From Desulfogranum japonicum DSM 18378 (lineage in GTDB: Bacteria; Desulfobacterota; Desulfobulbia; Desulfobulbales; Desulfobulbaceae): a stretch of 64,000 nt of DNA. A model generated the notes under the pieces. It made no database searches, was not told the origin of the DNA, and worked only from the letters and a program-made list of their open reading frames with translations. The stretch lies in contig NZ_AUCV01000021.1 of assembly GCF_000429945.1 (NCBI RefSeq), positions 1-64,000 on the forward strand, written 5' to 3'. Each line of letters starts with the position of its first letter. Within the stretch, counting starts at the first letter, position 1. Positions 1 to 64,000 of this stretch are shown here, piece after piece. A program made the position numbers and the translations under genes.

Positions 1-223
1 CGATTCCCGTTTGGATTTCTCTTTCAGGCAAATAACCATTGCGTACCACTTGCCTATGCCCCCGGTCATTTTTCACATCTGCATACTGCTGCAGAAGATC
101 CTGAAGTTCAGCTTCGACAGCGTCAGCAATAAGTTGTCGAGCACCATGTCGCAACAACTCGGTCAGTGGATCCTCGGAAAACTCTCCAGGCTTTTTCAGG
201 CTAATAATTTTATTCTTGTTCAT
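1..223 (-). CDS. IS256-family (mutator-type) transposase, N-terminal part, runs off the window
   Basis: Minus-strand reading from an ATG at 223-221 gives about 74 residues, starting MNKNKIISLKKPGEF and continuing to the left edge. The stretches ELLRHGARQLIADAVEAEL and RNGYLPEREIQTGI are typical of the N-terminus of IS256-type DDE transposases, before the catalytic core, which lies outside the window. A ribosome binding site (AAAGGA) is just upstream. The element appears to sit inside a helicase gene whose 3' part starts near 300. The insertion sequence's right end is therefore between about 223 and 320, but it cannot be fixed without the other terminus. Confidence 0.9.
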   Translation of the reverse strand, partial: MNKNKIISLKKPGEFSEDPLTELLRHGARQLIADAVEAELQDLLQQYADVKNDRGHRQVVRNGYLPEREIQTGI

Positions 224-283
224 GACGTATCCTTTTTGTGTTGGAATTGTTCTTGGCGGATTGGTCCCAACAGGATACGTCAT
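222..283 (-). promoter_or_regulatory. Inverted repeat that could hide the transposase start site
   Basis: ATGACGTATCC at 222-232 and GGATACGTCAT at 273-283 are perfect 11-bp inverted repeats. In a transcript entering the insertion sequence from the helicase side, the downstream arm contains the transposase Shine-Dalgarno region and AUG, so folding would mask both. Hairpins that limit transposase translation from read-through RNA are known in other insertion sequences (IS10, IS50). The pairing is seen directly; its role is inference. Confidence 0.5.
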
Positions 284-299
284 TTATTTTTTATGTCTT

Positions 300-2378
300 C
301 CTCAAACACCACTTTCGATCATAACTCAGGCTGTGATCTTTGATGATGCACATGCAGCTGAGCATCTACTCCGAGACCATTTTACCACTCAAATATCCAG
401 AAACAGTTTCTCAGACCTTTATATAGAAATAGCCAATCTATTCTATGATTATCATATAAAAATTGGAAAAGAAGGCAGTTATGGAGAATTAAGTGACTCT
501 TCTTGCAAACATATTTTCTTAATACCTCCATTTGAAATCAGAAAGCAACAGTCTGAACTGACACGTATCTTAAATGAAGCAAGGCTATCAGATTCAATTG
601 AAACAAAATTCTCATGGGAGTTTATTCGTGATCGAATCGACTTGTGTTGCATACTAATTTCTGGCAACCAAATATCAATTACTCCAGCCTTTGTTCCAAC
701 AGCATCCTTGCCATACTTTAAAAGTGAAATTAGAAGGATTTATTTATCTGCAACTCTTTCAGCTCCAGATGCATTTGCAAGAACATTTGGCAAAGTTCCT
801 GATCAAGTCATAGCACCCTCAACAACTGCAGGAGAATGTGAAAGGCAGATCTTATTTCCTTCAAAAGCTGTAAGAGATGTAGAAGACATTGTTCTTACCA
901 AAACACTTATTAACCCTCGTAAAGCCCTAATTCTTGTACCATCTTACCAACGATCAAACAGCTGGTCTGATATTGCCATCCCTCCCGATACCAATAACGT
1001 CACAACTGCGGTAAACAGCTTTAAAGTTGACACAGGGAACTCAAAACTACTTCTTGCTGCTAGATATGATGGTGTTGATCTACCTGGAGATACTTGCCGC
1101 TTGATGGTGATTGACGACCTCCCAACAGGCATGGGGCTATTAGAAAGATTCATGTGGGAACACCTGGATTTATCTAATTCTATGAGGACTAGTATAGCAT
1201 CAAGAATAGTACAAAGTTTTGGTAGAATCTCACGAGGAATGAGTGACCATGGGGTTGTAATAATTACAGGTAAACGTCTTAGCGACTGGATATTAATCCC
1301 AAAGAACAAGGCCACCTTACCAGATTTCCTACAAAAACAGGTGGAGCTTGGTTATCAAGTTTCGCTTACAATTGAAAATGTTGATGAGTTTGATGATGCT
1401 ATCAATCAATGTCTGAACAGAGAGGAAGGTTGGCTGAGTGCATATAGTGAGTTCATGTCCAATGAGGAACCAATTGAACATGATATCGACACTGCAAGTC
1501 TTACGCTTTTAGCTGAGACAGAATCTAAATTCGGATATGAATTGTGGGATCGTCAGTATGAAAATGCGGCAAAAACCATTTTATCAACACTTGAAGTTGC
1601 CTTTGAGGTAAGTACAAATACAGGAGCATGGCACTGTTTCTGGGCAGGACTGGCTTTTGAGCTACTAGGAGACAAAGAAACTTCTACTGAATACTATACT
1701 AGAGCCCATGCTAGTCATAGAAATATACCTACATTTCCTTCAACAATAAAACAGGAAACAACTTCTGAAATACCTCCACAAGTTACAGAGGCAGTAAATC
1801 AAATTAAAGTCGATAAAAATGGTATAATCTCGTTACCCCGAACAATTCACCAGGATCTTACTCATCTCAATGGAAATGGTTCTTCCTTTCAAACAGAGGA
1901 GTCTATAAGAGCATTAGGCCAATATTTGGGTATGGAGTCAACAAGACCTGATAATGAATTTGGCACTGGTCCTGATGTACTCTGGACTTCCCCCGACTTA
2001 CCAGCGTTTTGTATCGAAGTCAAAACAGATAAAAAAGACTCATCAAATTATAAAAAGACTGAGGTCGGCCAGTTGAGTGATCATGTAGAATGGGTCAAAA
2101 ACAACACAGAAGCTGAGGAGATAATACCCGTATTTATTGGCCCTTTAAGCAGTGCAACAAGTAAAGCAAATCCACCAAATAATTTCTTTGTAATCGAATT
2201 AAAAGAACTAAAATTATTAGCTGATAAACTTGTTTCAACATTGACAGATGCTACCCAAGGCTCTGTTCCTGTTTCACTACTGTCCAACACATTTGAACTC
2301 ATGAAAACAAGAGGGCTTATTTGGCCAGAGCCTTTGGATCAACTATCAAAACAGAGATTGATTGATATCGAATCGTAA
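300..2378 (+). pseudogene. DDAH-box helicase with C-terminal PD-(D/E)XK nuclease domain, 5' end lost to an IS insertion
   Basis: The open frame reaches back to 216, but residues before about 300 come from the insertion sequence. Helicase motifs appear in order: motif II VIFDDAH (codons at 342-353), motif III YLSATL, and motif VI QSFGRISRG. Motif I (Walker A) and the N-terminal third are absent. The C-terminal part has a restriction-nuclease signature, GPDVLW followed by CIEVKT near 1970-2028, which fits a PD-(D/E)XK core. The frame is intact after the break, so the insertion may be recent. It lies upstream of a likely defence operon and may once have belonged to it. Without motif I the fragment should not hydrolyse ATP. 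The specific helicase family was not identified. Confidence 0.7.
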
Positions 2379-2872
2379 CACGCAACTACACTATAATTTC
2401 CAGTTACTGCAACATTAATCTTGGCTATCTCGGCTAGGCTAAAGAATCACATGACCTTGTTTATCAAAATATTTTAAACTCTAATTAGACCTGAGCACTA
2501 GGCGCCTCTGTGAAGGGGGGGCTTCTAAGCCAGCCCCATATAGGAACAATCTGACGCCATACTTACATCTCAATAAAGAAGTAATATACACTGTATTTTC
2601 AATATCTTAGATTGCTGAAAACAAAATTTAATTCATTTATATAAGAATCATTCCCTCTAAACCAGAAAATTCTGTACACACGCCATCGTGTCACATTGTG
2701 ACACTAAACCATTAATATATTGTACCTTTGGCCCAATGAACCTACTCTAATTCATGGTTTTGTGTTAAGATGGCTTGGACTAAGCTAATAAAATTAGCCC
2801 CATAAGGTATTATAAATATATAGAGAGAGTTGAATTTGACAATATAACTGCGCTCTTTTGGATGAACATACC
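2379..2872. other. Non-coding AT-rich stretch before the defence-like operon
   Basis: No gene is supported here. It holds a 17-bp perfect palindrome (2688-2704), a 15-bp palindrome (GCTAATAAAATTAGC, 2784-2798) and an AT-rich TATTATAAATATATA tract at 2808-2822 that could be a -10 region for the operon starting at 2873. TTGACA occurs at 2836-2841 but has no convincing -10 partner before the gene. Confidence 0.6.
2688..2704. promoter_or_regulatory. Perfect 17-bp palindrome, operator-like
   Basis: GTGTCACATTGTGACAC is fully symmetrical around a central T. It lies about 170 bp upstream of the acetyltransferase/ImmA/beta operon in an otherwise AT-rich region. The size and symmetry fit a dimeric regulator site. 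Which protein binds is unknown. Confidence 0.4.
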
Positions 2873-3559
2873 ATGACATTAGAGGAATTACGAAAACTGG
2901 TCAACGATGGTAAATTTCCAGTTGATAAGTCTATTAACAACATCACTTCAGGTCAGATCCATTCTCTAGATGGTGAAGAAAAAACTTACATAATCTCACA
3001 TGGCTGGGACATAATAACAGCTAATGAAATTGATGTACTATGGGGAGCCTATAACCTTGAATTGCTTGAAGCCATAGAGCAAATGCAAGTTGATGATGAG
3101 GAACGATATACAATAATAACTAATTTACACAAACAAGATTCTCATTGGGATTGGTTTGCAAAATCTTGTCGATACAGTACCGATGAGTACAACTGGTTTT
3201 TCCTTATAATTGATGATAAGCCACAGGCTGCATGTTTAACTTATCATCCTAAAGATAGTGCTCTCAGCCCAAATGATATTTTTTACATAGAGTACCTTGC
3301 AGTTGCCCCTTGGAATCGTAATACAGGCATCAAAGATCGCATATTTAAAGGATTAGGAAGCATACTCTTATCGAGTGTCTGTGATTTCGCTTGTGAAAAA
3401 CTAAATCTAACCAGACGGTTTTCCCTTCATTCTTTGCCGCAAGCAACAACATATTACGAGAACATTGGCATGATCAATGTTCCTGACAGGGATAAAGATC
3501 TACTCAAATATTATGAAATGCCTCCCTCAAAACAAGATCGTTTGGAGGAAAGCATATGA
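2873..3559 (+). CDS. GNAT-like N-acetyltransferase domain protein
   Basis: A protein of about 228 residues and the first gene of a three-gene operon. The segment FYIEYLAVAPWNRNTGIKDR resembles the beta4-alpha3 acetyl-CoA-binding part of GNAT enzymes. RFSLHSLPQATTYYENIGM fits the following beta5-alpha4 and the usual late Tyr-Glu-x-x-Gly-Met. The first ~90 residues are an acidic extension with no recognised domain. The ATG at 2873 is preferred because GGAT lies about 10 bases upstream; a TTG at 2858 is an in-frame alternative. The stop overlaps the next start (ATGA), so translation is probably coupled to the ImmA-like gene. The substrate is unknown. Confidence 0.65.
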   Translation: MTLEELRKLVNDGKFPVDKSINNITSGQIHSLDGEEKTYIISHGWDIITANEIDVLWGAYNLELLEAIEQMQVDDEERYTIITNLHKQDSHWDWFAKSCRYSTDEYNWFFLIIDDKPQAACLTYHPKDSALSPNDIFYIEYLAVAPWNRNTGIKDRIFKGLGSILLSSVCDFACEKLNLTRRFSLHSLPQATTYYENIGMINVPDRDKDLLKYYEMPPSKQDRLEESI

Positions 3560-4449
3560 GCCCAGCAAAAATCAAAGATACTGATTTACATGAAGACTTT
3601 GAAGTAAATCGTCCTGCAGGAGAGAATTTCGATCCCAAAACATATCTCGATAATTACAGACTTTATAAAAGTATTCTTGCAGAGGCTCCAGAAAATGAAT
3701 TAATCAAAAGGGGATGGATTGAAAAGGATAATATTAACTACTCTTTAATCTCTCTATTTAACAATATTCAGCAAAACAACCTTAAGGGTCTTTGCAGAAA
3801 AGCCAACACAAGCAACAATGCTTTATGCGCAATATGGCAAACAAGGATATTAACAAATGCACAACTAGCAATAACCACACAAGATATTTCACCTTTTGAT
3901 GGTATTAACATTCAATATCTCAGAGAAATTGTAAGGTTAAGCCCAAATCCTGAGGTAATTTTAGAGTTACCAAATATATTAGCTCAAATTGGAATTGTGC
4001 TTATCTATGAGAGATCTCTGCCTGCAATGAAATTGGATGGTGTTGTATTCAAAATTGCAAATAATCAACCTGTTATTGGACTAAGTTTTAGATATAAAAG
4101 GCTAGACTACTTCTGGTTCACATTACTACATGAACTTGCCCACATTGCACTACACTTTGGCCACCTAAACACTCCTATATTTGATGACATGGATGAGGAA
4201 AATACAGACATCCTGGAACTACAAGCCAATAAGGTCGCCAAAGATGCCATAGCTGATAAATGGAAATGGAGGAATTGCAAGGCAAAATACACCAATGACG
4301 AGCAGGACATTATTGAATTTGCACAAGAATGCGAAGTTCACCCTGCTTTGATAGCTGGCCTACTCCAGCGAGAAAAGAATGCCTACCAATTATTCAGGAA
4401 AATAACAGACCAAATTGACGTTAGGGAGATGGTGTTTGGTGATGAATAA
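3556..4449 (+). CDS. ImmA/IrrE-type zinc metallopeptidase
   Basis: A 297-residue protein with the zinc motif HELAH (His192, Glu193, His196) in TLLHELAHIALH and a third ligand candidate, Glu221, in ELQANKVA, the classic ImmA/IrrE layout. The known relatives ImmA and IrrE cleave repressors of mobile elements or of DNA-damage genes. Unlike many relatives, no N-terminal HTH_XRE domain is evident; the first 110 residues are of unknown fold. It overlaps the preceding gene by 4 bp and the following beta-type gene by 8 bp, so the three form a tight operon. The natural substrate may be a regulator of this locus or of a phage; that part is inference. Confidence 0.85.
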   Translation: MSPAKIKDTDLHEDFEVNRPAGENFDPKTYLDNYRLYKSILAEAPENELIKRGWIEKDNINYSLISLFNNIQQNNLKGLCRKANTSNNALCAIWQTRILTNAQLAITTQDISPFDGINIQYLREIVRLSPNPEVILELPNILAQIGIVLIYERSLPAMKLDGVVFKIANNQPVIGLSFRYKRLDYFWFTLLHELAHIALHFGHLNTPIFDDMDEENTDILELQANKVAKDAIADKWKWRNCKAKYTNDEQDIIEFAQECEVHPALIAGLLQREKNAYQLFRKITDQIDVREMVFGDE

Positions 4450-5509
4450 TTACATTCCGTTTTTAAAAACGAAAACAGGTGAGTTTGGTGCAATTAAAAC
4501 ACTTGAAATGACTATAAAGGAAGAGTTGACTCCATTCCTTGAGTTACAGTTCAACAAGGAAGCTGATTCTGATTGGCTTAAAGATAAAATGCCAAAAATA
4601 AAAAGAAAGATTGAGATCAACCTAAATAAGACGCCTTTCTTTTATTTTGACAATTACAATATTGATTCCGATATGGTGATTGATGGCATCAATAACTACC
4701 AATATATACTCGAAACCTTAAAAGATCTACCAGTCATCCCTGTTGTTTCCACAGATAGACACCCAGATCACAACCAAAGTGTTTTCAACTTAAAATCAAG
4801 TGGAGACATCGAATCAGATGTTCTTGCGATACGATTGACAAGTGAGCACTTTCAAAATTACCATTTAACCCAACTTGACCTTATCAATGAGTTAGGAACC
4901 GTAATTCCACAATTTGATCAGATTGACCTGATATTAGATTGTCGGGTTTGTCTAAATACAGATACTGCAGAGGCTGCAAACAACATTATCGATTTTACGG
5001 TTAACTTTGCAAAGGATTACAATGTTAGACGTGTAATAGTTGCAGGATCTTCAATCCCTCCATCTATTGCTGACCTTTTGCCACCAATTTCTACTACCAC
5101 TGTAGAGAGACAAGAGCTTGCAATTTATAGAAATGTGCAACTACTAAGCAGTGATTTTGATTTATATTTAGGAGACTATGGTAGCGTATCACCAGATTTC
5201 AGTGAGATAGATATCATACCTGAGGCAATGAGGAATGTAACCGCACCAAAGATCATCTATGCATATGATGATAACCATTTCATCCTAAGAGGTGGGGCTC
5301 TCGCAACCCACCCAAGAGGCGATGATCAATACTATGACTTATCTGGATACCTCGAAGCTCAACCTTTTTTTCGAGGACCAGGATACAGTGAAGGTGGCAA
5401 ATTTTTCAAAGAGAAAAGCAAATCTCTAGGTCCAAAGGTTACACCAGCAAGTATTGTAAAACCCACACTTAATTCACATATCACCTACATGATGAAAGGA
5501 TGGTCATAA
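4442..5509 (+). CDS. Beta family (sce7725-type) protein
   Basis: A 355-residue protein starting MNNYIPFLKTKTGEFGAI, the characteristic opening of the phage T4 beta-protein/sce7725 family, which begins Tyr-x-Pro-x-Leu-Lys. The body has several beta-strand-alpha-helix units (LDLILDCRVCL, VRRVIVAGSS) compatible with a TIM-barrel-like fold. The ATG at 4442 is chosen because the protein alignment begins there and it overlaps the ImmA stop by 8 bp; an upstream GTG/TTG would run into the ImmA frame. No molecular activity is established for the family. The gene ends 6 bp inside the convergent sce7726-type gene. Confidence 0.8.
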   Translation: MNNYIPFLKTKTGEFGAIKTLEMTIKEELTPFLELQFNKEADSDWLKDKMPKIKRKIEINLNKTPFFYFDNYNIDSDMVIDGINNYQYILETLKDLPVIPVVSTDRHPDHNQSVFNLKSSGDIESDVLAIRLTSEHFQNYHLTQLDLINELGTVIPQFDQIDLILDCRVCLNTDTAEAANNIIDFTVNFAKDYNVRRVIVAGSSIPPSIADLLPPISTTTVERQELAIYRNVQLLSSDFDLYLGDYGSVSPDFSEIDIIPEAMRNVTAPKIIYAYDDNHFILRGGALATHPRGDDQYYDLSGYLEAQPFFRGPGYSEGGKFFKEKSKSLGPKVTPASIVKPTLNSHITYMMKGWS

Positions 5510-6064
5510 GCAGCGCTTTTGACACCTCTCCGTCAATAAAGAACTAATCTCTCTACTTATTTGAACCTTTCTTTTAGCTTGCGAGATTTGAGTAGAAAGA
5601 GAGTCTCTCGTCCAAATATGTTTTTTCCTTTGTTGAGGTGCAACTAGATTGAGCATCTCACTCTTCCAAAGAGTTAACAGAGCTTTCTTTTTGTCAAAGT
5701 TACTATTTGGAACCGATTTTCGAACGTAAGCAATACGAACGGTACCATCAATCTCTTGCGCCTCCATAATTCCCCAAAAATGTGGCAAAATGGATAGAGC
5801 TTTTTCAACATGCTTAGAGGTGGTAACTAAAGATATCTTCCAGAATACCTGATTGAAAAACTCTCCCTGCTCTACAGCCCTTTCAATTTTATCTCCATCA
5901 CCTTTTATCTCGTAACAATGTGCATTGTCATAAATTGCGACTACATCAGCGATGGCATTTCCATTATGAACCCTTAATTCCTCAACAATGGCTTTTGGCT
6001 TTTTGGCCTGACTACCTAGTTTCTGAATTAGAGACTTACGAATATCTGAATCGTTCAACTGCAT
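5504..6064 (-). CDS. sce7726 family protein (putative nuclease-like)
   Basis: A 186-residue protein. The run IVEELRVHNGNAIADVVAIY, then YEIKGDGDKIERAVEQ, then an alternating strand/helix part ending LPHFWGIMEA, matches the sce7726 family. The D-V plus E-I-K arrangement (Asp in IADVV, Glu and Lys in YEIKGD) is what a PD-(D/E)XK nuclease core looks like, so DNA cleavage is a reasonable inference. It is convergent with the beta gene and the two stops overlap by 6 bp. The family names sce7725 and sce7726 reflect their pairing as neighbours in Sorangium, so their proximity here supports a joint role. Confidence 0.8.
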   Translation of the reverse strand: MQLNDSDIRKSLIQKLGSQAKKPKAIVEELRVHNGNAIADVVAIYDNAHCYEIKGDGDKIERAVEQGEFFNQVFWKISLVTTSKHVEKALSILPHFWGIMEAQEIDGTVRIAYVRKSVPNSNFDKKKALLTLWKSEMLNLVAPQQRKKHIWTRDSLSTQISQAKRKVQISREISSLLTERCQKRCL

Positions 6065-6608
6065 ATCTAAATCAATCTCTTTATTATCAATAAGTTACGA
6101 TATTTTATACCATTACCTTATCCTACCATAAAGGGTAAACACTTCATAGCTACAATGATTCCAATGTGAAAATTATTTTGTTGCTTTTGCTTGCAGCAAT
6201 GACCTTTCTATCTGAAGTAATCACCAAATTATTCCCCCAAAAATGCAACCTACATCAATCCAACACTATCAGTGTTAAGTCCTTTAAAAATGGAAAGTAA
6301 TTTAAAGTAGCGAGATAGGAAAAAGTTCCCATAAAGTGGGAATAGGGAAGAAGGGGGTTTGGAATAAATACAATCATCACACACTATTTGTTTTATTCCC
6401 CAAAAAATTGAAAAGATAACGAGTAATTACAAGCTGCAACAACAAGTATATTCTCTGGGCATCTGCCATGGTGACTCACTAGCAGGCACCTGATAATGCT
6501 CAAAAATTTGACAATTTCTGCATTATGATAGTTATTTTAATCCTTCCTCCTCCCCCCCTTCTCCCCACTCTATGGGAACTTTTTAATAAACAATGTTAAA
6601 CTAGGTAA
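6065..6608. other. Non-coding 544-bp gap between sce7726-type and polymerase-like genes
   Basis: No gene is supported. The stretch contains a pair of long imperfect inverted repeats (6319-6357 and 6552-6584, annotated separately), G-rich and C-rich tracts and AT-rich spacer. It lies between the two minus-strand genes, downstream of the polymerase-like gene and upstream of the sce7726-type gene start. It is long enough to hold the sce7726 promoter and possibly a cis-acting replication site. Confidence 0.5.
6319..6584. repeat. Long imperfect inverted repeat pair flanking ~190 bp
   Basis: The left arm (6319-6357) reads GAAAAAGTTCCCATAAAGTG and continues into a GGGAAGAAGGGGG tract. The reverse complement of the right arm (6552-6584) reads AAAAAGTTCCCATAGAGTGG and continues into a G-rich tract. 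The left arm alone also folds (TTCCCA 6326-6331 with TGGGAA 6337-6342). This is purine-rich on one strand at one end and pyrimidine-rich at the other, next to a polymerase-like gene, and could be an element origin or a structured RNA. Confidence 0.5.
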
Positions 6609-8129
6609 TTAGAACTCAACATCCACTTCTATTGGAAAACCAAACATTTTTTCATACTCTGTTATCATGACATGCTTCAAAAAAGAACGATCTGATCGTT
6701 TAACCACAAAACTGTCATGAAGTGGGAGACAGGGTTTCCCTTCCTTTGCGAATATGAGTAATATCTTTTCTGCCAGTTGAGAGTCAAGAAACTGCAGCTT
6801 TCTGCCAATCTGATTAAACATTGTGCCTGCAAGTTTTGGATGATGGGAAAGAACTCGATCAATGGCATCATCAAATTCGAAATAACCCAATCCATCTACC
6901 ATATATATGTCATTGCTATTATATGATTTATATGACTTAACAGTCCAGACCTCTGAAGGAAGTTTTAGTTCCCCTTTAATAATGTCTCCTGCAATTGAGT
7001 TTCTCAACTCTCCACGTGACGCCACGTTAAAAGTGCGCAGTAACGTCTGTTTGGCAAATTTCCGACAGTTATCATCATTACTGAAACCAGGGATATAATA
7101 CAACTCACCTACAGGAGTCGGTATTTTTTCAAAGATATTGTAAGCCATGGCAACATGATAACTTGAATAGTCTATTTCGGTTGCAGGCTCACCATCAATC
7201 CTTATTCTGCTTCTGAAAGGGATAATTCTATTGGGTAAATTCTGCCAGAATCCACCATAGAATCTGCCACCACTTTCAAAATCATCCACAAACTTTCTAC
7301 ATAAAAACGTATCCGTTATATCAAGAAATGGCGCCTTCCTTCTTAGAAAATCAATCGTCCCTTTTGGAACCGAATCTGGAAGGTACAAACTGTATGAATG
7401 TTGTCGCAAAACTTCATTAATCAGCTTCACATTTGTACGTGCACTTTTAGTATAATTATCATCTACATATTCAATTTTCTTCTTTTTGCCCGTAATTTCA
7501 TCATTGGTTCGCAGAATTATACTTTCTGATGCAGGGTATATAGTTTTTATATCCACACCCTCAAATAATGAAGATAACTTTCTGGTCGCTCTCATCCTTG
7601 AAATATTGCCATTACCACGCCCTCTACCCCATTCACCAAGCTCCATGTCGATATATCCGTTTTCATGCAAATAATCCACAGTGGTAATTGTATAATTATA
7701 TGAGTAATTTGTAACAGTTTCATACCTACTTCTCTTGCACTCACTTCCTCTAGGTATTGAATACGCAGTTTTCTTTCTCCAGTACCCAACCCATTTTGCG
7801 CTTGTGAGAGATTTCAGATAAAGAAATGTTACAATTCCCTCGATATGTTTTCTCTTTTCCTCAATCTTACTGTTACCCTTGAATGGTATTAGCTCCAGAA
7901 GTTCATCAATTTTTTTACCAAAGAAAGGATCTTCACACTTCCAAGAGTAATTAAGGAAATCTGTCTCCACCCTGTCGCTCAAATGAGCGTTAGGCACATA
8001 ATCAGGATTGTTCTCCCACCAAATCAGTGATTTTAGAGCACGAAGACCATCTGGAGTTTTTGGGTCAAGCTGCCTGAAATTCATTGATTCCAAACGACAA
8101 CCACTGCTTTTCTTTATCAGCTCTCCCAT
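6609..8129 (-). CDS. Family A polymerase/T7 RNA polymerase-like palm protein of the integrated element
   Basis: A 506-residue protein of no family I can name with certainty. The C-terminal 220 residues carry what look like the three polymerase palm/fingers motifs of the Pol A superfamily in the right order and spacing. Motif A is EIDYSSYH with Asp320; a fingers-helix motif B is CRKFAKQTLLRTFN (Arg356, Lys360); motif C is LPLHDSFVV with Asp472. HDSF is the form seen in T7-type RNA polymerases, while HDE is usual in Pol I. GGRFYGGFWQNLPN at about 287-300 precedes motif A. No 3'-5' exonuclease domain is visible. The N-terminal half is unassigned. It overlaps the AlpA-type gene by 13 bp. A role in replicating or priming the excised element is inference. 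Confidence 0.6.
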   Translation of the reverse strand: MGELIKKSSGCRLESMNFRQLDPKTPDGLRALKSLIWWENNPDYVPNAHLSDRVETDFLNYSWKCEDPFFGKKIDELLELIPFKGNSKIEEKRKHIEGIVTFLYLKSLTSAKWVGYWRKKTAYSIPRGSECKRSRYETVTNYSYNYTITTVDYLHENGYIDMELGEWGRGRGNGNISRMRATRKLSSLFEGVDIKTIYPASESIILRTNDEITGKKKKIEYVDDNYTKSARTNVKLINEVLRQHSYSLYLPDSVPKGTIDFLRRKAPFLDITDTFLCRKFVDDFESGGRFYGGFWQNLPNRIIPFRSRIRIDGEPATEIDYSSYHVAMAYNIFEKIPTPVGELYYIPGFSNDDNCRKFAKQTLLRTFNVASRGELRNSIAGDIIKGELKLPSEVWTVKSYKSYNSNDIYMVDGLGYFEFDDAIDRVLSHHPKLAGTMFNQIGRKLQFLDSQLAEKILLIFAKEGKPCLPLHDSFVVKRSDRSFLKHVMITEYEKMFGFPIEVDVEF

Positions 8130-8416
8130 GCCTTCCTCCCTTCCCCTCTGGTAAGGATAGTTTTGCCATCCTGCTCATAAATAGTATGACTAAAAAGCCT
8201 TCCTTCTACAAAGCCACTGTTTTCAATACAACTCAGTAGCCATGCGTCAACTTCATGCTCTAGCCACCCCACAGCTCTCTGGCCAAGTTTAATTTGTCTA
8301 GGGAAGGTCCCTTCTTTAATGCGCTCATAAATAGTAGATTTGCCCAAACCAACTCTTTCTAGAACCTGATCCATCCGAAGTATTCTTAAATTATATCCTC
8401 CTTTTTTCGTTTGCAT
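8117..8416 (-). CDS. AlpA-family DNA-binding regulator/excisionase-like protein
   Basis: A 99-residue protein with the AlpA/MerR-like winged-helix pattern: ILRMDQVLERVGLGKSTIYE is the helix-turn-helix and FPRQIKLGQRAVGWLEHEVD is the wing and following helix. AlpA relatives in P4-like and CP4-57 elements activate or direct integrase-mediated excision. About 35 residues follow the usual end of the domain. A strong ribosome binding site (AAGGAGGAAAAC) precedes the ATG. Its 3' end overlaps the polymerase-like gene, so the two are probably co-transcribed and expression of the polymerase-like protein may be tied to excision. Confidence 0.88.
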   Translation of the reverse strand: MQTKKGGYNLRILRMDQVLERVGLGKSTIYERIKEGTFPRQIKLGQRAVGWLEHEVDAWLLSCIENSGFVEGRLFSHTIYEQDGKTILTRGEGRKAWES

Positions 8417-8527
8417 TGTTTTCCTCCTTTCTGATTGATTGCCAATTACATTCTAATCACCTCCATTTTTTGAAAGTTTTGTAACTGAGTATGGGGGGAA
8501 CTATACCCCATGCATTTACAGGAAACG

Positions 8528-8552
8528 TTGCAATTGCAATTGCAAATTGCAT
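8528..8552. promoter_or_regulatory. Tandem TTGCAA palindromes upstream of the AlpA-type gene
   Basis: In the 219-bp gap between the AlpA-type gene and the unknown gene there is a run of overlapping TTGCAA/GCAATTGC palindromes, about four units in 25 bp. A second inverted repeat (ATGGGG with CCCCAT near 8491-8512) lies between it and the AlpA start. Both could be regulator sites for the alpA-polymerase transcript. Confidence 0.4.
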
Positions 8553-8635
8553 TAATGGATTTTTCTGGAAGGGAAAGGACTAAGGAGAAGGGAAAGCACT
8601 CTATTGGTAGGAAGGTCTAGAGCGGAACTTGAGTC

Positions 8636-9343
8636 TTACAAGTGATATTTTTTGAGAATTTCTGATTCATTTTCTTTGGGGTCATGTGTCCTTTTCAATC
8701 TTTTTCTTGCGGCAGCAATCACATGATTCAAGTTCGATACGGATATCCCATTTAAGTCACCATAAATATCATTTATAAATTGGCGCAATGAAGCATCTGT
8801 TTTAAATTCTTTATCTCTAAACTCGCCCATCAGGCATCTGTCTAAGGTTGCAATAACATATTCATATGTTTCTGGAGTGAATGAACCTTCCTCAACAGCT
8901 ATTTCTTTAGTTTGTTTTACTGTAGCACTCATTAGGCCGAACTCTATCTTATCTTCTTCAGATAAAGGTTGGCTGATTAATTTTTGAAATGCTCTATGCT
9001 TCTCAGCTAAAGCCTCTTCTTCAATTTCAATGGTCTGATCATAATCCAACTCTTCTTTTTCAACTTTAACTTCGTTTTTTTCACCGCTGTCACCAGCTGC
9101 CCACTTTTCAAAGGATTCAATATGAATGTACAAATTATCCTCTGCAAATAAGATTTCTACAGCGTAATTAAGTTTGTGCTCTTTCATACGGTATTCCACA
9201 TGACCATCTTTGCACGCCTGAAAAAGCTCTGACTTCAAGAGTTCCAAACATGACCCTTCATCACCACACCAGTACCTTACCAATGCATCTGCAGGAACGT
9301 ATTTTGGCTTTATCCAAGAACCATTCTTCTTATGTTGAAACAT
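8636..9343 (-). CDS. Hypothetical protein of the integrated element
   Basis: A 235-residue soluble protein with no family I recognise. It opens WIKPKYVPADALVRYWCGDE, then has an alternating helix/strand region to about residue 85. A very acidic linker (about 86-125, many Glu) follows, then a mostly helical C-terminal domain (LRQFINDIYGDLNGISVSNL, then a basic AARKRLKRTHD end). Its ATG lies 2 bp after the integrase stop. GGAG in the last integrase codons serves as its ribosome binding site, so it is translationally coupled to the integrase. The basic tail could bind DNA; that is a guess. Confidence 0.75.
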   Translation of the reverse strand: MFQHKKNGSWIKPKYVPADALVRYWCGDEGSCLELLKSELFQACKDGHVEYRMKEHKLNYAVEILFAEDNLYIHIESFEKWAAGDSGEKNEVKVEKEELDYDQTIEIEEEALAEKHRAFQKLISQPLSEEDKIEFGLMSATVKQTKEIAVEEGSFTPETYEYVIATLDRCLMGEFRDKEFKTDASLRQFINDIYGDLNGISVSNLNHVIAAARKRLKRTHDPKENESEILKKYHL

Positions 9344-9345
9344 AT

Positions 9346-10536
9346 TTACTTCTCCACATCCTCTCTTAATTCATCAAGGTAATCTGCCCACCACTGCATC
9401 ATATCTTTCCTCTTTTCGAGATGTTGTGCATAATTGTATGCCGCCTTTACACTATTTCCCTCAGCGTGAGCAAGTTGAAGCTCGATAGCGTCTCCAAGCC
9501 ATGCATTTTCATACAAAAGGGTTGAAGCCATCCCTCGAAAGCCATGTCCTGTAATCTGGTCCTTGCTATATCCCATGCCTCGCAGAGCTGCATTAACTGT
9601 ATTATTACTCATCGGTTTACTTCTGCTTCTCAGGCTGGGAAAAACATATTTCCCTTCACCTGTGAGTGGTCTAATCTCTTCTATTATTTCAAGAGATTGA
9701 CGAGACAATGGTACAATATGCGGTCGATTCATTTTCATCTTAGACTCAGGAATTTTCCATATACCGCCTTCAACATCAATCTCTTCCCACTCCGCATGCC
9801 TTAACTCGCCAGGTCGAACAAATGTAAGAGGAGCTAGTTTCAAAGCACATCTTGTAACAAGATTGCCATGATATCCGTCAATTGCCCTCATTAAGCAACC
9901 AATCTTTTTGGGATCGGTGATTGTCGCCATGGCTTTCGGTTTGACTGGTGTCAGAGCACCTTTCAAATCTGCACTCGGATCACGATCTGCACGACCTGTT
10001 GCAATGGCATACCTAAATACTTGTCCACAAATCTGCTTAACACGATGGGCAGTTTCAATTGCACCACCATTTTCAATTCTCCTCAATACCTTCAATAGCA
10101 TGGGAGCATCAACTGAAGCTATTTCTTTGTTCCCTATCCATGGGAGGACCTTGTTTTCCAACCTGCCTTTTACTGTTTCCGCATGCTTTGCAGTCCAAGT
10201 TGGTACTTGTTTCGAATACCACTCCCTTGCAACCACCTCAAACATATTTTCTGTTAATGCTTTTTGCTTACGCTTCTCTTGATTCTTATATTCGTTTGGA
10301 TCAATACCCTTCGCCAATATTCGCTTGTAATCAGTATGCCACTCCCTCACCTCTTTAAGTGTCACATCTGGATAGACACCATAGGCAAAGGTCTTTCGTT
10401 TTCCGCCAAACCTATAATCCCATCGGAAATACTTCCCTGTTTTTGTGACAAGCAGATACAAGCCACGACCATCTGTCAATTTGTACTGCTTCTGTTGTGG
10501 TTTGGCATTGCGAATTGCGGTATCTGTGAGCTTCAT
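9346..10536 (-). CDS. P4-type tyrosine recombinase (integrase)
   Basis: A 396-residue protein. The N-terminal arm-binding domain (DUF4102 type) is MKLTDTAIRNAKPQQKQYKL and onward. The core-binding domain spans about 100-180 and the catalytic domain follows. Catalytic residues visible are Arg in TFVRPGELR, His-x-x-Arg in GHGFRGMAS, His in LAHAEGN, and the nucleophile Tyr in AAYNYAQHLEKR. AGGAGA precedes the ATG. The gene is read away from ssrA, and its start is only 164 bp from the ssrA 3' end, the usual arrangement for elements that integrate into tmRNA genes. It is translationally coupled to the next gene. Confidence 0.95.
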   Translation of the reverse strand: MKLTDTAIRNAKPQQKQYKLTDGRGLYLLVTKTGKYFRWDYRFGGKRKTFAYGVYPDVTLKEVREWHTDYKRILAKGIDPNEYKNQEKRKQKALTENMFEVVAREWYSKQVPTWTAKHAETVKGRLENKVLPWIGNKEIASVDAPMLLKVLRRIENGGAIETAHRVKQICGQVFRYAIATGRADRDPSADLKGALTPVKPKAMATITDPKKIGCLMRAIDGYHGNLVTRCALKLAPLTFVRPGELRHAEWEEIDVEGGIWKIPESKMKMNRPHIVPLSRQSLEIIEEIRPLTGEGKYVFPSLRSRSKPMSNNTVNAALRGMGYSKDQITGHGFRGMASTLLYENAWLGDAIELQLAHAEGNSVKAAYNYAQHLEKRKDMMQWWADYLDELREDVEK

Positions 10537-10599
10537 GACGGTATCTCCTATTGCCTATTTATCAAATACCGTCCAATATACCGCCTTAAATGACGGTAT
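10518..10599. promoter_or_regulatory. Cluster of ATACCG(TC) repeats over the integrase start
   Basis: Five copies of the same word occur in 82 bp: GCGGTATC (10518-10525), GACGGTAT (10537-10544, touching the integrase ATG), ATACCGTC (10566-10573), ATACCG (10578-10583) and GACGGTAT (10592-10599). Orientations alternate. They fit arm-type integrase or excisionase sites, or an autoregulatory operator for int. Confidence 0.55.
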
Positions 10600-10631
10600 G
10601 TCAACAGATCAAACTGGACACTACTGGAAAC

Positions 10632-10666
10632 AAAAAACCCTGAAAGCCTTTTCAGCTCTCAGGGTT
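10632..10666 (-). terminator. Rho-independent terminator of ssrA
   Basis: On the minus strand AACCCTGA (10666-10659) pairs with TCAGGGTT (10643-10636) and is followed by TTTTTT. It lies 34 bp past the tmRNA 3' end on the element side. If the element integrates at the ssrA end, it brings this terminator with it. Confidence 0.85.
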
Positions 10667-10699
10667 AAGTATGTTGCCAGATCTCTCTGGACTTTAATA

Positions 10700-10725
10700 T
10701 GGTGGAGGCGGCGGGAGTCGAACCC
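10700..10725. other. Probable attachment site core at the ssrA 3' end
   Basis: The last bases of tmRNA (3' end including encoded CCA at 10702-10700, within GGAGTCGAACCCGCG read from the plus strand) are the usual crossover core for elements of this type. The matching copy at the other end of the element is not found in this window, so the far junction must lie to the left. The exact core cannot be defined. Confidence 0.45.
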
Positions 10726-11059
10726 GCGTCCGGAAATTCTCCCCTTATGTCTCTACATGCTTAGTTCCGGGATTAAGTCTCGCATCCGGGTCTCACCCGG
10801 AACCGGGATAATCGGATGCCAGCCTGAAAAGATCTTATCCAGTGCGCCTCAGGCGTGCGCAGCGGACCAGCCTATAGAGTCGACGCTCCGATTCCAGCCC
10901 CATAGACAAGGGCTGGTGGAACGGCACAGCAGATTAAGCTGCCAGTGCGTAATTATAATCGTCTGCGATTATATTTAAGTTCCGTCATTTTTACGAGCTG
11001 ACAGAAACTCGACATGCAACACTAAGCTTCAATATCCCCGTCGAATCCGTTTCGCCCCC
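10700..11059 (-). ncRNA. ssrA: Transfer-messenger RNA (tmRNA)
   Basis: About 360 nt. The 5' end GGGGGCGAAACGGATTCGAC (from 11059) and the 3' end TTCGACTCCCGCCGCCTCCACCA-type acceptor (to 10700) form the alanine-like tRNA domain. The reading frame at about 10967-10935 encodes the tag ADDYNYALAA followed by TAA. tmRNA frees stalled ribosomes and marks the truncated product for proteolysis, with SmpB as its partner. The smpB gene ends only 31 bp upstream on the same strand. The gene remains complete although an integrated element abuts it. Confidence 0.97.
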
Positions 11060-11090
11060 ATTCTGTAGTATGTGTTTATGATAGTTGTGG

Positions 11091-11546
11091 TTACATCTTG
11101 TTGCGCATATCGCGCTCAATTTCGCGGTTGGTCTGCTTTTCTTTTAGAGCAGCCCGTTTATCATAGAGTTTTTTACCGCGGGCAAGGCCCAATTCCACTT
11201 TTGCCTTACCATTTTCTATAAAGTAAATCTTAAGTGGTATAAGCGCAATGCCTTTCTCGTGCAATTTTCCGATGAGTTTTCGAATTTCCTGCCGATTCAA
11301 CAACAATTTACGCACCCTGAGCGGATCAGGACTCACATGGGTGGCAAAAGAGTATGGCGAAATATGTACATTATACAGAAAGACCTCACCATCCTTCACC
11401 TGGGCATAGCCATCGCGCAGGTTCACCTTCCCAGCCCGAAGAGATTTTACCTCCGGCCCGTTGAGCACCATGCCAGCCTCAAAGGTCTGGTCTATATGGT
11501 AATCGTGAAAAGCTTTTTTATTTTTTGCTACTATCTTCTGTGCCAT
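11091..11546 (-). CDS. smpB: SsrA-binding protein SmpB
   Basis: A 151-residue protein of standard family length. It binds the tRNA-like part of tmRNA and carries it to stalled ribosomes. Conserved stretches include [29 protein letters not shown] and the basic tail [19 protein letters not shown] that enters the mRNA channel. AAGGAG lies before the ATG at 11546. ssrA follows immediately on the same strand. Confidence 0.97.
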
Positions 11547-11656
11547 ATCCCAACACTCCTTAACGGAAAGAGAGTGCTTCTACCACAAATTCCGAATTAC
11601 TTCAAGCAGATTCCCTGAAAACTACCAGTCCATCTAAAATAATGGTCTAAAGAAAC

Positions 11657-13477
11657 TCAATCAACCTCTCTAGTTACCCTGATGGCTTCTTCAACAGTGG
11701 TCAAACCTGCCTGTACCTTTCGCCAGGCATCCTCTCGCAAAGTGGCCATACCCTCACGGGCAGCGACCTGTCGCAGTTCTTCCACCGGAGAGGCTGCAGA
11801 GACCATCTTCTTTAACTGCTCAGACATTGGAAATATTTCAAAAATTCCCATACGCCCTGAATAGCCAGTATTTCGACAATTCAAGCAGCCTGCTCCTCGT
11901 CTGAGCTGGACCGATTCCCTGTCATGTACGGGAAATCCCATTTTCAACAACTCGGCGGCCTCAACCTCGTAGGTCTCTGCACATTCAGGACAAATCTTAC
12001 GAACCAGTCGTTGCGCGAGAGCACCAAGCATGGTGGAAGAAATCAAAAACGGCTCAAGCCCCAGATCCTGCAGACGAACAATACTTGCAACCGCATCATT
12101 GGTGTGAAGGGTTGAAAATACCAGGTGTCCGGTGAGAGCTGCCTGAACAGCATAGGTTGCTGTTTCCAGATCTCGAATCTCACCAATCATTATTATATCC
12201 GGATCCTGCCGAAGGATATTCCGCAAAATAGAGGAAAAAGAAACATCAATCTGGGTTTGCACCGCTATCTGGTTGAATTCCTCGTGGACCATCTCCACAG
12301 GATCTTCAACCGTAATGATATTCTTTTCAGGTGTGGCGATCTTTTTCAACGTCGAATACAGGGTGGTGGACTTACCACTACCGGTGGGACCTGTTACCAG
12401 AACAATACCATGGGGACTGGTCATGAAGTTATCATACACAACGCGATCACGACGGGAAAATCCCAACTGGTCAAGATCCTGAAACACCACATCCGGGTTC
12501 AGAATACGCATGACAGTTTTTTCGCCGAATGCCACAGGAACGGTAGAAACACGAATTTCAGCTTCCCTGCCCTCCTCCCTTCGTCCGATTTTAATACGCC
12601 CGTCCTGAGGGCGACGCTTCTCGGCAATATCCATCCGAGCAAGAGATTTTATACGGGAGGTAATGGCAGAATGCACGGCTTTAGGAAGCTTGTAAATCGT
12701 ATGCAAGACCCCATCAATACGAAAGCGGACAACACAAGATTCCCTTTTCGGCTCCACATGGATATCACTGGCTCGCTGATCCAGAGCATAGCTGAACAGG
12801 TGATTGACCGCAGCTTTGATGTGCTGGTCTGTGGATGCCAGTTCCTTATTGGAAGCCAGTCGGACATACTGCTCAAGGTTACCGATATCTACGGTGGATG
12901 CCGTGCCGGTACCTGAAAACTGGTTTTCCGCCGCACTGATGGAGTGCTGGAAACCAAAAAATTCGCCCAGGATTTTTTTTATATCTGAACGGGTGGAAAG
13001 ATACGCCCGTATCTTAACTTGATTGGCCCGCTCAATATCTGCCAATACGGTGTGCTTGTCCGGGTTACAGGTGACAACCTCCAACACGCCGTTCCGCAGG
13101 CCAAATGGTAATATCAGGTGACTGATGGCAAAGGATCTGGGGATAGTCTTTGTGACAATCTCCATATCCAATTCCAAAGGATCGAGTTTTTTGAAAGGAA
13201 TACGGAATTTTTTAGCAATCGCCCGAATAATGTGCTCCTCACTTAGCACAACAGCATTACTTCCGGGGATTTCCAAGTTCAGAGAAGTGATAATATCCAG
13301 CAAATCGGGATATTCTTTATCTCTCTGATCATTATCCTGTTTTCTGATGCTCAGCTGACGCAGCAGAGTTTGTTTTTGTCGTCCTTTGTTAAGAATAATA
13401 AACTGTCGCTGTTCATCGCTGAGCAATTTTTGCTCAACCAACAGATCGATAAGTTTATCGCTGTTAAGAAATGCCAT
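11657..13477 (-). CDS. Type II secretion/type IV pilus assembly ATPase (GspE/PilB family)
   Basis: A 606-residue hexameric secretion ATPase that powers pilin or pseudopilin assembly at the inner membrane. The N-terminal MshEN-type domain (about 1-150) may bind cyclic-di-GMP. The core has Walker A GPTGSGKSTTLYS, the Asp box, the His box and Walker B DIIMIGEIRDLETA. A CxxC...CxxC zinc element (CPEC and CLNC) sits near the end. The ATG at 13477 is chosen because the domain begins at MAFLNSDKLID and the frame upstream lacks family features. No other pilus or secretion gene is nearby, so GspE and PilB cannot be told apart here. Confidence 0.9.
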   Translation of the reverse strand: MAFLNSDKLIDLLVEQKLLSDEQRQFIILNKGRQKQTLLRQLSIRKQDNDQRDKEYPDLLDIITSLNLEIPGSNAVVLSEEHIIRAIAKKFRIPFKKLDPLELDMEIVTKTIPRSFAISHLILPFGLRNGVLEVVTCNPDKHTVLADIERANQVKIRAYLSTRSDIKKILGEFFGFQHSISAAENQFSGTGTASTVDIGNLEQYVRLASNKELASTDQHIKAAVNHLFSYALDQRASDIHVEPKRESCVVRFRIDGVLHTIYKLPKAVHSAITSRIKSLARMDIAEKRRPQDGRIKIGRREEGREAEIRVSTVPVAFGEKTVMRILNPDVVFQDLDQLGFSRRDRVVYDNFMTSPHGIVLVTGPTGSGKSTTLYSTLKKIATPEKNIITVEDPVEMVHEEFNQIAVQTQIDVSFSSILRNILRQDPDIIMIGEIRDLETATYAVQAALTGHLVFSTLHTNDAVASIVRLQDLGLEPFLISSTMLGALAQRLVRKICPECAETYEVEAAELLKMGFPVHDRESVQLRRGAGCLNCRNTGYSGRMGIFEIFPMSEQLKKMVSAASPVEELRQVAAREGMATLREDAWRKVQAGLTTVEEAIRVTREVD

Positions 13478-13593
13478 AGAATAATCCGTTTCTGTTGCTC
13501 CTTTGTCTCTCCTGTACCCTGGCAATAATTGCCCAAGGCTGCAAGTAGTTTTTATTTTACGACAAAAGAGAACACACGCAAAAGGGTAATTGC

Positions 13594-14217
13594 TCAGAGG
13601 AGATATTTCAGGAGCACAAATCCACCGATCAGCAACACCATGAACACTACAGTGAGGATATTGAAATATTTGTTGATGAAATACTGAACCTTGGCTCCAA
13701 AAAAATAAATAAGGCCCGCAACCAGACAAAACCGTGCAGAACGAGCCACCAGAGAAACCACCATAAAGGTCACGAAATTGGTTTTAAAGGCTCCAGCGGT
13801 GATGGTAAACAGTTTATAGGGGATGGGTGTAAAAGCAGCCATACCAACAGCCCAGGCATCGTATCGGCGAAAAGCATCCTGCACAACCACATACTTTTCC
13901 TGCAGATGGTACATCTCCAGAATGGGGGTTCCCAAAGTATCCATAAATCCCCAGCCAAGAGCATACCCCAGGGCACCACCAAGAACCGATCCCAACGAAC
14001 AAAGGGCGGCATATTTGAACGATTTTTTTGGTGCTCCAATACAAAGGGCGATTAAAAATACATCGGGCGGTATGGGGAAAAAGGAAGATTCTGCAACGGC
14101 AATGAAAAACAGAACCCATACTCCGGCAGGTGTTTGAATCCACGCCATACAGCGAAGGTATATTCGTTGCAACAGCCCATATTGTTCTTGACTCTGTTCC
14201 ACTGTATTACCACCCAT
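13594..14217 (-). CDS. VTT-domain (DedA/YqaA-type) inner-membrane protein
   Basis: A 207-residue polytopic protein. The segment [20 protein letters not shown] is the re-entrant, proline-containing motif of the VTT/SNARE-associated group, and [18 protein letters not shown] is the second such motif with Pro-x-Pro. About four to five hydrophobic segments are seen. Members move or scramble lipid carriers across the inner membrane; this one is closest to YqaA in size. The ATG at 14217 overlaps the pcm stop by 11 bp, so it is in the same transcript. Confidence 0.88.
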
Positions 14218-14854
14218 GGGTGCCGATCAAATCAACAAACCGAACATATTCAACGGTAAAGGTTTTTACCTCCCCGTCTTCCTTGACCACAAGTTTCAGC
14301 TCCTGATATCCATGTTCACCGACGGGAATAATCATTCTCCCGGGATCTGCCAGCTGGTCGAGAAGGGGCTGTGGGATATATGGTCCACCTGCTGTAACAA
14401 TAATTGCATCAAAGGGAGCTTCATCTTCCCAACCTGTGGTGCCGTCATCAATACGAGAGATGATGTTGTGATATCGCAGTTTATCAAATATCCTTCGAGC
14501 TTTTCCCAACAGGCCGTCAATACGCTCGACCGTATACACTTTTTCACAAATTCTGGAGAGAACCGCTGCCTGGTACCCTGATCCGGTGCCAATCTCCAAT
14601 ACCCGTTCATCGCCTTTCAATTGCAGAGCCTGGGTCATCAGGGCAACAATATAGGGCTGAGATATTGTCTGGCCACTGCCAATGGGCAGCGGAAAATCAC
14701 CATAGGCATTTGCTGCCATGGCATCCTCGACAAAAAGATGGCGTGGGACGGTTGCCATGGCATCCAGTACACGGGTGTCAGTTATCCCCCTTGGAATGAT
14801 CTGCTCATCGACCATCCTTTGTCTATATATATCATAGGTGTCAGAGCTGCTCAC
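14207..14854 (-). CDS. pcm: Protein-L-isoaspartate O-methyltransferase
   Basis: A 215-residue enzyme that methylates isoaspartyl residues with S-adenosylmethionine so damaged proteins can be repaired. Typical motifs are [17 protein letters not shown], the family-specific [18 protein letters not shown] motif [16 protein letters not shown], and the post-I VYTVERI. Length is normal. Its start overlaps the stop of the lipoprotein gene by 4 bp and its stop overlaps the VTT gene. Confidence 0.97.
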
Positions 14855-15225
14855 TTGACGTCTTCCCAGGTGAAATCCTCAAGCCATTCACGATCTTTCT
14901 CACTGAATGTTCTGAACTCACAGGATGTCACCACATCATTGTTCATTAAAATAACTATCATTTCATAGCCTTCAGCATCTACCCATGATCCTATCACAGG
15001 TGTATGGCCCAACAAACCGGGGACCTCCTCATAATAAACATACTCAATAACACCCGGGGAAACTGTCCGGTGTCCATTGGGTTCGCCAAGAAAACGGCGT
15101 ACATCGTTTTTTGTTGAGACTCCCGGTTTTATCAGTGCTGCATCAGAAGCCAGATGGCGAACCTGTTTGGCATTACATCCTGTAAGTAACAGGCAAAGAA
15201 ACAGTATCGAAAATATATAGCGCAT
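14851..15225 (-). CDS. Small outer-membrane lipoprotein, BamE/SmpA-like
   Basis: A 124-residue protein with a lipoprotein signal, [20 protein letters not shown], the lipobox cysteine following LLTG. The mature part has [19 protein letters not shown], the pattern of the BamE/SmpA fold in which a helix hairpin precedes a sheet. The ATG at 15225 is preferred over 15240 because it begins the signal peptide. It is the first gene of the lipoprotein-pcm-VTT group. Membership in the BAM complex is not shown; many unrelated lipoproteins share this fold. Confidence 0.8.
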
Positions 15226-15361
15226 TGGGAATGCCTCCACCGGTTACAATGAGCTCGAATTTGTCCCGGTTTATGTAGATACGCACGTATTATTGAGCGT
15301 CCATCCTGAAATGCCCATTTCGGAAGGGTACTCTTTGAGAGTGTCTTGTTCCTATAACAAG

Positions 15362-15402
15362 AAAAAAGGTTGTGTTCCTATATCGTGAACACAACCTTTT
15401 TT
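15362..15402. terminator. Bidirectional Rho-independent terminator
   Basis: AAAAAAGGTTGTGTTC (15362-15377) and GAACACAACCTTTTTT (15387-15402) form a perfect 16-bp stem with a 9-base loop and T-tracts on both strands. It ends the htpG transcript coming from the right. The 337-bp gap between 15241 and 15577 contains nothing else convincing. Confidence 0.9.
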
Positions 15403-15577
15403 CAACCAAAGAGTCATTGCCAGCCGCCTTGAACGGCAGTATCTGGCAATTTTTTCTCTTTAAAGCTCATCATGTATGCGTCACAGCTACATATTGCGTA
15501 CAGACTGCTCACCGGATATCGAACGGAAAAACTCCATACCAGTAGCTGAAAGCTCAACTCTTTCTGAAATTGTCAGT

Positions 15578-17461
15578 TTACTCATTTGTGCCAACAGCAC
15601 GTTCAAGGATACGATAGTTACGGCTGACCAGTTCCATGGGATCAACCATCAGGCCGGCCTGAATAAGAGCATTGGTATATACCTGCTCGACTACTTCGCC
15701 TGCAAAATCTGTATCGCTTTCCCGCAGCTGGGCAAGTTTTTTAATTAATGGGCTGGAAGCATTGATTTCCAGGTCCTTTTTTGATCCCATGGAAAGAGGA
15801 TTATCCTGACCGGAGGCCTGCATGACCCGCTCCATGGAAGATGTCATGTACCCGTCCACATTTACGATCATTGCAGGACTGTCTACCAGACGGGTCGACA
15901 CTTTTACATCCTGCACCTTACCGGCAAGACGCTCTTTGATCCAACTGCAAAGCGCTGTTACTTGATCCTTGGGCAGAGCGTCAACAGTCTCTGCTTCCTT
16001 GTCATCTGCCGATTCCTGTGCATTTTCAGGCAGGCTGATATCTGCCGCGTCTGCTGAAACCAGCTTTTTCTCCTCATACTCTCCCAGATGGTTGAGTACA
16101 AAGTCATCAATGGGTTCCAGGGTATAGAAAATCTCAATGCCCCGTTTCTTGAACATTTCCACATAGGGGCTTGCTTCCACAGCACTGCGACTGGTTCCAT
16201 TGATAAAATAGATTTTCTCCTGCCCATCTTTCATACGCCCCAGGTATTTATCCAGAGAGATCATTTCTCCCGGCTCACTGGCTGAAGATTCAAAGCGCAA
16301 CAATTTCCCGAGATCTTTACGATATTCAAAATCAGAAGTCACTCCTTCCTTGATGAATATACCAAAGGTCTTCCAAAACTGCTGATATTTCTCCTCATCC
16401 CTGATGGCTTCTTCATTCAGGAATTTAATAAAGCGTTTGGTCAACACCTTACGCAGTTTCATAACCAGGGCATTATCCTGCAACGACTGGCGCGAAATAT
16501 TGAGCGGCAGATCTTCCGAGTCAACCACACCTTTCATGAAACGAAGCCATTCAGGCAAAATGTTTTCGCTATGCTGGTCAATGAGAACTTTCTGGCAATA
16601 CAGATTCACACCAGGGTCCATACGTCCCATGCCAAACATCTCAAAATTTTCCTTGGGCACATACACCAGCGCATTAATTGCCAGTGGAGCGTCAGCGGAG
16701 AAGTGCAGCCGATACATGGGCTCATCGCCTGCATTACCGACAAATTTATAAAACTCGTTATACTCTTCTTCTGTAATCTCGTTTTTAGATCGGGTCCAGA
16801 TGGCCTGAACAGTGTTGACGGTTTTTCCTTCAACCTTAATCGGAAAAGGCACAAATGTGGAATATTGCTCGATGATGCGCTCTATGGTGAATTTCTGCCC
16901 ATAGGTGTGCGCATCCTCTTTGAGCTCCATGATAATTTTGGTTCCACGGTGTAATCCGGGGCAAGGACTGATCGTATAACTGCCATTTCCGTCAGATACC
17001 CACTCATGCCCTTCACTGCCATCATAAGAACGAGTCTGCACAGTAACCTTGGTGGCTGCCATAAATGCGGAATAGAAACCAACGCCGAACTGACCAATCA
17101 GGTTAACATCCTTTTTCACAGCCTCAGCCAATTCTTCGAAATACTTACCAGAACCCGAGTGCGCAATGGTTCCCAGGTTTGTTTCCAGCTCCTCCCGGGT
17201 CATGCCGATACCGGTATCTGTGATGGTCAGTGTATGTTTTGTATCATCGCAGTCAATATTGATCTCCAGTGGAACATGCGCATCAAAATCGACTTTTTCC
17301 ACCAGATTCTGGTGCCTGAATTTTTCCAACGCATCTGCGGCATTGGAGACAAGTTCTCGAACAAAAATATCCCGTTCCGTATAAAGTGAGTTAATGACAA
17401 TATCCAGAACTCTTCGTGTCTCGGCCTGAAATTGTTTTGTCTCAGCCTGTACGTCTGTCAT
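15578..17461 (-). CDS. htpG: Molecular chaperone HtpG (Hsp90)
   Basis: A 627-residue bacterial Hsp90. The N-terminal ATPase (about 1-220) has FVRELVSNAADALEKFR, DTGIGMTREEL, and the lid and GVGFYSAFM segments of the GHKL fold. The middle domain contains PLNISRQSLQ, and the C-terminal dimerisation domain follows. The acidic charged linker of eukaryotic Hsp90 is absent, as expected. It is a single-gene transcript ending at the terminator near 15362-15402. Confidence 0.98.
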   Translation of the reverse strand: MTDVQAETKQFQAETRRVLDIVINSLYTERDIFVRELVSNAADALEKFRHQNLVEKVDFDAHVPLEINIDCDDTKHTLTITDTGIGMTREELETNLGTIAHSGSGKYFEELAEAVKKDVNLIGQFGVGFYSAFMAATKVTVQTRSYDGSEGHEWVSDGNGSYTISPCPGLHRGTKIIMELKEDAHTYGQKFTIERIIEQYSTFVPFPIKVEGKTVNTVQAIWTRSKNEITEEEYNEFYKFVGNAGDEPMYRLHFSADAPLAINALVYVPKENFEMFGMGRMDPGVNLYCQKVLIDQHSENILPEWLRFMKGVVDSEDLPLNISRQSLQDNALVMKLRKVLTKRFIKFLNEEAIRDEEKYQQFWKTFGIFIKEGVTSDFEYRKDLGKLLRFESSASEPGEMISLDKYLGRMKDGQEKIYFINGTSRSAVEASPYVEMFKKRGIEIFYTLEPIDDFVLNHLGEYEEKKLVSADAADISLPENAQESADDKEAETVDALPKDQVTALCSWIKERLAGKVQDVKVSTRLVDSPAMIVNVDGYMTSSMERVMQASGQDNPLSMGSKKDLEINASSPLIKKLAQLRESDTDFAGEVVEQVYTNALIQAGLMVDPMELVSRNYRILERAVGTNE

Positions 17462-17904
17462 GGGATTTTACCTCAAAAGATTTCCTTTTTTTGATTGCTA
17501 CGCCCAGCAATACCGGGTGTCTCCTCTCATAGGGCTTCTATGCTCCATACATGCAACACTGCTCCCACCATGGAGTTCGTAAAAATTATTCGTAACTACT
17601 CACGGGGAGACGAAAAGCTCATACGTCTCCAGTAGTTGCAAGAGATAACAGGGATCCTGAGGTTTTCGCAAGCAGGCTGGTGCAGCGTATTGGGTCATAC
17701 CTAAACCAGACTGATAGCGGAAAGATCAGGTGCACTGTGAACAGTTACGATTTGTATTATTCTCCAAAACTCATCAGATGGGAAAACAGAGCGAACAAGG
17801 CCCTTTCAATTATTCGGCCAACATGGTAAGCACGATACGTTTGCTGTCAAGCCCATGTATATGCAGTCATTCCACGACTGTTATTTTGATTTTGAGATCC
17901 CATT
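17462..17904. other. Intergenic region between divergent htpG and hemY
   Basis: The 443-bp gap must hold both promoters. Its right half carries one copy of the three-hairpin repeat (17658-17750). No heat-shock CIRCE element (TTAGCACTC-type) was seen upstream of htpG. No gene is supported. Confidence 0.6.
17658..17750 (+). repeat. Three-hairpin dispersed repeat, copy A
   Basis: One of three related ~95-bp non-coding copies. The hairpins are CTGGT (17677-17681) with ACCAG (17705-17709), CTGAT (17711-17715) with ATCAG (17725-17729) around AGCGGAAAG, and ACTGT (17734-17738) with ACAGT (17741-17745). It lies between htpG and hemY, about 155 bp before hemY. Confidence 0.75.
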
Positions 17905-19317
17905 ATGAGTACGCATTCCGATATCTGTATCCTTGGTGGAGGCATCTCCGGTCTCAGCGCCGCAACGTTTCTCTGTCATCACCACCCTGAAATACGCATT
18001 ACCCTTCTGGAGAAAAATGCGACCTCCGGGGGAGCCATACAAAGTTACAAACAAGATGGTTACCTGGCAGAATGGGGCCCCCACGGTTTTCTGGACAACT
18101 GCAAAGAGAGTAAAGAGCTCATTCAGTGGGCAGGCCTGGAAACCCAAAAAGAACTTGCGCCTTTAAACAAATTTGTCCGTTACGTCTGCCTTCAGGGCAA
18201 ATTGCAATGCATACCCCAGAAACCGTTGAAAATACTTGGCCAGCCACTGATACCTGTATCAGCAAAACTCCGTGTACTGGCAGATCTGTGGAAAACACCC
18301 TTACAGGGGGAACCAACAGTCGCGCAGTGGATTGAATACCGGTTTGGCAAACATCTCCTCCCCTTTGCCGACGCCGTATTTACCGGCACCTATGCGGGAG
18401 ACATCCAACGGCTGAAGATCGATGCTGTCATGCCGGGGGTCAGACAGCTTGAACAACAAGCAGGCTCAGTTATCCGTGGTATTCTCCATAAACTTTTTAA
18501 AGCAAAAAAAAATAATACCAAAAAACAGGGGAAAAAAGGCCTGCCTTCCATGACAAGCTTTGCAGGAGGCATGGGCCAGCTCCCCATCGCCCTGTCTGAG
18601 GCACTGGCCAGGAATCCACAGGTAACTCTTCATTATAACTCTGAAGCCGTCTCCATAGTTTTTCAGGATGATAGATGGATAGTAGAAACTGCAGATACTA
18701 CCTATACCTGCACGGACTTACTTGTCGCCTTGCCCATCAATGCCTGCCTGCCACTTCTCCAGCAATGTCCGAACATTCCCACTCCCCCATCCACCCAAGT
18801 CCCTGAGGCTGCGATAGCCTCGGTATTGCTTGGTTTTAACGCAGATGCACACATTCCCTTTGGCTTTGGATATCTGGCTCCTGAGCAGGAAAACCGCTTT
18901 CTTCTGGGAGCGTTGTTTTCCTCTCACATGTTTCCAGGGAGAGCACCAGAGGGAATGCAGTTGGTGGAGGCTCTGGTGGGAGGAAGAAGACACCCGGAAC
19001 GACTGCAGCTCACCGATGAAGAACTGGTCAGCCGTGCCTATGAGGATCTTTCCAGCCTCATGGATCTCCCTGCCCAGCCGGTATATTCCCATGTCTTGCG
19101 CTCCACGGCAGCTATCCCTCAACTTGAAGAGAATGCCACCACGTTATTTCATTGGCGTGAAGAACTACACGCAACTTTTCCTCACCTGCATATCTGCGGT
19201 TTTGGCTGGAAGGGGATTGGCCTAAATGACATGATCAAAGAAGGAGCCGCCATGGCTGAGCGCTGCGTTCGCCGACAAACAGATCAGGCTCCGGAACTCA
19301 AAGCAGTCTACTTTTAA
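17905..19317 (+). CDS. hemY: FAD-dependent protoporphyrinogen/coproporphyrinogen oxidase
   Basis: A 470-residue flavoprotein of the HemY/HemG (TIGR00562-type) group, which oxidises a porphyrinogen ring late in haem synthesis. The dinucleotide-binding motif is ICILGGGISGLSAATFL at the N-terminus. GGAIQSYKQDGYLAEWGPHG and FAGGMGQLPIALSEAL are typical, and the C-terminal ICGFGWKGIGLNDMIKEG is the FAD-closing motif. Whether the substrate is protoporphyrinogen or coproporphyrinogen cannot be judged from sequence alone. It stands alone, ends about 230 bp before a shared terminator, and is convergent with dnaA. Confidence 0.9.
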   Translation: MSTHSDICILGGGISGLSAATFLCHHHPEIRITLLEKNATSGGAIQSYKQDGYLAEWGPHGFLDNCKESKELIQWAGLETQKELAPLNKFVRYVCLQGKLQCIPQKPLKILGQPLIPVSAKLRVLADLWKTPLQGEPTVAQWIEYRFGKHLLPFADAVFTGTYAGDIQRLKIDAVMPGVRQLEQQAGSVIRGILHKLFKAKKNNTKKQGKKGLPSMTSFAGGMGQLPIALSEALARNPQVTLHYNSEAVSIVFQDDRWIVETADTTYTCTDLLVALPINACLPLLQQCPNIPTPPSTQVPEAAIASVLLGFNADAHIPFGFGYLAPEQENRFLLGALFSSHMFPGRAPEGMQLVEALVGGRRHPERLQLTDEELVSRAYEDLSSLMDLPAQPVYSHVLRSTAAIPQLEENATTLFHWREELHATFPHLHICGFGWKGIGLNDMIKEGAAMAERCVRRQTDQAPELKAVYF

Positions 19318-19449
19318 ACGAAGAGTTTCCGATAGGTTATCAACCCAGTGGTGAAGGTACTCCTTGTTATGGATCGCCGTAACTGCTTAGGGGAAAGCGA
19401 ACAACCTCAAAAAAAACACGTTTACAACCAGATACACACCATCCTGTTT

Positions 19450-19540
19450 TTTTTACAAGCAATCTGGTGCGGCATATAAAGTCATACGTAAACCAGGCTG
19501 ATCGCGGAAAGATCAGGTGCTTTGTGAACAGTTGCGGAGC
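19450..19540 (+). repeat. Three-hairpin dispersed repeat, copy B
   Basis: Second copy, between hemY and the terminator. CTGGT (19464-19468) pairs with ACCAG (19492-19496), and CTGAT (19498-19502) with ATCAG (19512-19516). The third hairpin is weaker (TGT-GA-ACA). It is very similar to copy A from the CTGGTGC word to the end, including GCGGAAAGATCAGGTGC. Confidence 0.75.
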
Positions 19541-19546
19541 AGCAAT

Positions 19547-19588
19547 AAAAAAATCCTGCATGGCATTAAAGCCATGCAGGATTTTTTT
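19547..19588. terminator. Bidirectional terminator between hemY and dnaA
   Basis: AAAAAAATCCTGCATGGC (19547-19564) and GCCATGCAGGATTTTTTT (19571-19588) form a perfect 18-bp stem with loop ATTAAA and T-tracts in both directions, serving the two convergent genes. Confidence 0.92.
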
Positions 19589-19614
19589 AGTCATTGGCAG
19601 AAAAACGAGAATCC

Positions 19615-20943
19615 TTATGATTTCAATTTTTCACACAGCATTTCCACCTGCTGCTTGGTTCCGCTTTTCTGCGACATGTCTCGTGTAATCACTTTTATCG
19701 CGTATAGTACAGTGGAGTGATCCCGATTATACATATTGCCGATATCGGCCAAGGACTCCTTTGTATATTTCCTGGTCAGATACATACCTATCTGACGGGG
19801 ATAGGTGATGGCACGTTTACGTGAACGTGACCTCAACTCTTCTGTGGTTACCTTAAACTGCCTGCCGATGAGGTCTCGAATAGTTTCAGCGTTGATATCC
19901 GCGGAATTTTCTACCAAAGACCCGAGAACTTCATTGATCAAAGCGGCATCCGGCGCTTTTTTACGCACACAGGACTTGGCTTTGATACCAAGGATAGCAC
20001 TCTCGATCTTCCGGATGTCACCTTTCAGTTTATCAGCAAGATGCTCGATCAGCTTTTTGCTCATCTTCAAATTGTTGACATTCACCTTATGCTCAATGAT
20101 ACGAGCACGGGTATCAAAATCAGGAGATTCAATATCAGTGACCAGCCCCGAGGTCATCCTGCTACGGAAGTCCTCATCCAACCCTTTAAGTTTCTTAGGC
20201 GACAACGCAGATGTCAAAATCACCCGCTGCCCGGACTTAATCAGGTAATCCAGAATAGTATTCAGTTCCTCCTGCGTTTTATTTTTTCCGATCAAAGTAT
20301 GGATATCCTCTACCAACAGGATCTCGCAGGAATTGAGATACTTTCTGGAAAACAAATCCATTGTATTGTTTTTCAGATTTTGCACCATATCCGCTGAAAA
20401 TTGTTGAGCTGTCAGGTATTGCAGCTTTGTGCCCGGTGCAACATCAAGAATTTTATGAACCACAGCCTGGGTAAGGTGGCTTTTACCCAACCCGGTTGAA
20501 CTGTTCATAAACAGGCAATTTCCGTACGTACGATCACCCACAGCCAATGCATGACACGCTGACTGGGCCAACATGTTGGATTCCCCTACCATGAACTCAT
20601 CAAAAGTAAACGCTGGATGCAGTGATCGATAACGAGATTGGACATCCTCAATGCCAGGCAATCGTAATTGACCTGAAGGATGTGGCGGAGCTACCTGCAA
20701 CGGCTTCTGAGGCCCGGCTTGCAGACGTATACCACCTTTTACGCCCATTTTTTGGGCTATATCCTGGATTAGTTGTAAATAGCGGTCCTCAACCCAGGCA
20801 CAAAAAAAACGATCTGGTCCAATCAAGTCGAGATTCTGGTCATTAACAAACTGGCACTCCAGCGGTTTGATCCAGAGGTTGAATTCACTCTTTGGTAGAG
20901 ACGCCTCCAACGATGATTTAATTGCGCTCCACACCATAGGCAT
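19615..20943 (-). CDS. dnaA: Chromosomal replication initiator DnaA, divergent
   Basis: A 442-residue protein with the full DnaA plan: an N-terminal domain (WSAIKSSLEASLPKSEFNLW), a short linker, an AAA+ domain opening FTFDEFMVGESN, and a C-terminal DNA-binding domain with RKRAITYPRQIGMYLTRKYT and the signature NRDHSTVLYAIK. The ATPase motifs are unusual. Walker A reads NSSTGLGKSHL, with Ser where the first Gly is expected, and Walker B reads ILLVEDIHTLIGK instead of a DD-containing form. The Arg finger is FRSRMTSGL. It may be the main initiator or a second paralogue; dnaN/recF/gyrB do not adjoin it. The start may instead be the ATG at 20937, better spaced from AAAGGA. Confidence 0.9.
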   Translation of the reverse strand: MPMVWSAIKSSLEASLPKSEFNLWIKPLECQFVNDQNLDLIGPDRFFCAWVEDRYLQLIQDIAQKMGVKGGIRLQAGPQKPLQVAPPHPSGQLRLPGIEDVQSRYRSLHPAFTFDEFMVGESNMLAQSACHALAVGDRTYGNCLFMNSSTGLGKSHLTQAVVHKILDVAPGTKLQYLTAQQFSADMVQNLKNNTMDLFSRKYLNSCEILLVEDIHTLIGKNKTQEELNTILDYLIKSGQRVILTSALSPKKLKGLDEDFRSRMTSGLVTDIESPDFDTRARIIEHKVNVNNLKMSKKLIEHLADKLKGDIRKIESAILGIKAKSCVRKKAPDAALINEVLGSLVENSADINAETIRDLIGRQFKVTTEELRSRSRKRAITYPRQIGMYLTRKYTKESLADIGNMYNRDHSTVLYAIKVITRDMSQKSGTKQQVEMLCEKLKS

Positions 20944-21643
20944 TTTCCTTTGAGGTTAATAAGTTATTGTAAATAAATGGGGACAAGTAACGGACCCGTA
21001 CTTTGAAAGAATGTGGTCTGATCTACTGAAAATCGTCTCTATGGTCAAAAGTGATTTTCAGTGATTTAAGCGGCAAAATCAAGGTCACTGGATTATTTAT
21101 CAAGATAATGAAATATTCAGGGAATAGAGCACAAGCTCAGCCTATCTTGTCCCGCTATCGAAGATTTTCAGTTTTCAACAGAAATCAAAAATTATATCAG
21201 CAATTTAATAGAGAGACTCACAAGTTATTAACAATCTGTTAACAAAATGATAACTTAATAAAGCTTCAAATAGCTCAATAAATCTTCTTATTCCTCTATT
21301 TTCAGGTTACGTGACATCGGCCTTCTTTAATCCCCCATGGCTGCGGGTTTTTTGAATAAAATAAATGAGGAAAAAAAATGTCTGTTTTAAAACCTCCCTC
21401 TTAAATATCTTTTTCAATTTCAAAATCGTTATTAACTGTTATTACGTTTTTTTTGAGCACCTCCCACAGTAAAAAACAACCGAAAACACACGGCAAATAC
21501 TCAATAAATTGACCATTCTTGGTCTATAGCCAGATCTTGCAAAAAATGGATTTATGGAGTGTTAAATATCATGGGAAGGTCTACTGCAGGTGATAATGCA
21601 GCCTGTCCTTCAATGGCCGCGTATTGTCAACTTCTGGACGGCA
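20944..21643. other. AT-rich 700-bp leader of dnaA, possible oriC
   Basis: No gene is supported. The region is strongly AT-rich, with runs such as TTTTAAAACC and TTAAATATC. A 9-mer GTTATTAAC occurs at 21224-21232 and 21428-21436, with the related GTTAATAAG at 20955-20963 and GTTAACA at 21238-21244. The frame TTATTAACA (21225-21233) differs from the DnaA box TTATNCACA by one base. An origin or an autoregulated dnaA promoter both fit. No perfect canonical DnaA box was found, so the call is tentative. Confidence 0.35.
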
Positions 21644-22420
21644 TCACCCACGGGATTTACCAGCCTGGCCGGGGGGCAAAATGGAGGTACTGGTTGCATA
21701 AGATCTGGAAACACTTCTGGCGACTGTCAGTACGTGAATCTCTGAAGGAGCAGCCTTCCTCAGTATTCGACAGCATGCATTCACCGTGGACCCGGTTGTA
21801 TACACATCGTCTATGAGCAAAACCTTTTTATTTTTTACTGCCTCAAATGATGTCAGGGCAAAGCTATCTTTCAGGTTAGCACGCCTTTCTTTGCCACTGA
21901 GACTGGATTGAGGAATGGTGTTTTTTGTCCGAACAAGGGCTGTTACATTAAGCAGGGCTTTATTTTCAGGTAACAATTGACGGGCGAGAAGAATGGACTG
22001 ATTGAATCCGCGTTGACGTAACCTCTTAATATGGAGGGGAACAGGAACAATGATATCAATCTCGGGAAGGCCGGTAAGCAAACCGTACTTTTCGACGAGG
22101 GAAGACAGAGTGGGAACGACTTCGGTCCGACCGGAAAATTTCAGTTTGACCAGTAATTCTGTAAGCGGTGGCTGATAATAGAACAGAGACCTGCAAGACT
22201 CATAAACCGGAGCATTACTCAGGCACTGGCCGCAAAGATGATCTTCTCCACCGGGAAAAGGTTCTCCGCAGCAGGTGCACAGCGGAGAAACCAATGGCCT
22301 GATATTGGCCAGGCAGTACTCACAAAAAAGCGGCGGCAGGGAATAATCCAACCGCCGCTCACAGGATAAACATCTGGGAGGAAAAACAAGATCGTGGAAG
22401 GCTCGGAGCAATCCAAACAC
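21644..22420 (-). CDS. ComF-family phosphoribosyltransferase-like protein
   Basis: A 258-residue protein. The N-terminal double zinc-finger has FPPRCLSCERRL, FCEYCL, LCTCCGEPF and LCGQC (four CxxC pairs). Next comes FYYQPPLTELLVKLKFSGR, the family linker. The phosphoribosyltransferase fold includes VPLHIKRLRQRGFNQS and the PRPP motif VLLIDDVYTTGSTVNAC. ComF proteins take part in DNA uptake in some bacteria and are widespread elsewhere with unclear roles. The start is GTG at 22420, preceded by GGGGAGAAAC. No other competence genes are nearby. Confidence 0.92.
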   Translation of the reverse strand: MFGLLRAFHDLVFPPRCLSCERRLDYSLPPLFCEYCLANIRPLVSPLCTCCGEPFPGGEDHLCGQCLSNAPVYESCRSLFYYQPPLTELLVKLKFSGRTEVVPTLSSLVEKYGLLTGLPEIDIIVPVPLHIKRLRQRGFNQSILLARQLLPENKALLNVTALVRTKNTIPQSSLSGKERRANLKDSFALTSFEAVKNKKVLLIDDVYTTGSTVNACCRILRKAAPSEIHVLTVARSVSRSYATSTSILPPGQAGKSRG

Positions 22421-22506
22421 GTTTCTCCCCTTACAGTGTGTCAGCAGTACTTCAAAAAGCTTTTACCTTGCGCCATAGCCGTTGAGTCGTGCTGCCCACC
22501 TGTTGA

Positions 22507-23724
22507 TCAGATATTGGCAATAATGGCATCACCAAAGCCGGAACAGGACAATTCATTTGCACCATCCATTTGCCGGGCAAGGTCATAGGTGACGTTCTTC
22601 TCTGTTATGGTTTTTTCCAAAGCCTTTTTCACAGCATCAGCTGCTTCCTGCCAGCCAAGATATTCAAGCATCATCACTCCGGACAGGAGCACCGAGCCGG
22701 GATTGACTTTATCCAGACCAGCATATTTTGGCGCCGTACCATGGGTAGCCTCAAATATGGCTATGCCGTCGCCAATGTTTGCTCCGGGAGCAATACCAAG
22801 ACCTCCTACCTGGGCGGCCAGGGCATCAGACATGTAATCACCGTTGAGGTTGGGCATTGCCAGCACCGAATATTCCTTTGGTCTCAGCAGAATCTGTTGA
22901 AACATGGCGTCTGCAATACGATCTTTGATCAGAATTTTACCCTCAGGCATCTTCCCATCGTATTTATCCCACAGCTCATCTTCGGAAATGGTCACCTCGC
23001 CGAATTCTTCGGCTGCCAGCTCATAGCCCCAATTGCGAAAAGCACCTTCCGTATATTTCATGATATTGCCCTTATGAACCAGGGTAACCGAATCCCTGTT
23101 GTGATCAATGGCATACTGCACGGCTTTGCGTACAAGACGCTTAGTACCGAATTCTGAAACAGGTTTGATGCCGATACCTGAATTATCACGAATTTCTGCG
23201 CCAATTTCGCTCCGTAAAAATTCAATGACCTTGTTTGCATCTGGGCTGCCGGCCTGCCACTCTATACCGGCGTAAACATCTTCCGTATTTTCACGAAAGA
23301 TAACCATATCAACGTCTTCAGGATTCTTGACAGGCGATACAACCCCCTGGTAATAGCGCACAGGACGAACACAGGCATACAGGTCCAACACCTGACGCAG
23401 GGTCACATTCAGACTGCGCATTCCTTCACCCACCGGGGTAGTTAATGGGCCTTTAATATTGACTACATATTTTTTCAGGGCATCTATTGTATCCTGGGGC
23501 AGCCATTCTCCTGTCTGCTCAAACGCTTTTTCACCGGCCAACACTTCGAGCCAATGAATTTTTCTATTTCCAGAATATGCTTTTTCCACAGCTGCATCCA
23601 GGACCCTGGAAGCGGCGCGCCAGATGTCGGGTCCGATACCGTCTCCCTCAATAAAAGGAATAATGGGATCGTCAGGTACAGTGATCGAGCCATCCGAGTT
23701 AATAGTTATTACGTTGCCAGCCAA
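22507..23724 (-). CDS. icd: NADP-dependent isocitrate dehydrogenase
   Basis: A 405-residue TCA-cycle enzyme oxidising isocitrate to 2-oxoglutarate and CO2. Family features are [16 protein letters not shown], the substrate loop [15 protein letters not shown] with the regulatory Ser, [30 protein letters not shown] and the metal-binding [18 protein letters not shown]. Length is normal for the E. coli type. The start is TTG at 23724 because GGAGG lies at 23730-23734 at correct spacing; the upstream TTG at 23757 has no such signal and adds unconserved residues. It is divergent from plsC. Confidence 0.95.
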
Positions 23725-24125
23725 AGCAGCCTCCTTTGAATAAAGAACAATAGACAAGATATACTTATCATGGAAATATCAACTAGTTATGTTCTTAAAT
23801 AGTATCAAGAAATACGACTATATTCGATTGCAGGACTCACGTCAATCGTACCAAGCATATGTCGTGTTTTTAACTCGAACGTATCACAAATATTTTGACA
23901 AATACTATAAACATTACATATCTACACAGATATTAGGATTTCTGCTCACAATAAAACATAGGGCCGTTCCCTGGCAACAGACTATCTCCAACAGCCTATA
24001 TTTAAAAAGAACAGCTAAACAGTATTTCCGGATGACACTTGCTAAATTCACCATGCCGGGTATATTCGGCCCTACCCTCATCTTCCATAAACAGTTTTAT
24101 ATTAACATAAACACGGTAACGCCAG
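23725..24125. other. Intergenic region between divergent icd and plsC
   Basis: About 400 bp, AT-rich. It contains the icd ribosome binding site and presumably both promoters. TTGACA at 23895-23900 on the plus strand could be the -35 of the plsC promoter, but the -10 partner is poor. Short open frames here lack family features and are not called. Confidence 0.5.
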
Positions 24126-24845
24126 ATGTCCGTACTCCAATTCATCCGCGCCCTTTTTCTTTTGATTATTGCTTTTCCGCTGACCATCGTTATCTCCACT
24201 CTTGCGCTAATGGATATTACGATTTTTAGAAAAGATGTGGAGAAAGCACATTTTTTTCCACGGGCATGGGGCCGTATCATTTGCTCAATTGTAGGTGTAA
24301 AAGTCAATATCGAAGGATTGGAAAACATCCGGCAGGAAGACACCTATATTTTTGCCGCCAACCATGCCAGCCAATTCGATATTTTTGCCTTTCAAGGGTA
24401 CTTCCCCCACAGTTTTCGCTGGATTGCCAAAAAGGAACTGTTTAATATCCCTGTTTTTGGGAGAGCCATGCGAAAGGTAGGCTATATTTCCATTGATCGG
24501 TCAAAAGGACGTCAGGCGCTGAAAAGCCTTGAGGAGGCTGCCAGGCAGATATCTTCTGGAAAATCAGTACTCATTTTCCCGGAAGGCACCCGCACCCCTG
24601 ACGGAAAAATGGCAGACTTCAAGGCAGGTGCTATTCTGCTTGCTATCAAGGCAGGTGTTCCAGTTGTCCCCCTGGCTTTCATCAACTCGTATAACATCCT
24701 CCCGAAAGGCAAGCTCCTCGCCAATTCGGGTACGGTAACCATCCGAATCGGCAGCCCCATAGCGACAGATCATTATCAAAGCAAGGACAAACAGGCTCTG
24801 ACCCGCGAGCTGCAACAAAAGGTACAGTTATTGCATGACAAATAA
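24126..24845 (+). CDS. plsC: 1-acyl-sn-glycerol-3-phosphate acyltransferase
   Basis: A 239-residue membrane-bound enzyme adding the second acyl chain to lysophosphatidate. One N-terminal membrane helix (LFLLIIAFPLTIVISTLALM) precedes the acyltransferase motifs: NHASQFD (H-x4-D, catalytic), GYISIDRSKGRQ (motif II), LIFPEGTRTPDG (motif III) and VPVVPLAFIN (motif IV). Length is typical. No strong ribosome binding site is visible before the ATG. Confidence 0.95.
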   Translation: MSVLQFIRALFLLIIAFPLTIVISTLALMDITIFRKDVEKAHFFPRAWGRIICSIVGVKVNIEGLENIRQEDTYIFAANHASQFDIFAFQGYFPHSFRWIAKKELFNIPVFGRAMRKVGYISIDRSKGRQALKSLEEAARQISSGKSVLIFPEGTRTPDGKMADFKAGAILLAIKAGVPVVPLAFINSYNILPKGKLLANSGTVTIRIGSPIATDHYQSKDKQALTRELQQKVQLLHDK

Positions 24846-25234
24846 TCACGTTTCCTCTGGTTGCCCGACTGTCCCACATTTAATATTTTGGGGAAAAAGT
24901 CACCCTGTCGGCCAACACATATACGGCGGACGTATTCAAAGAGAGGGAGCCAACCAATGAATCATATTATAATTCTTTGCAAAATCAGGGATACATGTCA
25001 TAATAACAGCTAAAAAGATACCATAGAGGCCTCCCCCACTCAGCGGGCAGGTCCATAGACATCACCACTACACGGTATATACCGGGAAGCGGTTGTCTGC
25101 ATGTCAGGAAACGACATTGGATCGTTGAATCCAAAGATATTGTAGTCAGATCATCAAGGATAAGGTCCATCTCTGTTCCAGACATATATGCACAGCTTCC
25201 ATACCCAGGATTCATAGTAAACAGGATCACTTTG
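24846..25234. other. Intergenic region before bamA
   Basis: About 390 bp without a convincing gene. An 81-codon minus-strand frame (24985-25230) has a composition compatible with a small protein but no recognised family and would run against the bamA leader. Apart from the AGGA ribosome binding site for bamA at about 25222, no clear signal is seen. Confidence 0.5.
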
Positions 25235-27904
25235 ATGCGTGCTTACACTCTATTTCCCAGGCGTTTTGGCAACTCCATCACCTTTTATCTGCTAGGTTTG
25301 CTGCTGTTTACCGCCTCAATTGCACAGGCTCTGGAACAGAATACAGCTTTTCTGCCTCTGAAAATTAACGCCTCTGCTCCTGATCTTCTGAGACAGAGAG
25401 CAGACGAGGCCCTGCAGAAAGCACTTCTGGCCAAAGGCTTCACCATGATATCCAGGAGCCAGGCTTCTTCCATGGCCAACTACACGGGAACCTGGCCACC
25501 CAAGGCGTCCCTGCTCTCTACAATTGCAGGAACATCGGGCTATGATTACGTGGCAACAGGCAGCCTGACACAGCTTGGAGAAAGGGTAAGCATCGACTTC
25601 TCGGTTTTTGATCTCCTGCAGCCTCAGTCGCCTTTCACTTCTTTTAAAGAAGGAAACAGTAGAGACCTGGAAGCCCTCGTCAACAGTGCGGTAACAGAAG
25701 CACTGGGCTACTCCAACCGTAGATTCTCCGTTGCTTCCATTGCTCCGGCAGGCAATCTGCGTATTGACTCCGGGGCTATTCTCAGAAAAATAACTACCAA
25801 ACCAGGCGATATTTATGATCCCGCCACGTTGCGTGAGGATCTGAAATCTGTTTTCAGCATGGGATATTTCGACAATGTCGAAATTGAAGCCACAGATAGC
25901 GCAAAAGGTAAAAACATCATTTTTCGCGTACAGGAAAAACCGCTGATCGGCTCCCTCACCATTACGGGAACAGATCATATCAAAGAGAAAGATGTTAAAG
26001 ATGCTGCGAATATTTCGGAAAACAGCATCCTTAACCCCACCAAGGTAAACGAGGCGGTCACCCGAATAAAGGAACTTTACAAATCCAAAGGATATTATAA
26101 CACAACGGTTGATGCCCAGGTCAGCTACCCGGGTAAAGACAATGCAGAGATACAATTTGTCATTGATGAAGGGGAAAAGATAACCATCGAGGAGATCAGC
26201 TTCCAAGGCAACAAGTCTTTTGATGCTGATGATCTGGAAGACGTTATCCAGACAGGGACATATGCATGGTGGCTTTCCTGGCTCACCGATGCCGGTGTAC
26301 TTAAAATGGATATCCTGAAGCAGGATGCTGCTCGTGTTAATGCCTATTATCACAACCATGGGTTTATCGAGGCTAAGGTCGGTGACCCCATTGTAGAACA
26401 GAAGGATGGCGACCTGTATGTGACCTTTCCCATTGAAGAAGGACCACGTTACCGTGTAGGTGTTGTAGACATCGACGGTGACCTGATTAAAGATAAAAGT
26501 GAACTGATCGATATGCTGAAGATTCGTGAAGAGCCTTTTCTTAACAGACAGACTCTGCGCGAAGATGCGACCAGACTTCAAGACCTGTACGCTGAAAACG
26601 GATACGCTTTTGCAGAGATTGCTCCAGAGATAAAAAAAGCAGAAGAGGGGCAGCGAGTGGACATCCAGCTTACCATAAGCAAGGGATCCCTGGTCTACTT
26701 CAACCGTATTGTTATTGAGGGCAATACCAGAACACGGGAAAATGTCATCCGTCGAGATCTGGCCGTGAAAGAAGGCGGAGTGTTTGATTCCAAAGCGATT
26801 CGCACCTCAACCCAGAAACTTCAGCGTCTTGGATATTTTGAAGAGGTCAATGTCACACCCAAGCCGACCTTAAATGAGGACCAGATGGATGTGGTTGTGG
26901 ATGTCAAGGAAAAGGCTACCGGGCAATTCAGCATAGGTGCCGGTTACTCTTCTTCCGAAAACCTGATATTTATGGGAGAAATCAAAGAAGATAACATCTT
27001 TGGTACCGGTAATAACTTGTCTCTTGCCGCAAACCTGAGCAGCACCACAACCAGATACAACCTGAATTTCACCAACCCACGTCTGTTTGATTCCCAGATC
27101 TCTGCAGGTTTCGAACTCTTCAACTGGGAACGTGAATATGATGATTACACCAAAGATTCCACGGGTGCAGGTATAAACTTCGGCCATCCATTCTGGGAAA
27201 AATGGCGTATCTACTATGGCTACACCATCTCAGATACAGATCTGACAGATATTTCGGAAGATGCTTCTGTGGTTATCACCCGTTCAAAAGATATCCACCT
27301 TACCAGCGAAGGACGCGTCTCTCTTGTTCGAGATACCCGTAATCATCGTTTCATCCCAACCAGCGGGTCCAGAAATTCCATCGGAGTGCGTTACGCAGGC
27401 GGTCCCCTTGGCGGTGATGCCCAGTTTACAAAAGTTGAAGGCTCATCATCATGGTATTTTCCACTTGCCTGGGATATGGCGTTTCACGTCAAGGCTGCTG
27501 CAGGCCAGGTCTTTGAAAACGAGGATGATAAACTCCCTGTATACGAGCACTTCTACCTTGGCGGCATGCGTTCCATCAGAGGGTTTGACTCCCTTTCCAT
27601 CAGCCCTATTGATGAAGAGACTGGAGAAAAAATCGGTGGTGACAAGATGTGGTACAGTAATGTCTCTGTCATTTTCCCGTTGGTTAAAGATATGGGAATG
27701 ATGGGTGAAGTATTTACCGATTTCGGAAATGTGTATGCCGTTGAAGAAGACTGGGATTTCGGTGATTACAAGAAAAGCGCCGGTGTAGGTATATTGTGGC
27801 TGTCTCCGCTTGGCCCGCTGCGTCTCGCATGGGGATACAATCTCGATCAACAGGACGGCGAAGACAGTTCTAACTGGGACTTCAGCATGGGTGGTACCTT
27901 CTGA
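25235..27904 (+). CDS. bamA: Outer-membrane assembly factor BamA with extra N-terminal domain
   Basis: An 889-residue Omp85 protein that inserts beta-barrels into the outer membrane. A signal peptide (FYLLGLLLFTASIAQAL) precedes about 150 residues of an extra domain (NTAFLPLKINASAPDLLRQR and onward) resembling the nucleotide-free FlgO/TolB-N type. Five POTRA domains follow (about 165-560; repeats such as ITGTDHIKEKDV and IEGNTRTRENVIRRDL). The 16-strand barrel contains the conserved IRGFDSLSISP loop and ends in Phe (GGTF). The ATG at 25235 has AGGA upstream; the TTG before it does not start a better signal. It is followed 31 bp later by mfd. Confidence 0.95.
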   Translation: MRAYTLFPRRFGNSITFYLLGLLLFTASIAQALEQNTAFLPLKINASAPDLLRQRADEALQKALLAKGFTMISRSQASSMANYTGTWPPKASLLSTIAGTSGYDYVATGSLTQLGERVSIDFSVFDLLQPQSPFTSFKEGNSRDLEALVNSAVTEALGYSNRRFSVASIAPAGNLRIDSGAILRKITTKPGDIYDPATLREDLKSVFSMGYFDNVEIEATDSAKGKNIIFRVQEKPLIGSLTITGTDHIKEKDVKDAANISENSILNPTKVNEAVTRIKELYKSKGYYNTTVDAQVSYPGKDNAEIQFVIDEGEKITIEEISFQGNKSFDADDLEDVIQTGTYAWWLSWLTDAGVLKMDILKQDAARVNAYYHNHGFIEAKVGDPIVEQKDGDLYVTFPIEEGPRYRVGVVDIDGDLIKDKSELIDMLKIREEPFLNRQTLREDATRLQDLYAENGYAFAEIAPEIKKAEEGQRVDIQLTISKGSLVYFNRIVIEGNTRTRENVIRRDLAVKEGGVFDSKAIRTSTQKLQRLGYFEEVNVTPKPTLNEDQMDVVVDVKEKATGQFSIGAGYSSSENLIFMGEIKEDNIFGTGNNLSLAANLSSTTTRYNLNFTNPRLFDSQISAGFELFNWEREYDDYTKDSTGAGINFGHPFWEKWRIYYGYTISDTDLTDISEDASVVITRSKDIHLTSEGRVSLVRDTRNHRFIPTSGSRNSIGVRYAGGPLGGDAQFTKVEGSSSWYFPLAWDMAFHVKAAAGQVFENEDDKLPVYEHFYLGGMRSIRGFDSLSISPIDEETGEKIGGDKMWYSNVSVIFPLVKDMGMMGEVFTDFGNVYAVEEDWDFGDYKKSAGVGILWLSPLGPLRLAWGYNLDQQDGEDSSNWDFSMGGTF

Positions 27905-27935
27905 TGTTCTGTCCTTTTCTCATACGCTGTAAATA

Positions 27936-30900
27936 GTGACTATACAGGAAACGCTGGACAAACTCAGTACAGCAAATGTTCTTCCCCCAGATATATCAGG
28001 ACTCAATAGTGGATCAACAGCCTTGCTTCTCAGCAAGGCTGTTGAACATTTTCGGCAATCGATTTGTTGCGTTGTTCCTGCAGACGAACAGTTGGAAATT
28101 CTTGCCCAGGATATTGGCCTGTTTTCAGGGCAACAGGTTCTGGTGTACCCCAGTTTTGAAATTCCGCCCTATACACCTCTTTCTCCAGACCCTTCCACGG
28201 TAGGAGCAAGACTCTCAACCCTCTACCAAATTCAGGAAAACCCAAGCCCCGGTATCATTCTCACCTCCATTGAAGCTGTTATACGTCGTGTGCTTCCCTG
28301 GAAAGCCATTCAGGATCACTGTGAACTCATTATGGTTGGTGAAGACTTTGAACGGGACGCCCTGGTCCAAAATCTGATCAATGCAGGATACCAGCAAGCA
28401 GAAATGGTCCGGCAACAAGGTGATCTTGCTGTTCGTGGTGGCATCCTGGATGTTTTTCCACCAGCAGCTACCGAGGACAACCGGGGTCCACTTCGCCTTG
28501 ATTTCTTTGGGGAGACGCTGGAATCAATCCGTATTTTTGATCCGTTGACACAACGATCTTTACGCGAACTGGATGAAGCGATTCTCCTGCCCGCCTCAGA
28601 TATTCTCTTTGGCTCTTCTGAAGAATCTTCCCTGTGGAACAAACACCTGCTTGCCCAGGGCGAGCAGCATAACTGGCCCGCGGAATCCGTACATCTTCTC
28701 CGTGAACAATTTTCCAACCAGGAACGCTTTCCGGGCATAGAATTTTTTCTGCCCCTGGTCTACGGCGGTAAGAAGCATCTGCACAGTTTCTTTGACTACC
28801 TGGATGACACAACCAGAATCTTTCTCCTTGATCCACACGCCATTCAACAGAAACTTGATCTGCTCCATGAACGGATCAAAACCAATTATCAGGAAGCAGT
28901 CGACCACGGTCAGCCGGCCTGCCTACCCCAAGAACTGTTCATCCCTGCTGAAGAGCTTCACGAAAGCATGCAAAACCGATTGGCCGCCAGATTTGTCAGT
29001 CTGCCTGACCCTGATAATCCGGAACCACCATTGCCTGTCCAGACCGGCGACCATGCTCTGCTGAGGCAGGAAATAGAACTGCACAGAAAAAAACGCGGGC
29101 TTCTTGCGCCCCTTGCTGATCGAATCATTACCTGGCAAGGCAAGGGAGAACCCTGTCTGCTTACCTGTAAATCAAATCGTCAGGCAAAACATCTTGCTGA
29201 AATGCTGTCGAACTATCAACTGCAATGCAGGCAGCATACACCGCCAGTCAACCTTGATACTATCAAGGGAGCTGAGGAAATCCTCCTGATTGACTATCCC
29301 CTGTCTAAGGGGTTTGACCTGCTTGCCGAAGGGTATCACATTCTCTCGGCAAGGGAACTCTTCGGAGACAAGCGACTACAGACTGGCAGAACCACCAAAA
29401 AGGTACGGCATGAAGGTCAACCTGTACCACTTGAAGAACTTCGTCAAGGAGACATTGTTGTTCATCGTGAACATGGCGTCGGCGTATTTGACAGCCTGAT
29501 CAATATGGAGTTCAACGGGCAACGGGGTGATTTCCTCAGCATTATGTATAAAGGAGAGGACAAGCTCTATGTTCCGGTGGACAAGCTGCACTGGGTCAGT
29601 AAATATCAGGGTTTGACTGATCAACAGCCGAAACTGGATAGTCTGGGTTCACAAAAATGGCAGGCTACCAAAAAAAAGGTCACTGACGCTGTCTGGAAAG
29701 TAGCCCAGGAGTTGCTGCAGATTTACGCCAAACGTGCCGTCCGCCAGGGACACCGATTCTCTCCACCAGGGACCATGTACAAAGAACTGGAAGAATCATT
29801 TCCCTACGAGGAAACCAGTGGACAGGCCCAGGCAATAGACAATGCACTTGAAGATCTTACCAGCGAACGCCCCATGGACCGTCTGGTCTGTGGAGATGTC
29901 GGCTATGGCAAGACCGAAGTTGCTGCCAGAGCAGCCTTCAAAGTTATTGAAGATGGATTCCAGGTTGCGGTACTCGTTCCCACCACAGTGCTGGCAGAAC
30001 AACATGCAGCCACCTTTAGAGACCGTTTTTCCTCATTTCCAGTGGAAATCGCCTGTCTGAACCGATTTCGAACCACAAAACAACAAAAGGAGATCACCTC
30101 CGGAATCAGTGCAGGTACCGTTGACCTCGTTGTGGGAACCCATCGCCTGCTGTCCAAGGATGTGCAATTTACAAAACTTGGTCTCCTCATCGTCGATGAA
30201 GAGCACCGTTTTGGTGTCAGCCATAAGGAAAAAATAAAAAAACTCAAAGCTGCTGTTGATGTGCTGACTCTGACGGCAACTCCCATTCCCAGGACATTAC
30301 AGATGTCTCTGCTTGGCATCAGGGATCTATCTGTCATTTCAACTCCTCCGCAACAGCGACGAGCAGTTAAGACGTTCCTGGCTAAACACGATCAACTGGT
30401 TATTCGAGAAGCAGCGTTACGGGAACTCCAAAGGGGAGGTCAGCTCTTTTTTGTTCACAATCGTGTGCGCACTATTTATCGCGTTGCCGAAAACATATCC
30501 GAACTGCTGCCCCATGCGCGGATCGGAGTAGCTCACGGCCAGATGGCAGGTCAACAGCTGGAAGAAGTCATGGTTGCTTTTATTAATCATGAAATAGATA
30601 TCCTGGTCTGCACCACCATCGTGGAATCCGGATTGGATATTCCCAATGCCAATACCATTATCATCAATCGGGCAGATCACCTGGGGTTAGCCGATATCTA
30701 CCAACTGCGCGGCCGTGTTGGCAGATCATCACGTCAGGCCTTTGCCTATCTACTGGTCCCCTCACTGGAGAGCCTGACCAAAGATGCAAAACAGCGCTTG
30801 CGTGCACTGATGGATAACTCCGAATTGGGGAGTGGCTTTAAACTGGCTATGAACGACCTGCAAATTCGCGGCGGTGGGAATTTGCTCGGAGTTTCTCAGT

Positions 30901-31466
30901 CCGGTCACATCGCAGCTGTGGGATACGACCTGTACCTTGAGCTGTTGCAGGCCACAGTGGCCGAACTGAAGCAAAAGGCTGCAGCAAAGGATGATACGTC
31001 CGTTCCTGATATCGACCCTGAGGTCAAACTCCAGATTAGTGCTTTTTTCAGTGACAGCTATATCCCTGATACGGCACAGCGTTATCAGCTCTACCGTCGC
31101 CTCTCCGGACTCAGTACTGCCACCAAAGAAGACTTAGACGATTTTGCAGCAGAAATTACAGACCGATATGGAACTATGCCGCCTGAAGCCAATAATCTGC
31201 TTGCCACCATTGGCTTGAAACAAGAGCTGCAACAACTCGGTATCCTCAAACTGGAGCAGGCTCCTGCCGGATTAATCTTCAGTTTTATAGATAATCCGCC
31301 ATTTGAAGCGCAAAACCTGCTCAACCTCATCCAACAAAAACCTGGAAAGAAACATAAGCAACAGCAGCCAAGACTAACCCCGGACCAGCGTCTCATTGTG
31401 CCGCTGCAGGAAGGAAGTGATCTGTTTCCACAGATCAATGCTGTGCTGAATACGTTGAAGGAATAA
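27936..31466 (+). CDS. mfd: Transcription-repair coupling factor Mfd
   Basis: A 1176-residue SF2 ATPase that removes RNA polymerase stalled at DNA damage and recruits UvrA. The UvrB-like N-terminal part contains RGGILDVFPP. The RNA polymerase-interacting domain includes DIVVHREHGVGVFDSL. The RecG-like helicase has Walker A LVCGDVGYGKTEVAARA, DEEH in LLIVDEEHRFGV, LTLTATPIPRTLQMSL and QLRGRVGRSSRQAFAYLL. The TRCF C-terminal domain follows. Length is typical. The start is GTG at 27936 with a weak ribosome binding site. It forms an operon with the yrfG-type gene, 3 bp downstream. Confidence 0.97.
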   Translation: MTIQETLDKLSTANVLPPDISGLNSGSTALLLSKAVEHFRQSICCVVPADEQLEILAQDIGLFSGQQVLVYPSFEIPPYTPLSPDPSTVGARLSTLYQIQENPSPGIILTSIEAVIRRVLPWKAIQDHCELIMVGEDFERDALVQNLINAGYQQAEMVRQQGDLAVRGGILDVFPPAATEDNRGPLRLDFFGETLESIRIFDPLTQRSLRELDEAILLPASDILFGSSEESSLWNKHLLAQGEQHNWPAESVHLLREQFSNQERFPGIEFFLPLVYGGKKHLHSFFDYLDDTTRIFLLDPHAIQQKLDLLHERIKTNYQEAVDHGQPACLPQELFIPAEELHESMQNRLAARFVSLPDPDNPEPPLPVQTGDHALLRQEIELHRKKRGLLAPLADRIITWQGKGEPCLLTCKSNRQAKHLAEMLSNYQLQCRQHTPPVNLDTIKGAEEILLIDYPLSKGFDLLAEGYHILSARELFGDKRLQTGRTTKKVRHEGQPVPLEELRQGDIVVHREHGVGVFDSLINMEFNGQRGDFLSIMYKGEDKLYVPVDKLHWVSKYQGLTDQQPKLDSLGSQKWQATKKKVTDAVWKVAQELLQIYAKRAVRQGHRFSPPGTMYKELEESFPYEETSGQAQAIDNALEDLTSERPMDRLVCGDVGYGKTEVAARAAFKVIEDGFQVAVLVPTTVLAEQHAATFRDRFSSFPVEIACLNRFRTTKQQKEITSGISAGTVDLVVGTHRLLSKDVQFTKLGLLIVDEEHRFGVSHKEKIKKLKAAVDVLTLTATPIPRTLQMSLLGIRDLSVISTPPQQRRAVKTFLAKHDQLVIREAALRELQRGGQLFFVHNRVRTIYRVAENISELLPHARIGVAHGQMAGQQLEEVMVAFINHEIDILVCTTIVESGLDIPNANTIIINRADHLGLADIYQLRGRVGRSSRQAFAYLLVPSLESLTKDAKQRLRALMDNSELGSGFKLAMNDLQIRGGGNLLGVSQSGHIAAVGYDLYLELLQATVAELKQKAAAKDDTSVPDIDPEVKLQISAFFSDSYIPDTAQRYQLYRRLSGLSTATKEDLDDFAAEITDRYGTMPPEANNLLATIGLKQELQQLGILKLEQAPAGLIFSFIDNPPFEAQNLLNLIQQKPGKKHKQQQPRLTPDQRLIVPLQEGSDLFPQINAVLNTLKE

Positions 31467-31469
31467 GAT

Positions 31470-32159
31470 ATGTTAAACAAACACTGTGAAAAACAAAGCC
31501 CTGGGTTTTCCTGGGATACTGTAGATACAGTCCTCCTTGATATGGATGGAACACTGCTGGACAAGCATTTTGATGATTATTTCTGGGAGCAATACGTACC
31601 TGAGCACTATTCCCTTTTACATAATATCTCTGTTGAAGAATCCAAAAAGCAATTACTGGATAAATACAAAAAGGTGGAAAACACCTTAAACTGGGCTGAT
31701 ACCTTATACTGGTCTGAAGAGCTGGGACTTGATATACCTGAACTGAAAATGCGTATCAATCACCTGATTGGCGTCCACCCTTATGTGATAGAATTCCTGG
31801 AATTTTGCGTGCGGAAACGTAAAAAACTCTACCTCATTACCAATGCCCACTCAACAACCCTGTCCATAAAACTGAAACAGACAGCCATTGGCCCCTGGTT
31901 TGACCGTATTCTTTGTGCTGAAGAAGTAGGTTTTGCCAAAGAGGAGCCAGAATTCTGGGACAAACTTGAAGTCCTTCTCAAGTTTGAAAAAGACCGTACT
32001 CTATTGGTAGACGATACAGAGGAGGTGCTTGCAGTAGCACAGGATTTTGGCATAGGCCACCTGCTTTATCTGGCAAAACCAAGCAGCCGCAAACGCACCA
32101 GCTATTCCTGCCGTTTCCCTTCCATTGAATTCTTCAAAGAACTTTTCCCCAGAGAGTGA
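31470..32159 (+). CDS. yrfG: HAD-superfamily GMP/IMP nucleotidase (YrfG type)
   Basis: A 229-residue phosphatase. Motif I is VDTVLLDMDGTLLDKHFDDYFW with the nucleophile Asp. The cap has NTLNWADTLYWSEELGLDI, motif II is LYLITNAHSTTLSIKL, motif III Lys is in GFAKEEPEFW and motif IV is TLLVDDTEEVL. The TVLLDMDGTLLD...FDN/DYFW and TLNW pattern matches E. coli YrfG, which dephosphorylates GMP and IMP. It starts 3 bp after mfd and ends at a strong terminator. Confidence 0.9.
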   Translation: MLNKHCEKQSPGFSWDTVDTVLLDMDGTLLDKHFDDYFWEQYVPEHYSLLHNISVEESKKQLLDKYKKVENTLNWADTLYWSEELGLDIPELKMRINHLIGVHPYVIEFLEFCVRKRKKLYLITNAHSTTLSIKLKQTAIGPWFDRILCAEEVGFAKEEPEFWDKLEVLLKFEKDRTLLVDDTEEVLAVAQDFGIGHLLYLAKPSSRKRTSYSCRFPSIEFFKELFPRE

Positions 32160-32180
32160 ACACAGGGGTATCAAGAGTAG

Positions 32181-32219
32181 AAAAAAAAGCCTGTCAGGCA
32201 TGACCGGACAGGCTTTTTT
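32181..32219. terminator. Terminator after mfd-yrfG
   Basis: A stem of AAAAAAGCCTGTC with GACAGGCTTTTTT around a short loop, with T-tracts on both strands. It can also serve the convergent coiled-coil protein gene ending at 32242. Confidence 0.9.
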
Positions 32220-32241
32220 CACAATTATGGAGCGAGTTACA

Positions 32242-33300
32242 TTATCCCCGACGTCTTTGGCGGATATAGTCTTTGGCCAGGGAAGGATGATCAGCAATGA
32301 TCTGACCTTTCTCATCACCCATGCTTTTTACCAGGTGATCCATAACCTGTGCATAGGTCATATCTTTCTTCAGGGTTTCCTCAACCAGAGCGCTGATTTG
32401 GTCACGATCAGCAGGGTCATCAAAGTAGGTGAACAGGCGGTGCCCGTCATCATCCCCATCCTCTTCTAAAGAACCTTCCTCTTCCTCTACAGGAGCAGCA
32501 GCTTGCTCAGGTTCGGCTGTGCCGATAGCTTCAATGCTTTCCCGTAATTCAGTCTGCAGCTCTTTAATGAGGCTTGTGAGCGAATTCACTTCCTCTTTGC
32601 TGGCCACATCTTGTTTTTCCACTGCTTCCAGCCGACCGGGAAGGTCTCCCAGCATTTTTTCTGCAGAAATGCCAGCAAGTTTGCCTGTGGTCTCTTCGAG
32701 TTTACTCTCGATGGCAGCCAGAGCTTGATGCAGTTTTTCCACTGCTTCTTCCGAAGCAGACACTGCACCTGAGATCTCGTCTACTTTTTGGTGCGGGGCA
32801 TACCCCTCGAGCTTACTTTCCAGAGCGTGAATTTTATTACCAAGCTCTTCAAGCCCTTTCTCCAGATCACTCTGCATGGCTTCGACAACCGCAGGCTCCA
32901 CCACGGGAACAACGGTTTCTACCTCGGGCTCAGGTGCAGTTTCCTGTACACATTCGCATACGCTTTGGCATTCACGAGCAGAGGTAATACAGGTTACTCC
33001 ATCAGCCAGCCATAATTTCAGGGTGGATTTCAACTGGCTATACATGCGGGCGGAACTGTCCCGATCCACTATCGCAACCGCACCAAGGAAGATCCCAAAA
33101 AGGACCGCAAGGCACACAGCAATGCCAAGAACCATACCAATGGCCCATTGGACAAGCTGAATCGCTCTGATAAACATCAGACCAATTGAGCTCCATACGC
33201 TTCCATCTGACGATGTACTTGTCAGATAGACAAGAAGCATGAAGATTACGAGAACAGCGCCAGCTTTGAGCAGTGGGGCGCGCATGACATTTGTTTTCAT
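32242..33300 (-). CDS. Two-helix membrane protein with long coiled coil
   Basis: A 352-residue protein of unrecognised family. Two transmembrane segments (about 10-30 and 45-75, ending LFGIFLGAVAIV) are followed by a short Cys-rich patch (ITSARECQSVCECVQE). A long heptad-patterned coiled coil (about 130-260) carries an acidic linker. The C-terminal helical piece is DDPADRDQISALVEETLKKD and onward. The ATG at 33300 has GGAGGAG upstream and is preferred over 33360. The coiled coil suggests an envelope-anchored scaffold or oligomer. Confidence 0.8.
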   Translation of the reverse strand: MKTNVMRAPLLKAGAVLVIFMLLVYLTSTSSDGSVWSSIGLMFIRAIQLVQWAIGMVLGIAVCLAVLFGIFLGAVAIVDRDSSARMYSQLKSTLKLWLADGVTCITSARECQSVCECVQETAPEPEVETVVPVVEPAVVEAMQSDLEKGLEELGNKIHALESKLEGYAPHQKVDEISGAVSASEEAVEKLHQALAAIESKLEETTGKLAGISAEKMLGDLPGRLEAVEKQDVASKEEVNSLTSLIKELQTELRESIEAIGTAEPEQAAAPVEEEEGSLEEDGDDDGHRLFTYFDDPADRDQISALVEETLKKDMTYAQVMDHLVKSMGDEKGQIIADHPSLAKDYIRQRRRG

Positions 33301-33515
33301 GAAAACTCCTCCGTGACTAAAAGATCTTTCCTGCCGGCTGGCGTACAAACTGGCCAGCATGAATGCATGAACAAAATGGCAGTAGGTACAAAAATTATAT
33401 GGGTGGTTTTAGTGTATTTGCCCGTGAACAGCAAGAAAAATGTGACCGCGTGCCAGGCAATTGCGTTCTCTGGCGCACGCTTTGCACAATTTTTACCCTA
33501 GGTCTACAAAACTGT

Positions 33516-35306
33516 TCAATGTATATCCATGGGGACACGTTCTGTCTCATCGCCTGCAGGTGGATAGTGATGCAGTATCTTTCCGATTGCGTCCTGACGA
33601 GAAGAAAAAGCCCTTATCACTGTGGGATCGAAGCAGGTTCCCTGTCCGGCAACCACCTGCCTGCAGATCCATTCGTGGTCTACTTTCTGTTCCTGCTGCC
33701 AGATGGCTGCCAAAAAATCTTCATAGGCATCTGCCACCGCCATAATCCGTGCTTCCAGGGGTATTTCCTCCTCAGCCAAACCGTGGGGATATCCGAGCCC
33801 ATCCCATCGTTCATGGTGAAAGTAGGCAATCGTCTTGGCCAAACCAAGAAAAGTACTTGCCGTCCCTTGTTCTTCCATGGATTTAATAAAATCGCCACCG
33901 GTTATGGTATGATTTCTAACCTGTTCGCACTCTTTGAGATCATGGGGATCCTGGTTCAGAAGTATGGAATCCGGCACAGAGACCTTTCCTATATCATGAA
34001 GTATGGAGGCATAGGAAATATCAGCAATAAACTGATCTGAAATTATCGTATGCCAGTCCGGATAGGTCTGCAGTTCCTGCGCTAGCTCGGCGCAGATTCC
34101 CATGACTCGCTCCAGATGAAAGGCTGGAGCACCTGTTCCCCTTTCACGGTATTCGGAAAGGTTAGCCAAAGCCAGAATGGTCGCCTCTTCGGTTACCCGT
34201 ATTGTCTGAAGGAAGCGCACCAGGTCTTTCTCAAGTCTCCGGCGCGTACTGATATCACGCAATACCAACTGCACACCTATTATCTTTTGCTCACGCAGCA
34301 AAACCGAACCGTTCACCTCCATGCTCCGTTCTTCATCCGGAAAAGATTTTATGGTTACCTGGTACGCTTTGAGAGGTTTGGCTGTGGCCAGCATACGGAC
34401 AATATGGGCCTCAAAATCTCCAGGACGCTTCTCTTTTAGCAACGAATAAAAGCAACTGCTCTCTTGCAGTATTTCTTTGCCAAAATGATGAATGAAAGGC
34501 GCATTTGCCTGCATAACTTGCCCTTGCAAGCCAATCAGAACAACTTCGTCTGCCAGGTTATCAAACAGCATCTTATACCGTTGTTCAGATACTTGCTGTT
34601 CCCTGGTTCGCCGTGCAATTTCCTTTTCAAGAAAAGCTGCGTGCTTTTTTAGGGCCGCAGCGGTTTCCTTTTCCTGTTGCCGCAGGTTAAACTCATGTTT
34701 ACGCCCCCAGGTATCTGTCGCGCTCTGCGTTGCGGCAATGAGAACAAAACAGGACATAAAAAAGACATTGCTCACTGTCCAGGTCAACTGGCTGGAAAAA
34801 GCACCCTCAAAACCAGCTATAACAACCAGATACCCGGCCACCAGAAAAAAACCGCAAACCAATGTCTGCAAAGAAGTGAGAGGGGCCAAAGCGGTGTACA
34901 GAGTTATAATGAGGATAAGCGCAATATAATAAGGAGATATGTATCCTCCCATTTGTGAAATCATATACAGTACAGTGCCACCGGCACACAGATATGCACA
35001 AAGCCCTATGACCAGAGGCCAGCGTTGTTGCTGATCAAAATAATTGGCGGCAAGCAGCCCCATACCCAGGAACACACAGCCCATCCGTAACACAAAAAAC
35101 ATCTTAAACAGATGCGGAACCAGAACATAATCAAGCAGGGCAAACATTCCCACCAGGGACATACCGGCCAAGAGAATATAATACACCCTTCTGTGATGCA
35201 GATTCCGCAATTCAGCAAGGTACTGTTCATGGTATTTGGAAGTGATTCGATCCAATACTTTTCTGCTCCTTTGCGGATTTTTGGCAAGCAGACAAATGCT
35301 TATCAA
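33516..35306 (-). CDS. Membrane PAS/HD-GYP signalling protein, variant motifs
   Basis: A 596-residue cyclic-di-GMP phosphodiesterase candidate. Six hydrophobic helices (about 40-200) are followed by a coiled coil, a PAS domain (about 250-360, VLIGLQGQVMQANAPF) and an HD-GYP domain with SILHDIGKVSVPDSILL and HHERWDGLGYPHGL. The later DxYDALTS motif is replaced by DAYEDFLA. It overlaps the next HD-GYP gene at its start (TTGA) and both share architecture, so they are probably tandem duplicates. The TTG at 35306 is assumed; AAAGGAG ahead of a TTG at 35255 is a good alternative start. Confidence 0.88.
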   Translation of the reverse strand: MISICLLAKNPQRSRKVLDRITSKYHEQYLAELRNLHHRRVYYILLAGMSLVGMFALLDYVLVPHLFKMFFVLRMGCVFLGMGLLAANYFDQQQRWPLVIGLCAYLCAGGTVLYMISQMGGYISPYYIALILIITLYTALAPLTSLQTLVCGFFLVAGYLVVIAGFEGAFSSQLTWTVSNVFFMSCFVLIAATQSATDTWGRKHEFNLRQQEKETAAALKKHAAFLEKEIARRTREQQVSEQRYKMLFDNLADEVVLIGLQGQVMQANAPFIHHFGKEILQESSCFYSLLKEKRPGDFEAHIVRMLATAKPLKAYQVTIKSFPDEERSMEVNGSVLLREQKIIGVQLVLRDISTRRRLEKDLVRFLQTIRVTEEATILALANLSEYRERGTGAPAFHLERVMGICAELAQELQTYPDWHTIISDQFIADISYASILHDIGKVSVPDSILLNQDPHDLKECEQVRNHTITGGDFIKSMEEQGTASTFLGLAKTIAYFHHERWDGLGYPHGLAEEEIPLEARIMAVADAYEDFLAAIWQQEQKVDHEWICRQVVAGQGTCFDPTVIRAFSSRQDAIGKILHHYPPAGDETERVPMDIH

Positions 35307-37003
35307 CTCAGCAACATATTCATTCTCAATATCTTGAATTGATTTTCCAGCCTGACAAAAGCGTTGACAACCTGTGGATCAAAATGCGCTCCACTCTGCT
35401 CAATAATATATTTTCTCGCATCTTCGTGTGAATGCGCCGCTTTGTAGGGACGACTTGAAGTCAGGGCATCATAGACATCTGCCAATGCAACTATTCTGGC
35501 CGACAGAGGGATATCGTCTCTGCATAAGCCTTTCGGATACCCGCTTCCATCCCATCGTTCGTGATGGAATCTTGTAATCTCCTGCCCCATGTGCAGGAAT
35601 GACCCTCTTCCGGATCTGTCTTCAGCCCAGCGCAGTGTCTGGTAGCCAAACTCACAGTGCTGGCGCATCAAAGCCATCTCTTCATCTGTTAATGGGCCGG
35701 GCTTCAGTAAAATATGATCCGGAATTCCAACTTTTCCGATATCATGCAATACTGACGACTTATACAGATCCTCTATAAACAGCGGGGTAATCGTTTCCTC
35801 CAGAGTCGCCCCCCTGGCCAGATCCTGGGCAAGAAGTTTCGTATACTCACGTATGCGCTCAAGATGGGAGCCTGTATCATCATCCCGAAATTCAGCCAAT
35901 CTTGCCAATCCTAATATGGCATTTTGACGTGAAGAATCTATAAGGCGCTGGGATTCCAACACCTGGCGTTCCATTTCCTTATTCAGGCTGATGTCACGGA
36001 TGATAAGCTGATAAAGCTGCCTCCCCTGTTCTATATCCACTTCCTGTCCGCTGAGTTCCGCTTCAATAATCTCTTTTGTTTCTGCGGACTGCATGCACAG
36101 TTGCACGTTGGTTACCACTTCTTTATGCTTGAGCCTTTCTATGATATCTGTTCCTATGGTTTCCCGATTTTCTGCGCAGATAAACGAAACCCAGTTATGC
36201 CCCAGAAGCACTTCATCTTTGCCTGCAAGCATCTCAGCGGCAAACTTGTTGCGCTGGTAAATTATGCCATCAGCATCTATAACAATCACCATGTCACTGA
36301 TATTGTTATAGAGATCTTTAAATTTCAATTCAGATTCTTCCAGTTCTGCCATCCGCTGCTGAACAGTCTCCTCCAGATTATCGGTTTGTTCAACCAGCTT
36401 TCCGCGTAATCTGCGAAGACTTTTCTGTGCTCGCAGTGCCTTGATCTGAGTAAACAGATCATCGTAACATTGAACAGTGGTCACGCCGACCATGGAAAGA
36501 AAAAAAAAGGAGTTATTCAGGGCATAACGCATTGCCAACTCGCCCGGCTCATCCACATAGAGCATAACGATAAGCATATAGACAAGATACATGGAAACGC
36601 CCGTTACCAGGGACTGAACAACGTTGAGCGGCAAAACAGAAAAAGCGCCGGCAATCATCAACAGAATACCGACATAGTAGTTGGAAACAAAACCTCCCAG
36701 CGCTGCTGCCATCAAAGATATGACAGTAGCTCCCAAAAGCATCATACAGTACATGATTTCATGCACATAACGCTTTCCCGCTGGATGTTTGAGCACTGTA
36801 TACATCAGAAGGCAGGTCAACACATACATAACCCGGTATCCGGTAAACAGGCTGTACAATTGACGACAGCAGATAAAATCCAGGATGGAAAACAAAGAAA
36901 AAAAGATAATCGCCATCCAGATACATACCAGACTTCGCTGATAAAAAAGCAGCTTGATATCACCTGCATATTGTTGCTGTAACGGTGCTGTTATCGTATG
37001 CAT
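35303..37003 (-). CDS. Membrane PAS/HD-GYP cyclic-di-GMP phosphodiesterase
   Basis: A 566-residue protein. Six membrane segments (about 20-190) and a coiled-coil linker precede a PAS domain (about 230-340, MVIVIDADGIIYQRNKFAAE). The HD-GYP domain includes GSHLERIREYTKLLA, SVLHDIGKVGIPDHILLK, HHERWDGSGYPKGL and LADVYDALTSSRPYK, all canonical catalytic and metal-binding motifs. This one is expected to degrade cyclic-di-GMP; its partner downstream has degenerate positions. The pair forms one transcript and may compare or gate the same membrane signal. Confidence 0.93.
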   Translation of the reverse strand: MHTITAPLQQQYAGDIKLLFYQRSLVCIWMAIIFFSLFSILDFICCRQLYSLFTGYRVMYVLTCLLMYTVLKHPAGKRYVHEIMYCMMLLGATVISLMAAALGGFVSNYYVGILLMIAGAFSVLPLNVVQSLVTGVSMYLVYMLIVMLYVDEPGELAMRYALNNSFFFLSMVGVTTVQCYDDLFTQIKALRAQKSLRRLRGKLVEQTDNLEETVQQRMAELEESELKFKDLYNNISDMVIVIDADGIIYQRNKFAAEMLAGKDEVLLGHNWVSFICAENRETIGTDIIERLKHKEVVTNVQLCMQSAETKEIIEAELSGQEVDIEQGRQLYQLIIRDISLNKEMERQVLESQRLIDSSRQNAILGLARLAEFRDDDTGSHLERIREYTKLLAQDLARGATLEETITPLFIEDLYKSSVLHDIGKVGIPDHILLKPGPLTDEEMALMRQHCEFGYQTLRWAEDRSGRGSFLHMGQEITRFHHERWDGSGYPKGLCRDDIPLSARIVALADVYDALTSSRPYKAAHSHEDARKYIIEQSGAHFDPQVVNAFVRLENQFKILRMNMLLS

Positions 37004-37120
37004 TGCGCAGTCATTCCCCAGGATGTCTTTCTATATACGAATATACACAAATGATACAGAGAGGTTATACCTGTCCTTACATGATGATTTTCCTTTGAAA
37101 GCCGGTAGGTGAAGCACGAG

Positions 37121-38644
37121 TTACCCATCCTTTTCTGCCAGAGCAAACAGGTTCACATGATTCTCCTCTGCAAGGATGGTCACATTGTCTCCAAACGGAG
37201 TTGGTGCAAACAGCTCTTGCAAATCTGCTTCTGTACGGTAGATCAACTCCCATTTCAGCAACTTATCCAGAAAAAGAGAATCTGAGTAAAATGTAAAATT
37301 GCCTAAAAGGAGCTTACCTCCAGGCTTAAGGTGATTGTAACACTGGGTTACCAGTGCACGGAAAAGACGAACATCCAGATAATCGCAAAGTCCGGCAGAA
37401 TAAATGATGTCTCTGGGTTCAATGGTGTGGGTTACCCTGCCCAACGACCACTTGATCACATTTTCACTCATCAGTCGTATGGAGGCGAGATGTGGAAATA
37501 CATTTACATATTGATTGGTATAACGGAGAGCTTCGGTGTCGATATCTACACACAGGGCTTCCACCAGTGCATCGTGCTCGAACTCTTTTATGAAATCAAA
37601 TAACTCCCTGTTAGGCCCGCACGCCAGGTTCATTATTCGAATGGGTTTTCCCAGTGAGGCCAGGTCCCCACAAATTTTCATCAGCTCTCCTTTAAGCAGT
37701 TCCCTGCGGCCACGTATTGCTAGGGACCCCGGGCGTTGTAAACAAAATTTATCTACAATTTCACCTAACTTACCTTCACCAACCGGTTCGTTTCGGTAAA
37801 TATGCTCCATCATTAAAAAATCACCTGCATACCCTTTAGGCTTAAAATAGGCCCGTTCAGCGAAATGGCTACGCATGAAATAGGGGTAAATTTCCTTGAA
37901 CACATAGCCCCAGACAACTTCTTCATGACCGCTTCCATCCATTTCATTCTTAAATTCATTTAATTGAGTATTCAGTTCGTGCAGTACGACAAAACAGCGT
38001 TCTTCACTGTCCCTGTCTTCTGTTTCAGAAGATTCGGCCTGCTGCAGTTTATGCGAAAGATTAAACAGCTCGGCCTTTATCTCTTCCATGCGCCTGCTGA
38101 CGACCCCCCAACCCGAGGAATGAATTAATGATGTGGGTAACGGTTTGGATTCACTGTACCGGGTTGACCTGCGCGACGCCAGTGAGTCTGCATAGCCTGC
38201 AATTGGCTCCCGTTCCGAAGCTATTCTCCTGAACTTGGCACAGATATTTTTCGTGAGAAAATGGAGAAATTCTATATATAATTCAGAGTTGGACTTTGCC
38301 AACGCATCCATAATATCCTGCGTGAACACAGCAACACGGGTAGGTTCAATAGCCCTGATATCACGCACCCTGGTCTCGCCATCAAAAAAACCTATCTCAC
38401 CAAAAAATTCACCCTGACCTATGAGAGCTACCGTGATGCGGGTATCGTGATTATCCGTGTAACTGACTTCAACAGTGCCTTCCTGAACATAATAAAAAGC
38501 CAGTTTATCAGAGCCAGACGCAAGAATCTGTTCCTGTTTTTTGAAGGTGCAGAGAGTTGTCTGGGAAAGAATTGCCGCAAGAAGGTTTTGCGTTGCTTCT
38601 GTCTCTTTGTCGAGAGTAACGGCAGAGGGAATAGAACTGTTCAT
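37121..38644 (-). CDS. Cyclic-nucleotide-binding domain fused to SAM methyltransferase (PhcB/EF-synthesis-like)
   Basis: A 507-residue fusion. An N-terminal cNMP-binding/Crp-like domain (about 20-140) has GQGEFFGEIGFFDGETRVRD; the following HTH of true Crp is absent. After a helical linker, a class I methyltransferase opens with FKPKGYAGDFLMMEHIYRNE, the typical sequence of extracellular-factor (3-hydroxypalmitate methyl ester) synthases such as PhcB. SAM motif I is IRIMNLACGPNRELFDF, and the later LKPGGKLLLGNFTF is the post-motif strand. A cAMP- or c-di-GMP-gated methyltransferase making a lipid-type signal is inference; similar two-domain proteins exist, but the substrate here is unknown. 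Confidence 0.85.
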   Translation of the reverse strand: MNSSIPSAVTLDKETEATQNLLAAILSQTTLCTFKKQEQILASGSDKLAFYYVQEGTVEVSYTDNHDTRITVALIGQGEFFGEIGFFDGETRVRDIRAIEPTRVAVFTQDIMDALAKSNSELYIEFLHFLTKNICAKFRRIASEREPIAGYADSLASRRSTRYSESKPLPTSLIHSSGWGVVSRRMEEIKAELFNLSHKLQQAESSETEDRDSEERCFVVLHELNTQLNEFKNEMDGSGHEEVVWGYVFKEIYPYFMRSHFAERAYFKPKGYAGDFLMMEHIYRNEPVGEGKLGEIVDKFCLQRPGSLAIRGRRELLKGELMKICGDLASLGKPIRIMNLACGPNRELFDFIKEFEHDALVEALCVDIDTEALRYTNQYVNVFPHLASIRLMSENVIKWSLGRVTHTIEPRDIIYSAGLCDYLDVRLFRALVTQCYNHLKPGGKLLLGNFTFYSDSLFLDKLLKWELIYRTEADLQELFAPTPFGDNVTILAEENHVNLFALAEKDG

Positions 38645-38810
38645 AATTCCTCCAACGGTGCATGCACAAATCTTATGAAAATGCTCATTTCCGGAATCTC
38701 ATGAGCCCGAAGTCCGCACTGTTCGTTACACTGAATGCGGACAGCCAAAGTCTCAAAAAAAACTGCTTTCCAACTCGTTACGCCAAAAAGATTCAACAGA
38801 AAACCAGCGT

Positions 38811-40100
38811 TTAGAAACGCCAGGTAAGGCTCGCATTCATGACATGTGCACAAGCTTCTGTAAACGACCCGTCGACAGTAGTGTTCTGACTGCCCTGGGA
38901 AGCCAGAATTGTTCGTTCATCAACGTCATGGTAGAGATAGCTGAAACTCAACTCGACCAGCTCTGAAAAACGATATGAGATACCTGCGGAATATCCAAGG
39001 ACATCTCCATCAGGTAGCTCAAAGCCCAGAGTCTGCTCAGGAACCGGTGTCTCTTCTATATAGATTCCCGCCATAAAGCGCAGGGAGAAAGAGTATGCGT
39101 AGGTAAACCCCAGACGGAAGCTGTCACTGTCCTGCCAATTTTTTGCAATTGGCTGCTCAAAACTCTGGAAAGGTGTCCCTGTTACATCCATCTGAAAATC
39201 TGTATCAAAAGAGGTGACATCAGACCAGTAGGTCCTGTCCCAGGCTAATTCCACTGTCCACTGCCGCCACTGCCAGGAAGTTGCTACAGTGGTTACGGCA
39301 GGAGCCTCAATATCCAGGGATGAGGCAGTAAGGTAGGCCAGATGCTCTGCGCCGACACCAGCTTCCAGGGTACTCTCCCCTGCAAGGCCCAGGGTCACCG
39401 CCGACCTGTACGTCGCAGCAATTGTCCAGCTGGGAACAGGCCGCAGAGAAAGGGCCAGATTATATCCATAATCTGTAGAATCACCGTCACTACTCTGGCG
39501 CAGAAACGTAAGGGGACCTATCTGGGCCATGGGAGGGTTTATAATCACGTTTTCTGTTTTTCCCTTGCTGTGGAGCAGACGCAGGCCACCACCTATGCCA
39601 ATTATATCTGAGTATGTATAGGAAATTGTGGGATTCAACTCTACAACCTTGAGGGAAGTTGTACGTGAAAAACTTTGCGGGTAGGGTTGTGTCCACTGCT
39701 TCTGCAGACCATAAGGATAGGTGAGGGACATACCCAGACGAAACCCTTTAAGGTCATTGGAGACCATGTGAACAAGGGGGAAGAAAAAAAGCTCTTCTTC
39801 AGACCTGCCGTTGAACAGCGCTGTTCGGCTGTCAGTATAATGGATACTGGGCAGGCTCAGTGCAGTCACACTGGTTTCAATCTGCATCTGATCATCCTGA
39901 AATCCCATGTTTGCAGGATTGAAATAGCTGCAGTCGGGTCCGGTCGCGGAAGCGACATTGGCCCCTGATTTGCCGATAGCCGCCGAAGATTGGAATGGGA
40001 GCCGGAATCCACTGGCTTCAGCCGCTCCAACAAACAACAGACAAAACAGTGCATGGTACAGCAAAAATCGAAAATTTTTCACCGTAAGCCTCCCAAACAA
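38811..40100 (-). CDS. FadL/OmpP1-type outer-membrane transport protein
   Basis: A 429-residue beta-barrel. The signal peptide ends LFVGAAEAS. The mature N-terminus GFRLPFQSSAAIGKSGANVA is the FadL hatch/NPA region, with YFNPANMGF as the NPA-type signature. The 14-stranded pattern ends in Phe (SLTWRF). FadL members import fatty acids or other hydrophobic compounds across the outer membrane. A single gene between the methyltransferase fusion and the polyamine operon. Confidence 0.92.
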   Translation of the reverse strand: MFGRLTVKNFRFLLYHALFCLLFVGAAEASGFRLPFQSSAAIGKSGANVASATGPDCSYFNPANMGFQDDQMQIETSVTALSLPSIHYTDSRTALFNGRSEEELFFFPLVHMVSNDLKGFRLGMSLTYPYGLQKQWTQPYPQSFSRTTSLKVVELNPTISYTYSDIIGIGGGLRLLHSKGKTENVIINPPMAQIGPLTFLRQSSDGDSTDYGYNLALSLRPVPSWTIAATYRSAVTLGLAGESTLEAGVGAEHLAYLTASSLDIEAPAVTTVATSWQWRQWTVELAWDRTYWSDVTSFDTDFQMDVTGTPFQSFEQPIAKNWQDSDSFRLGFTYAYSFSLRFMAGIYIEETPVPEQTLGFELPDGDVLGYSAGISYRFSELVELSFSYLYHDVDERTILASQGSQNTTVDGSFTEACAHVMNASLTWRF

Positions 40101-40391
40101 TGGAGAGTCAAGCCCTATGTCGGATACTAGTAAACAATTGCCCTCATGAAGGGCAGTTTTTCAGCTAAAACGAAATATCGAGATACGTGAGATTTTAGGG
40201 CTCCCCCAAACCAGGAAGTCCCATATTCATTATGGGCCAGATAGGCTGTAAACACAAGAAATATCAGTAAACTCGGCAGGAAACAGACGTATCATGCAGG
40301 AGTTCTGCCCAGGCTGCAGACAAGGCATTTATGTGAACTCATGCTTGGCAGGGCAGCGTGATACTGCTGCCCCGAAGGGAATAAAAGGGCA

Positions 40392-41261
40392 TTATTTGTC
40401 CAGTGTCAGACGCTGGATAAACCCCATGGTATTGTAGATCAGTTGGGCTGCCGCAAAATCGGAGGCTGGATCATGTTCCTGAGGTGCCAGCTCAACCACG
40501 TCAAAGCCTACTACCTGACGCCCCCTGATGACCAGATCAAGGAACTGCATGACTTGAAACCAGGATGGACCACCTGGCACGGGTGTACCGGTTGCACGTA
40601 TCACCGAGGGATCAAACCCGTCCACATCCAAAGTGATGTAAATTTTTTTGGGAAAGTCTTCTGGAAGCAATGCTGCAGGGAACCCTTCGCGGTACAACTG
40701 TTGAGCATCCAAGGAGCGCACCTTATATCGCTGTCGGCTTTTTACCTCTTCCACGCTCATTGCGCGGACACCAAACTGGAACAGGGGCATTCCCAAATCA
40801 GCAACCGCCCTTCTCGCCACACAGGCATGACTCAACCTGCTGCCCTGGTAGGTTTCCCGTAAATCCGCATGTGCATCCAGCTGAACAAGACCGATATTTT
40901 TATCAGCTGCTGTTATACCACACAGGGCACCAATGGTCACACTGTGTTCCCCACCAAGGGTAACGGGTATCCGCTGTTGTTTCACCACAGAAGCCACGGT
41001 TGAACGGATTCGGCCAAGCACCTGGTCCATACTCCCGCTGCAGTCCACTGGAGCCTGGGTATGAATTCCTAAAACATGAGGTTCAGAAGCACCATCCCAG
41101 GCCTCAAGCTGCTGCGATGCCTCAAGGATTGCGGCAGGTCCGCGAGCTGTACCTCCCCCGTAAGAGACAGTTTGCTCAAGGGGAACCGGGATAATATGAA
41201 ACAGAGCCTGATCAGGCTCGCGAAGACTGCATTCTGAGGAAAGAAAATCAGGGAGATACAC
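40392..41261 (-). CDS. speB: Agmatinase
   Basis: A 289-residue ureohydrolase that turns agmatine into putrescine and urea. The manganese motifs are seen: GGEHSVTIGALCG, QLDAHADLRETY and TLDVDGFDPSVIRATGTPVPGG. Start GTG at 41261, 9 bp after the nspC stop. It is last in the speA-CASDH-nspC-speB operon and gives putrescine for the carboxyspermidine route. The length suits agmatinase better than arginase. Confidence 0.95.
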   Translation of the reverse strand: MYLPDFLSSECSLREPDQALFHIIPVPLEQTVSYGGGTARGPAAILEASQQLEAWDGASEPHVLGIHTQAPVDCSGSMDQVLGRIRSTVASVVKQQRIPVTLGGEHSVTIGALCGITAADKNIGLVQLDAHADLRETYQGSRLSHACVARRAVADLGMPLFQFGVRAMSVEEVKSRQRYKVRSLDAQQLYREGFPAALLPEDFPKKIYITLDVDGFDPSVIRATGTPVPGGPSWFQVMQFLDLVIRGRQVVGFDVVELAPQEHDPASDFAAAQLIYNTMGFIQRLTLDK

Positions 41262-41270
41262 TATAATCCA

Positions 41271-42440
41271 CTACAGGCGTTGTTTGAAATCAGTATAGCC
41301 AAAGGTTTTGACTACCTTACATTGTTCAGAGTCCGGATCCCAGGTAACAATATCCGGTAACTTCACCCCGTTAAAGGTGTTTGTTTTCACCATGGTGTAA
41401 ATGGCCATATCCGTAAACACGAGTTGCTGACCCACTTCAAGAGGCCTGGGGAAAGAATACTCCCCGGCCACATCTCCGGCAAGACAGGAAAGTCCTCCAA
41501 TCCTGCAGGTATACGGCTGTTCACCTGGCAGCGAAGAGCCTATGATGTGCGGACGATAGGGCATTTCCAATACATCGGGCATATGTGCAGGGACAGAGGC
41601 ATCCATAATGGCTATGGGCATGTCTGCCTGGATAATGTCCAGGACCGTAGCCACAAGATAACCTGTGTTCAATGCTACAGCTTCTCCGGGCTCAAGGTAC
41701 ACCTGGACCTGCCAGCGCTGCTGAAAGGTGTTGATAATATCAACCAGCAGCTCTCTGTCATAGTCTGCCCGTGTAATATGGTGACCACCTCCAAAATTTA
41801 CATAATCCATCCGGGGCAGGACATCACCAAAAGCATTCTCGACTGCAGCAACAGTACGCTGCAGGCAGTCGGCATCCTGTTCACAGAGGTTATGCCAGTG
41901 TAATCCTTTTACCGTCCCAATCCTGTCTGACAGAAAATGCTCCCGCCTGATGCCGAGACGGGAGCCAGGAGAACAGGGATCGTACATTGGAACAGTTCCT
42001 TCTGAATGCTCAGGATTGATCCGCAGACCAAAATGCAGAATATTCCCGGCCTGTTCGGCGACCTGCTTTGCCAGAGGGCCGAAACGCTCAAACTGCGCAA
42101 AAGAATTGAACACCAGATGATCACAGGTCTTGGCAAGAGCTCTGATATCAGATTCGGAAAAAGCCGCGGCAAAGGCGTGCACCTCCCGCTGAAATTCCTC
42201 GCGCCCCAACCTGGCCTCATAGGGTGAACTGGCACAGATACCGTCAAGATACTGCCGGAGCAGAGGAAAGGTCGCATACATGGCAAAACATTTGAGTGCC
42301 AGTAATATTTTGCAACCTGTTCTCTGTCTTACCTGGTCCAGAATCCGGCAGTTGTCCTCCAGGAGCCCCAGGTCAACCACAAAGGCCGGTGTTGCTATTC
42401 TGTTGGGATTAAGCCGGCAGGCTAGGCGACCGTCAATCAC
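41271..42440 (-). CDS. nspC: Carboxynorspermidine/carboxyspermidine decarboxylase
   Basis: A 389-residue PLP enzyme of the alanine-racemase fold. The cofactor lysine lies in ILLALKCFAMYATF, and the family run FGGGHHITRADYD and EPGEAVALNTGYLVATV are present. It removes the carboxyl group of carboxyspermidine (or carboxynorspermidine) to give spermidine (norspermidine). GTG start at 42440 overlaps the stop of the dehydrogenase gene (GTGA). Operon context with a putrescine-producing speB supports spermidine as product. Confidence 0.95.
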   Translation of the reverse strand: MIDGRLACRLNPNRIATPAFVVDLGLLEDNCRILDQVRQRTGCKILLALKCFAMYATFPLLRQYLDGICASSPYEARLGREEFQREVHAFAAAFSESDIRALAKTCDHLVFNSFAQFERFGPLAKQVAEQAGNILHFGLRINPEHSEGTVPMYDPCSPGSRLGIRREHFLSDRIGTVKGLHWHNLCEQDADCLQRTVAAVENAFGDVLPRMDYVNFGGGHHITRADYDRELLVDIINTFQQRWQVQVYLEPGEAVALNTGYLVATVLDIIQADMPIAIMDASVPAHMPDVLEMPYRPHIIGSSLPGEQPYTCRIGGLSCLAGDVAGEYSFPRPLEVGQQLVFTDMAIYTMVKTNTFNGVKLPDIVTWDPDSEQCKVVKTFGYTDFKQRL

Positions 42441-43627
42441 AGTTCTTCCGCCTTCCAGGGAAGTCCGTGAACATTCAGTGCTTCCATGAAAGGATCAGGA
42501 TCAAACTGCTCCATATTCCATACACCAGGTGCTTTCCATGCACCGGTCAGCATCATCATGGCTCCAATCATGGCAGGCACACCGGTAGTATAGGAAATGG
42601 CCTGGGAGCCTACTTCATTGTATGCAGCTTCATGGCTGCAGATATTGTAGACATACAAGGTTTTTTCCTTCCCGTTCTGCACGCCTTTCATGAGGCAACC
42701 TATACAGGTTTTTCCACTGGTCAAAGGGCCCAGTGATGCTGGCTCCGGCAAAACAGCCTTTAAAAACTTGAGTGGGATTATCTCCTGGCCACCATAATTG
42801 ACAGGGTCAATGCGAGTCATGCCGACATTTTCCAGAACCCGCAAATGCGTCAGGTACTGTTCGGAAAAAGTCATCCAGAAACGGGCCCGCTTTAAACCTT
42901 TCAGGTTCTGTACCAGGGATTCCAGTTCCTCGTGATACATGAGAAAGCATTTTTTGGGGCCAATCCCCTCCGGAAAATCATACATCATGGACCAGGAAAG
43001 GGGATCGGTCTCCACCCATTCTCCATGCTCCCAGTAGCGGCCGCGCTGGGTAATCTCCCGTATATTGATCTCTGGATTAAAATTGGTGGCAAAATGCTGC
43101 CCATGGTCACCTGCATTACAGTCAATGATATCCAGTTGGTGAATTTCATCAAAATGATGCTTCATGGCCCAGGCAGCGAACACATTGGTCACCCCTGGAT
43201 CAAAACCAGAGCCAAGGAGAGCCATAATATTGTTTTCTGCAAAACGATCCTGATACGCCCACTGCCATTTATACTCAAATTTGGCTTCATCAGGCGGCTC
43301 GTAATTGGCAGTGTCAAGGTAATCAACACCTGCCTCAAGACAGGCATCCATCAGCGGAAGATCCTGATACGGCAAGGCAACGTTGAGAACCAAGTCAGGC
43401 TTGATACGCCTGATAAGGGCCACGGTCTGACTCACATCATCGGCATCCAGGGCCTCTGTGGTGATCACTCTGCCGATCCGTTTTTTAATTTCCCCGGCAA
43501 TAGCATCGCATTTTTGCTTGGTTCGGCTGGCAAGGGTGATCTCTGTAAAGACATCCGCTACCTGGGCGCATTTATGGGCGACCACGCTGCCAACGCCACC
43601 GGCACCGATAATCAAAACATGAGCCAT
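42437..43627 (-). CDS. Carboxyspermidine dehydrogenase (saccharopine-dehydrogenase-like)
   Basis: A 396-residue protein. The N-terminal Rossmann motif is VLIIGAGGVGSVVAHKCAQ, and NVALPYQDLPLMDACLEAGVDYLDTANYEP is typical of this group. These enzymes condense putrescine or diaminopropane with aspartate semialdehyde using NADPH to make carboxyspermidine or carboxynorspermidine. AAGGAG lies before the ATG. The stop overlaps nspC, matching the known CASDH-CASDC pairing. A true lysine-pathway saccharopine dehydrogenase is less likely in this operon. Confidence 0.92.
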   Translation of the reverse strand: MAHVLIIGAGGVGSVVAHKCAQVADVFTEITLASRTKQKCDAIAGEIKKRIGRVITTEALDADDVSQTVALIRRIKPDLVLNVALPYQDLPLMDACLEAGVDYLDTANYEPPDEAKFEYKWQWAYQDRFAENNIMALLGSGFDPGVTNVFAAWAMKHHFDEIHQLDIIDCNAGDHGQHFATNFNPEINIREITQRGRYWEHGEWVETDPLSWSMMYDFPEGIGPKKCFLMYHEELESLVQNLKGLKRARFWMTFSEQYLTHLRVLENVGMTRIDPVNYGGQEIIPLKFLKAVLPEPASLGPLTSGKTCIGCLMKGVQNGKEKTLYVYNICSHEAAYNEVGSQAISYTTGVPAMIGAMMMLTGAWKAPGVWNMEQFDPDPFMEALNVHGLPWKAEEL

Positions 43628-43748
43628 GTTTATTCTCCTTTATCCTGTGTCACATCAATGACAAAATATTGCTATGTTGTGCCGTTGTTTTTTTGTGTCT
43701 ATGTTGTTGCCAGCACATATCCATTGAGAATTGCCGGCCAGACACCAA

Positions 43749-45665
43749 CTAACGCTCAAAGTAGGTATACCCCCGCAGACCGGCCTCATACATCTGAACG
43801 ATTTCCCGTCGCTCCTGGGCTGTAATCTTTCCGCTCTGGACTGCCTGCTCAGCAGTGTTACGGAATTTGATAAACAGTCGTTTAGGATCATATTCAACAT
43901 AGGATAATACGTCGGCAACGGTATCCCCTTCCTGCTCACTGACAAATTCATATTCGCCGTTGTCAAGGATACGGATAGTAACCACGTTGGTATCACCCAG
44001 CAGATTATGCAGATCCCCAAGGGTTTCCTGATAAGCACCCACCAGAAAAACGCCCAGGTTATATTCCTCATAGGGTTTCAGTTCATGCAGGGGCAGATAA
44101 CGTTTCACCCCCCGTTTATCGATGAACTGATCTATTTTACCATCGCAATCACACGTAATATCAGCAAGTATGGCTTTTCGATTCGGTTCTTCATCGAGCC
44201 TGTGTATGGGCATGATGGGAAAAAGCTGACCAATGGCCCATGAATCCGGCAGAGACTGAAAAACGCTGAAATTACAGTAATAAAAATCAGAGAGTATTTG
44301 ATCCAGATCTGCCAGGTCTGCACTGAGATGCTTCACATCCTTTGCCAGTCTGGAAATTTCGTTGAGGGTTTTCCAGAAAATCTGCTCAGCTACAGAGCGC
44401 TCACGCAGAGAGATCTGCCCATGCTGAAACAACCTGCGGGTCTCGTCTCTATAAAAGATGATATCATTGAATACTTCCTGGATATTTCTGATAGTCAGGC
44501 TTTGCAACGCCTGCATCATATACTCCAGCTGTGGTGGCCCATCCTCAGGAAGTTTGGCAGGTAACGGCTCCGGCTGAAATCGTGTAACATCCAGGACATT
44601 AAACAGCAACAGCGAATAGTACGCCACCAGTGCCCGACCAGACTCTGTAATAATGGTTGGATGATTCACCTCTTCTTCATCCAGAGAAGTCATCACAGCT
44701 TCAACAATATCTGTACAATATTCATTCAGGGAATAGTTACGGCTCGATAAAAAGTTGGAATGGGAACCATCATAATCCACTGCCAGACCGCCTCCAAGAT
44801 CCAGATAGGCAACATCAGCACCTTCCTTGGCCAGGCCGGCATACACTTTACAGGCTTCGTTGACCGCAGAGCGGATTTCACGGATATTTGAAATCTGTGA
44901 CCCCAGATGGTAATGCACCATTTTCAGACAATGGAGCATCCCTGCTTCCTTCAGGAGATCAACGGCCTGGATAACCTGCCTGGTATTGAGCCCAAAAATG
45001 GACCGTTCCCCTCCGGATTCAGCCCAATGTCCGCCAGCCTGGGCTGTCAGTTTAAGGCGTATACCAAGAATGGGTTTTGCATTTAAGTGCTTCGCACGTT
45101 CGATAATCAGGGGCAGTTCATCTGGCATTTCAACCACCAGAATGCAGTTAAAGCCTATTTTGGTGGCATTGAGCCCAAGATCAATAAATTCTTCGTCCTT
45201 GTATCCGTTACAGATAAGAACGGCATTCTTATCACGGAGCATACCCATGGCCGCAATCAGCTCAGCTTTACTGCCAGCCTCAAGTCCGTGGTGATAACGT
45301 GAACCGAAGTGGGTGATTTTCTCCACAACCTGCTGTTGCTGGTTCACCTTAATGGGATAAGCTCCCATAAAAGCTCCACGGTATCCCAGTTCCTGCATGG
45401 ATGCCTGGAACGTTTCGTTCAGGCTTTTAATCTGGGAATCCAGGATATTTTCAATGCGCAGCAACACAGGCATGTCAAGGCCACGCTCCCTTATGCCCGT
45501 AGTGATCTGATGAATGCTGACAGCGCGGTCTATTGCACCGGGCTCCGGCATAACCATCATGTCGCCATTTTCAGCCACACCAAAATACCCACCACTCCAT
45601 TCAGAAACACCATACAACTCTGAAGATTTGTTGCTGTTCCAGCGTTCCATTGTCTGATAATTCAC
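43749..45665 (-). CDS. speA: Biosynthetic arginine decarboxylase
   Basis: A 638-residue PLP enzyme (fold III) that makes agmatine from arginine. Recognisable are YPIKVNQQQQVVEKI (with the PLP lysine), HYHLGSQISNIREI, YLDLGGGLAVDYDG and the helical C-terminal LPDSWAIGQLFPIMPIHRL with CDCDGKID for decarboxylase assembly. The GTG at 45665 is chosen because GGAGAAGGTGAG lies before it; an ATG at 45647 is also possible. It is the first of the spermidine operon. Confidence 0.95.
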   Translation of the reverse strand: MNYQTMERWNSNKSSELYGVSEWSGGYFGVAENGDMMVMPEPGAIDRAVSIHQITTGIRERGLDMPVLLRIENILDSQIKSLNETFQASMQELGYRGAFMGAYPIKVNQQQQVVEKITHFGSRYHHGLEAGSKAELIAAMGMLRDKNAVLICNGYKDEEFIDLGLNATKIGFNCILVVEMPDELPLIIERAKHLNAKPILGIRLKLTAQAGGHWAESGGERSIFGLNTRQVIQAVDLLKEAGMLHCLKMVHYHLGSQISNIREIRSAVNEACKVYAGLAKEGADVAYLDLGGGLAVDYDGSHSNFLSSRNYSLNEYCTDIVEAVMTSLDEEEVNHPTIITESGRALVAYYSLLLFNVLDVTRFQPEPLPAKLPEDGPPQLEYMMQALQSLTIRNIQEVFNDIIFYRDETRRLFQHGQISLRERSVAEQIFWKTLNEISRLAKDVKHLSADLADLDQILSDFYYCNFSVFQSLPDSWAIGQLFPIMPIHRLDEEPNRKAILADITCDCDGKIDQFIDKRGVKRYLPLHELKPYEEYNLGVFLVGAYQETLGDLHNLLGDTNVVTIRILDNGEYEFVSEQEGDTVADVLSYVEYDPKRLFIKFRNTAEQAVQSGKITAQERREIVQMYEAGLRGYTYFER

Positions 45666-45876
45666 AGGCTCACCTTCTCCCCTGTTCTCTCTGCATCCTG
45701 TACGTAACAATTACAGTACAAACATTCGGGAATGATCACATTTCCGTGCACATATTGTACACAGTCATCCTATCACCCTGCCAAGAAAAAAAGCCAGCAC
45801 TATACAAGACTCTGATCCTGGCTGAAAGTTTTTTTTTGCGCTTCACAGCAAGAGCATCATTTTTTCAGGCCATCGT

Positions 45877-46992
45877 TCAGGTAAGCATCCGAATATCGTT
45901 TGCTGTTACCGGTTTATTGAAATCCAGGGCTCTTCCCTGTTGCTGAGCCTGATTATATGCTGCTGCATGCAAATTGATACGTCTGCTTTTCTGCAGCTTC
46001 AATTTTGGATGACGCACCTGCACATATTCATCCACTCGCTGCTCCAGGCGTACGAGGGCTGTTATTGCCTGCTGCTCCTGCTCCTTGGTGGCAAAAGTCT
46101 CTTCCCGGGCCTGTTGTTCCAATTTTTCGGCAAATCCGGACAACAGCCCGAGTTCAAAGCTTTTCCTTCCAGTTATCCCGGTACCGGCAAATCTCTTTTT
46201 ATTTGCCAGCCAAAGGGTATCCAGGCGTTCCTGCAGAAAATGATAGCAATGTTCGGCAATGGCCACCTGTTCTTCTGTCCCATAGATTTCTATGGTCCGG
46301 TATTCCCTGTCTGCCAGCGGATCGTACTCCAGCCCGATAATCACCCGAACAGAAAAATATTTGTTCAGCAAACCGCACATGCCTTTGGTAGCTGAGGAAA
46401 GACGTTGTTTCCCCGTTGACAGTACCACTGCCGTTATCCCGGCCTGTTCATCAAACTGATCAAGTTCAATGCTGTGCCGCTGCATCAATTCACCGGCCTT
46501 GGCCAGGGCAGCGGCAGCTTCATGCTCGTTACTGGACCCGCCCAGCTGAAGAAGCTTACGGACTTTTTCAAGTATACGCGAATGCCTTGAGGTATGTTCT
46601 TCTGTCGTCAGCAGATGTAATGCCTGTTCCGTATCAGCCTGGGCTCTCTGAAACGGCGGATCCACGCCCAACAATTCGCAGGCTTTCTTAAATCCAGGAC
46701 CATGGCCTTTTTCCGCATACTTGTGAAAAGCCCCCATCTCGCTGCAGCATTGATGGGCTATTTCATGCTTGAACACCTGCATGGTAATCTGCCAGGAGTG
46801 ATTCTGGATGAGAAAAGAGCTGAGGGTCAGTATACGATGTTGCTCATCCCAGGACCCCAATACAGTCGTGGAGCGTGAGAGTTGAAAAATCGGTCTTGCC
46901 AAGGGGAGATCATACAGAAACTGTATGTCTTCCCATTCTTTTTGCAGCTGTCTGAGCCAATTCTGTTCAAATACGTTCAAATTTTGTGGCAT
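45877..46992 (-). CDS. SprT-like zinc metalloprotease domain with DUF2786
   Basis: A 371-residue protein. The N-terminal SprT-like part has the motif VFKHEIAHQCC with HExxH, followed by a HGPGFKKACELLG segment that matches the third-ligand region. The remainder is the helical DUF2786 domain (ILEKVRKLLQLGGSSNEHEAAAALAKAGELM). Proteins with this domain pair are widespread, and their role is uncertain. Its start overlaps the end of the M48 peptidase gene by 16 bp, so the two peptidase genes are in one transcript. Confidence 0.85.
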   Translation of the reverse strand: MPQNLNVFEQNWLRQLQKEWEDIQFLYDLPLARPIFQLSRSTTVLGSWDEQHRILTLSSFLIQNHSWQITMQVFKHEIAHQCCSEMGAFHKYAEKGHGPGFKKACELLGVDPPFQRAQADTEQALHLLTTEEHTSRHSRILEKVRKLLQLGGSSNEHEAAAALAKAGELMQRHSIELDQFDEQAGITAVVLSTGKQRLSSATKGMCGLLNKYFSVRVIIGLEYDPLADREYRTIEIYGTEEQVAIAEHCYHFLQERLDTLWLANKKRFAGTGITGRKSFELGLLSGFAEKLEQQAREETFATKEQEQQAITALVRLEQRVDEYVQVRHPKLKLQKSRRINLHAAAYNQAQQQGRALDFNKPVTANDIRMLT

Positions 46993-48251
46993 GAATCTCT
47001 GGTATCCTTGCTTGTCTGTGCATATTGCCGCAGAGCCTTAATACGCTCCATTACAGGGGGATGACTGTAATTGAGGAACACATTGAGGGGATGCGGTGTC
47101 AGGTTTGAGAGGTTGCTTACACTAAGTTTCTTCAGGCCTGCAATCAGCGATTCACTTTGTGAAGTTGTGTCTACCACATACGCATCAGCCTCATATTCGT
47201 TTTTTCTCGATACCTTGTTAAAAAATACAGAAAGGATCGTGGAAATCGGAGAATACAGAAATCCAAAAAACAACAGGCTCGCATATACAGACACATGTTC
47301 CATTTGAAAAGCAGCAAATAAAGCTGAATTCATAAGGAAAAGAGATAAGATATAAAACATGAGACCTGTCTGCAACACAGAAGCGCACAGCATCTTAAGA
47401 ATATGTTTTTTCTTGAAATGCCCCATTTCATGCGCAAGTATGGCCACCAATTCCTCTGTCTCCATTTTCTCTATCAGGGTATCGAAAAAGACGATTCGTC
47501 GGAAACGGCCAAAACCTGTAAAAAATGCATTAGCCCTGGTGGAGCGTTTGGAACCATCCATGGTATATATTCCCTGGATGGTGAAATGCTGCTGCTTTGC
47601 ATATTCGGTGATGGCATCCTTGAGTTCACCATCCTCCAACGGCTCAAATTTATTAAACAGAGGCATAATCACCACTGGAGCGAGGAACTGTACAACCAGA
47701 ATAAAACAGACCACTGCCCCCCAACAGTATACCCAGGCATATGGACCGGTGCGTTCAAAAAACCAGAGTATAAAACCCAACAACGGAGCTCCTAAAATAC
47801 TAGCAAGCAGAAGGGTTTTCAACAAATCCAGAATCAAGGTCTTTACTGTGGTGGTGTTAAAACCGAAACGCTCCTCAATCACAAAGGTGGAATAGATGGA
47901 AAACGGCAACCCGATCACCATGGTCATAAGTAAAAGAGATCCGATGAACAGCAGGCCGGTAACGACAGGACCAAACCCAGGTGAACGGACTAAAAGGTCC
48001 AGCAGGTTAAATCCCCCGAACAGAATAAACCCCAGGGTCAAAGCAGTGAGTACGCTGTTCTGGAGCAGCCCAAAGCGTGTTGTCACTCTGGTGTATTTCT
48101 GGGATTTCGCATATTGTTCCTCATCATATACCCCTGCAAATTCCCGAGGAAGTCTGGGGTCAAGAGCACGCAGGTTAAGGAGGGACACCATGCATTCCAA
48201 AAGATAATGGCCAAGCAAGACCACCAAAACAAATACAAGATATGGATTCAT
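46977..48251 (-). CDS. M48 family (Ste24-type) membrane zinc metalloprotease
   Basis: A 424-residue peptidase. Several membrane segments at both ends surround the catalytic AILAHEMGHFKKKHIL (HExxH), with the third ligand Glu in NEYEADAYVVD. The layout (N-terminal membrane pair, EERFGFNTTTVKTL before the active site) is that of CAAX prenyl protease/Ste24 types. In bacteria such enzymes act in quality control of membrane proteins. It is transcribed with the SprT-like gene and has a repeat copy just upstream. Confidence 0.93.
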   Translation of the reverse strand: MNPYLVFVLVVLLGHYLLECMVSLLNLRALDPRLPREFAGVYDEEQYAKSQKYTRVTTRFGLLQNSVLTALTLGFILFGGFNLLDLLVRSPGFGPVVTGLLFIGSLLLMTMVIGLPFSIYSTFVIEERFGFNTTTVKTLILDLLKTLLLASILGAPLLGFILWFFERTGPYAWVYCWGAVVCFILVVQFLAPVVIMPLFNKFEPLEDGELKDAITEYAKQQHFTIQGIYTMDGSKRSTRANAFFTGFGRFRRIVFFDTLIEKMETEELVAILAHEMGHFKKKHILKMLCASVLQTGLMFYILSLFLMNSALFAAFQMEHVSVYASLLFFGFLYSPISTILSVFFNKVSRKNEYEADAYVVDTTSQSESLIAGLKKLSVSNLSNLTPHPLNVFLNYSHPPVMERIKALRQYAQTSKDTRDSCHKI

Positions 48252-48273
48252 AAGGTATTCCTTTTATTTTTCT

Positions 48274-48439
48274 AAGGGTCGCGGATAATAATAAATATCC
48301 AAAAATTGCGTAGGATATCGGTTTGGTAACGTCGTCGCCTCAATGGTCCCATACTGGCCGTATTGAGCCTTTGACGCGACGACGTTACCGGGTTGAGAGA
48401 CAAGCAAGACTGGATACTTTATTCTTTTGCGTGACCCTA
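48274..48439. repeat. 165-bp terminal-inverted-repeat element, copy 1
   Basis: It starts AAGGGTCGCGG and ends CGTGACCCTAA, with ends inverted relative to each other. The internal stem pairs 48325-48346 with 48368-48389. It lies 23 bp upstream of the M48 protease start. The 488-bp gap between 48252 and 48739 holds nothing else that is supported. Confidence 0.85.
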
Positions 48440-48739
48440 AAATAATTCCGAAAATTTCAGCTACGACACCGAACTGAATCTGTAGAAATGTACTGCTTAC
48501 TTCCCATAAAAAATAAAACAGAATACAGGATTATCCCGATTACGTCCAGAACCCCTTGGTATGTTCCATCAGGGCAACCTCAACATATTCATATATGATT
48601 GTATTTATACACGTTCTCAGTGGTTTCATCCCGATCAGATAGCAGTTTGAACCTGTGGCTGCCCCGTTCAATCCCATTTGACAGAAAAGCCAACCGTGTC
48701 TATACATTGTACAAGCATATTTTGAGGAGATTACACTTT

Positions 48740-49441
48740 ATGGAAACCGAACATCCTAAAAAAGGATTCTCAGGCCTCCAGGTTCTGGGTATTATTCTGC
48801 TGGTTTTTACGCTTACTCTTGCTGGCAGTGTCCTTTTTGCCAGAACCTATCTTTTCCCGCAACCATTTAAACCAGTGGTTCTCTCAGAGAAGGAACAGAC
48901 TGTTCTGAGCAGCAAACTGCAGTCTCTGGCTGATATAAAAGCAGCAAATTCCAAAACTGTGAAAGGGTCCGGATACGACCTTGCCGAACCTCCCAAAATG
49001 CATGACAACGGAGCACTCGTACCACAACCCTACACTGAGAACCCGGCGCATCGTACAGTGACGTTTACGGAAAGGGAACTCAATGGCATGCTGGCCAAAA
49101 ACACAGACCTTGCCGACAAAGTGGCCATTGACCTTGACAACGACATGCTCAGCGTTAACATGTTGATTCCACTTGACCCGGATTTCCCCATACTGGGGGG
49201 CAAAGTGCTGCGCATCAATGCAGGAACAGAATTAGCCTATCGGCAAAACAGACCAGTGGTCATCCTCCGGGGCGTATCTCTCATGGGGGTTCCCTTACCC
49301 AAAGCATGGCTAGGTGGGCTGAAAAACGTTGATCTCATAGAAGAGTTTGGAACAGAAGATGGTTTTTGGCAGGCTTTTGCCGAAGGCATCGCATCACTCC
49401 AGGTAAGCGAAGGCACCCTGGAAGTCATTTTAAATGAATAA
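48740..49441 (+). CDS. Arginine- or lipid-binding-like exported/anchored hypothetical protein
   Basis: A 233-residue protein of unrecognised family. An N-terminal membrane anchor (VLGIILLVFTLTLAGSVLF) is followed by a polar linker, then a conserved-looking beta-rich part (HRTVTFTERELNGMLAKNTD; NMLIPLDPDFPILGGKVLRI) with the look of lipid-binding LEA/DUF-type domains. The ATG at 48740 has GAGGAGA upstream; the longer frame back to 48599 has no signal. No function can be given. Confidence 0.7.
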   Translation: METEHPKKGFSGLQVLGIILLVFTLTLAGSVLFARTYLFPQPFKPVVLSEKEQTVLSSKLQSLADIKAANSKTVKGSGYDLAEPPKMHDNGALVPQPYTENPAHRTVTFTERELNGMLAKNTDLADKVAIDLDNDMLSVNMLIPLDPDFPILGGKVLRINAGTELAYRQNRPVVILRGVSLMGVPLPKAWLGGLKNVDLIEEFGTEDGFWQAFAEGIASLQVSEGTLEVILNE

Positions 49442-49573
49442 CAACTGGCTGGAAACCCCTTGCTTGTGATCAGGCAATTCGCAAATTGTGCACCACCATG
49501 GCTATCACATCACAGCATGCAGTACTCTTTCACCGGTGACAGAAAAAGTATAATCATATAGATATAGAGGTTC

Positions 49574-49939
49574 ATGAAACAGTTTAAAATTTATCAACAC
49601 CCGGATGGAACACTGCAAGCTGTCAAACAGGGATGGTCCTGGCCTGCCTTTTTTTTCAGTTGTTTCTGGGCGCTGGCCAAAAAAATGTGGCTGACCGGAG
49701 CAACCCTCTTCATTCTTTCTTTAATACTCGGCACCTACATAGCGGAAGCTGGTATGGGAAAAACAGGAGACGACATTATCAACGTCATTTCCCTGGCCAT
49801 CTCCATCATTTTTGGTCTGAAAGGAAACGACTGGTGGGAATCCCTGCTCCTATCCCACGGCTATGAAGAAAAAGAAACCATCACTGCCCGCACACCGCAG
49901 GCAGCACTGGCTACCTTTTATAAAGAGCACAACCTCTAA
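49574..49939 (+). CDS. DUF2628-type small membrane protein
   Basis: A 121-residue protein: FKIYQHPDGTLQAVKQGWSW (pre-membrane, with a Trp-rich entry FFSCFWALAKKMW), then two hydrophobic helices and the polar end GNDWWESLLLSHGYEEKETI. This pattern, including the GNDWR/WESLL piece, is that of the DUF2628 family. Family function is unknown. It is an isolated plus-strand gene. Confidence 0.85.
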   Translation: MKQFKIYQHPDGTLQAVKQGWSWPAFFFSCFWALAKKMWLTGATLFILSLILGTYIAEAGMGKTGDDIINVISLAISIIFGLKGNDWWESLLLSHGYEEKETITARTPQAALATFYKEHNL

Positions 49940-49961
49940 TTGCAAAGGTGTATGGAGCAAC

Positions 49962-50630
49962 TCATGTCGTTTTGCCGCAGGTCAGTTTCATCCTGTCGTT
50001 CTCCTGGCATGCAACAATCCCCAGCGGGGAAAGCAACTGAAAAATCGGTCTGCCTAAATAGAACATCTCCAGTCCCACAGTGAATTGAAACCTGTTCTGC
50101 AGCACGCTGCGATACCTGATATCGAGATTCACCAGCTCTTCAAGTTCCTGCAGCAGCTGGTACTGCTGCGCAGAATCATCCAGACGCTCTTGAATCTCCT
50201 GAAAAAAGGGACAGGCACACTGTTTTTCATGCTCTCTGATATAGGGCAGAATTGGCTCGTCAGCTGCAATCAGATCAAAACGGGACACCAGGTCCTTACC
50301 GGTTATGGCGAGCAACGGTTCCGGCTCAGCGCATTCCAAAAGCCTGCAGGCCAGGGGCCTGTGCCGGTACCTGCTGCACGTTGATTGTTCCTGATCATAA
50401 TACAGGCAACGCCATTGTCCCTGGCTGCCGCGCACCTTTAAAAATTCCCGCTCCACCGGCTGGGGAATCTTTTCCAGAGGCTGAAGGGCCAACTCCCCTT
50501 TACGTACTGTCACCAGGTCATTGCGAACGATGTGCCCATTCCTGACAAGCTCCAGATCCTGGGTGTGCAATGCAGGGCCACCCTGCAGGCAGCATTCCCC
50601 GCAACGTTTACAACCGCTCGCACCAACCAT
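49962..50630 (-). CDS. YkgJ-family cysteine-cluster protein
   Basis: A 222-residue protein with the CKRCGECCLQGGP N-terminal and later CRLLEC, CACPFF and TCSRYRHRPLACR cysteines of the YkgJ (CxxCxxCC) family, thought to bind zinc or an Fe-S cluster. It lies directly after the MOSC-domain gene (the stop of one and the start of the other share a base), so the two are probably co-transcribed. Family function is not established. Confidence 0.85.
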   Translation of the reverse strand: MVGASGCKRCGECCLQGGPALHTQDLELVRNGHIVRNDLVTVRKGELALQPLEKIPQPVEREFLKVRGSQGQWRCLYYDQEQSTCSRYRHRPLACRLLECAEPEPLLAITGKDLVSRFDLIAADEPILPYIREHEKQCACPFFQEIQERLDDSAQQYQLLQELEELVNLDIRYRSVLQNRFQFTVGLEMFYLGRPIFQLLSPLGIVACQENDRMKLTCGKTT

Positions 50631-51079
50631 CAGGAATCCTCTTGCCCGGAAGAGATAACCTCAATGGTATCTCTCTGATGCAACGTTCCCGGCTTGATCA
50701 CTTTAGTAAAAATACCTTCCCTTGGCATAATGCAGTCGCCAACCTGTTTGAAGATTTCACACCCCTGATGACATTTCTTTCCAATCTGTGTCACCTCCAG
50801 GACCACCTCACCGCTACCCAATAGTGTGCCCACAGGCAGTGTATGGAGCTCAAGTCCTCTGGTTGTTATGTTTTCAGCAAACGCTCCAGGGTCGAGGGAC
50901 AACCCCTGACTTCGCATGAAATCAATGGATTCTTCGGCCAGCAGACTTACCTGCCTGTGCCATTTCCCAGCATGTGCATCCCCTGTAATACCATGATCAA
51001 CCTTGAGTTCGATGCTCTTCACAGGTTGTTTCTGTGTACCTTTTGCCTCACTGACATTTAAAGAAACAATAGTTGCCAT
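50630..51079 (-). CDS. MOSC domain protein
   Basis: A 149-residue stand-alone MOSC domain: GITGDAHAGKWHRQVSLL, then GAFAENITTRGLEL, IGKKCHQGCEIFK (with the conserved Cys) and GIFTKVIKPG. MOSC domains bind sulfur-carrying ligands and occur in molybdenum-cofactor sulfurase and related sulfur-transfer proteins. Its position next to cysK/cysE agrees with sulfur metabolism. The gene is 5 bp after cysK ends on the same strand. Confidence 0.9.
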   Translation of the reverse strand: MATIVSLNVSEAKGTQKQPVKSIELKVDHGITGDAHAGKWHRQVSLLAEESIDFMRSQGLSLDPGAFAENITTRGLELHTLPVGTLLGSGEVVLEVTQIGKKCHQGCEIFKQVGDCIMPREGIFTKVIKPGTLHQRDTIEVISSGQEDS

Positions 51080-51083
51080 TTTT

Positions 51084-52013
51084 CTATTTCTCTACCAGAT
51101 CTGTAGTTAAATACCGTTCACCGGTATCCGGGAACATAACGACCAGCATTTTATCCCTGTTTTCTTCCTGAGAAGCAACCTGTAAGGCTGCCGACAATGC
51201 AGCTCCGCAGGAAATACCACACAGTATGCCTTCCTTTCGAGCCACTTCCCTGGCCTGGAAAATAGCGGCATCGTTTTCAACCTGAATGATCTTATCCAGA
51301 ACTCTGCGATCCAGAGTTTCAGGCACAAATCCAGCCCCTATGCCCTGTATCTTATGGGGGCCGGGGGTACCTCCTGAAAGTACTGGTGAGGCAGCAGGTT
51401 CAACTGCAATCACCCGAATATCCGGATTTTGTTCCTTTAAATATCCACCGGCACCAGTTATGGTTCCACCGGTACCTACGCCTGCCACAAAAATATCTAC
51501 CTTTCCCCCGGTCTGCTTCCAGATTTCAGGCCCTGTGGTTTTTCTGTGCATGGCTGGGTTCGCGGCATTGGCAAATTGGTTTGGCATCCAGGAATCATCA
51601 ATTTGTTCCCGTAGCTCCCTGGCTTTTGCCAGCGCCCCATTCATTCCCTGTGCTGCGGGAGTTAACACCAGCTCCGCCCCCAGATGCTTCAGAAGCATCC
51701 GTCTCTCAAGGCTCATGCTTTCCGGCATGGTCAGGACCAGCCGATATCCTCGACGCGCACAGATAAAAGCCAGCCCGATACCGGTGTTGCCACTGGTCGG
51801 TTCTATGATAGTTGTTCCTGAACCAATCAATCCCTGTTGTTCCGCATCTTCAATCATAGCCAGGGCAACGCGATCCTTCACACTGCCAAGGGGGTTGGCT
51901 GACTCCACCTTTGCGTAAATGGTTGCGGCAAGCCCCTGGCCGATTCGATCAAGCCGTACCAGGGGGGTATTCCCCACAGCTTCACTGATGGCATGAAAAA
52001 CATTCTCGGTCAT
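51084..52013 (-). CDS. cysK: Cysteine synthase (O-acetylserine thiol-lyase)
   Basis: A 309-residue PLP enzyme making cysteine from O-acetylserine and sulfide. [20 protein letters not shown] carries the cofactor lysine. [13 protein letters not shown] is the substrate loop, and [16 protein letters not shown] binds PLP phosphate. The start is the ATG at 52013, overlapping the cysE stop (ATGA); the longer frame to 52097 belongs to cysE. cysE, cysK and MOSC together form a cysteine-synthesis transcript. Confidence 0.97.
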
Positions 52014-52975
52014 TTCTTCTGCTCCGGTCCAAAATATTTCAGTTGCGGCGGATCCAGTGCCACCTTGGTATCCGGCCCCACGGACTTGGTCAACCACACG
52101 TTACCTCCGATAACCGAACGTGCACCAACTACCGTATCACCGCCCAGGATGGTGGCATTGGAATAAATTATTACATCATCTTCTATGGTAGGATGACGTT
52201 TCACATTACGCAGCTTCTTACCTGCATCCTTGGGCAGCGAGAGAGCTCCCAGAGTCACGCCCTGATAAATACGGACCCGACTGCCGATCTTACAGGTTGC
52301 TCCAATAACCACACCGGCGCCATGATCTATAAAAAAGGAGCCACCAATTGACGCTCCGGGATTTATATCTATGGCTGTACGATGAAAAGCGTATTCGCTC
52401 ATGATACGAGGAATTATTGGAACCTCCATGGTGTTCAGCACATGGGCGACACGATAAATCATGGTGGCAAACAGGCCGGGATAACTGAAAATAACTTCAT
52501 CGCGGTGTGCTGCTGCCGGGTCACCTGTCAAGGTTGCCTCAATGTCTGATTCGAGCAAATTTCGAATTTCAGGTAAACAGCTGATCAGTTCCGATGCCAG
52601 TTCAAAACTTCGTTCTCCACACTTTGTACACACCTGGTTATGCCGAAAACAGTCGTGACGGATGGCTGAACCGATCTGGTCGGCCAGGTTTTCCTGCAAC
52701 AGGCTGAGCTCCTGCCCCAAATAATAGTGCAAATTGTTGGGACGCAAAACCATGGAGGTAAAATATCCGGGAAAGAGAATGCGCTGCATCTGCTCAACCA
52801 GCTCTATCACCTCACTCTTCGAAGGTATTGCAACAGGCTCGATATGACTTGCCCATCGTCCGCTTTTAAATCCTTCCGCCAGTGCCTCCACCACCTCGGG
52901 AACCGGATCAGTACCAGTACTGTCCGTTACCGCTTCACTGTTGCAGGTTCCTGGCAGGATATCTTGTTCTCCCAT
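52010..52975 (-). CDS. cysE: Serine O-acetyltransferase
   Basis: A 321-residue enzyme forming O-acetylserine from serine and acetyl-CoA. The C-terminal left-handed hexapeptide helix is visible: [38 protein letters not shown], and [20 protein letters not shown]. The N-terminal half is extended relative to E. coli CysE, as in the EpsC/SatA long forms. Overlap with cysK suggests coupled translation and possibly a CysE-CysK complex. Confidence 0.95.
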
Positions 52976-53073
52976 AATATACTACGTCCTTAAAGTTAGG
53001 CGAATGACCAACTACCCACAGGGGAGAAAGACAATCTTAAAAATTCCCCGTATTGGCACCGCGTTACAGGGTG

Positions 53074-53170
53074 CCTGAAATTTTCGCTAGACCTCTGGTG
53101 CAGCGCATCCAAAAATACGGGAGCCAGTATGGTCGCGGAAAGATCAAGTGCACTGTGAGCAGTTTCGCGA
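53074..53170. repeat. Three-hairpin dispersed repeat, copy C
   Basis: Third copy. CTGG (53095-53098) pairs with CCAG (53124-53127), TGGTC (53130-53134) with GATCA (53142-53146) and ACTGT (53152-53156) with GCAGT (53159-53163). Changes relative to the other copies keep the pairings through G-U wobbles. It lies between cysE and metW. Confidence 0.75.
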
Positions 53171-53171
53171 A

Positions 53172-53801
53172 TTACACTTGTTCCAACATCATAATTCCAT
53201 AGGTTGCCCTGATATTTTTCAGGTACCGTACGGTGTTTCCTTTTACATCCCGCTGATGGGTATTGATAGCGACTTCCCTGACGATGCGGACCTTGATCAT
53301 ACGAAGAAAACGCTTAAAGTCACGGATCGACATCACCCGGATATTAGGCGTGTTATACCATTCGTAAGGCAGCTGATCGGTGACCGGAGCAATGCCCTGA
53401 AACAGAATCTGCATACGGCATGACCAATGTGCAAAGTTGGGAAAGCTGACTATGACCCGCTTTCCTATACGCAGGAGATCTGTCAGCAAATTTTTTGGAT
53501 CAGTTACCTGCTGCAGAGTCTGACTGAGAATAACAAGGTCAAAGCAGTCCTTGGGGTAATCCCGTACTTCTTCGAGAAAATCTCCCTGAAGAACAGTGAG
53601 CCCTCTTTCAATGCAGCAGGCTACTTTTTCTTCACTCAACTCAATCCCGGTTCCTTTGACCTGTTTCTGTTCCCGCAGATGCGAAAGCAAATCACCTTTT
53701 CCACACCCGAGATCCAGAACGCGGGTATGCGGATCCACCCACGAGGCTATCACCTGCAGGTCAAAACGCATTGCCGGGCTTTTCAAATCAGCATTGCTCA
53801 T
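53172..53801 (-). CDS. metW: Methionine biosynthesis protein MetW
   Basis: A 209-residue class I SAM-methyltransferase-like protein; SAM motif I is VLDLGCGKGDLLSHL. The family run NTPNIRVMSIRDFKRFLRMI and the SFPNFAHWSCRMQIL segment identify MetW, the partner of MetX in homoserine O-acetylation. The start overlaps metX by 14 bp and both are on one transcript. Its exact activity is still uncertain. Confidence 0.95.
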   Translation of the reverse strand: MSNADLKSPAMRFDLQVIASWVDPHTRVLDLGCGKGDLLSHLREQKQVKGTGIELSEEKVACCIERGLTVLQGDFLEEVRDYPKDCFDLVILSQTLQQVTDPKNLLTDLLRIGKRVIVSFPNFAHWSCRMQILFQGIAPVTDQLPYEWYNTPNIRVMSIRDFKRFLRMIKVRIVREVAINTHQRDVKGNTVRYLKNIRATYGIMMLEQV

Positions 53802-54924
53802 GGTATACCCGCTCCAGAAAACCGCTTATCACGCTTTGTAAACGCCCATTGGGAATTAAAAAGGCATCGTGCCCCCATTGCGCTTCAATTTCACAAAAGC
53901 TGACATCGCTTCCGTTTTTTTTCAATGCTGACACCAGATTTTTGGCCTGGTACGTGGGATACAGCCAGTCCGAGGTAAAAGAGATAACAAGAAACGATAC
54001 ATCAGCGAGTTGTTCATTGACGAGCAGGGATCCTTCACTCCCCTGCAGATCAAAATAATCAGCAGCTTTGGTTATATACAACAAAGAGTTGGCATCAAAC
54101 CTGTCTACGAATTTTTTTCCCTGATAGCGAAGATAACTTTCCACTTCAAAATCGCCGTCAAAGGCAAAAGAAAAGGCTGAGCGATGCAGACGTCGACCGA
54201 ACTTCTCCCGCATGGCATCATCTGAGAGATAGGTCACATGACCTATCATACGTGCGACTGCAAGACCATGAGCGGGCCCCTGCCCTTCATAGTAGTTCCC
54301 TCCATTCCAATCAGGGTCAGCCATGATGGCCTGACGTGCGACCTCGTTAAAAGCAATGGCCTGGGCTGAATGACGTGCCGTTGTCGCCAGGGGAATGGCT
54401 GCACCTATCATTTGAGGATAGTCGGCACACCAACGAAGAACCTGCATCCCTCCCACGGAGCCACCTATAACGCACAGCAACTTTGTAATACCCAGATGAT
54501 TGATCAAATGCTTCTGGGCTGCAACCATGTCTTTAATGGTCACCATGGGAAAGCTCAATCCATAGGGTTTTCCCGTTGCCGGATTTGTTGAGGAAGGCCC
54601 GGTTGAACCAGCACAACTCCCCAGGATATTGGAACAGACTACAAAAAATTTCTCTGTATCAATGGGTTTGCCTGGGCCGACCATGAAATCCCACCATCCC
54701 GGTCGTTCATCTTCTTCACTGTAATATCCAGCCACATGGGAATCCCCTGAAAAGGCATGCAGGATAAGTATTGCATTGGATCGGGCTTTGTTGAGTTCCC
54801 CTATGGTTTCATAGGCCAGGGTTATGGGGCCTAGCTGTGCACCACAATCCAACTGCAACAGATCCGGGGATTGGGCAAAGGTGAAATATTCTCGGTTAAC
54901 AAGAAGCTTGTTGGATGAAGACAT
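53788..54924 (-). CDS. metX: Homoserine O-acetyltransferase
   Basis: A 378-residue alpha/beta-hydrolase-type enzyme that acetylates homoserine as the first methionine-specific step. The nucleophile elbow is VIGGSVGGMQVLRWC; the catalytic Asp is in FTSDWLYPT and the His in EIEAQWGHDAFL. The ATG at 54924 is chosen since MSSSNKLLVNREYFTF starts the family match; upstream residues have no family match. metW follows and overlaps. Confidence 0.96.
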   Translation of the reverse strand: MSSSNKLLVNREYFTFAQSPDLLQLDCGAQLGPITLAYETIGELNKARSNAILILHAFSGDSHVAGYYSEEDERPGWWDFMVGPGKPIDTEKFFVVCSNILGSCAGSTGPSSTNPATGKPYGLSFPMVTIKDMVAAQKHLINHLGITKLLCVIGGSVGGMQVLRWCADYPQMIGAAIPLATTARHSAQAIAFNEVARQAIMADPDWNGGNYYEGQGPAHGLAVARMIGHVTYLSDDAMREKFGRRLHRSAFSFAFDGDFEVESYLRYQGKKFVDRFDANSLLYITKAADYFDLQGSEGSLLVNEQLADVSFLVISFTSDWLYPTYQAKNLVSALKKNGSDVSFCEIEAQWGHDAFLIPNGRLQSVISGFLERVYHEQC

Positions 54925-55255
54925 TGTACTGCCAAAAAATAAAAACACCCGTAGCAGACGATACGAATTCGTTATCCAAACCGACTGCAAGGCGGAGAAA
55001 GCTGTTGATTACCATATGTAGCAGTTCACCGGGGTATAAAAAACCAGGTATAATCCGATGACTGAAACCGTTTATCCGGTACTCCACGTCCGGCTCAGTA
55101 AATCTCCAGGCCACAGTCGGCTACACGATAAGGTCTGGTCGGACGAAAAGAAGTACTGATGACGGTTACCCGTTTCCATCAATATGATGAGAATAAGCAT
55201 GGAGTGTCCACTCTGCCAGATAAAAGTCGCTTTTTCTTGTCCTGCAGAAACAGGG

Positions 55256-56902
55256 CTAAAACAGAAGCAATAACGGGACTGCCGGATTCAGCCTGCTCCA
55301 TGCTGGAATACGATGATCAGGTGACATCAATTCCGGGCCACGGTTCCTGCCACTTTTCCACAAAATCCTCGCACCTGCTGATCCAGGCAGATCATAGGCT
55401 ACAAAACCACCACGCATGGTGTTGATCACCAGCTCATAATCAGCATCGCCATCAATATCTGCGATGGTTGGAGCAGCAAGCGCTCCATTAATATGCACAC
55501 TGGCAGACTTGGGTCCGGGCAGGTTCTGGGAGAACAGTTCCTGTCCATTACAGTCGACAACATGTAATTTGCCCAGTCGCAACCCGCTGCTGGTGTTCTG
55601 CGGCCAGGACGTAAAAATGACCTCACTGCACCCATCGTTGTCCAGATCCGCGACCACAGGTTCCGAGGCAAACCGGTAGAAGCCTTCCGCTGCTTTGTAT
55701 ACTGAAAAAGGCCAGCTGCCGTGCTCCGTCTTGTCCAGCCAGAAAGCGTGAACCCTGCCGTCATATCCTGAAAAAAGTATCTCTGCCACCCCGTTATTAT
55801 CAATATCTGCCACAACAGGATTGGGCTGACAATTCTCAATGACACTGTAACTCTCGCTTAACGGTGCGCCGGTATTGACAGGTGCCTGCGACCAATTCCA
55901 TTGCCCACTGTTAAATCGACTTCTATCAGCATTAAAAATAAACAGCGAGGTGTATTTTCCAGGAGGATGCCCAACCGCACAGTTGTACATATTGCCTGTC
56001 ACCACCACTTCTTTCGTACCGTTATTATCCACATCGGCTATCACAGACGGACCATGGGCAAAATTAGAACGATAGCTTTCTGAACGAACACCGTTGCATT
56101 GTCCCCAGCCCCTCAGTTCTACAGCCAGGTTTTCCCAGACACCAACCTGTCCCCAATACTTGTTACCATATACACTATTGGCACGCACAGGTGTCCCGGC
56201 AGCATGAAATGCCGTGATATAGTGAACATCAGAAGGCACCACAACTTCTGCATTGCCGCTGCCGTCAAGATCTGCAACCCAGGCATTATCATTAAAGACC
56301 CCATAGGCATACCCGGTATCCCCTGAGACCTGTGGCCAACCTGAACGTAAGGCGCCGTTATGTTCAAAAACCCAGGTATTAATCTTGCTCGAAACAGCGC
56401 CGGTAACAATTATTTCACCTGTGCCGTCCCGGTCCAGATCACTGACAAATAAACCACGCAGCTCGCTGTTTGTGGGGCGCTTTGGCCATCCGCTTTCAAA
56501 ATATCCATTCTGGTTATAAACACTCACATAACCGCCGCCATGGGCAGTAATTATTTCCAATGCATTGTCGTTGTCAACATCCACTACCCATATACCCGGC
56601 CAGGTCCGGTGGGAATGGCCAGCAGGGCTCGTTCTGTCTTTTCCTGCATCAACCCTCCAACGCACGGATCCGTTGCGCCCGTCAAGCACCACCACTGAAT
56701 ACGCGGATGCAATCACTTCAGGTATTCCATCCTTATCCAGATCAGCAACTGCTGGTGATGAATACCATCCTGTTTCGCACCAGGATGAATAACATCCCCC
56801 TTCTTTCCATTTCAGTTGAGGCGCACGTACCTGTGCCCAGGTGGTTGCACTTACCATGAGTAAAAAGGCCAGTGTCATCACCAGCAACCTGGTCCATTGC
56901 AT
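55256..56902 (-). CDS. Secreted FG-GAP/VCBS-repeat protein
   Basis: A 548-residue exported protein. The signal peptide is LLVMTLAFLLMVSATTWA. About eight calcium-binding repeats of D-x-D-x-D/N-G type follow: VADLDKDGIPEVI, VVDVDNDNALEII, VSDLDRDGTGEII, VADLDGSGNAEVV, IADVDNNGTKEVV, VADIDNNGVAEIL, VADLDNDGCSEVI and IADIDGDADYELV. They form a seven/eight-bladed beta-propeller. The C-terminus ends in a short hydrophobic tail (PAVPLLLLF). Such propellers act in adhesion or polysaccharide binding outside the cell. Divergent from the cohesin-like gene. Confidence 0.9.
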   Translation of the reverse strand: MQWTRLLVMTLAFLLMVSATTWAQVRAPQLKWKEGGCYSSWCETGWYSSPAVADLDKDGIPEVIASAYSVVVLDGRNGSVRWRVDAGKDRTSPAGHSHRTWPGIWVVDVDNDNALEIITAHGGGYVSVYNQNGYFESGWPKRPTNSELRGLFVSDLDRDGTGEIIVTGAVSSKINTWVFEHNGALRSGWPQVSGDTGYAYGVFNDNAWVADLDGSGNAEVVVPSDVHYITAFHAAGTPVRANSVYGNKYWGQVGVWENLAVELRGWGQCNGVRSESYRSNFAHGPSVIADVDNNGTKEVVVTGNMYNCAVGHPPGKYTSLFIFNADRSRFNSGQWNWSQAPVNTGAPLSESYSVIENCQPNPVVADIDNNGVAEILFSGYDGRVHAFWLDKTEHGSWPFSVYKAAEGFYRFASEPVVADLDNDGCSEVIFTSWPQNTSSGLRLGKLHVVDCNGQELFSQNLPGPKSASVHINGALAAPTIADIDGDADYELVINTMRGGFVAYDLPGSAGARILWKSGRNRGPELMSPDHRIPAWSRLNPAVPLLLLF

Positions 56903-57412
56903 ATCGATCTCCTATCACAATCAACATATACGCAAGGAATGGAATATCTCCCATCCCCAACTCTCTGTAATCTTTCACCGGCACTCCACGGAGTCTTCCT
57001 GTGGTCGACCACCTCTTCGCACGACTGGATTGCCATGCCAGATTGGCTATAGCCTGCCAGCCAATTCGTGTACATATGAAGCACTGATAACCGTTTCCAA
57101 TCATGGCACCGACATTTTCACGCCTTGGTGACCGGTTACGTGAACGATTACAACGAGTTCTTGCTCTACGTTGATTATCGAAAAGTAATCAACATACATA
57201 TGATGTTACGCAGACTGTGTCTGTCCAACTACCCGGCACAACTAGCAGTACTACAATTACACCTATAAGAAATTCTGAAAAAATTCTAGACGAACACCCT
57301 AAAAATCAATATCATAAAAAGCAAATCCTGTCCAAAAAGGCATTATCTCTTCCCAACGAGTCAGGCATGCGCACAGCACATGCGTCACTTCCATTATGCC
57401 CCCGGAGGCAGT
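56903..57412. other. Divergent intergenic region with inverted repeat
   Basis: About 510 bp between the FG-GAP and cohesin-like genes; no gene is supported. GTTGATTA (57170-57177) with TAATCAAC (57186-57193) is a perfect 8-bp dyad and may be an operator of the cohesin-like gene. A clear ribosome binding site for that gene (CGGAGG) lies at 57403-57408. Confidence 0.5.
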
Positions 57413-58345
57413 ATGCATAAAGCAAAATATTCAGGCGTCTTCATATTTGCATTACTCATGCTGAACGCCTCTTTCTGTTTGGCTCTGCAGTTGGAAGTTT
57501 CCAAAGTCAAATCATTTCCAGGTCGTGAAGTCACGGTGAACATTACGGTAAGTGACTATAATCAGGAAAATATAGCTGGAACCGTTTTCACTCTGACCTA
57601 CAATTCCACCTTTCTCACATTGCGAAATATCAGTTCCAATCATTTCGGCAACTTTCTCAATCAATGGAGCCTTGTCGATCCAGCACCTGATCCGCTTCCC
57701 GATACCAGCGTCACCGTAGGAGGCATAACATATACAAGGCCACTGGCCCACGCCGTTGGCACTTCCCAGGTTATGGTTGCAGCAGCGAGAATTAAAGGCG
57801 GACAACCAGCAGTCCTTATGACGTTTACCTTCATGATAAACGACGTTGCTGGTATTTCAGACAATGTAATCCCCCTTTCCATTCAGCCAAGCGTTGTCTC
57901 CGACACCAGCGCCGGGTACAAAGCTTCAGGAGAACAGGTCCCCATTCTGTACGGCATGGTGGAAGGAGAAACTGATCCTGCCCTTGCCTATCCGGCCTAT
58001 TCTCCGGCAACTGTCTCCGGCTACATAGATGCCACAGAGACTTTTCAGGACGATGATGAAGATGGCATGGATGACAGTTGGGAGATACGATACTTTGCAG
58101 ACACAGAAACAGCGGATGCATTGACAGATTTTGACGGAGACCACTATACAGATCTCCAGGAGTTTCTCAATTCTGTGGCCAATTTGACAGATCCGAACGG
58201 AGCTGACTTTGTTCCAAATGTTGCGAATGCAGCAGGAGGCGTCGGGTATAACAATCCCAACACCTCCAAAGCATTCTGGAACCTCATGCTGCCTGTACTG
58301 ATTCACCAGCATGAAAAAAAACAGCCGCAGAAAAACTCCCCCTGA
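57413..58345 (+). CDS. Secreted cohesin-domain protein with calcium repeats
   Basis: A 310-residue exported protein. The signal peptide MHKAKYSGVFIFALLMLNAS is followed by a cohesin-like beta-sandwich (LQLEVSKVKSFPGREVTVNI through MTFTFMINDVAGISD, about 20-165). A calcium-binding type-3 repeat/dockerin-like part follows (DDDEDGMDDSWEIRYF and FDGDHYTDLQEFLN, about 215-255). The tail is TSKAFWNLMLPVLIHQHEKK. Cohesins bind dockerins in cellulosomes, but isolated cohesins also occur in non-cellulolytic bacteria. CGGAGG supports the ATG at 57413; the longer frame from 57380 lacks a signal. Confidence 0.85.
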   Translation: MHKAKYSGVFIFALLMLNASFCLALQLEVSKVKSFPGREVTVNITVSDYNQENIAGTVFTLTYNSTFLTLRNISSNHFGNFLNQWSLVDPAPDPLPDTSVTVGGITYTRPLAHAVGTSQVMVAAARIKGGQPAVLMTFTFMINDVAGISDNVIPLSIQPSVVSDTSAGYKASGEQVPILYGMVEGETDPALAYPAYSPATVSGYIDATETFQDDDEDGMDDSWEIRYFADTETADALTDFDGDHYTDLQEFLNSVANLTDPNGADFVPNVANAAGGVGYNNPNTSKAFWNLMLPVLIHQHEKKQPQKNSP

Positions 58346-58368
58346 TCCTTCAAGGGAGTGAACTGCGG
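58325..58368 (+). terminator. Hairpin at the end of the cohesin-like gene
   Basis: CCGCAG (58325-58330) and CTGCGG (58363-58368) enclose ACTCCC (58335-58340) with GGGAGT (58354-58359), a two-part stem starting inside the last codons. The T-tract that should follow is weak, so Rho-independent termination is uncertain. Confidence 0.4.
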
Positions 58369-58431
58369 CGTTCTCTTCGCGCCTCGCCTCTACGAAAAAT
58401 ATTCTCCTGAAAAATCCTGATCAAGCCCCCT

Positions 58432-58597
58432 TAGGGAGCACGGAAAATAATAAATATCCAAAAATTGCGTGGGATATCGGTTTGGTAACGCCGTCGCGTC
58501 AATGGCTCAATACGGCCAGCATGGAACCATTGACGCGACGACGTTAGCGAGTTGAGAGACAAGCAAGATTGGATAATTTATTTTTCCGTGACCCTTA
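58432..58597. repeat. 165-bp terminal-inverted-repeat element, copy 2
   Basis: The second copy lies between the cohesin-like and trypsin genes and its right end overlaps the trypsin stop codon. Its internal stem pairs 58484-58505 with 58527-58548. Left end TTAGGGAGCACGG is slightly decayed; the right end reads CCGTGACCCTTA. Confidence 0.88.
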
Positions 58598-59542
58598 ATC
58601 AGCCTGTTGCAAAAGGAGATATATGGGCGCCATTATCAATCCTGATGGGGTCTTCTCAACTTCCCCCACGTAAGATTCGATAAAAGATATGTACTGAGAG
58701 GTACGTGTATTCACGCCATAATATCCAGCTAAGGCGCATCCATACCCCCATGAGACTATACCGGCGTGCCTCCATTTATTGTTATAATAGACCATGAGCG
58801 GCCCACCGGAATCACCCTGGCAGGAATCTTTGCCCCCATAAGAGTAACCTGCACACACCATGTTACTGGTAATCTGATTTGAATAGCTGGCATTACACAC
58901 CGAATTGCTGACAATGGGAACCTCCACCTGTTGGAGCTTTTCGGCATAATCTATGTCATAAGAAGCCTGATTTCCCCAGCCGATGAGGGTTCCTGTCTCC
59001 CCGCTCAGACTGTTGCTGCTGTCGGTAAAAAGGGCCAATGTCTCTTCAGATGATTCCCGTGCAAGTTCAAGCAATGCCAGGTCACCATCATTGGTACGGC
59101 TATTATAGCCTGGATACGGCACAATTCTTTTTACACTGATTCTGTCACCGCTATTTGTGGTCAAGTCATGCACCCCCATGGCCACATCAATTTCACCGGC
59201 TGCCCTGAGGGAGCTACCATTATAAACGCAGTGAGCAGCTGTAAGCACCCATTTCTTTGTGATCAGGGCTCCTCCACAAAATTGCGCAGAAAAGAAGTCG
59301 TTGATATCTGAGTACAAGAGAGCAGCCATCCACGGCCAGGCACCTTTGACGGCGGTTTCTCCACCCACAATTTTTGTCTGGTTGGAATCTATGGCACTTT
59401 CTTCAGCAAAACCGATCTGCACTGTACCCAGTGAGGATACAATGCACATCTGGAGACAAAAGACCGTTAGTTTGACCCAACGTGCAAGGACTCGCTTACT
59501 CTCATCTTTGTTGTTCTTTGATTCGTTTTGTGTCTTCAACAT
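58595..59542 (-). CDS. Secreted trypsin-like serine protease (S1 family)
   Basis: A 315-residue protease. An uncleaved-type signal segment (LTVFCLQMCIVSSLGTVQIG) leads to the activation site KIVGGETAVKGAWPWMAALL. The triad is His in VLTAAHCVY, Asp in NDGDLALLEL and Ser in CQGDSGGPLMVYY. Asp at the base of the specificity pocket (GGKDSCQGDSGGP) predicts trypsin-like cleavage. The tail SGLIMAPIYLLLQQAD is a short hydrophobic end. It resembles metazoan-type trypsins more than most bacterial proteases, as is common in Deltaproteobacteria. Its stop lies at the edge of a repeat. Confidence 0.93.
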   Translation of the reverse strand: MLKTQNESKNNKDESKRVLARWVKLTVFCLQMCIVSSLGTVQIGFAEESAIDSNQTKIVGGETAVKGAWPWMAALLYSDINDFFSAQFCGGALITKKWVLTAAHCVYNGSSLRAAGEIDVAMGVHDLTTNSGDRISVKRIVPYPGYNSRTNDGDLALLELARESSEETLALFTDSSNSLSGETGTLIGWGNQASYDIDYAEKLQQVEVPIVSNSVCNASYSNQITSNMVCAGYSYGGKDSCQGDSGGPLMVYYNNKWRHAGIVSWGYGCALAGYYGVNTRTSQYISFIESYVGEVEKTPSGLIMAPIYLLLQQAD

Positions 59543-59619
59543 ACCGCATACCTTACTGCTGGGCTAAAAAGAGAACGAAAAAACAACTTACGAACGTTTC
59601 TCTCTTCAACCATCATCAA

Positions 59620-61302
59620 TTATCTGGTTAACTGCCGATAACGGATTCGATGCGGCTGGTCAGCATCGGCCCCTTTCCTTCGTTTGTAATCCTGCTCATA
59701 TTCACTGTAATTGCCTTCGAACCAGACCACTTCCGAGTTTCCTTCAAAGGCCATTATATGGGTGGCTATACGGTCGAGAAACCAACGGTCATGACTGATA
59801 ACCACAGCACAGCCGGCAAAATTTTCCAGTGCTTCCTCCAAAGCACGCATGGTATTCACATCCAGGTCATTTGTCGGCTCATCAAGCAGGATGACATTCC
59901 CACCCTCCTTGAGCATTCGAGCGAGATGCACCCGATTGCGCTGGCCACCGGAAATCTCGCTGACCTTATTCTGCTGTTCAGCACCTGTAAAATTAAACTT
60001 GGCCACATAGGCCCGGGAATTGTATTCCTTGGTTCCCAGCCAGATAGTATCCTGTCCTTCCGAGATAGCCTCCCAGATGGTCTGATTTGCCCCCAGCGAT
60101 TCCCGGGACTGGTCCACATAGGAAAGTTTCACAGTCTCGCCGATACGTATTGTCCCCGCGTCCGGCTGTTCTTTACCTGTAATCATTTTGAACAAGGTTG
60201 ATTTCCCTGCACCATTGGGTCCCACAACACCGACAATGCCGCCGGGAGGCAAAGAAAATTCCACATTATCCAACAGAACCCTGTCATTAAAGGATTTACA
60301 TAAGCCTTCCGCCTCGATAACAACCTTGCCGAGCCGAGGTCCTGGTGGGATATAAAGTTCCAGATCGGAATCCATTTTATCCACTTCCTGATTGAGCAGC
60401 TTTTCATAGGCAGTGATACGGGCTTTGGATTTGGAACGTTTACCTTTGGGACTCATGCGAATCCATTCAAGCTCTCGCTGCAGGGTACGTTGCCGTTTGG
60501 TTTCTTTTTTCTCTTCCTGAACCAGTCGTTTTTCCTTCTGTTCCAGCCAGGAAGAATAATTCCCTTTCCAGGGGATACCCATGCCACGATCAAGCTCAAG
60601 AATCCAGCCTGCCACATTATCCAGAAAATAACGATCATGTGTTACCGCGATAACCGTACCGGCATACTGTTGCAGATGCTGTTCCAGCCAGGAGATGGAC
60701 TCTGCATCCAAATGGTTCGTAGGCTCATCAAGGAGCAGGATGTCTGGTTGCTTGAGTAGAATACGGCATAAAGCTACCCGGCGCTGTTCACCACCGGAAA
60801 GCACTCCTGTTTTCATATCACCAGGAGGACAACGCAACGCATCCATGGCCATATCCAACTTGCTGTCCAGGTTCCATGCATCCAGAGCATCCAGCTTATC
60901 CTGTACCTCTGCCTGCCGTTCGATCAATGCCTGCATGGCATCATCATCCATGGGCTCTGCGAATTTTTCATTAATGGCATTGAATTCAGCTATCAGATCA
61001 ACCGTTGACTGAACGCCTTCCTCCACCACTTCCCGTACTGTTTTTTCCGGATCAAAACTTGGTTCCTGGGGCAGATAATCAATGGTAAAGCCTTCTGAAA
61101 GCATGGTTTTGCCATCAAAATCCGTTTCCAACCCGGCCAGAATACGCAACAGGGTACTTTTTCCTGCACCGTTCAATCCTAAAACACCAATTTTGGCGCC
61201 GTAGAAATAACTGAGGGAAATATCTTTCAACACCTGTTTCTGCTTATACTTCTTGCTGACTTTGATCATCGAATAGATAATCTTATTCGGCTCATCACTC
61301 AT
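59620..61302 (-). CDS. ettA: Energy-dependent translational throttle protein EttA (ABC-F ATPase)
   Basis: A 560-residue protein with two ABC ATPase domains. Walker A GLNGAGKSTLLRILAG and signature LSGGEQRRVALCRILL form the first; GPNGAGKSTLFKMITG with ISGGQRNRVHLARML the second. Walker B is seen in ILLLDEPTNHLD and ILLDEPTNDLD. The arm and linker region (KRQRTLQRELEWIRMSPKGK) is basic. EttA acts on the ribosome E site and slows translation under low energy. The ATG at 61302 begins MSDEPNKIIYSM, the usual start. Confidence 0.95.
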   Translation of the reverse strand: MSDEPNKIIYSMIKVSKKYKQKQVLKDISLSYFYGAKIGVLGLNGAGKSTLLRILAGLETDFDGKTMLSEGFTIDYLPQEPSFDPEKTVREVVEEGVQSTVDLIAEFNAINEKFAEPMDDDAMQALIERQAEVQDKLDALDAWNLDSKLDMAMDALRCPPGDMKTGVLSGGEQRRVALCRILLKQPDILLLDEPTNHLDAESISWLEQHLQQYAGTVIAVTHDRYFLDNVAGWILELDRGMGIPWKGNYSSWLEQKEKRLVQEEKKETKRQRTLQRELEWIRMSPKGKRSKSKARITAYEKLLNQEVDKMDSDLELYIPPGPRLGKVVIEAEGLCKSFNDRVLLDNVEFSLPPGGIVGVVGPNGAGKSTLFKMITGKEQPDAGTIRIGETVKLSYVDQSRESLGANQTIWEAISEGQDTIWLGTKEYNSRAYVAKFNFTGAEQQNKVSEISGGQRNRVHLARMLKEGGNVILLDEPTNDLDVNTMRALEEALENFAGCAVVISHDRWFLDRIATHIMAFEGNSEVVWFEGNYSEYEQDYKRRKGADADQPHRIRYRQLTR

Positions 61303-61742
61303 ATACACATACTCCAAAATATGTTCAGTTTACTGAAGAAATAGACACGGCAAGACCTTTGCTTTTCCCTGTGAGGCCGCGAAAAATAAATTATCGGATT
61401 ATACCTTCCAAAGCGTCGCAACTCAACATCTACCCATCTCTCCTTTACATTTTCATATACAGTATTGGCCTCCTCAGATGCATTACATCTGCCTGTCAGG
61501 GAATATTCCCTGTAATAGCTGTGTACTGGAAATATCATATTTGCTTTTTGTCAAATGTCTTTTACCTATTAAATCATCAGGAGTATGGACCAGCAGGGTA
61601 ATATACAGTATGATACATACCGCAATACCAATACACACAGAATATTTCCTTCTGTGTGAAATATAAGCATGCCACAGATAACAACAAAATCTCACGTAAT
61701 TGCCCTTAAACCCAGGATGTTTACCTCTGCCAGGTTTTTCCT
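61303..61742. other. Intergenic region upstream of ettA
   Basis: About 440 bp without a gene. A hairpin of CACACAGAA (61634-61642) with TTCTGTGTG (61650-61658) lies in it and has no T-tract. Copy 3 of the 165-bp element begins at its right end. Confidence 0.5.
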
Positions 61743-61907
61743 TAGGGTCGCGGGAAATAAGAAATATCCGAAAATTGCGTAGGATATCGGTTTGCTAACG
61801 TCGTCGCGTCAATGGCTCAATACGGCCAGTATGGAACCATTGACGCGACGACGTTAGCGAGTTGAGAGACAAGCAAGATTGGATAATTTATTTTTTCCGT
61901 GCCCCCA
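61743..61907. repeat. 165-bp terminal-inverted-repeat element, copy 3
   Basis: Third copy. The left end TTAGGGTCGCGG is inverted to the right end CCGTGCCCCC. It has the best internal stem: 61794-61815 pairs perfectly over 22 bp with 61837-61858. It is separated from copy 4 by about 235 bp of non-coding DNA. Confidence 0.9.
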
Positions 61908-62142
61908 ACACTATACGTCATCACAGGTACCGCTGCCATGTGCAGTCATGATTGCCTGCCATGGCATATCAATGCGGATGCTCACGATGAGGTAACACGT
62001 ACGACGCAGCGGTAATCTCCTACATTTATTCACACGTCTCCGGAGATACAATGTAACACCAATACAGAGATCAGGACGACAGACAGTTTCCCCCTTGCTT
62101 TCCGTTCCTCCAACGAATGGAAAACACAAGAAGCAGTTGATT

Positions 62143-62307
62143 TTAGGGTCGTGGAAAGTAATAATTCTCCAAAAACTTGGTAGGATAACGGTTTATCCTC
62201 ATGACTTTTTCAATGGATCAAGAGCCAGCATGGAACCCTTGAAACAGTCATAAGAAAGAGTTGAAAGACCAACAAGATTGGATAATATATTGTTTCTGCA
62301 ACCCTTA
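62143..62307. repeat. 165-bp terminal-inverted-repeat element, copy 4 (divergent stem)
   Basis: The ends keep the family terminal repeats (TAGGGTCGTGG; AACCCTTA). The internal stem differs in sequence from the other copies, yet 62198-62216 still pairs with 62236-62254. The copy sits directly before the sps ribosome binding site. Confidence 0.82.
62261..62288 (+). promoter_or_regulatory. Possible promoter within the right end of repeat copy 4
   Basis: TTGAAA (62261-62266) is followed after 16 bp by TAATAT (62283-62288), about 40 bp upstream of the sps ATG. Copies 2 and 3 have the same layout with TTGAGA and TAATTT, so the element's right end may act as an outward promoter. Only a weak sequence match. 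Confidence 0.3.
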
Positions 62308-62327
62308 CTTCCAGAGGACCAGTTTAT

Positions 62328-64000
62328 ATGGAGAACAACAAAGGACTTTACCTGCAACTCTTCAGTATTCATGGACTTATTCGTGGCAATATGCCGGAAC
62401 TGGGAAAAGATGCCGATACTGGCGGTCAGATCAAATATGTTCTCGAGCTTGCCCGGGCCCTGGGAGATCATCCCGATGTGTGCCAGGTCGATCTGGTTAC
62501 CCGATATATCGATGATAAGCGCCTGGCAGCGGATTATGCCCAGATCATAGAGCCTCTTTCTGAAAATGCCCGCATCGTCCGGATTCAATGCGGCGGGACC
62601 AAATATATGCGGAAGGAACTGCTCTGGCCGCACCTGGAGGAGTTCATCGAAAGGACTATCCGTTTCATCAAATCAGAGGGACGTATTCCCGATGTTTTTC
62701 ACGGTCATTATGCTGATGCCGGATATGTTGCCATGCAACTCGCCAATGCATTTGACGCCCCTTTTCTGTTTACAGGCCATTCCCTTGGACGAAACAAACG
62801 CGTCAAACTGATCAGTGACGGCATGGATGAGAACAGCATCAATAAACAATATAAAATCGACCATCGCATTCAAATGGAGGAAGACATCATTGCCCAGGCT
62901 GATCTCATTATTACCTCCACCAGACAAGAGATAGAGGAGCAGTACGGCCTGTATAACGCTACGGCCAAAGGGTTTTGCGTTATTCCACCAGGCATTGATC
63001 TAGAGGCTTTTTACCCGTTCTATGACCTTGAACTGGATTCTGACCTCCTCAGTGAAGAAGTGAAACAGACCCGTTATACACTGCGCAAAGAATTGGACCG
63101 TTTCTGGGCTAACCCGGAAAAACCATTTATCCTTGCCCTCTGCAGACCTGACAAACGTAAAAATATCACAGGACTCCTGGAAGCATACGGTACGAGCAAA
63201 GAACTGCAAGCCATTGCAAACATGGCGATATTCGCTGGAATACGCAGTAATATCAACATCATGGAAGAAAACGAAAAAGCTGTCTTAACCGATATGCTCC
63301 TGCAGATGGACAGGTATGACCTGTATGGTAACCTCGCCATCCCTAAGAAACATGACTTTGCCACCGAGGTTCCCGAGTTATACAGGTTATGTGCTGAAAG
63401 TCATGGGGTATTCGTCAATCCGGCGCTTGTGGAACCTTTTGGGCTGACACTCATTGAAGCATCGGCCTGCGGCCTGCCTATCGTGGCGACCAATTATGGA
63501 GGCCCCGTTGATATCATAGGTAACTGTGAAAACGGACTTCTCATCGATGCGTCGCAGCCTGAAAAGATCGCAACGGCAATTAAAAACATTCTCATTGATC
63601 CGCAAAAATGGTCACAATATTCAAACAATGGTATCAATGGAGTCCGACAGCATTATGCATGGCAGGCACACTGCACCGCTACGCTGCAAAAAATTTATGA
63701 TCTCCTGCCCGATTTCATTCAACCCTCACAGGAGAAGGATGCAATGAAAGACTCGCGCTCTTCAAAAAAATCGTACGGCGCCAGACTCACCAACGTGAAT
63801 CACCTGCTCATAACCGACATTGACAACACCCTGGTAGGGGACGCAAAAAGCATGCGTCAACTGTTCAATATTCTGGATGACAATCAAGGACATTTAGCCT
63901 GGGGAGTTGCCACCGGACGCAGTCTGGAACTCACCATTGAGGCCATGACCGAATTCGACATTCCAGTACCTGATATCCTGATCTGCAGTGTTGGCACGGA
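62328..64000 (+). CDS. Sucrose-phosphate synthase with C-terminal phosphatase domain (partial, runs off the window)
   Basis: At least 557 codons, open to the right edge. The GT-B glycosyltransferase opens LYLQLFSIHGLIRGNMPELG with DTGGQIKYVLELARALG, the hallmark of sucrose (phosphate) synthases. The later VEPFGLTLIEASACGLPIVA is the nucleotide-sugar site. After a linker (DSRSSKKSYG), a HAD domain begins LLITDIDNTLVGDAKS with the nucleophile Asp, the sucrose-phosphate phosphatase type. Together they would make sucrose, a compatible solute. AGAGGA precedes the ATG at 62328. A repeat copy occupies the leader. Confidence 0.92.
   Translation, partial: MENNKGLYLQLFSIHGLIRGNMPELGKDADTGGQIKYVLELARALGDHPDVCQVDLVTRYIDDKRLAADYAQIIEPLSENARIVRIQCGGTKYMRKELLWPHLEEFIERTIRFIKSEGRIPDVFHGHYADAGYVAMQLANAFDAPFLFTGHSLGRNKRVKLISDGMDENSINKQYKIDHRIQMEEDIIAQADLIITSTRQEIEEQYGLYNATAKGFCVIPPGIDLEAFYPFYDLELDSDLLSEEVKQTRYTLRKELDRFWANPEKPFILALCRPDKRKNITGLLEAYGTSKELQAIANMAIFAGIRSNINIMEENEKAVLTDMLLQMDRYDLYGNLAIPKKHDFATEVPELYRLCAESHGVFVNPALVEPFGLTLIEASACGLPIVATNYGGPVDIIGNCENGLLIDASQPEKIATAIKNILIDPQKWSQYSNNGINGVRQHYAWQAHCTATLQKIYDLLPDFIQPSQEKDAMKDSRSSKKSYGARLTNVNHLLITDIDNTLVGDAKSMRQLFNILDDNQGHLAWGVATGRSLELTIEAMTEFDIPVPDILICSVGT

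What the first reader, a model, noticed from the sequence alone, without database searches (positions are those of the whole stretch)
6609..8129. Protein with Pol A/T7 RNA polymerase-like palm motifs in an AlpA/integrase element
Motif A (EIDYSSYH, Asp320), a fingers-like R-x3-K (RKFAK) and motif C (LHDSFVV, Asp472) occur in order with about 150 residues between the two Asp residues, as in the Pol A superfamily palm. The HDSF form resembles single-subunit RNA polymerases. No proofreading domain is present. It is co-transcribed with an AlpA-type regulator, suggesting it acts when the element excises.
Basis: partly seen in the sequence, partly recalled or inferred. Interest (0 to 1): 0.6.

Follow-up and report, generated by a model that had tools for sequence, protein, structure and literature searches.

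The report
Divergent polymerase on a mobile island
A mobile DNA island inserted at a tmRNA gene and carrying anti-phage defence genes also carries a shrunken, unusual relative of DNA polymerase I; the same kind of enzyme was recently seen in phages without a known job, and here it looks like the enzyme that copies or primes mobile islands of this type.

Summary
ORF 6609-8129(-) (506 aa) has a family-A palm: Arg289, Asp320, Arg356, Lys360 and Asp472 are kept in all or all but one of the 61-63 readable rows of a 64-row family alignment; for the AlphaFold model, all 50 Foldseek rows shown are family-A DNA polymerases or single-subunit RNA polymerases; a Pol I profile aligns motif for motif. The family is already named: PHROG 4756 = 'divPolA2' (Virol J 2024), a phage protein of unknown role. 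Added here: many copies lie in bacterial integrative islands (a tyrosine integrase in the fetched stretch of 42 of 57 loci; about 0.04 expected per 20 kb), the N-terminal domain looks like a winged helix, and a probable TV-Pol, a mobile-element polymerase, matches by profile. In the window the gene overlaps alpA by 13 nt in an int-235aa-alpA-pol unit beside tmRNA, with PD-Lambda-2 and PDC-S28 defence cargo. Best explanation: the island's own primase-polymerase for copying the excised form (0.5); an RNA polymerase or repair enzyme stays open. Activity, substrate (dNTP or NTP) and excision were not tested.

The parts
6609..8129 (-). polymerase gene, 506 aa (PHROG 4756 / divPolA2 family)
7539..7937 (-). 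N-terminal domain (about residues 65-197), winged-helix fold predicted
   Evidence: model of residues 62-262; Foldseek and VIA rows shown are mostly winged-helix proteins, best Z 7.9; no Foldseek E under 0.07, and Z is below the tool's own line of 8
6612..7304 (-). palm and fingers (about residues 276-506)
   Evidence: AlphaFold model, Foldseek, VIA
7263..7265 (-). Arg289 of the GR motif
   Evidence: 63/63 readable rows
7170..7172 (-). Asp320, motif A
   Evidence: 63/63 readable rows
7050..7064 (-). Arg356-x3-Lys360, motif B (fingers)
   Evidence: 61/62 and 62/62 readable rows
6714..6716 (-). Asp472, motif C
   Evidence: 61/61 readable rows
8117..8416 (-). AlpA-type regulator, overlaps the polymerase gene by 13 nt
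   Evidence: PF05930 E 3e-20
8636..9343 (-). 235 aa protein of unknown function, conserved with alpA and pol in Desulfogranum mediterraneum
9346..10536 (-). tyrosine integrase
   Evidence: PF00589, PF13356, PF22022
10700..11059 (-). tmRNA gene, presumed integration target (no second copy of its last 23 bases found in the genome)
6320..6584 (.). inverted repeat (arms 6320-6368, 6536-6584) after the pol gene; the lower arm holds a terminator-like hairpin with T run (6342-6326, -); arms largely identical in D. mediterraneum
10575..10604 (-). sigma-70-like promoter match, 11 of 12, upstream of the integrase gene (consensus match only; the region has fewer such matches than shuffles)
3556..5509 (+). 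cargo: PD-Lambda-2 B (3556-4449) and C (4415-5509) defence genes
   Evidence: PADLOC E 6.9e-56 and 2e-38
5504..6064 (-). cargo: sce7726 family protein
   Evidence: NCBIfam E 1e-41
216..2378 (+). cargo: PDC-S28 candidate-defence helicase; a PDC-S28 protein is also cargo in D. mediterraneum
   Evidence: PADLOC E 4.4e-209

Best explanation
The gene encodes a minimal family-A polymerase (palm and fingers, no exonuclease found) with a predicted winged-helix DNA-binding domain in front, and serves as the replication enzyme of an integrative island: after AlpA switches the unit on and the integrase excises the island, the protein binds island DNA through the winged helix and primes and/or extends DNA so that the circle is copied before it reintegrates or moves. 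Shown: family, motifs, palm fold, gene order, frequent company of integrases and tRNA/tmRNA sites. Inferred: catalytic activity, DNA rather than RNA product, priming, origin binding, action in the excised state.
For: Palm fold and the catalytic motifs. Tyrosine integrase (150 aa or more, iterated local profiles) in the fetched stretch, about 10 kb each side where the contig allowed, of 42 of 57 family loci, 37 of 49 in bacterial genomes; background by PF00589 at E 1e-5, a different detector: 108 matches in about 60 Mb of 12 of these genomes, about 0.04 per 20 kb. An integrase within 300 bp of a tRNA or tmRNA in 23 of 57. A resolvase-type cluster near 14 of 57 (6 of the 14 scanned, 6 of 6 hit Resolvase). 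In 2 of 57 loci (L092, L183) the order is pol, small gene or gap, D5 helicase, integrase on one strand (the pol ORF of L092 is short, 286 aa), the order described for CcPol, MP, helicase and recombinase, where CcPol-MP makes primers de novo (PMC10061031, parts 1-2 of 5 read). Profile match to the probable TV-Pol of cyanophage LMM01 plus two plasmid relatives, hhalign E 4.7e-5; with the LMM01 protein alone E 2.5e-4 against a best of 0.012 in 120 control proteins. The block 235aa-alpA-pol with its terminator-like arms is shared at 81% DNA identity with an island at tRNA-Leu in D. mediterraneum, while the integrase gene matches in DNA only over its last 56 bases and most cargo differs. The host has its own Pol I elsewhere.
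Against: No helicase or other replication gene is seen between integrase and cargo in the window; the genome's one D5_N match is on another contig and only 2 of 57 loci have one beside pol. Barbaviruses that carry the family also carry a regular PolB (PMC11348598, section 13). 15 of 57 loci show no integrase in the fetched stretch (some are cut by contig ends). Integrase company is also expected for any island cargo, including defence genes, and many neighbours are restriction or defence genes. The TV-Pol link rests on one protein: the Polaromonas and Calothrix relatives alone score at control level (E 0.059, 0.38), and neither the LMM01 nor the Polaromonas protein has the Arg of RxxxK (letters). 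Neither excision nor replication of the island was tested; the left end lies off the contig.
Confidence: 0.5

Rival explanations
1. It is an element- or phage-specific single-subunit RNA polymerase: the winged helix recognises the element's promoters and the palm makes RNA (transcripts or RNA primers).
For: HDSF motif C; Foldseek rows include mitochondrial and T7 RNA polymerases with E near the DNA polymerases; Virol J 2024 names an RNA polymerase as a possible role of divPolA2; the stretch from LQxxDS to motif C aligns to the phage KASIA RNA polymerase, E 0.009; atypical sugar pocket (His325, Asn368).
Against: The KASIA match is about control level (best control 0.012); VIA puts DNA polymerases first and shows one RNA polymerase in 50 rows; in KASIA the gene stands about 2 kb from a separate RNA polymerase gene, so it would be redundant there.
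Confidence: 0.17
2. It is a repair or gap-filling polymerase carried as cargo, helping island or phage DNA to survive damage or restriction.
For: Repair is one of the roles proposed for divPolA2, and some phages have two or three paralogues; restriction-modification and defence neighbours.
Against: In the window it sits in the integration/regulation unit, overlapping alpA, not among the cargo; the unit stays together while most cargo changes.
Confidence: 0.15
3. It is part of an anti-phage defence system whose polymerase makes DNA or RNA when a phage infects.
For: Neighbouring genes are defence genes in the window (PD-Lambda-2, PDC-S28) and elsewhere (nSTAND3/Mrr, type I and III restriction).
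Against: No PADLOC match for the protein itself; members live in phages such as ICP1; among genes within 6 kb no defence cluster recurs in more than 6 of 57 loci, integrase does in 42 (clusters other than integrase and resolvase were only partly identified).
Confidence: 0.08
4. Catalytically dead remnant or a palm used only for binding.
For: Some family loci are split (L180) or hold in-frame stops (G875, G415, G878), though all but one of those stops are TAG and G875 has a pyrrolysyl-tRNA synthetase, so recoding is possible.
Against: Catalytic Asp columns have no other residue in readable rows, dN/dS about 0.14 for the window copy.
Confidence: 0.05

Closest known systems
divPolA2 (phage family-A variant; Virol J 2024, PMC11348598) = PHROG 4756
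   Same: The paper's representative AUR84708 hits PHROG 4756 at 1.8e-91 and the window protein at 1e-52; palm with motifs A-C, no exonuclease, own N-terminal domain, a second polymerase beside a regular one.
   Different: Window copy is in a bacterial integrative island, in a unit with integrase and AlpA; the paper's section treats phages and found no similarity for the N-terminal domain, which here looks like a winged helix; AUR84708 has FDE in motif C and Tyr where the window protein has HDS and Asn368 (letters).
TV-Pol family (transposon-virus polymerases; Biol Direct 2008, PMC2579912)
   Same: As described there: minimal family-A core, conserved Arg before motif A, RxxxK, two Asp; integrase or resolvase neighbours, RM-rich hot spots. 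His five residues after motif A Asp in the LMM01 and Polaromonas proteins too (Calothrix has Gln). A DUF3102 gene lies directly before family member L091 and next but one before the Polaromonas gene.
   Different: No D5 helicase fusion or neighbour in the window; weak sequence relation; winged-helix N-terminus rather than the described all-helical one; the LMM01 and Polaromonas proteins lack the Arg of RxxxK.
CcPol-MP primase of SCC elements (eLife 2020; Front Mol Biosci 2023, PMC10061031)
   Same: Island-borne family-A enzyme; some PolA-SSB islands sit in ssrA; gene order pol-middle-helicase-recombinase in 2 of 57 family loci.
   Different: CcPol is close to Pol I (paper's words); no helicase beside the window gene, MP not identified; tyrosine recombinase, where most listed there are large serine ones.
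T7-like / mitochondrial single-subunit RNA polymerases
   Same: Palm and fingers topology, HDS at motif C.
   Different: 506 residues against 800 or more; no recognisable promoter-binding domain; Asn at the place of the O-helix Tyr (T7 residue recalled).

Membership tests
Family-A polymerase superfamily (palm) | palm fold shared with Pol I | tested here: met
   Foldseek prob 1.00, E 1.3e-4; VIA Z 13.2, rmsd 4.4 over 252 residues
Family-A polymerase superfamily (palm) | motif A Asp, motif C Asp, RxxxK, GR Arg | tested here: met
Family-A polymerase superfamily (palm) | Pfam DNA_pol_A (PF00476) match | tested here: not met
   none at E 1 for P0001 nor at 0.1 for 15 members: a divergent branch, not classical Pol I
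divPolA2 / PHROG 4756 | profile match together with the published representative | tested here: met
   1e-52 and 1.8e-91 to the same profile
divPolA2 / PHROG 4756 | no thumb homologous to other DNAPs | tested here: inconclusive
   most palm matches start at residue about 196-219; helix 225-242 may serve as thumb
TV-Pol | hairpin Arg, palm Asp pair, RxxxK | tested here: met
TV-Pol | conserved fingers Asp | tested here: inconclusive
   most members have DPY or DLY before RxxxK, the window protein has GELY; identity with the TV-Pol Asp not established
TV-Pol | sequence profile relation | tested here: inconclusive
   hhalign E 4.7e-5; hmmsearch --max with the 64-row profile puts MAP_030 first, E 0.0016, with the smaller profile second, E 0.25; the genome search found nothing at E 10 in the LMM01 record; that MAP_030 is the paper's TV-Pol is inferred, and it lacks the Arg of RxxxK
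TV-Pol | fused or adjacent D5 helicase | tested here: not met
   not in the window or on its contig; 2 of 57 family loci. The 2008 paper has TV-Pols without it, so not strictly defining
CcPol-MP (PolA-SSB primase) | adjacent OB-fold MP subunit | not tested
   neighbour folds were not predicted; neighbours are AlpA and a 235 aa protein
CcPol-MP (PolA-SSB primase) | de novo primer synthesis | not testable with these tools
   needs purified protein
Single-subunit RNA polymerase | RNA synthesis from a promoter | not testable with these tools
   needs assay
Single-subunit RNA polymerase | closest fold or profile is an RNAP | tested here: inconclusive
   both enzyme kinds match

The most novel reading that the evidence does not exclude
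A broad, unstudied class of island replicases: a single chain that couples a winged-helix DNA reader to a stripped-down family-A palm with an unusual sugar pocket (His where Pol I has the steric-gate Glu, Asn where Pol I and T7 RNAP have the O-helix Tyr), able to start synthesis on island DNA without a dedicated helicase or SSB subunit, and from which phages such as ICP1 took copies, perhaps more than once.
Probability: 0.22. Interest if true: 0.75.

Novelty: new member of a known kind. Interest (0 to 1): 0.48.

Why it matters
divPolA2 was published as a phage enzyme without a role. The islands supply what phages do not: a recurring genetic setting (integrase, tRNA or tmRNA site, in some AlpA) that makes a role in copying excised islands testable, and a likely DNA-reading domain. 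If true, integrative defence islands in Thermodesulfobacteriota and Pseudomonadota carry their own primase-polymerase, as SCC-like elements do in Bacillota, and the minimal family-A core with a changed sugar pocket becomes an accessible case of how DNA and RNA polymerases of this fold diverged.

Tried and rejected
Chance motifs: rejected. DUF5126 in Pfam (E 0.097): chance. PDB by sequence: nothing for the single protein; for the profile only two SlyA sequences, E 0.22 and 0.29, over the N-terminal part, which fits a winged helix. Viral-contig scans with P0001, A3 and L002: no relatives; with A2: 6 loci. Pattern scan for GGRFYGxxxQ: 46 loci, 0 of 46 in the family. att site: only one copy of the tmRNA's last 23 bases within 3 mismatches in the genome; the window starts at the contig's first base, so the far end was not found. 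I first read the inverted repeat 6320-6584 as a possible origin; its arms look like two opposed terminators (the scan lists the lower one), so I do not claim an origin. D5 helicase as a general partner: rejected, 2 of 57. A 250 aa zinc-finger-like protein adjoins pol in 9 loci but not in the window; Pfam has nothing convincing for the 6 of 9 scanned (weak DUF7792 E 0.009). Pol I or RNAP as nearest kin: not decided; single-sequence hhalign values for Pol I (0.0049-0.052, 3 sequences) and RNAP (0.009) lie in or near the range of 120 controls (best 0.012). Tree: many open forks; the window's place beyond D. mediterraneum is shared with one row (97/87) on long branches, and a meeting of long branches is flagged. 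Rows dropped: L006 and L007 of the 17 were left out of A1; family ORFs under 250 aa and identical rows were left out; 61 of 64 went into the tree; L027:7810- was left out of A7. Literature: the paper search; 'divPolA2' stands in 2 papers only; none of these listings showed a description of this family in integrative islands, in open-licence papers only; listed papers other than the three read were not opened.

Full report
OBSERVATION. The 506 aa ORF at 6609-8129(-) is real. It has no Pfam, PADLOC or NCBIfam match above chance but matches PHROG 4756, 'unknown function', at E 1e-52 over residues 82-503. tblastn finds relatives in 101 of 50,697 phage records (Vibrio 83, Aeromonas 11, Shewanella 5, Pseudoalteromonas 2; many are near-copies of ICP1), among them ORF100 of ICP1, and in 2 of 72,556 plasmids. 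Profile searches of sampled genomes find the family in 8 of 395 genomes of the host's phylum (PHROG profile, host counted), 22 of 257 of its order (host counted) and 24 of 398 of the phylum of Amylibacter (Amylibacter counted); searches used alignment A1.

MOTIFS. In a 64-row alignment (window included, rows chosen by family profiles) the column of Arg289 is R in 63 of 63 readable rows, Asp320 D in 63/63, Arg356 R in 61/62, Lys360 K in 62/62, His471 H in 59/61, Asp472 D in 61/61. Two columns are unusual: five residues after Asp320 there is His in 39 of 64 rows (Pol I has the steric-gate Glu there, T7 RNAP a Gly; recalled), and twelve residues after Arg356 there is Asn in 41 of 63 readable rows (Tyr in Pol I, seen in the alignment; Tyr in T7 RNAP, recalled). 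hhalign of the family against seven Pol I sequences from the host and relatives gives E 1.1e-4, probability 57%, and pairs GR with GR, motif A, RxxxK and motif C in register. With single sequences the Pol I signal is at or near control level. dN/dS against the D. mediterraneum copy is 0.070/0.497.

STRUCTURE. AlphaFold on P0001 with nine relatives: mean pLDDT 69, pTM 0.59; blocks of residues 271-506 mostly 74-95, lower (58-71) at 301-310, 341-350, 391-420 and 501-506. Foldseek against the PDB: 18 matches at E 0.001 or better; these and all 50 rows shown (of 325 at E 10) are family-A DNA polymerases or single-subunit RNA polymerases. VIA: best Z 13.2, rmsd 4.4, 252 aligned (apicoplast Pol, model 217-506); one RNA polymerase among the 50 rows, yeast mitochondrial, Z 12.0, rmsd 10.2, 349 aligned. 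Among predicted viral proteins rank 9 is a 'DNA polymerase' of Rheinheimera phage Barba31A, a barbavirus by its name, the group in which divPolA2 was first found. Residues 62-262 folded alone (mean pLDDT 68) match mainly winged-helix proteins: MarR, GntR and PadR regulators, TFIIE, and ribosomal chains that I take for eS10 and eS19 (recalled); best VIA Z 7.9, rmsd 2.6, 97 aligned; best Foldseek E 0.07. This is consistent but below the tool's own line of Z 8, so the winged helix is likely, not proven.

IDENTITY. 'DNA polymerase swapping in Caudoviricetes bacteriophages' (Virol J 2024, PMC11348598; passages and section 13 read) described divPolA2: palm, no homologous thumb, no exonuclease, an N-terminal domain without known relatives, role possibly repair or RNA polymerase. 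Its modelled representative AUR84708 matches PHROG 4756 at 1.8e-91 and P0001 pairwise at 4e-7. So the family is known; the window protein is a member outside phages. TV-Pol (Biol Direct 2008, PMC2579912; parts 1 and 2 of 3 and passages read) is the older family of minimal family-A polymerases of mobile elements. I compared ours with the protein of cyanophage LMM01 that sits beside transposase genes (MAP_030; that it is the paper's LMM01 TV-Pol is my inference) and two plasmid relatives: hhalign E 4.7e-5, probability 68%, over GR, motif A and motif B; with MAP_030 alone E 2.5e-4, better than all 120 control proteins (best 0.012), but with the Polaromonas and Calothrix proteins alone 0.059 and 0.38, control level. 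MAP_030 and the Polaromonas protein have His five residues after motif A Asp (Calothrix Gln) and lack the Arg of RxxxK. hmmsearch with the 64-row profile puts MAP_030 first in the phage at E 0.0016, with the smaller profile second at 0.25; the genome search look at the record found nothing at E 10. I regard ours as TV-Pol-like, perhaps a sister branch, not a proven member.

SETTING. The island abuts the 3' end of tmRNA (10700-11059). Order on the minus strand: integrase (9346-10536), 235 aa protein (8636-9343), AlpA (8117-8416), polymerase (6609-8129; alpA and pol overlap by 13 nt), then an inverted repeat whose lower arm holds a terminator-like hairpin (6342-6326). Window 6318-9401 is 81% identical to Desulfogranum mediterraneum DSM 13871 (L024), where the same three genes and the repeat stand in an island at tRNA-Leu; its integrase is a homologous protein (phmmer E 4e-88) but matches in DNA only over the last 56 bases of the gene, and the next genes are a type I restriction-like set by eye; a PDC-S28 helicase is cargo in both. 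The repeat arms are largely identical in the two, the stretch between them much less so. Cargo in the window: PD-Lambda-2 B and C, sce7726, PDC-S28.

SETTING OF THE FAMILY. I read 57 loci: the window, 48 other loci in bacterial genomes, 2 plasmids, 6 IMG/VR contigs; a few genomes give two loci, and stretches differ in length (about 6-21 kb). A tyrosine integrase of 150 aa or more lies in the fetched stretch in 42 of 57 (37 of 49 in bacterial genomes), and an integrase lies within 300 bp of a tRNA or tmRNA in 23 of 57, tmRNA in 4 of them. Background by Pfam, a different detector: 108 integrase matches in 12 of these genomes, about 60 Mb, so about 0.04 per 20 kb; clustering of mobile genes makes the true background higher. 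Further: AlpA-like genes in 6 of 57 (L188's is about 3 kb away on the other strand; two of the six were not checked by Pfam), a D5 helicase beside pol in 2 of 57, a resolvase-type cluster in 14 of 57, a 250 aa protein on the same strand in 9 of 57, 8 of them overlapping pol or within 161 bp. In the palm tree of 61 rows the six phage rows stand in four places among bacterial rows, but two of these hang from an unresolved fork and only the phage pairs themselves have starred support. This suggests, without proof, that phages and islands exchanged the gene, perhaps more than once.

MECHANISM. Most likely the protein is the island's primase-polymerase (0.5). Shown: the enzyme's fold and intact catalytic motifs, its frequent association with integration modules, its place in the regulatory unit rather than in the cargo. 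Inferred from kin: priming (CcPol-MP makes primers de novo; Front Mol Biosci 2023, PMC10061031, parts 1 and 2 of 5 read; the eLife 2020 paper seen only as a search listing). The RNA polymerase and repair readings stay open because fold matches do not separate them and the sugar pocket is atypical for both.

VERDICT. A sound observation, a largely correct motif reading, an over-specific RNA polymerase hint. The protein is a new member of a family named in 2024; the integrative-island setting, the likely winged helix and the tentative TV-Pol link add to what I read of that paper.

Noticed in passing
L140/L153 (G875:C1:2414-3904), L146 (G878), L152 (G415): Three genomes of the host's family hold family genes with in-frame stops that are TAG (6 TAG and one TAA over profile 13-435 in G875, 3 TAG in G878, 1 TAG in G415). 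G875 has a pyrrolysyl-tRNA synthetase match over the curated cut-off (E 2e-92), the other two do not: in G875 the TAGs may be read as pyrrolysine rather than mark decay.
   Followed up: partly
window 3556-5509: PD-Lambda-2 B and C defence genes (IrrE-like peptidase and Beta protein) as island cargo, preceded by a GNAT-like gene at 2858-3559.
   Followed up: partly
window 216-2378 and L024 15081-16337: PDC-S28 candidate-defence helicase is cargo in both islands that share the polymerase unit; the window copy lacks about 150 N-terminal profile positions near the contig end.
   Followed up: partly
window 6320-6368 and 6536-6584; L024: Two opposed terminator-like arms, largely identical between two species, flank 167 nt of less conserved DNA; purpose of the spacer unknown.
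   Followed up: partly
L023, L089, L090, L157, L159, L167, L169, L170, L175: About 250 aa protein with a Cys/His zinc-finger-like N-terminus (GC-x-R...C-x3-H...RHGS) on the same strand as the polymerase gene, in 8 of 9 overlapping it or within 161 bp; a candidate partner protein, no convincing Pfam match in the 6 scanned.
   Followed up: partly
L027 3087-4397 and 7816-8835: Two different polymerase paralogues in one 20 kb IMG/VR contig, with a C5 cytosine methylase between them.
   Followed up: no
L091 8457-9377 and L206 640-1299: A DUF3102 gene lies directly before a divPolA2 gene in one genome and next but one before a TV-Pol-like gene on a Polaromonas plasmid, a hint that the two polymerases replace each other.
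   Followed up: partly
L020 4698-6047: In Shewanella phage KASIA the family gene lies about 2 kb from the phage RNA polymerase gene, with an AAA ATPase between.
   Followed up: no
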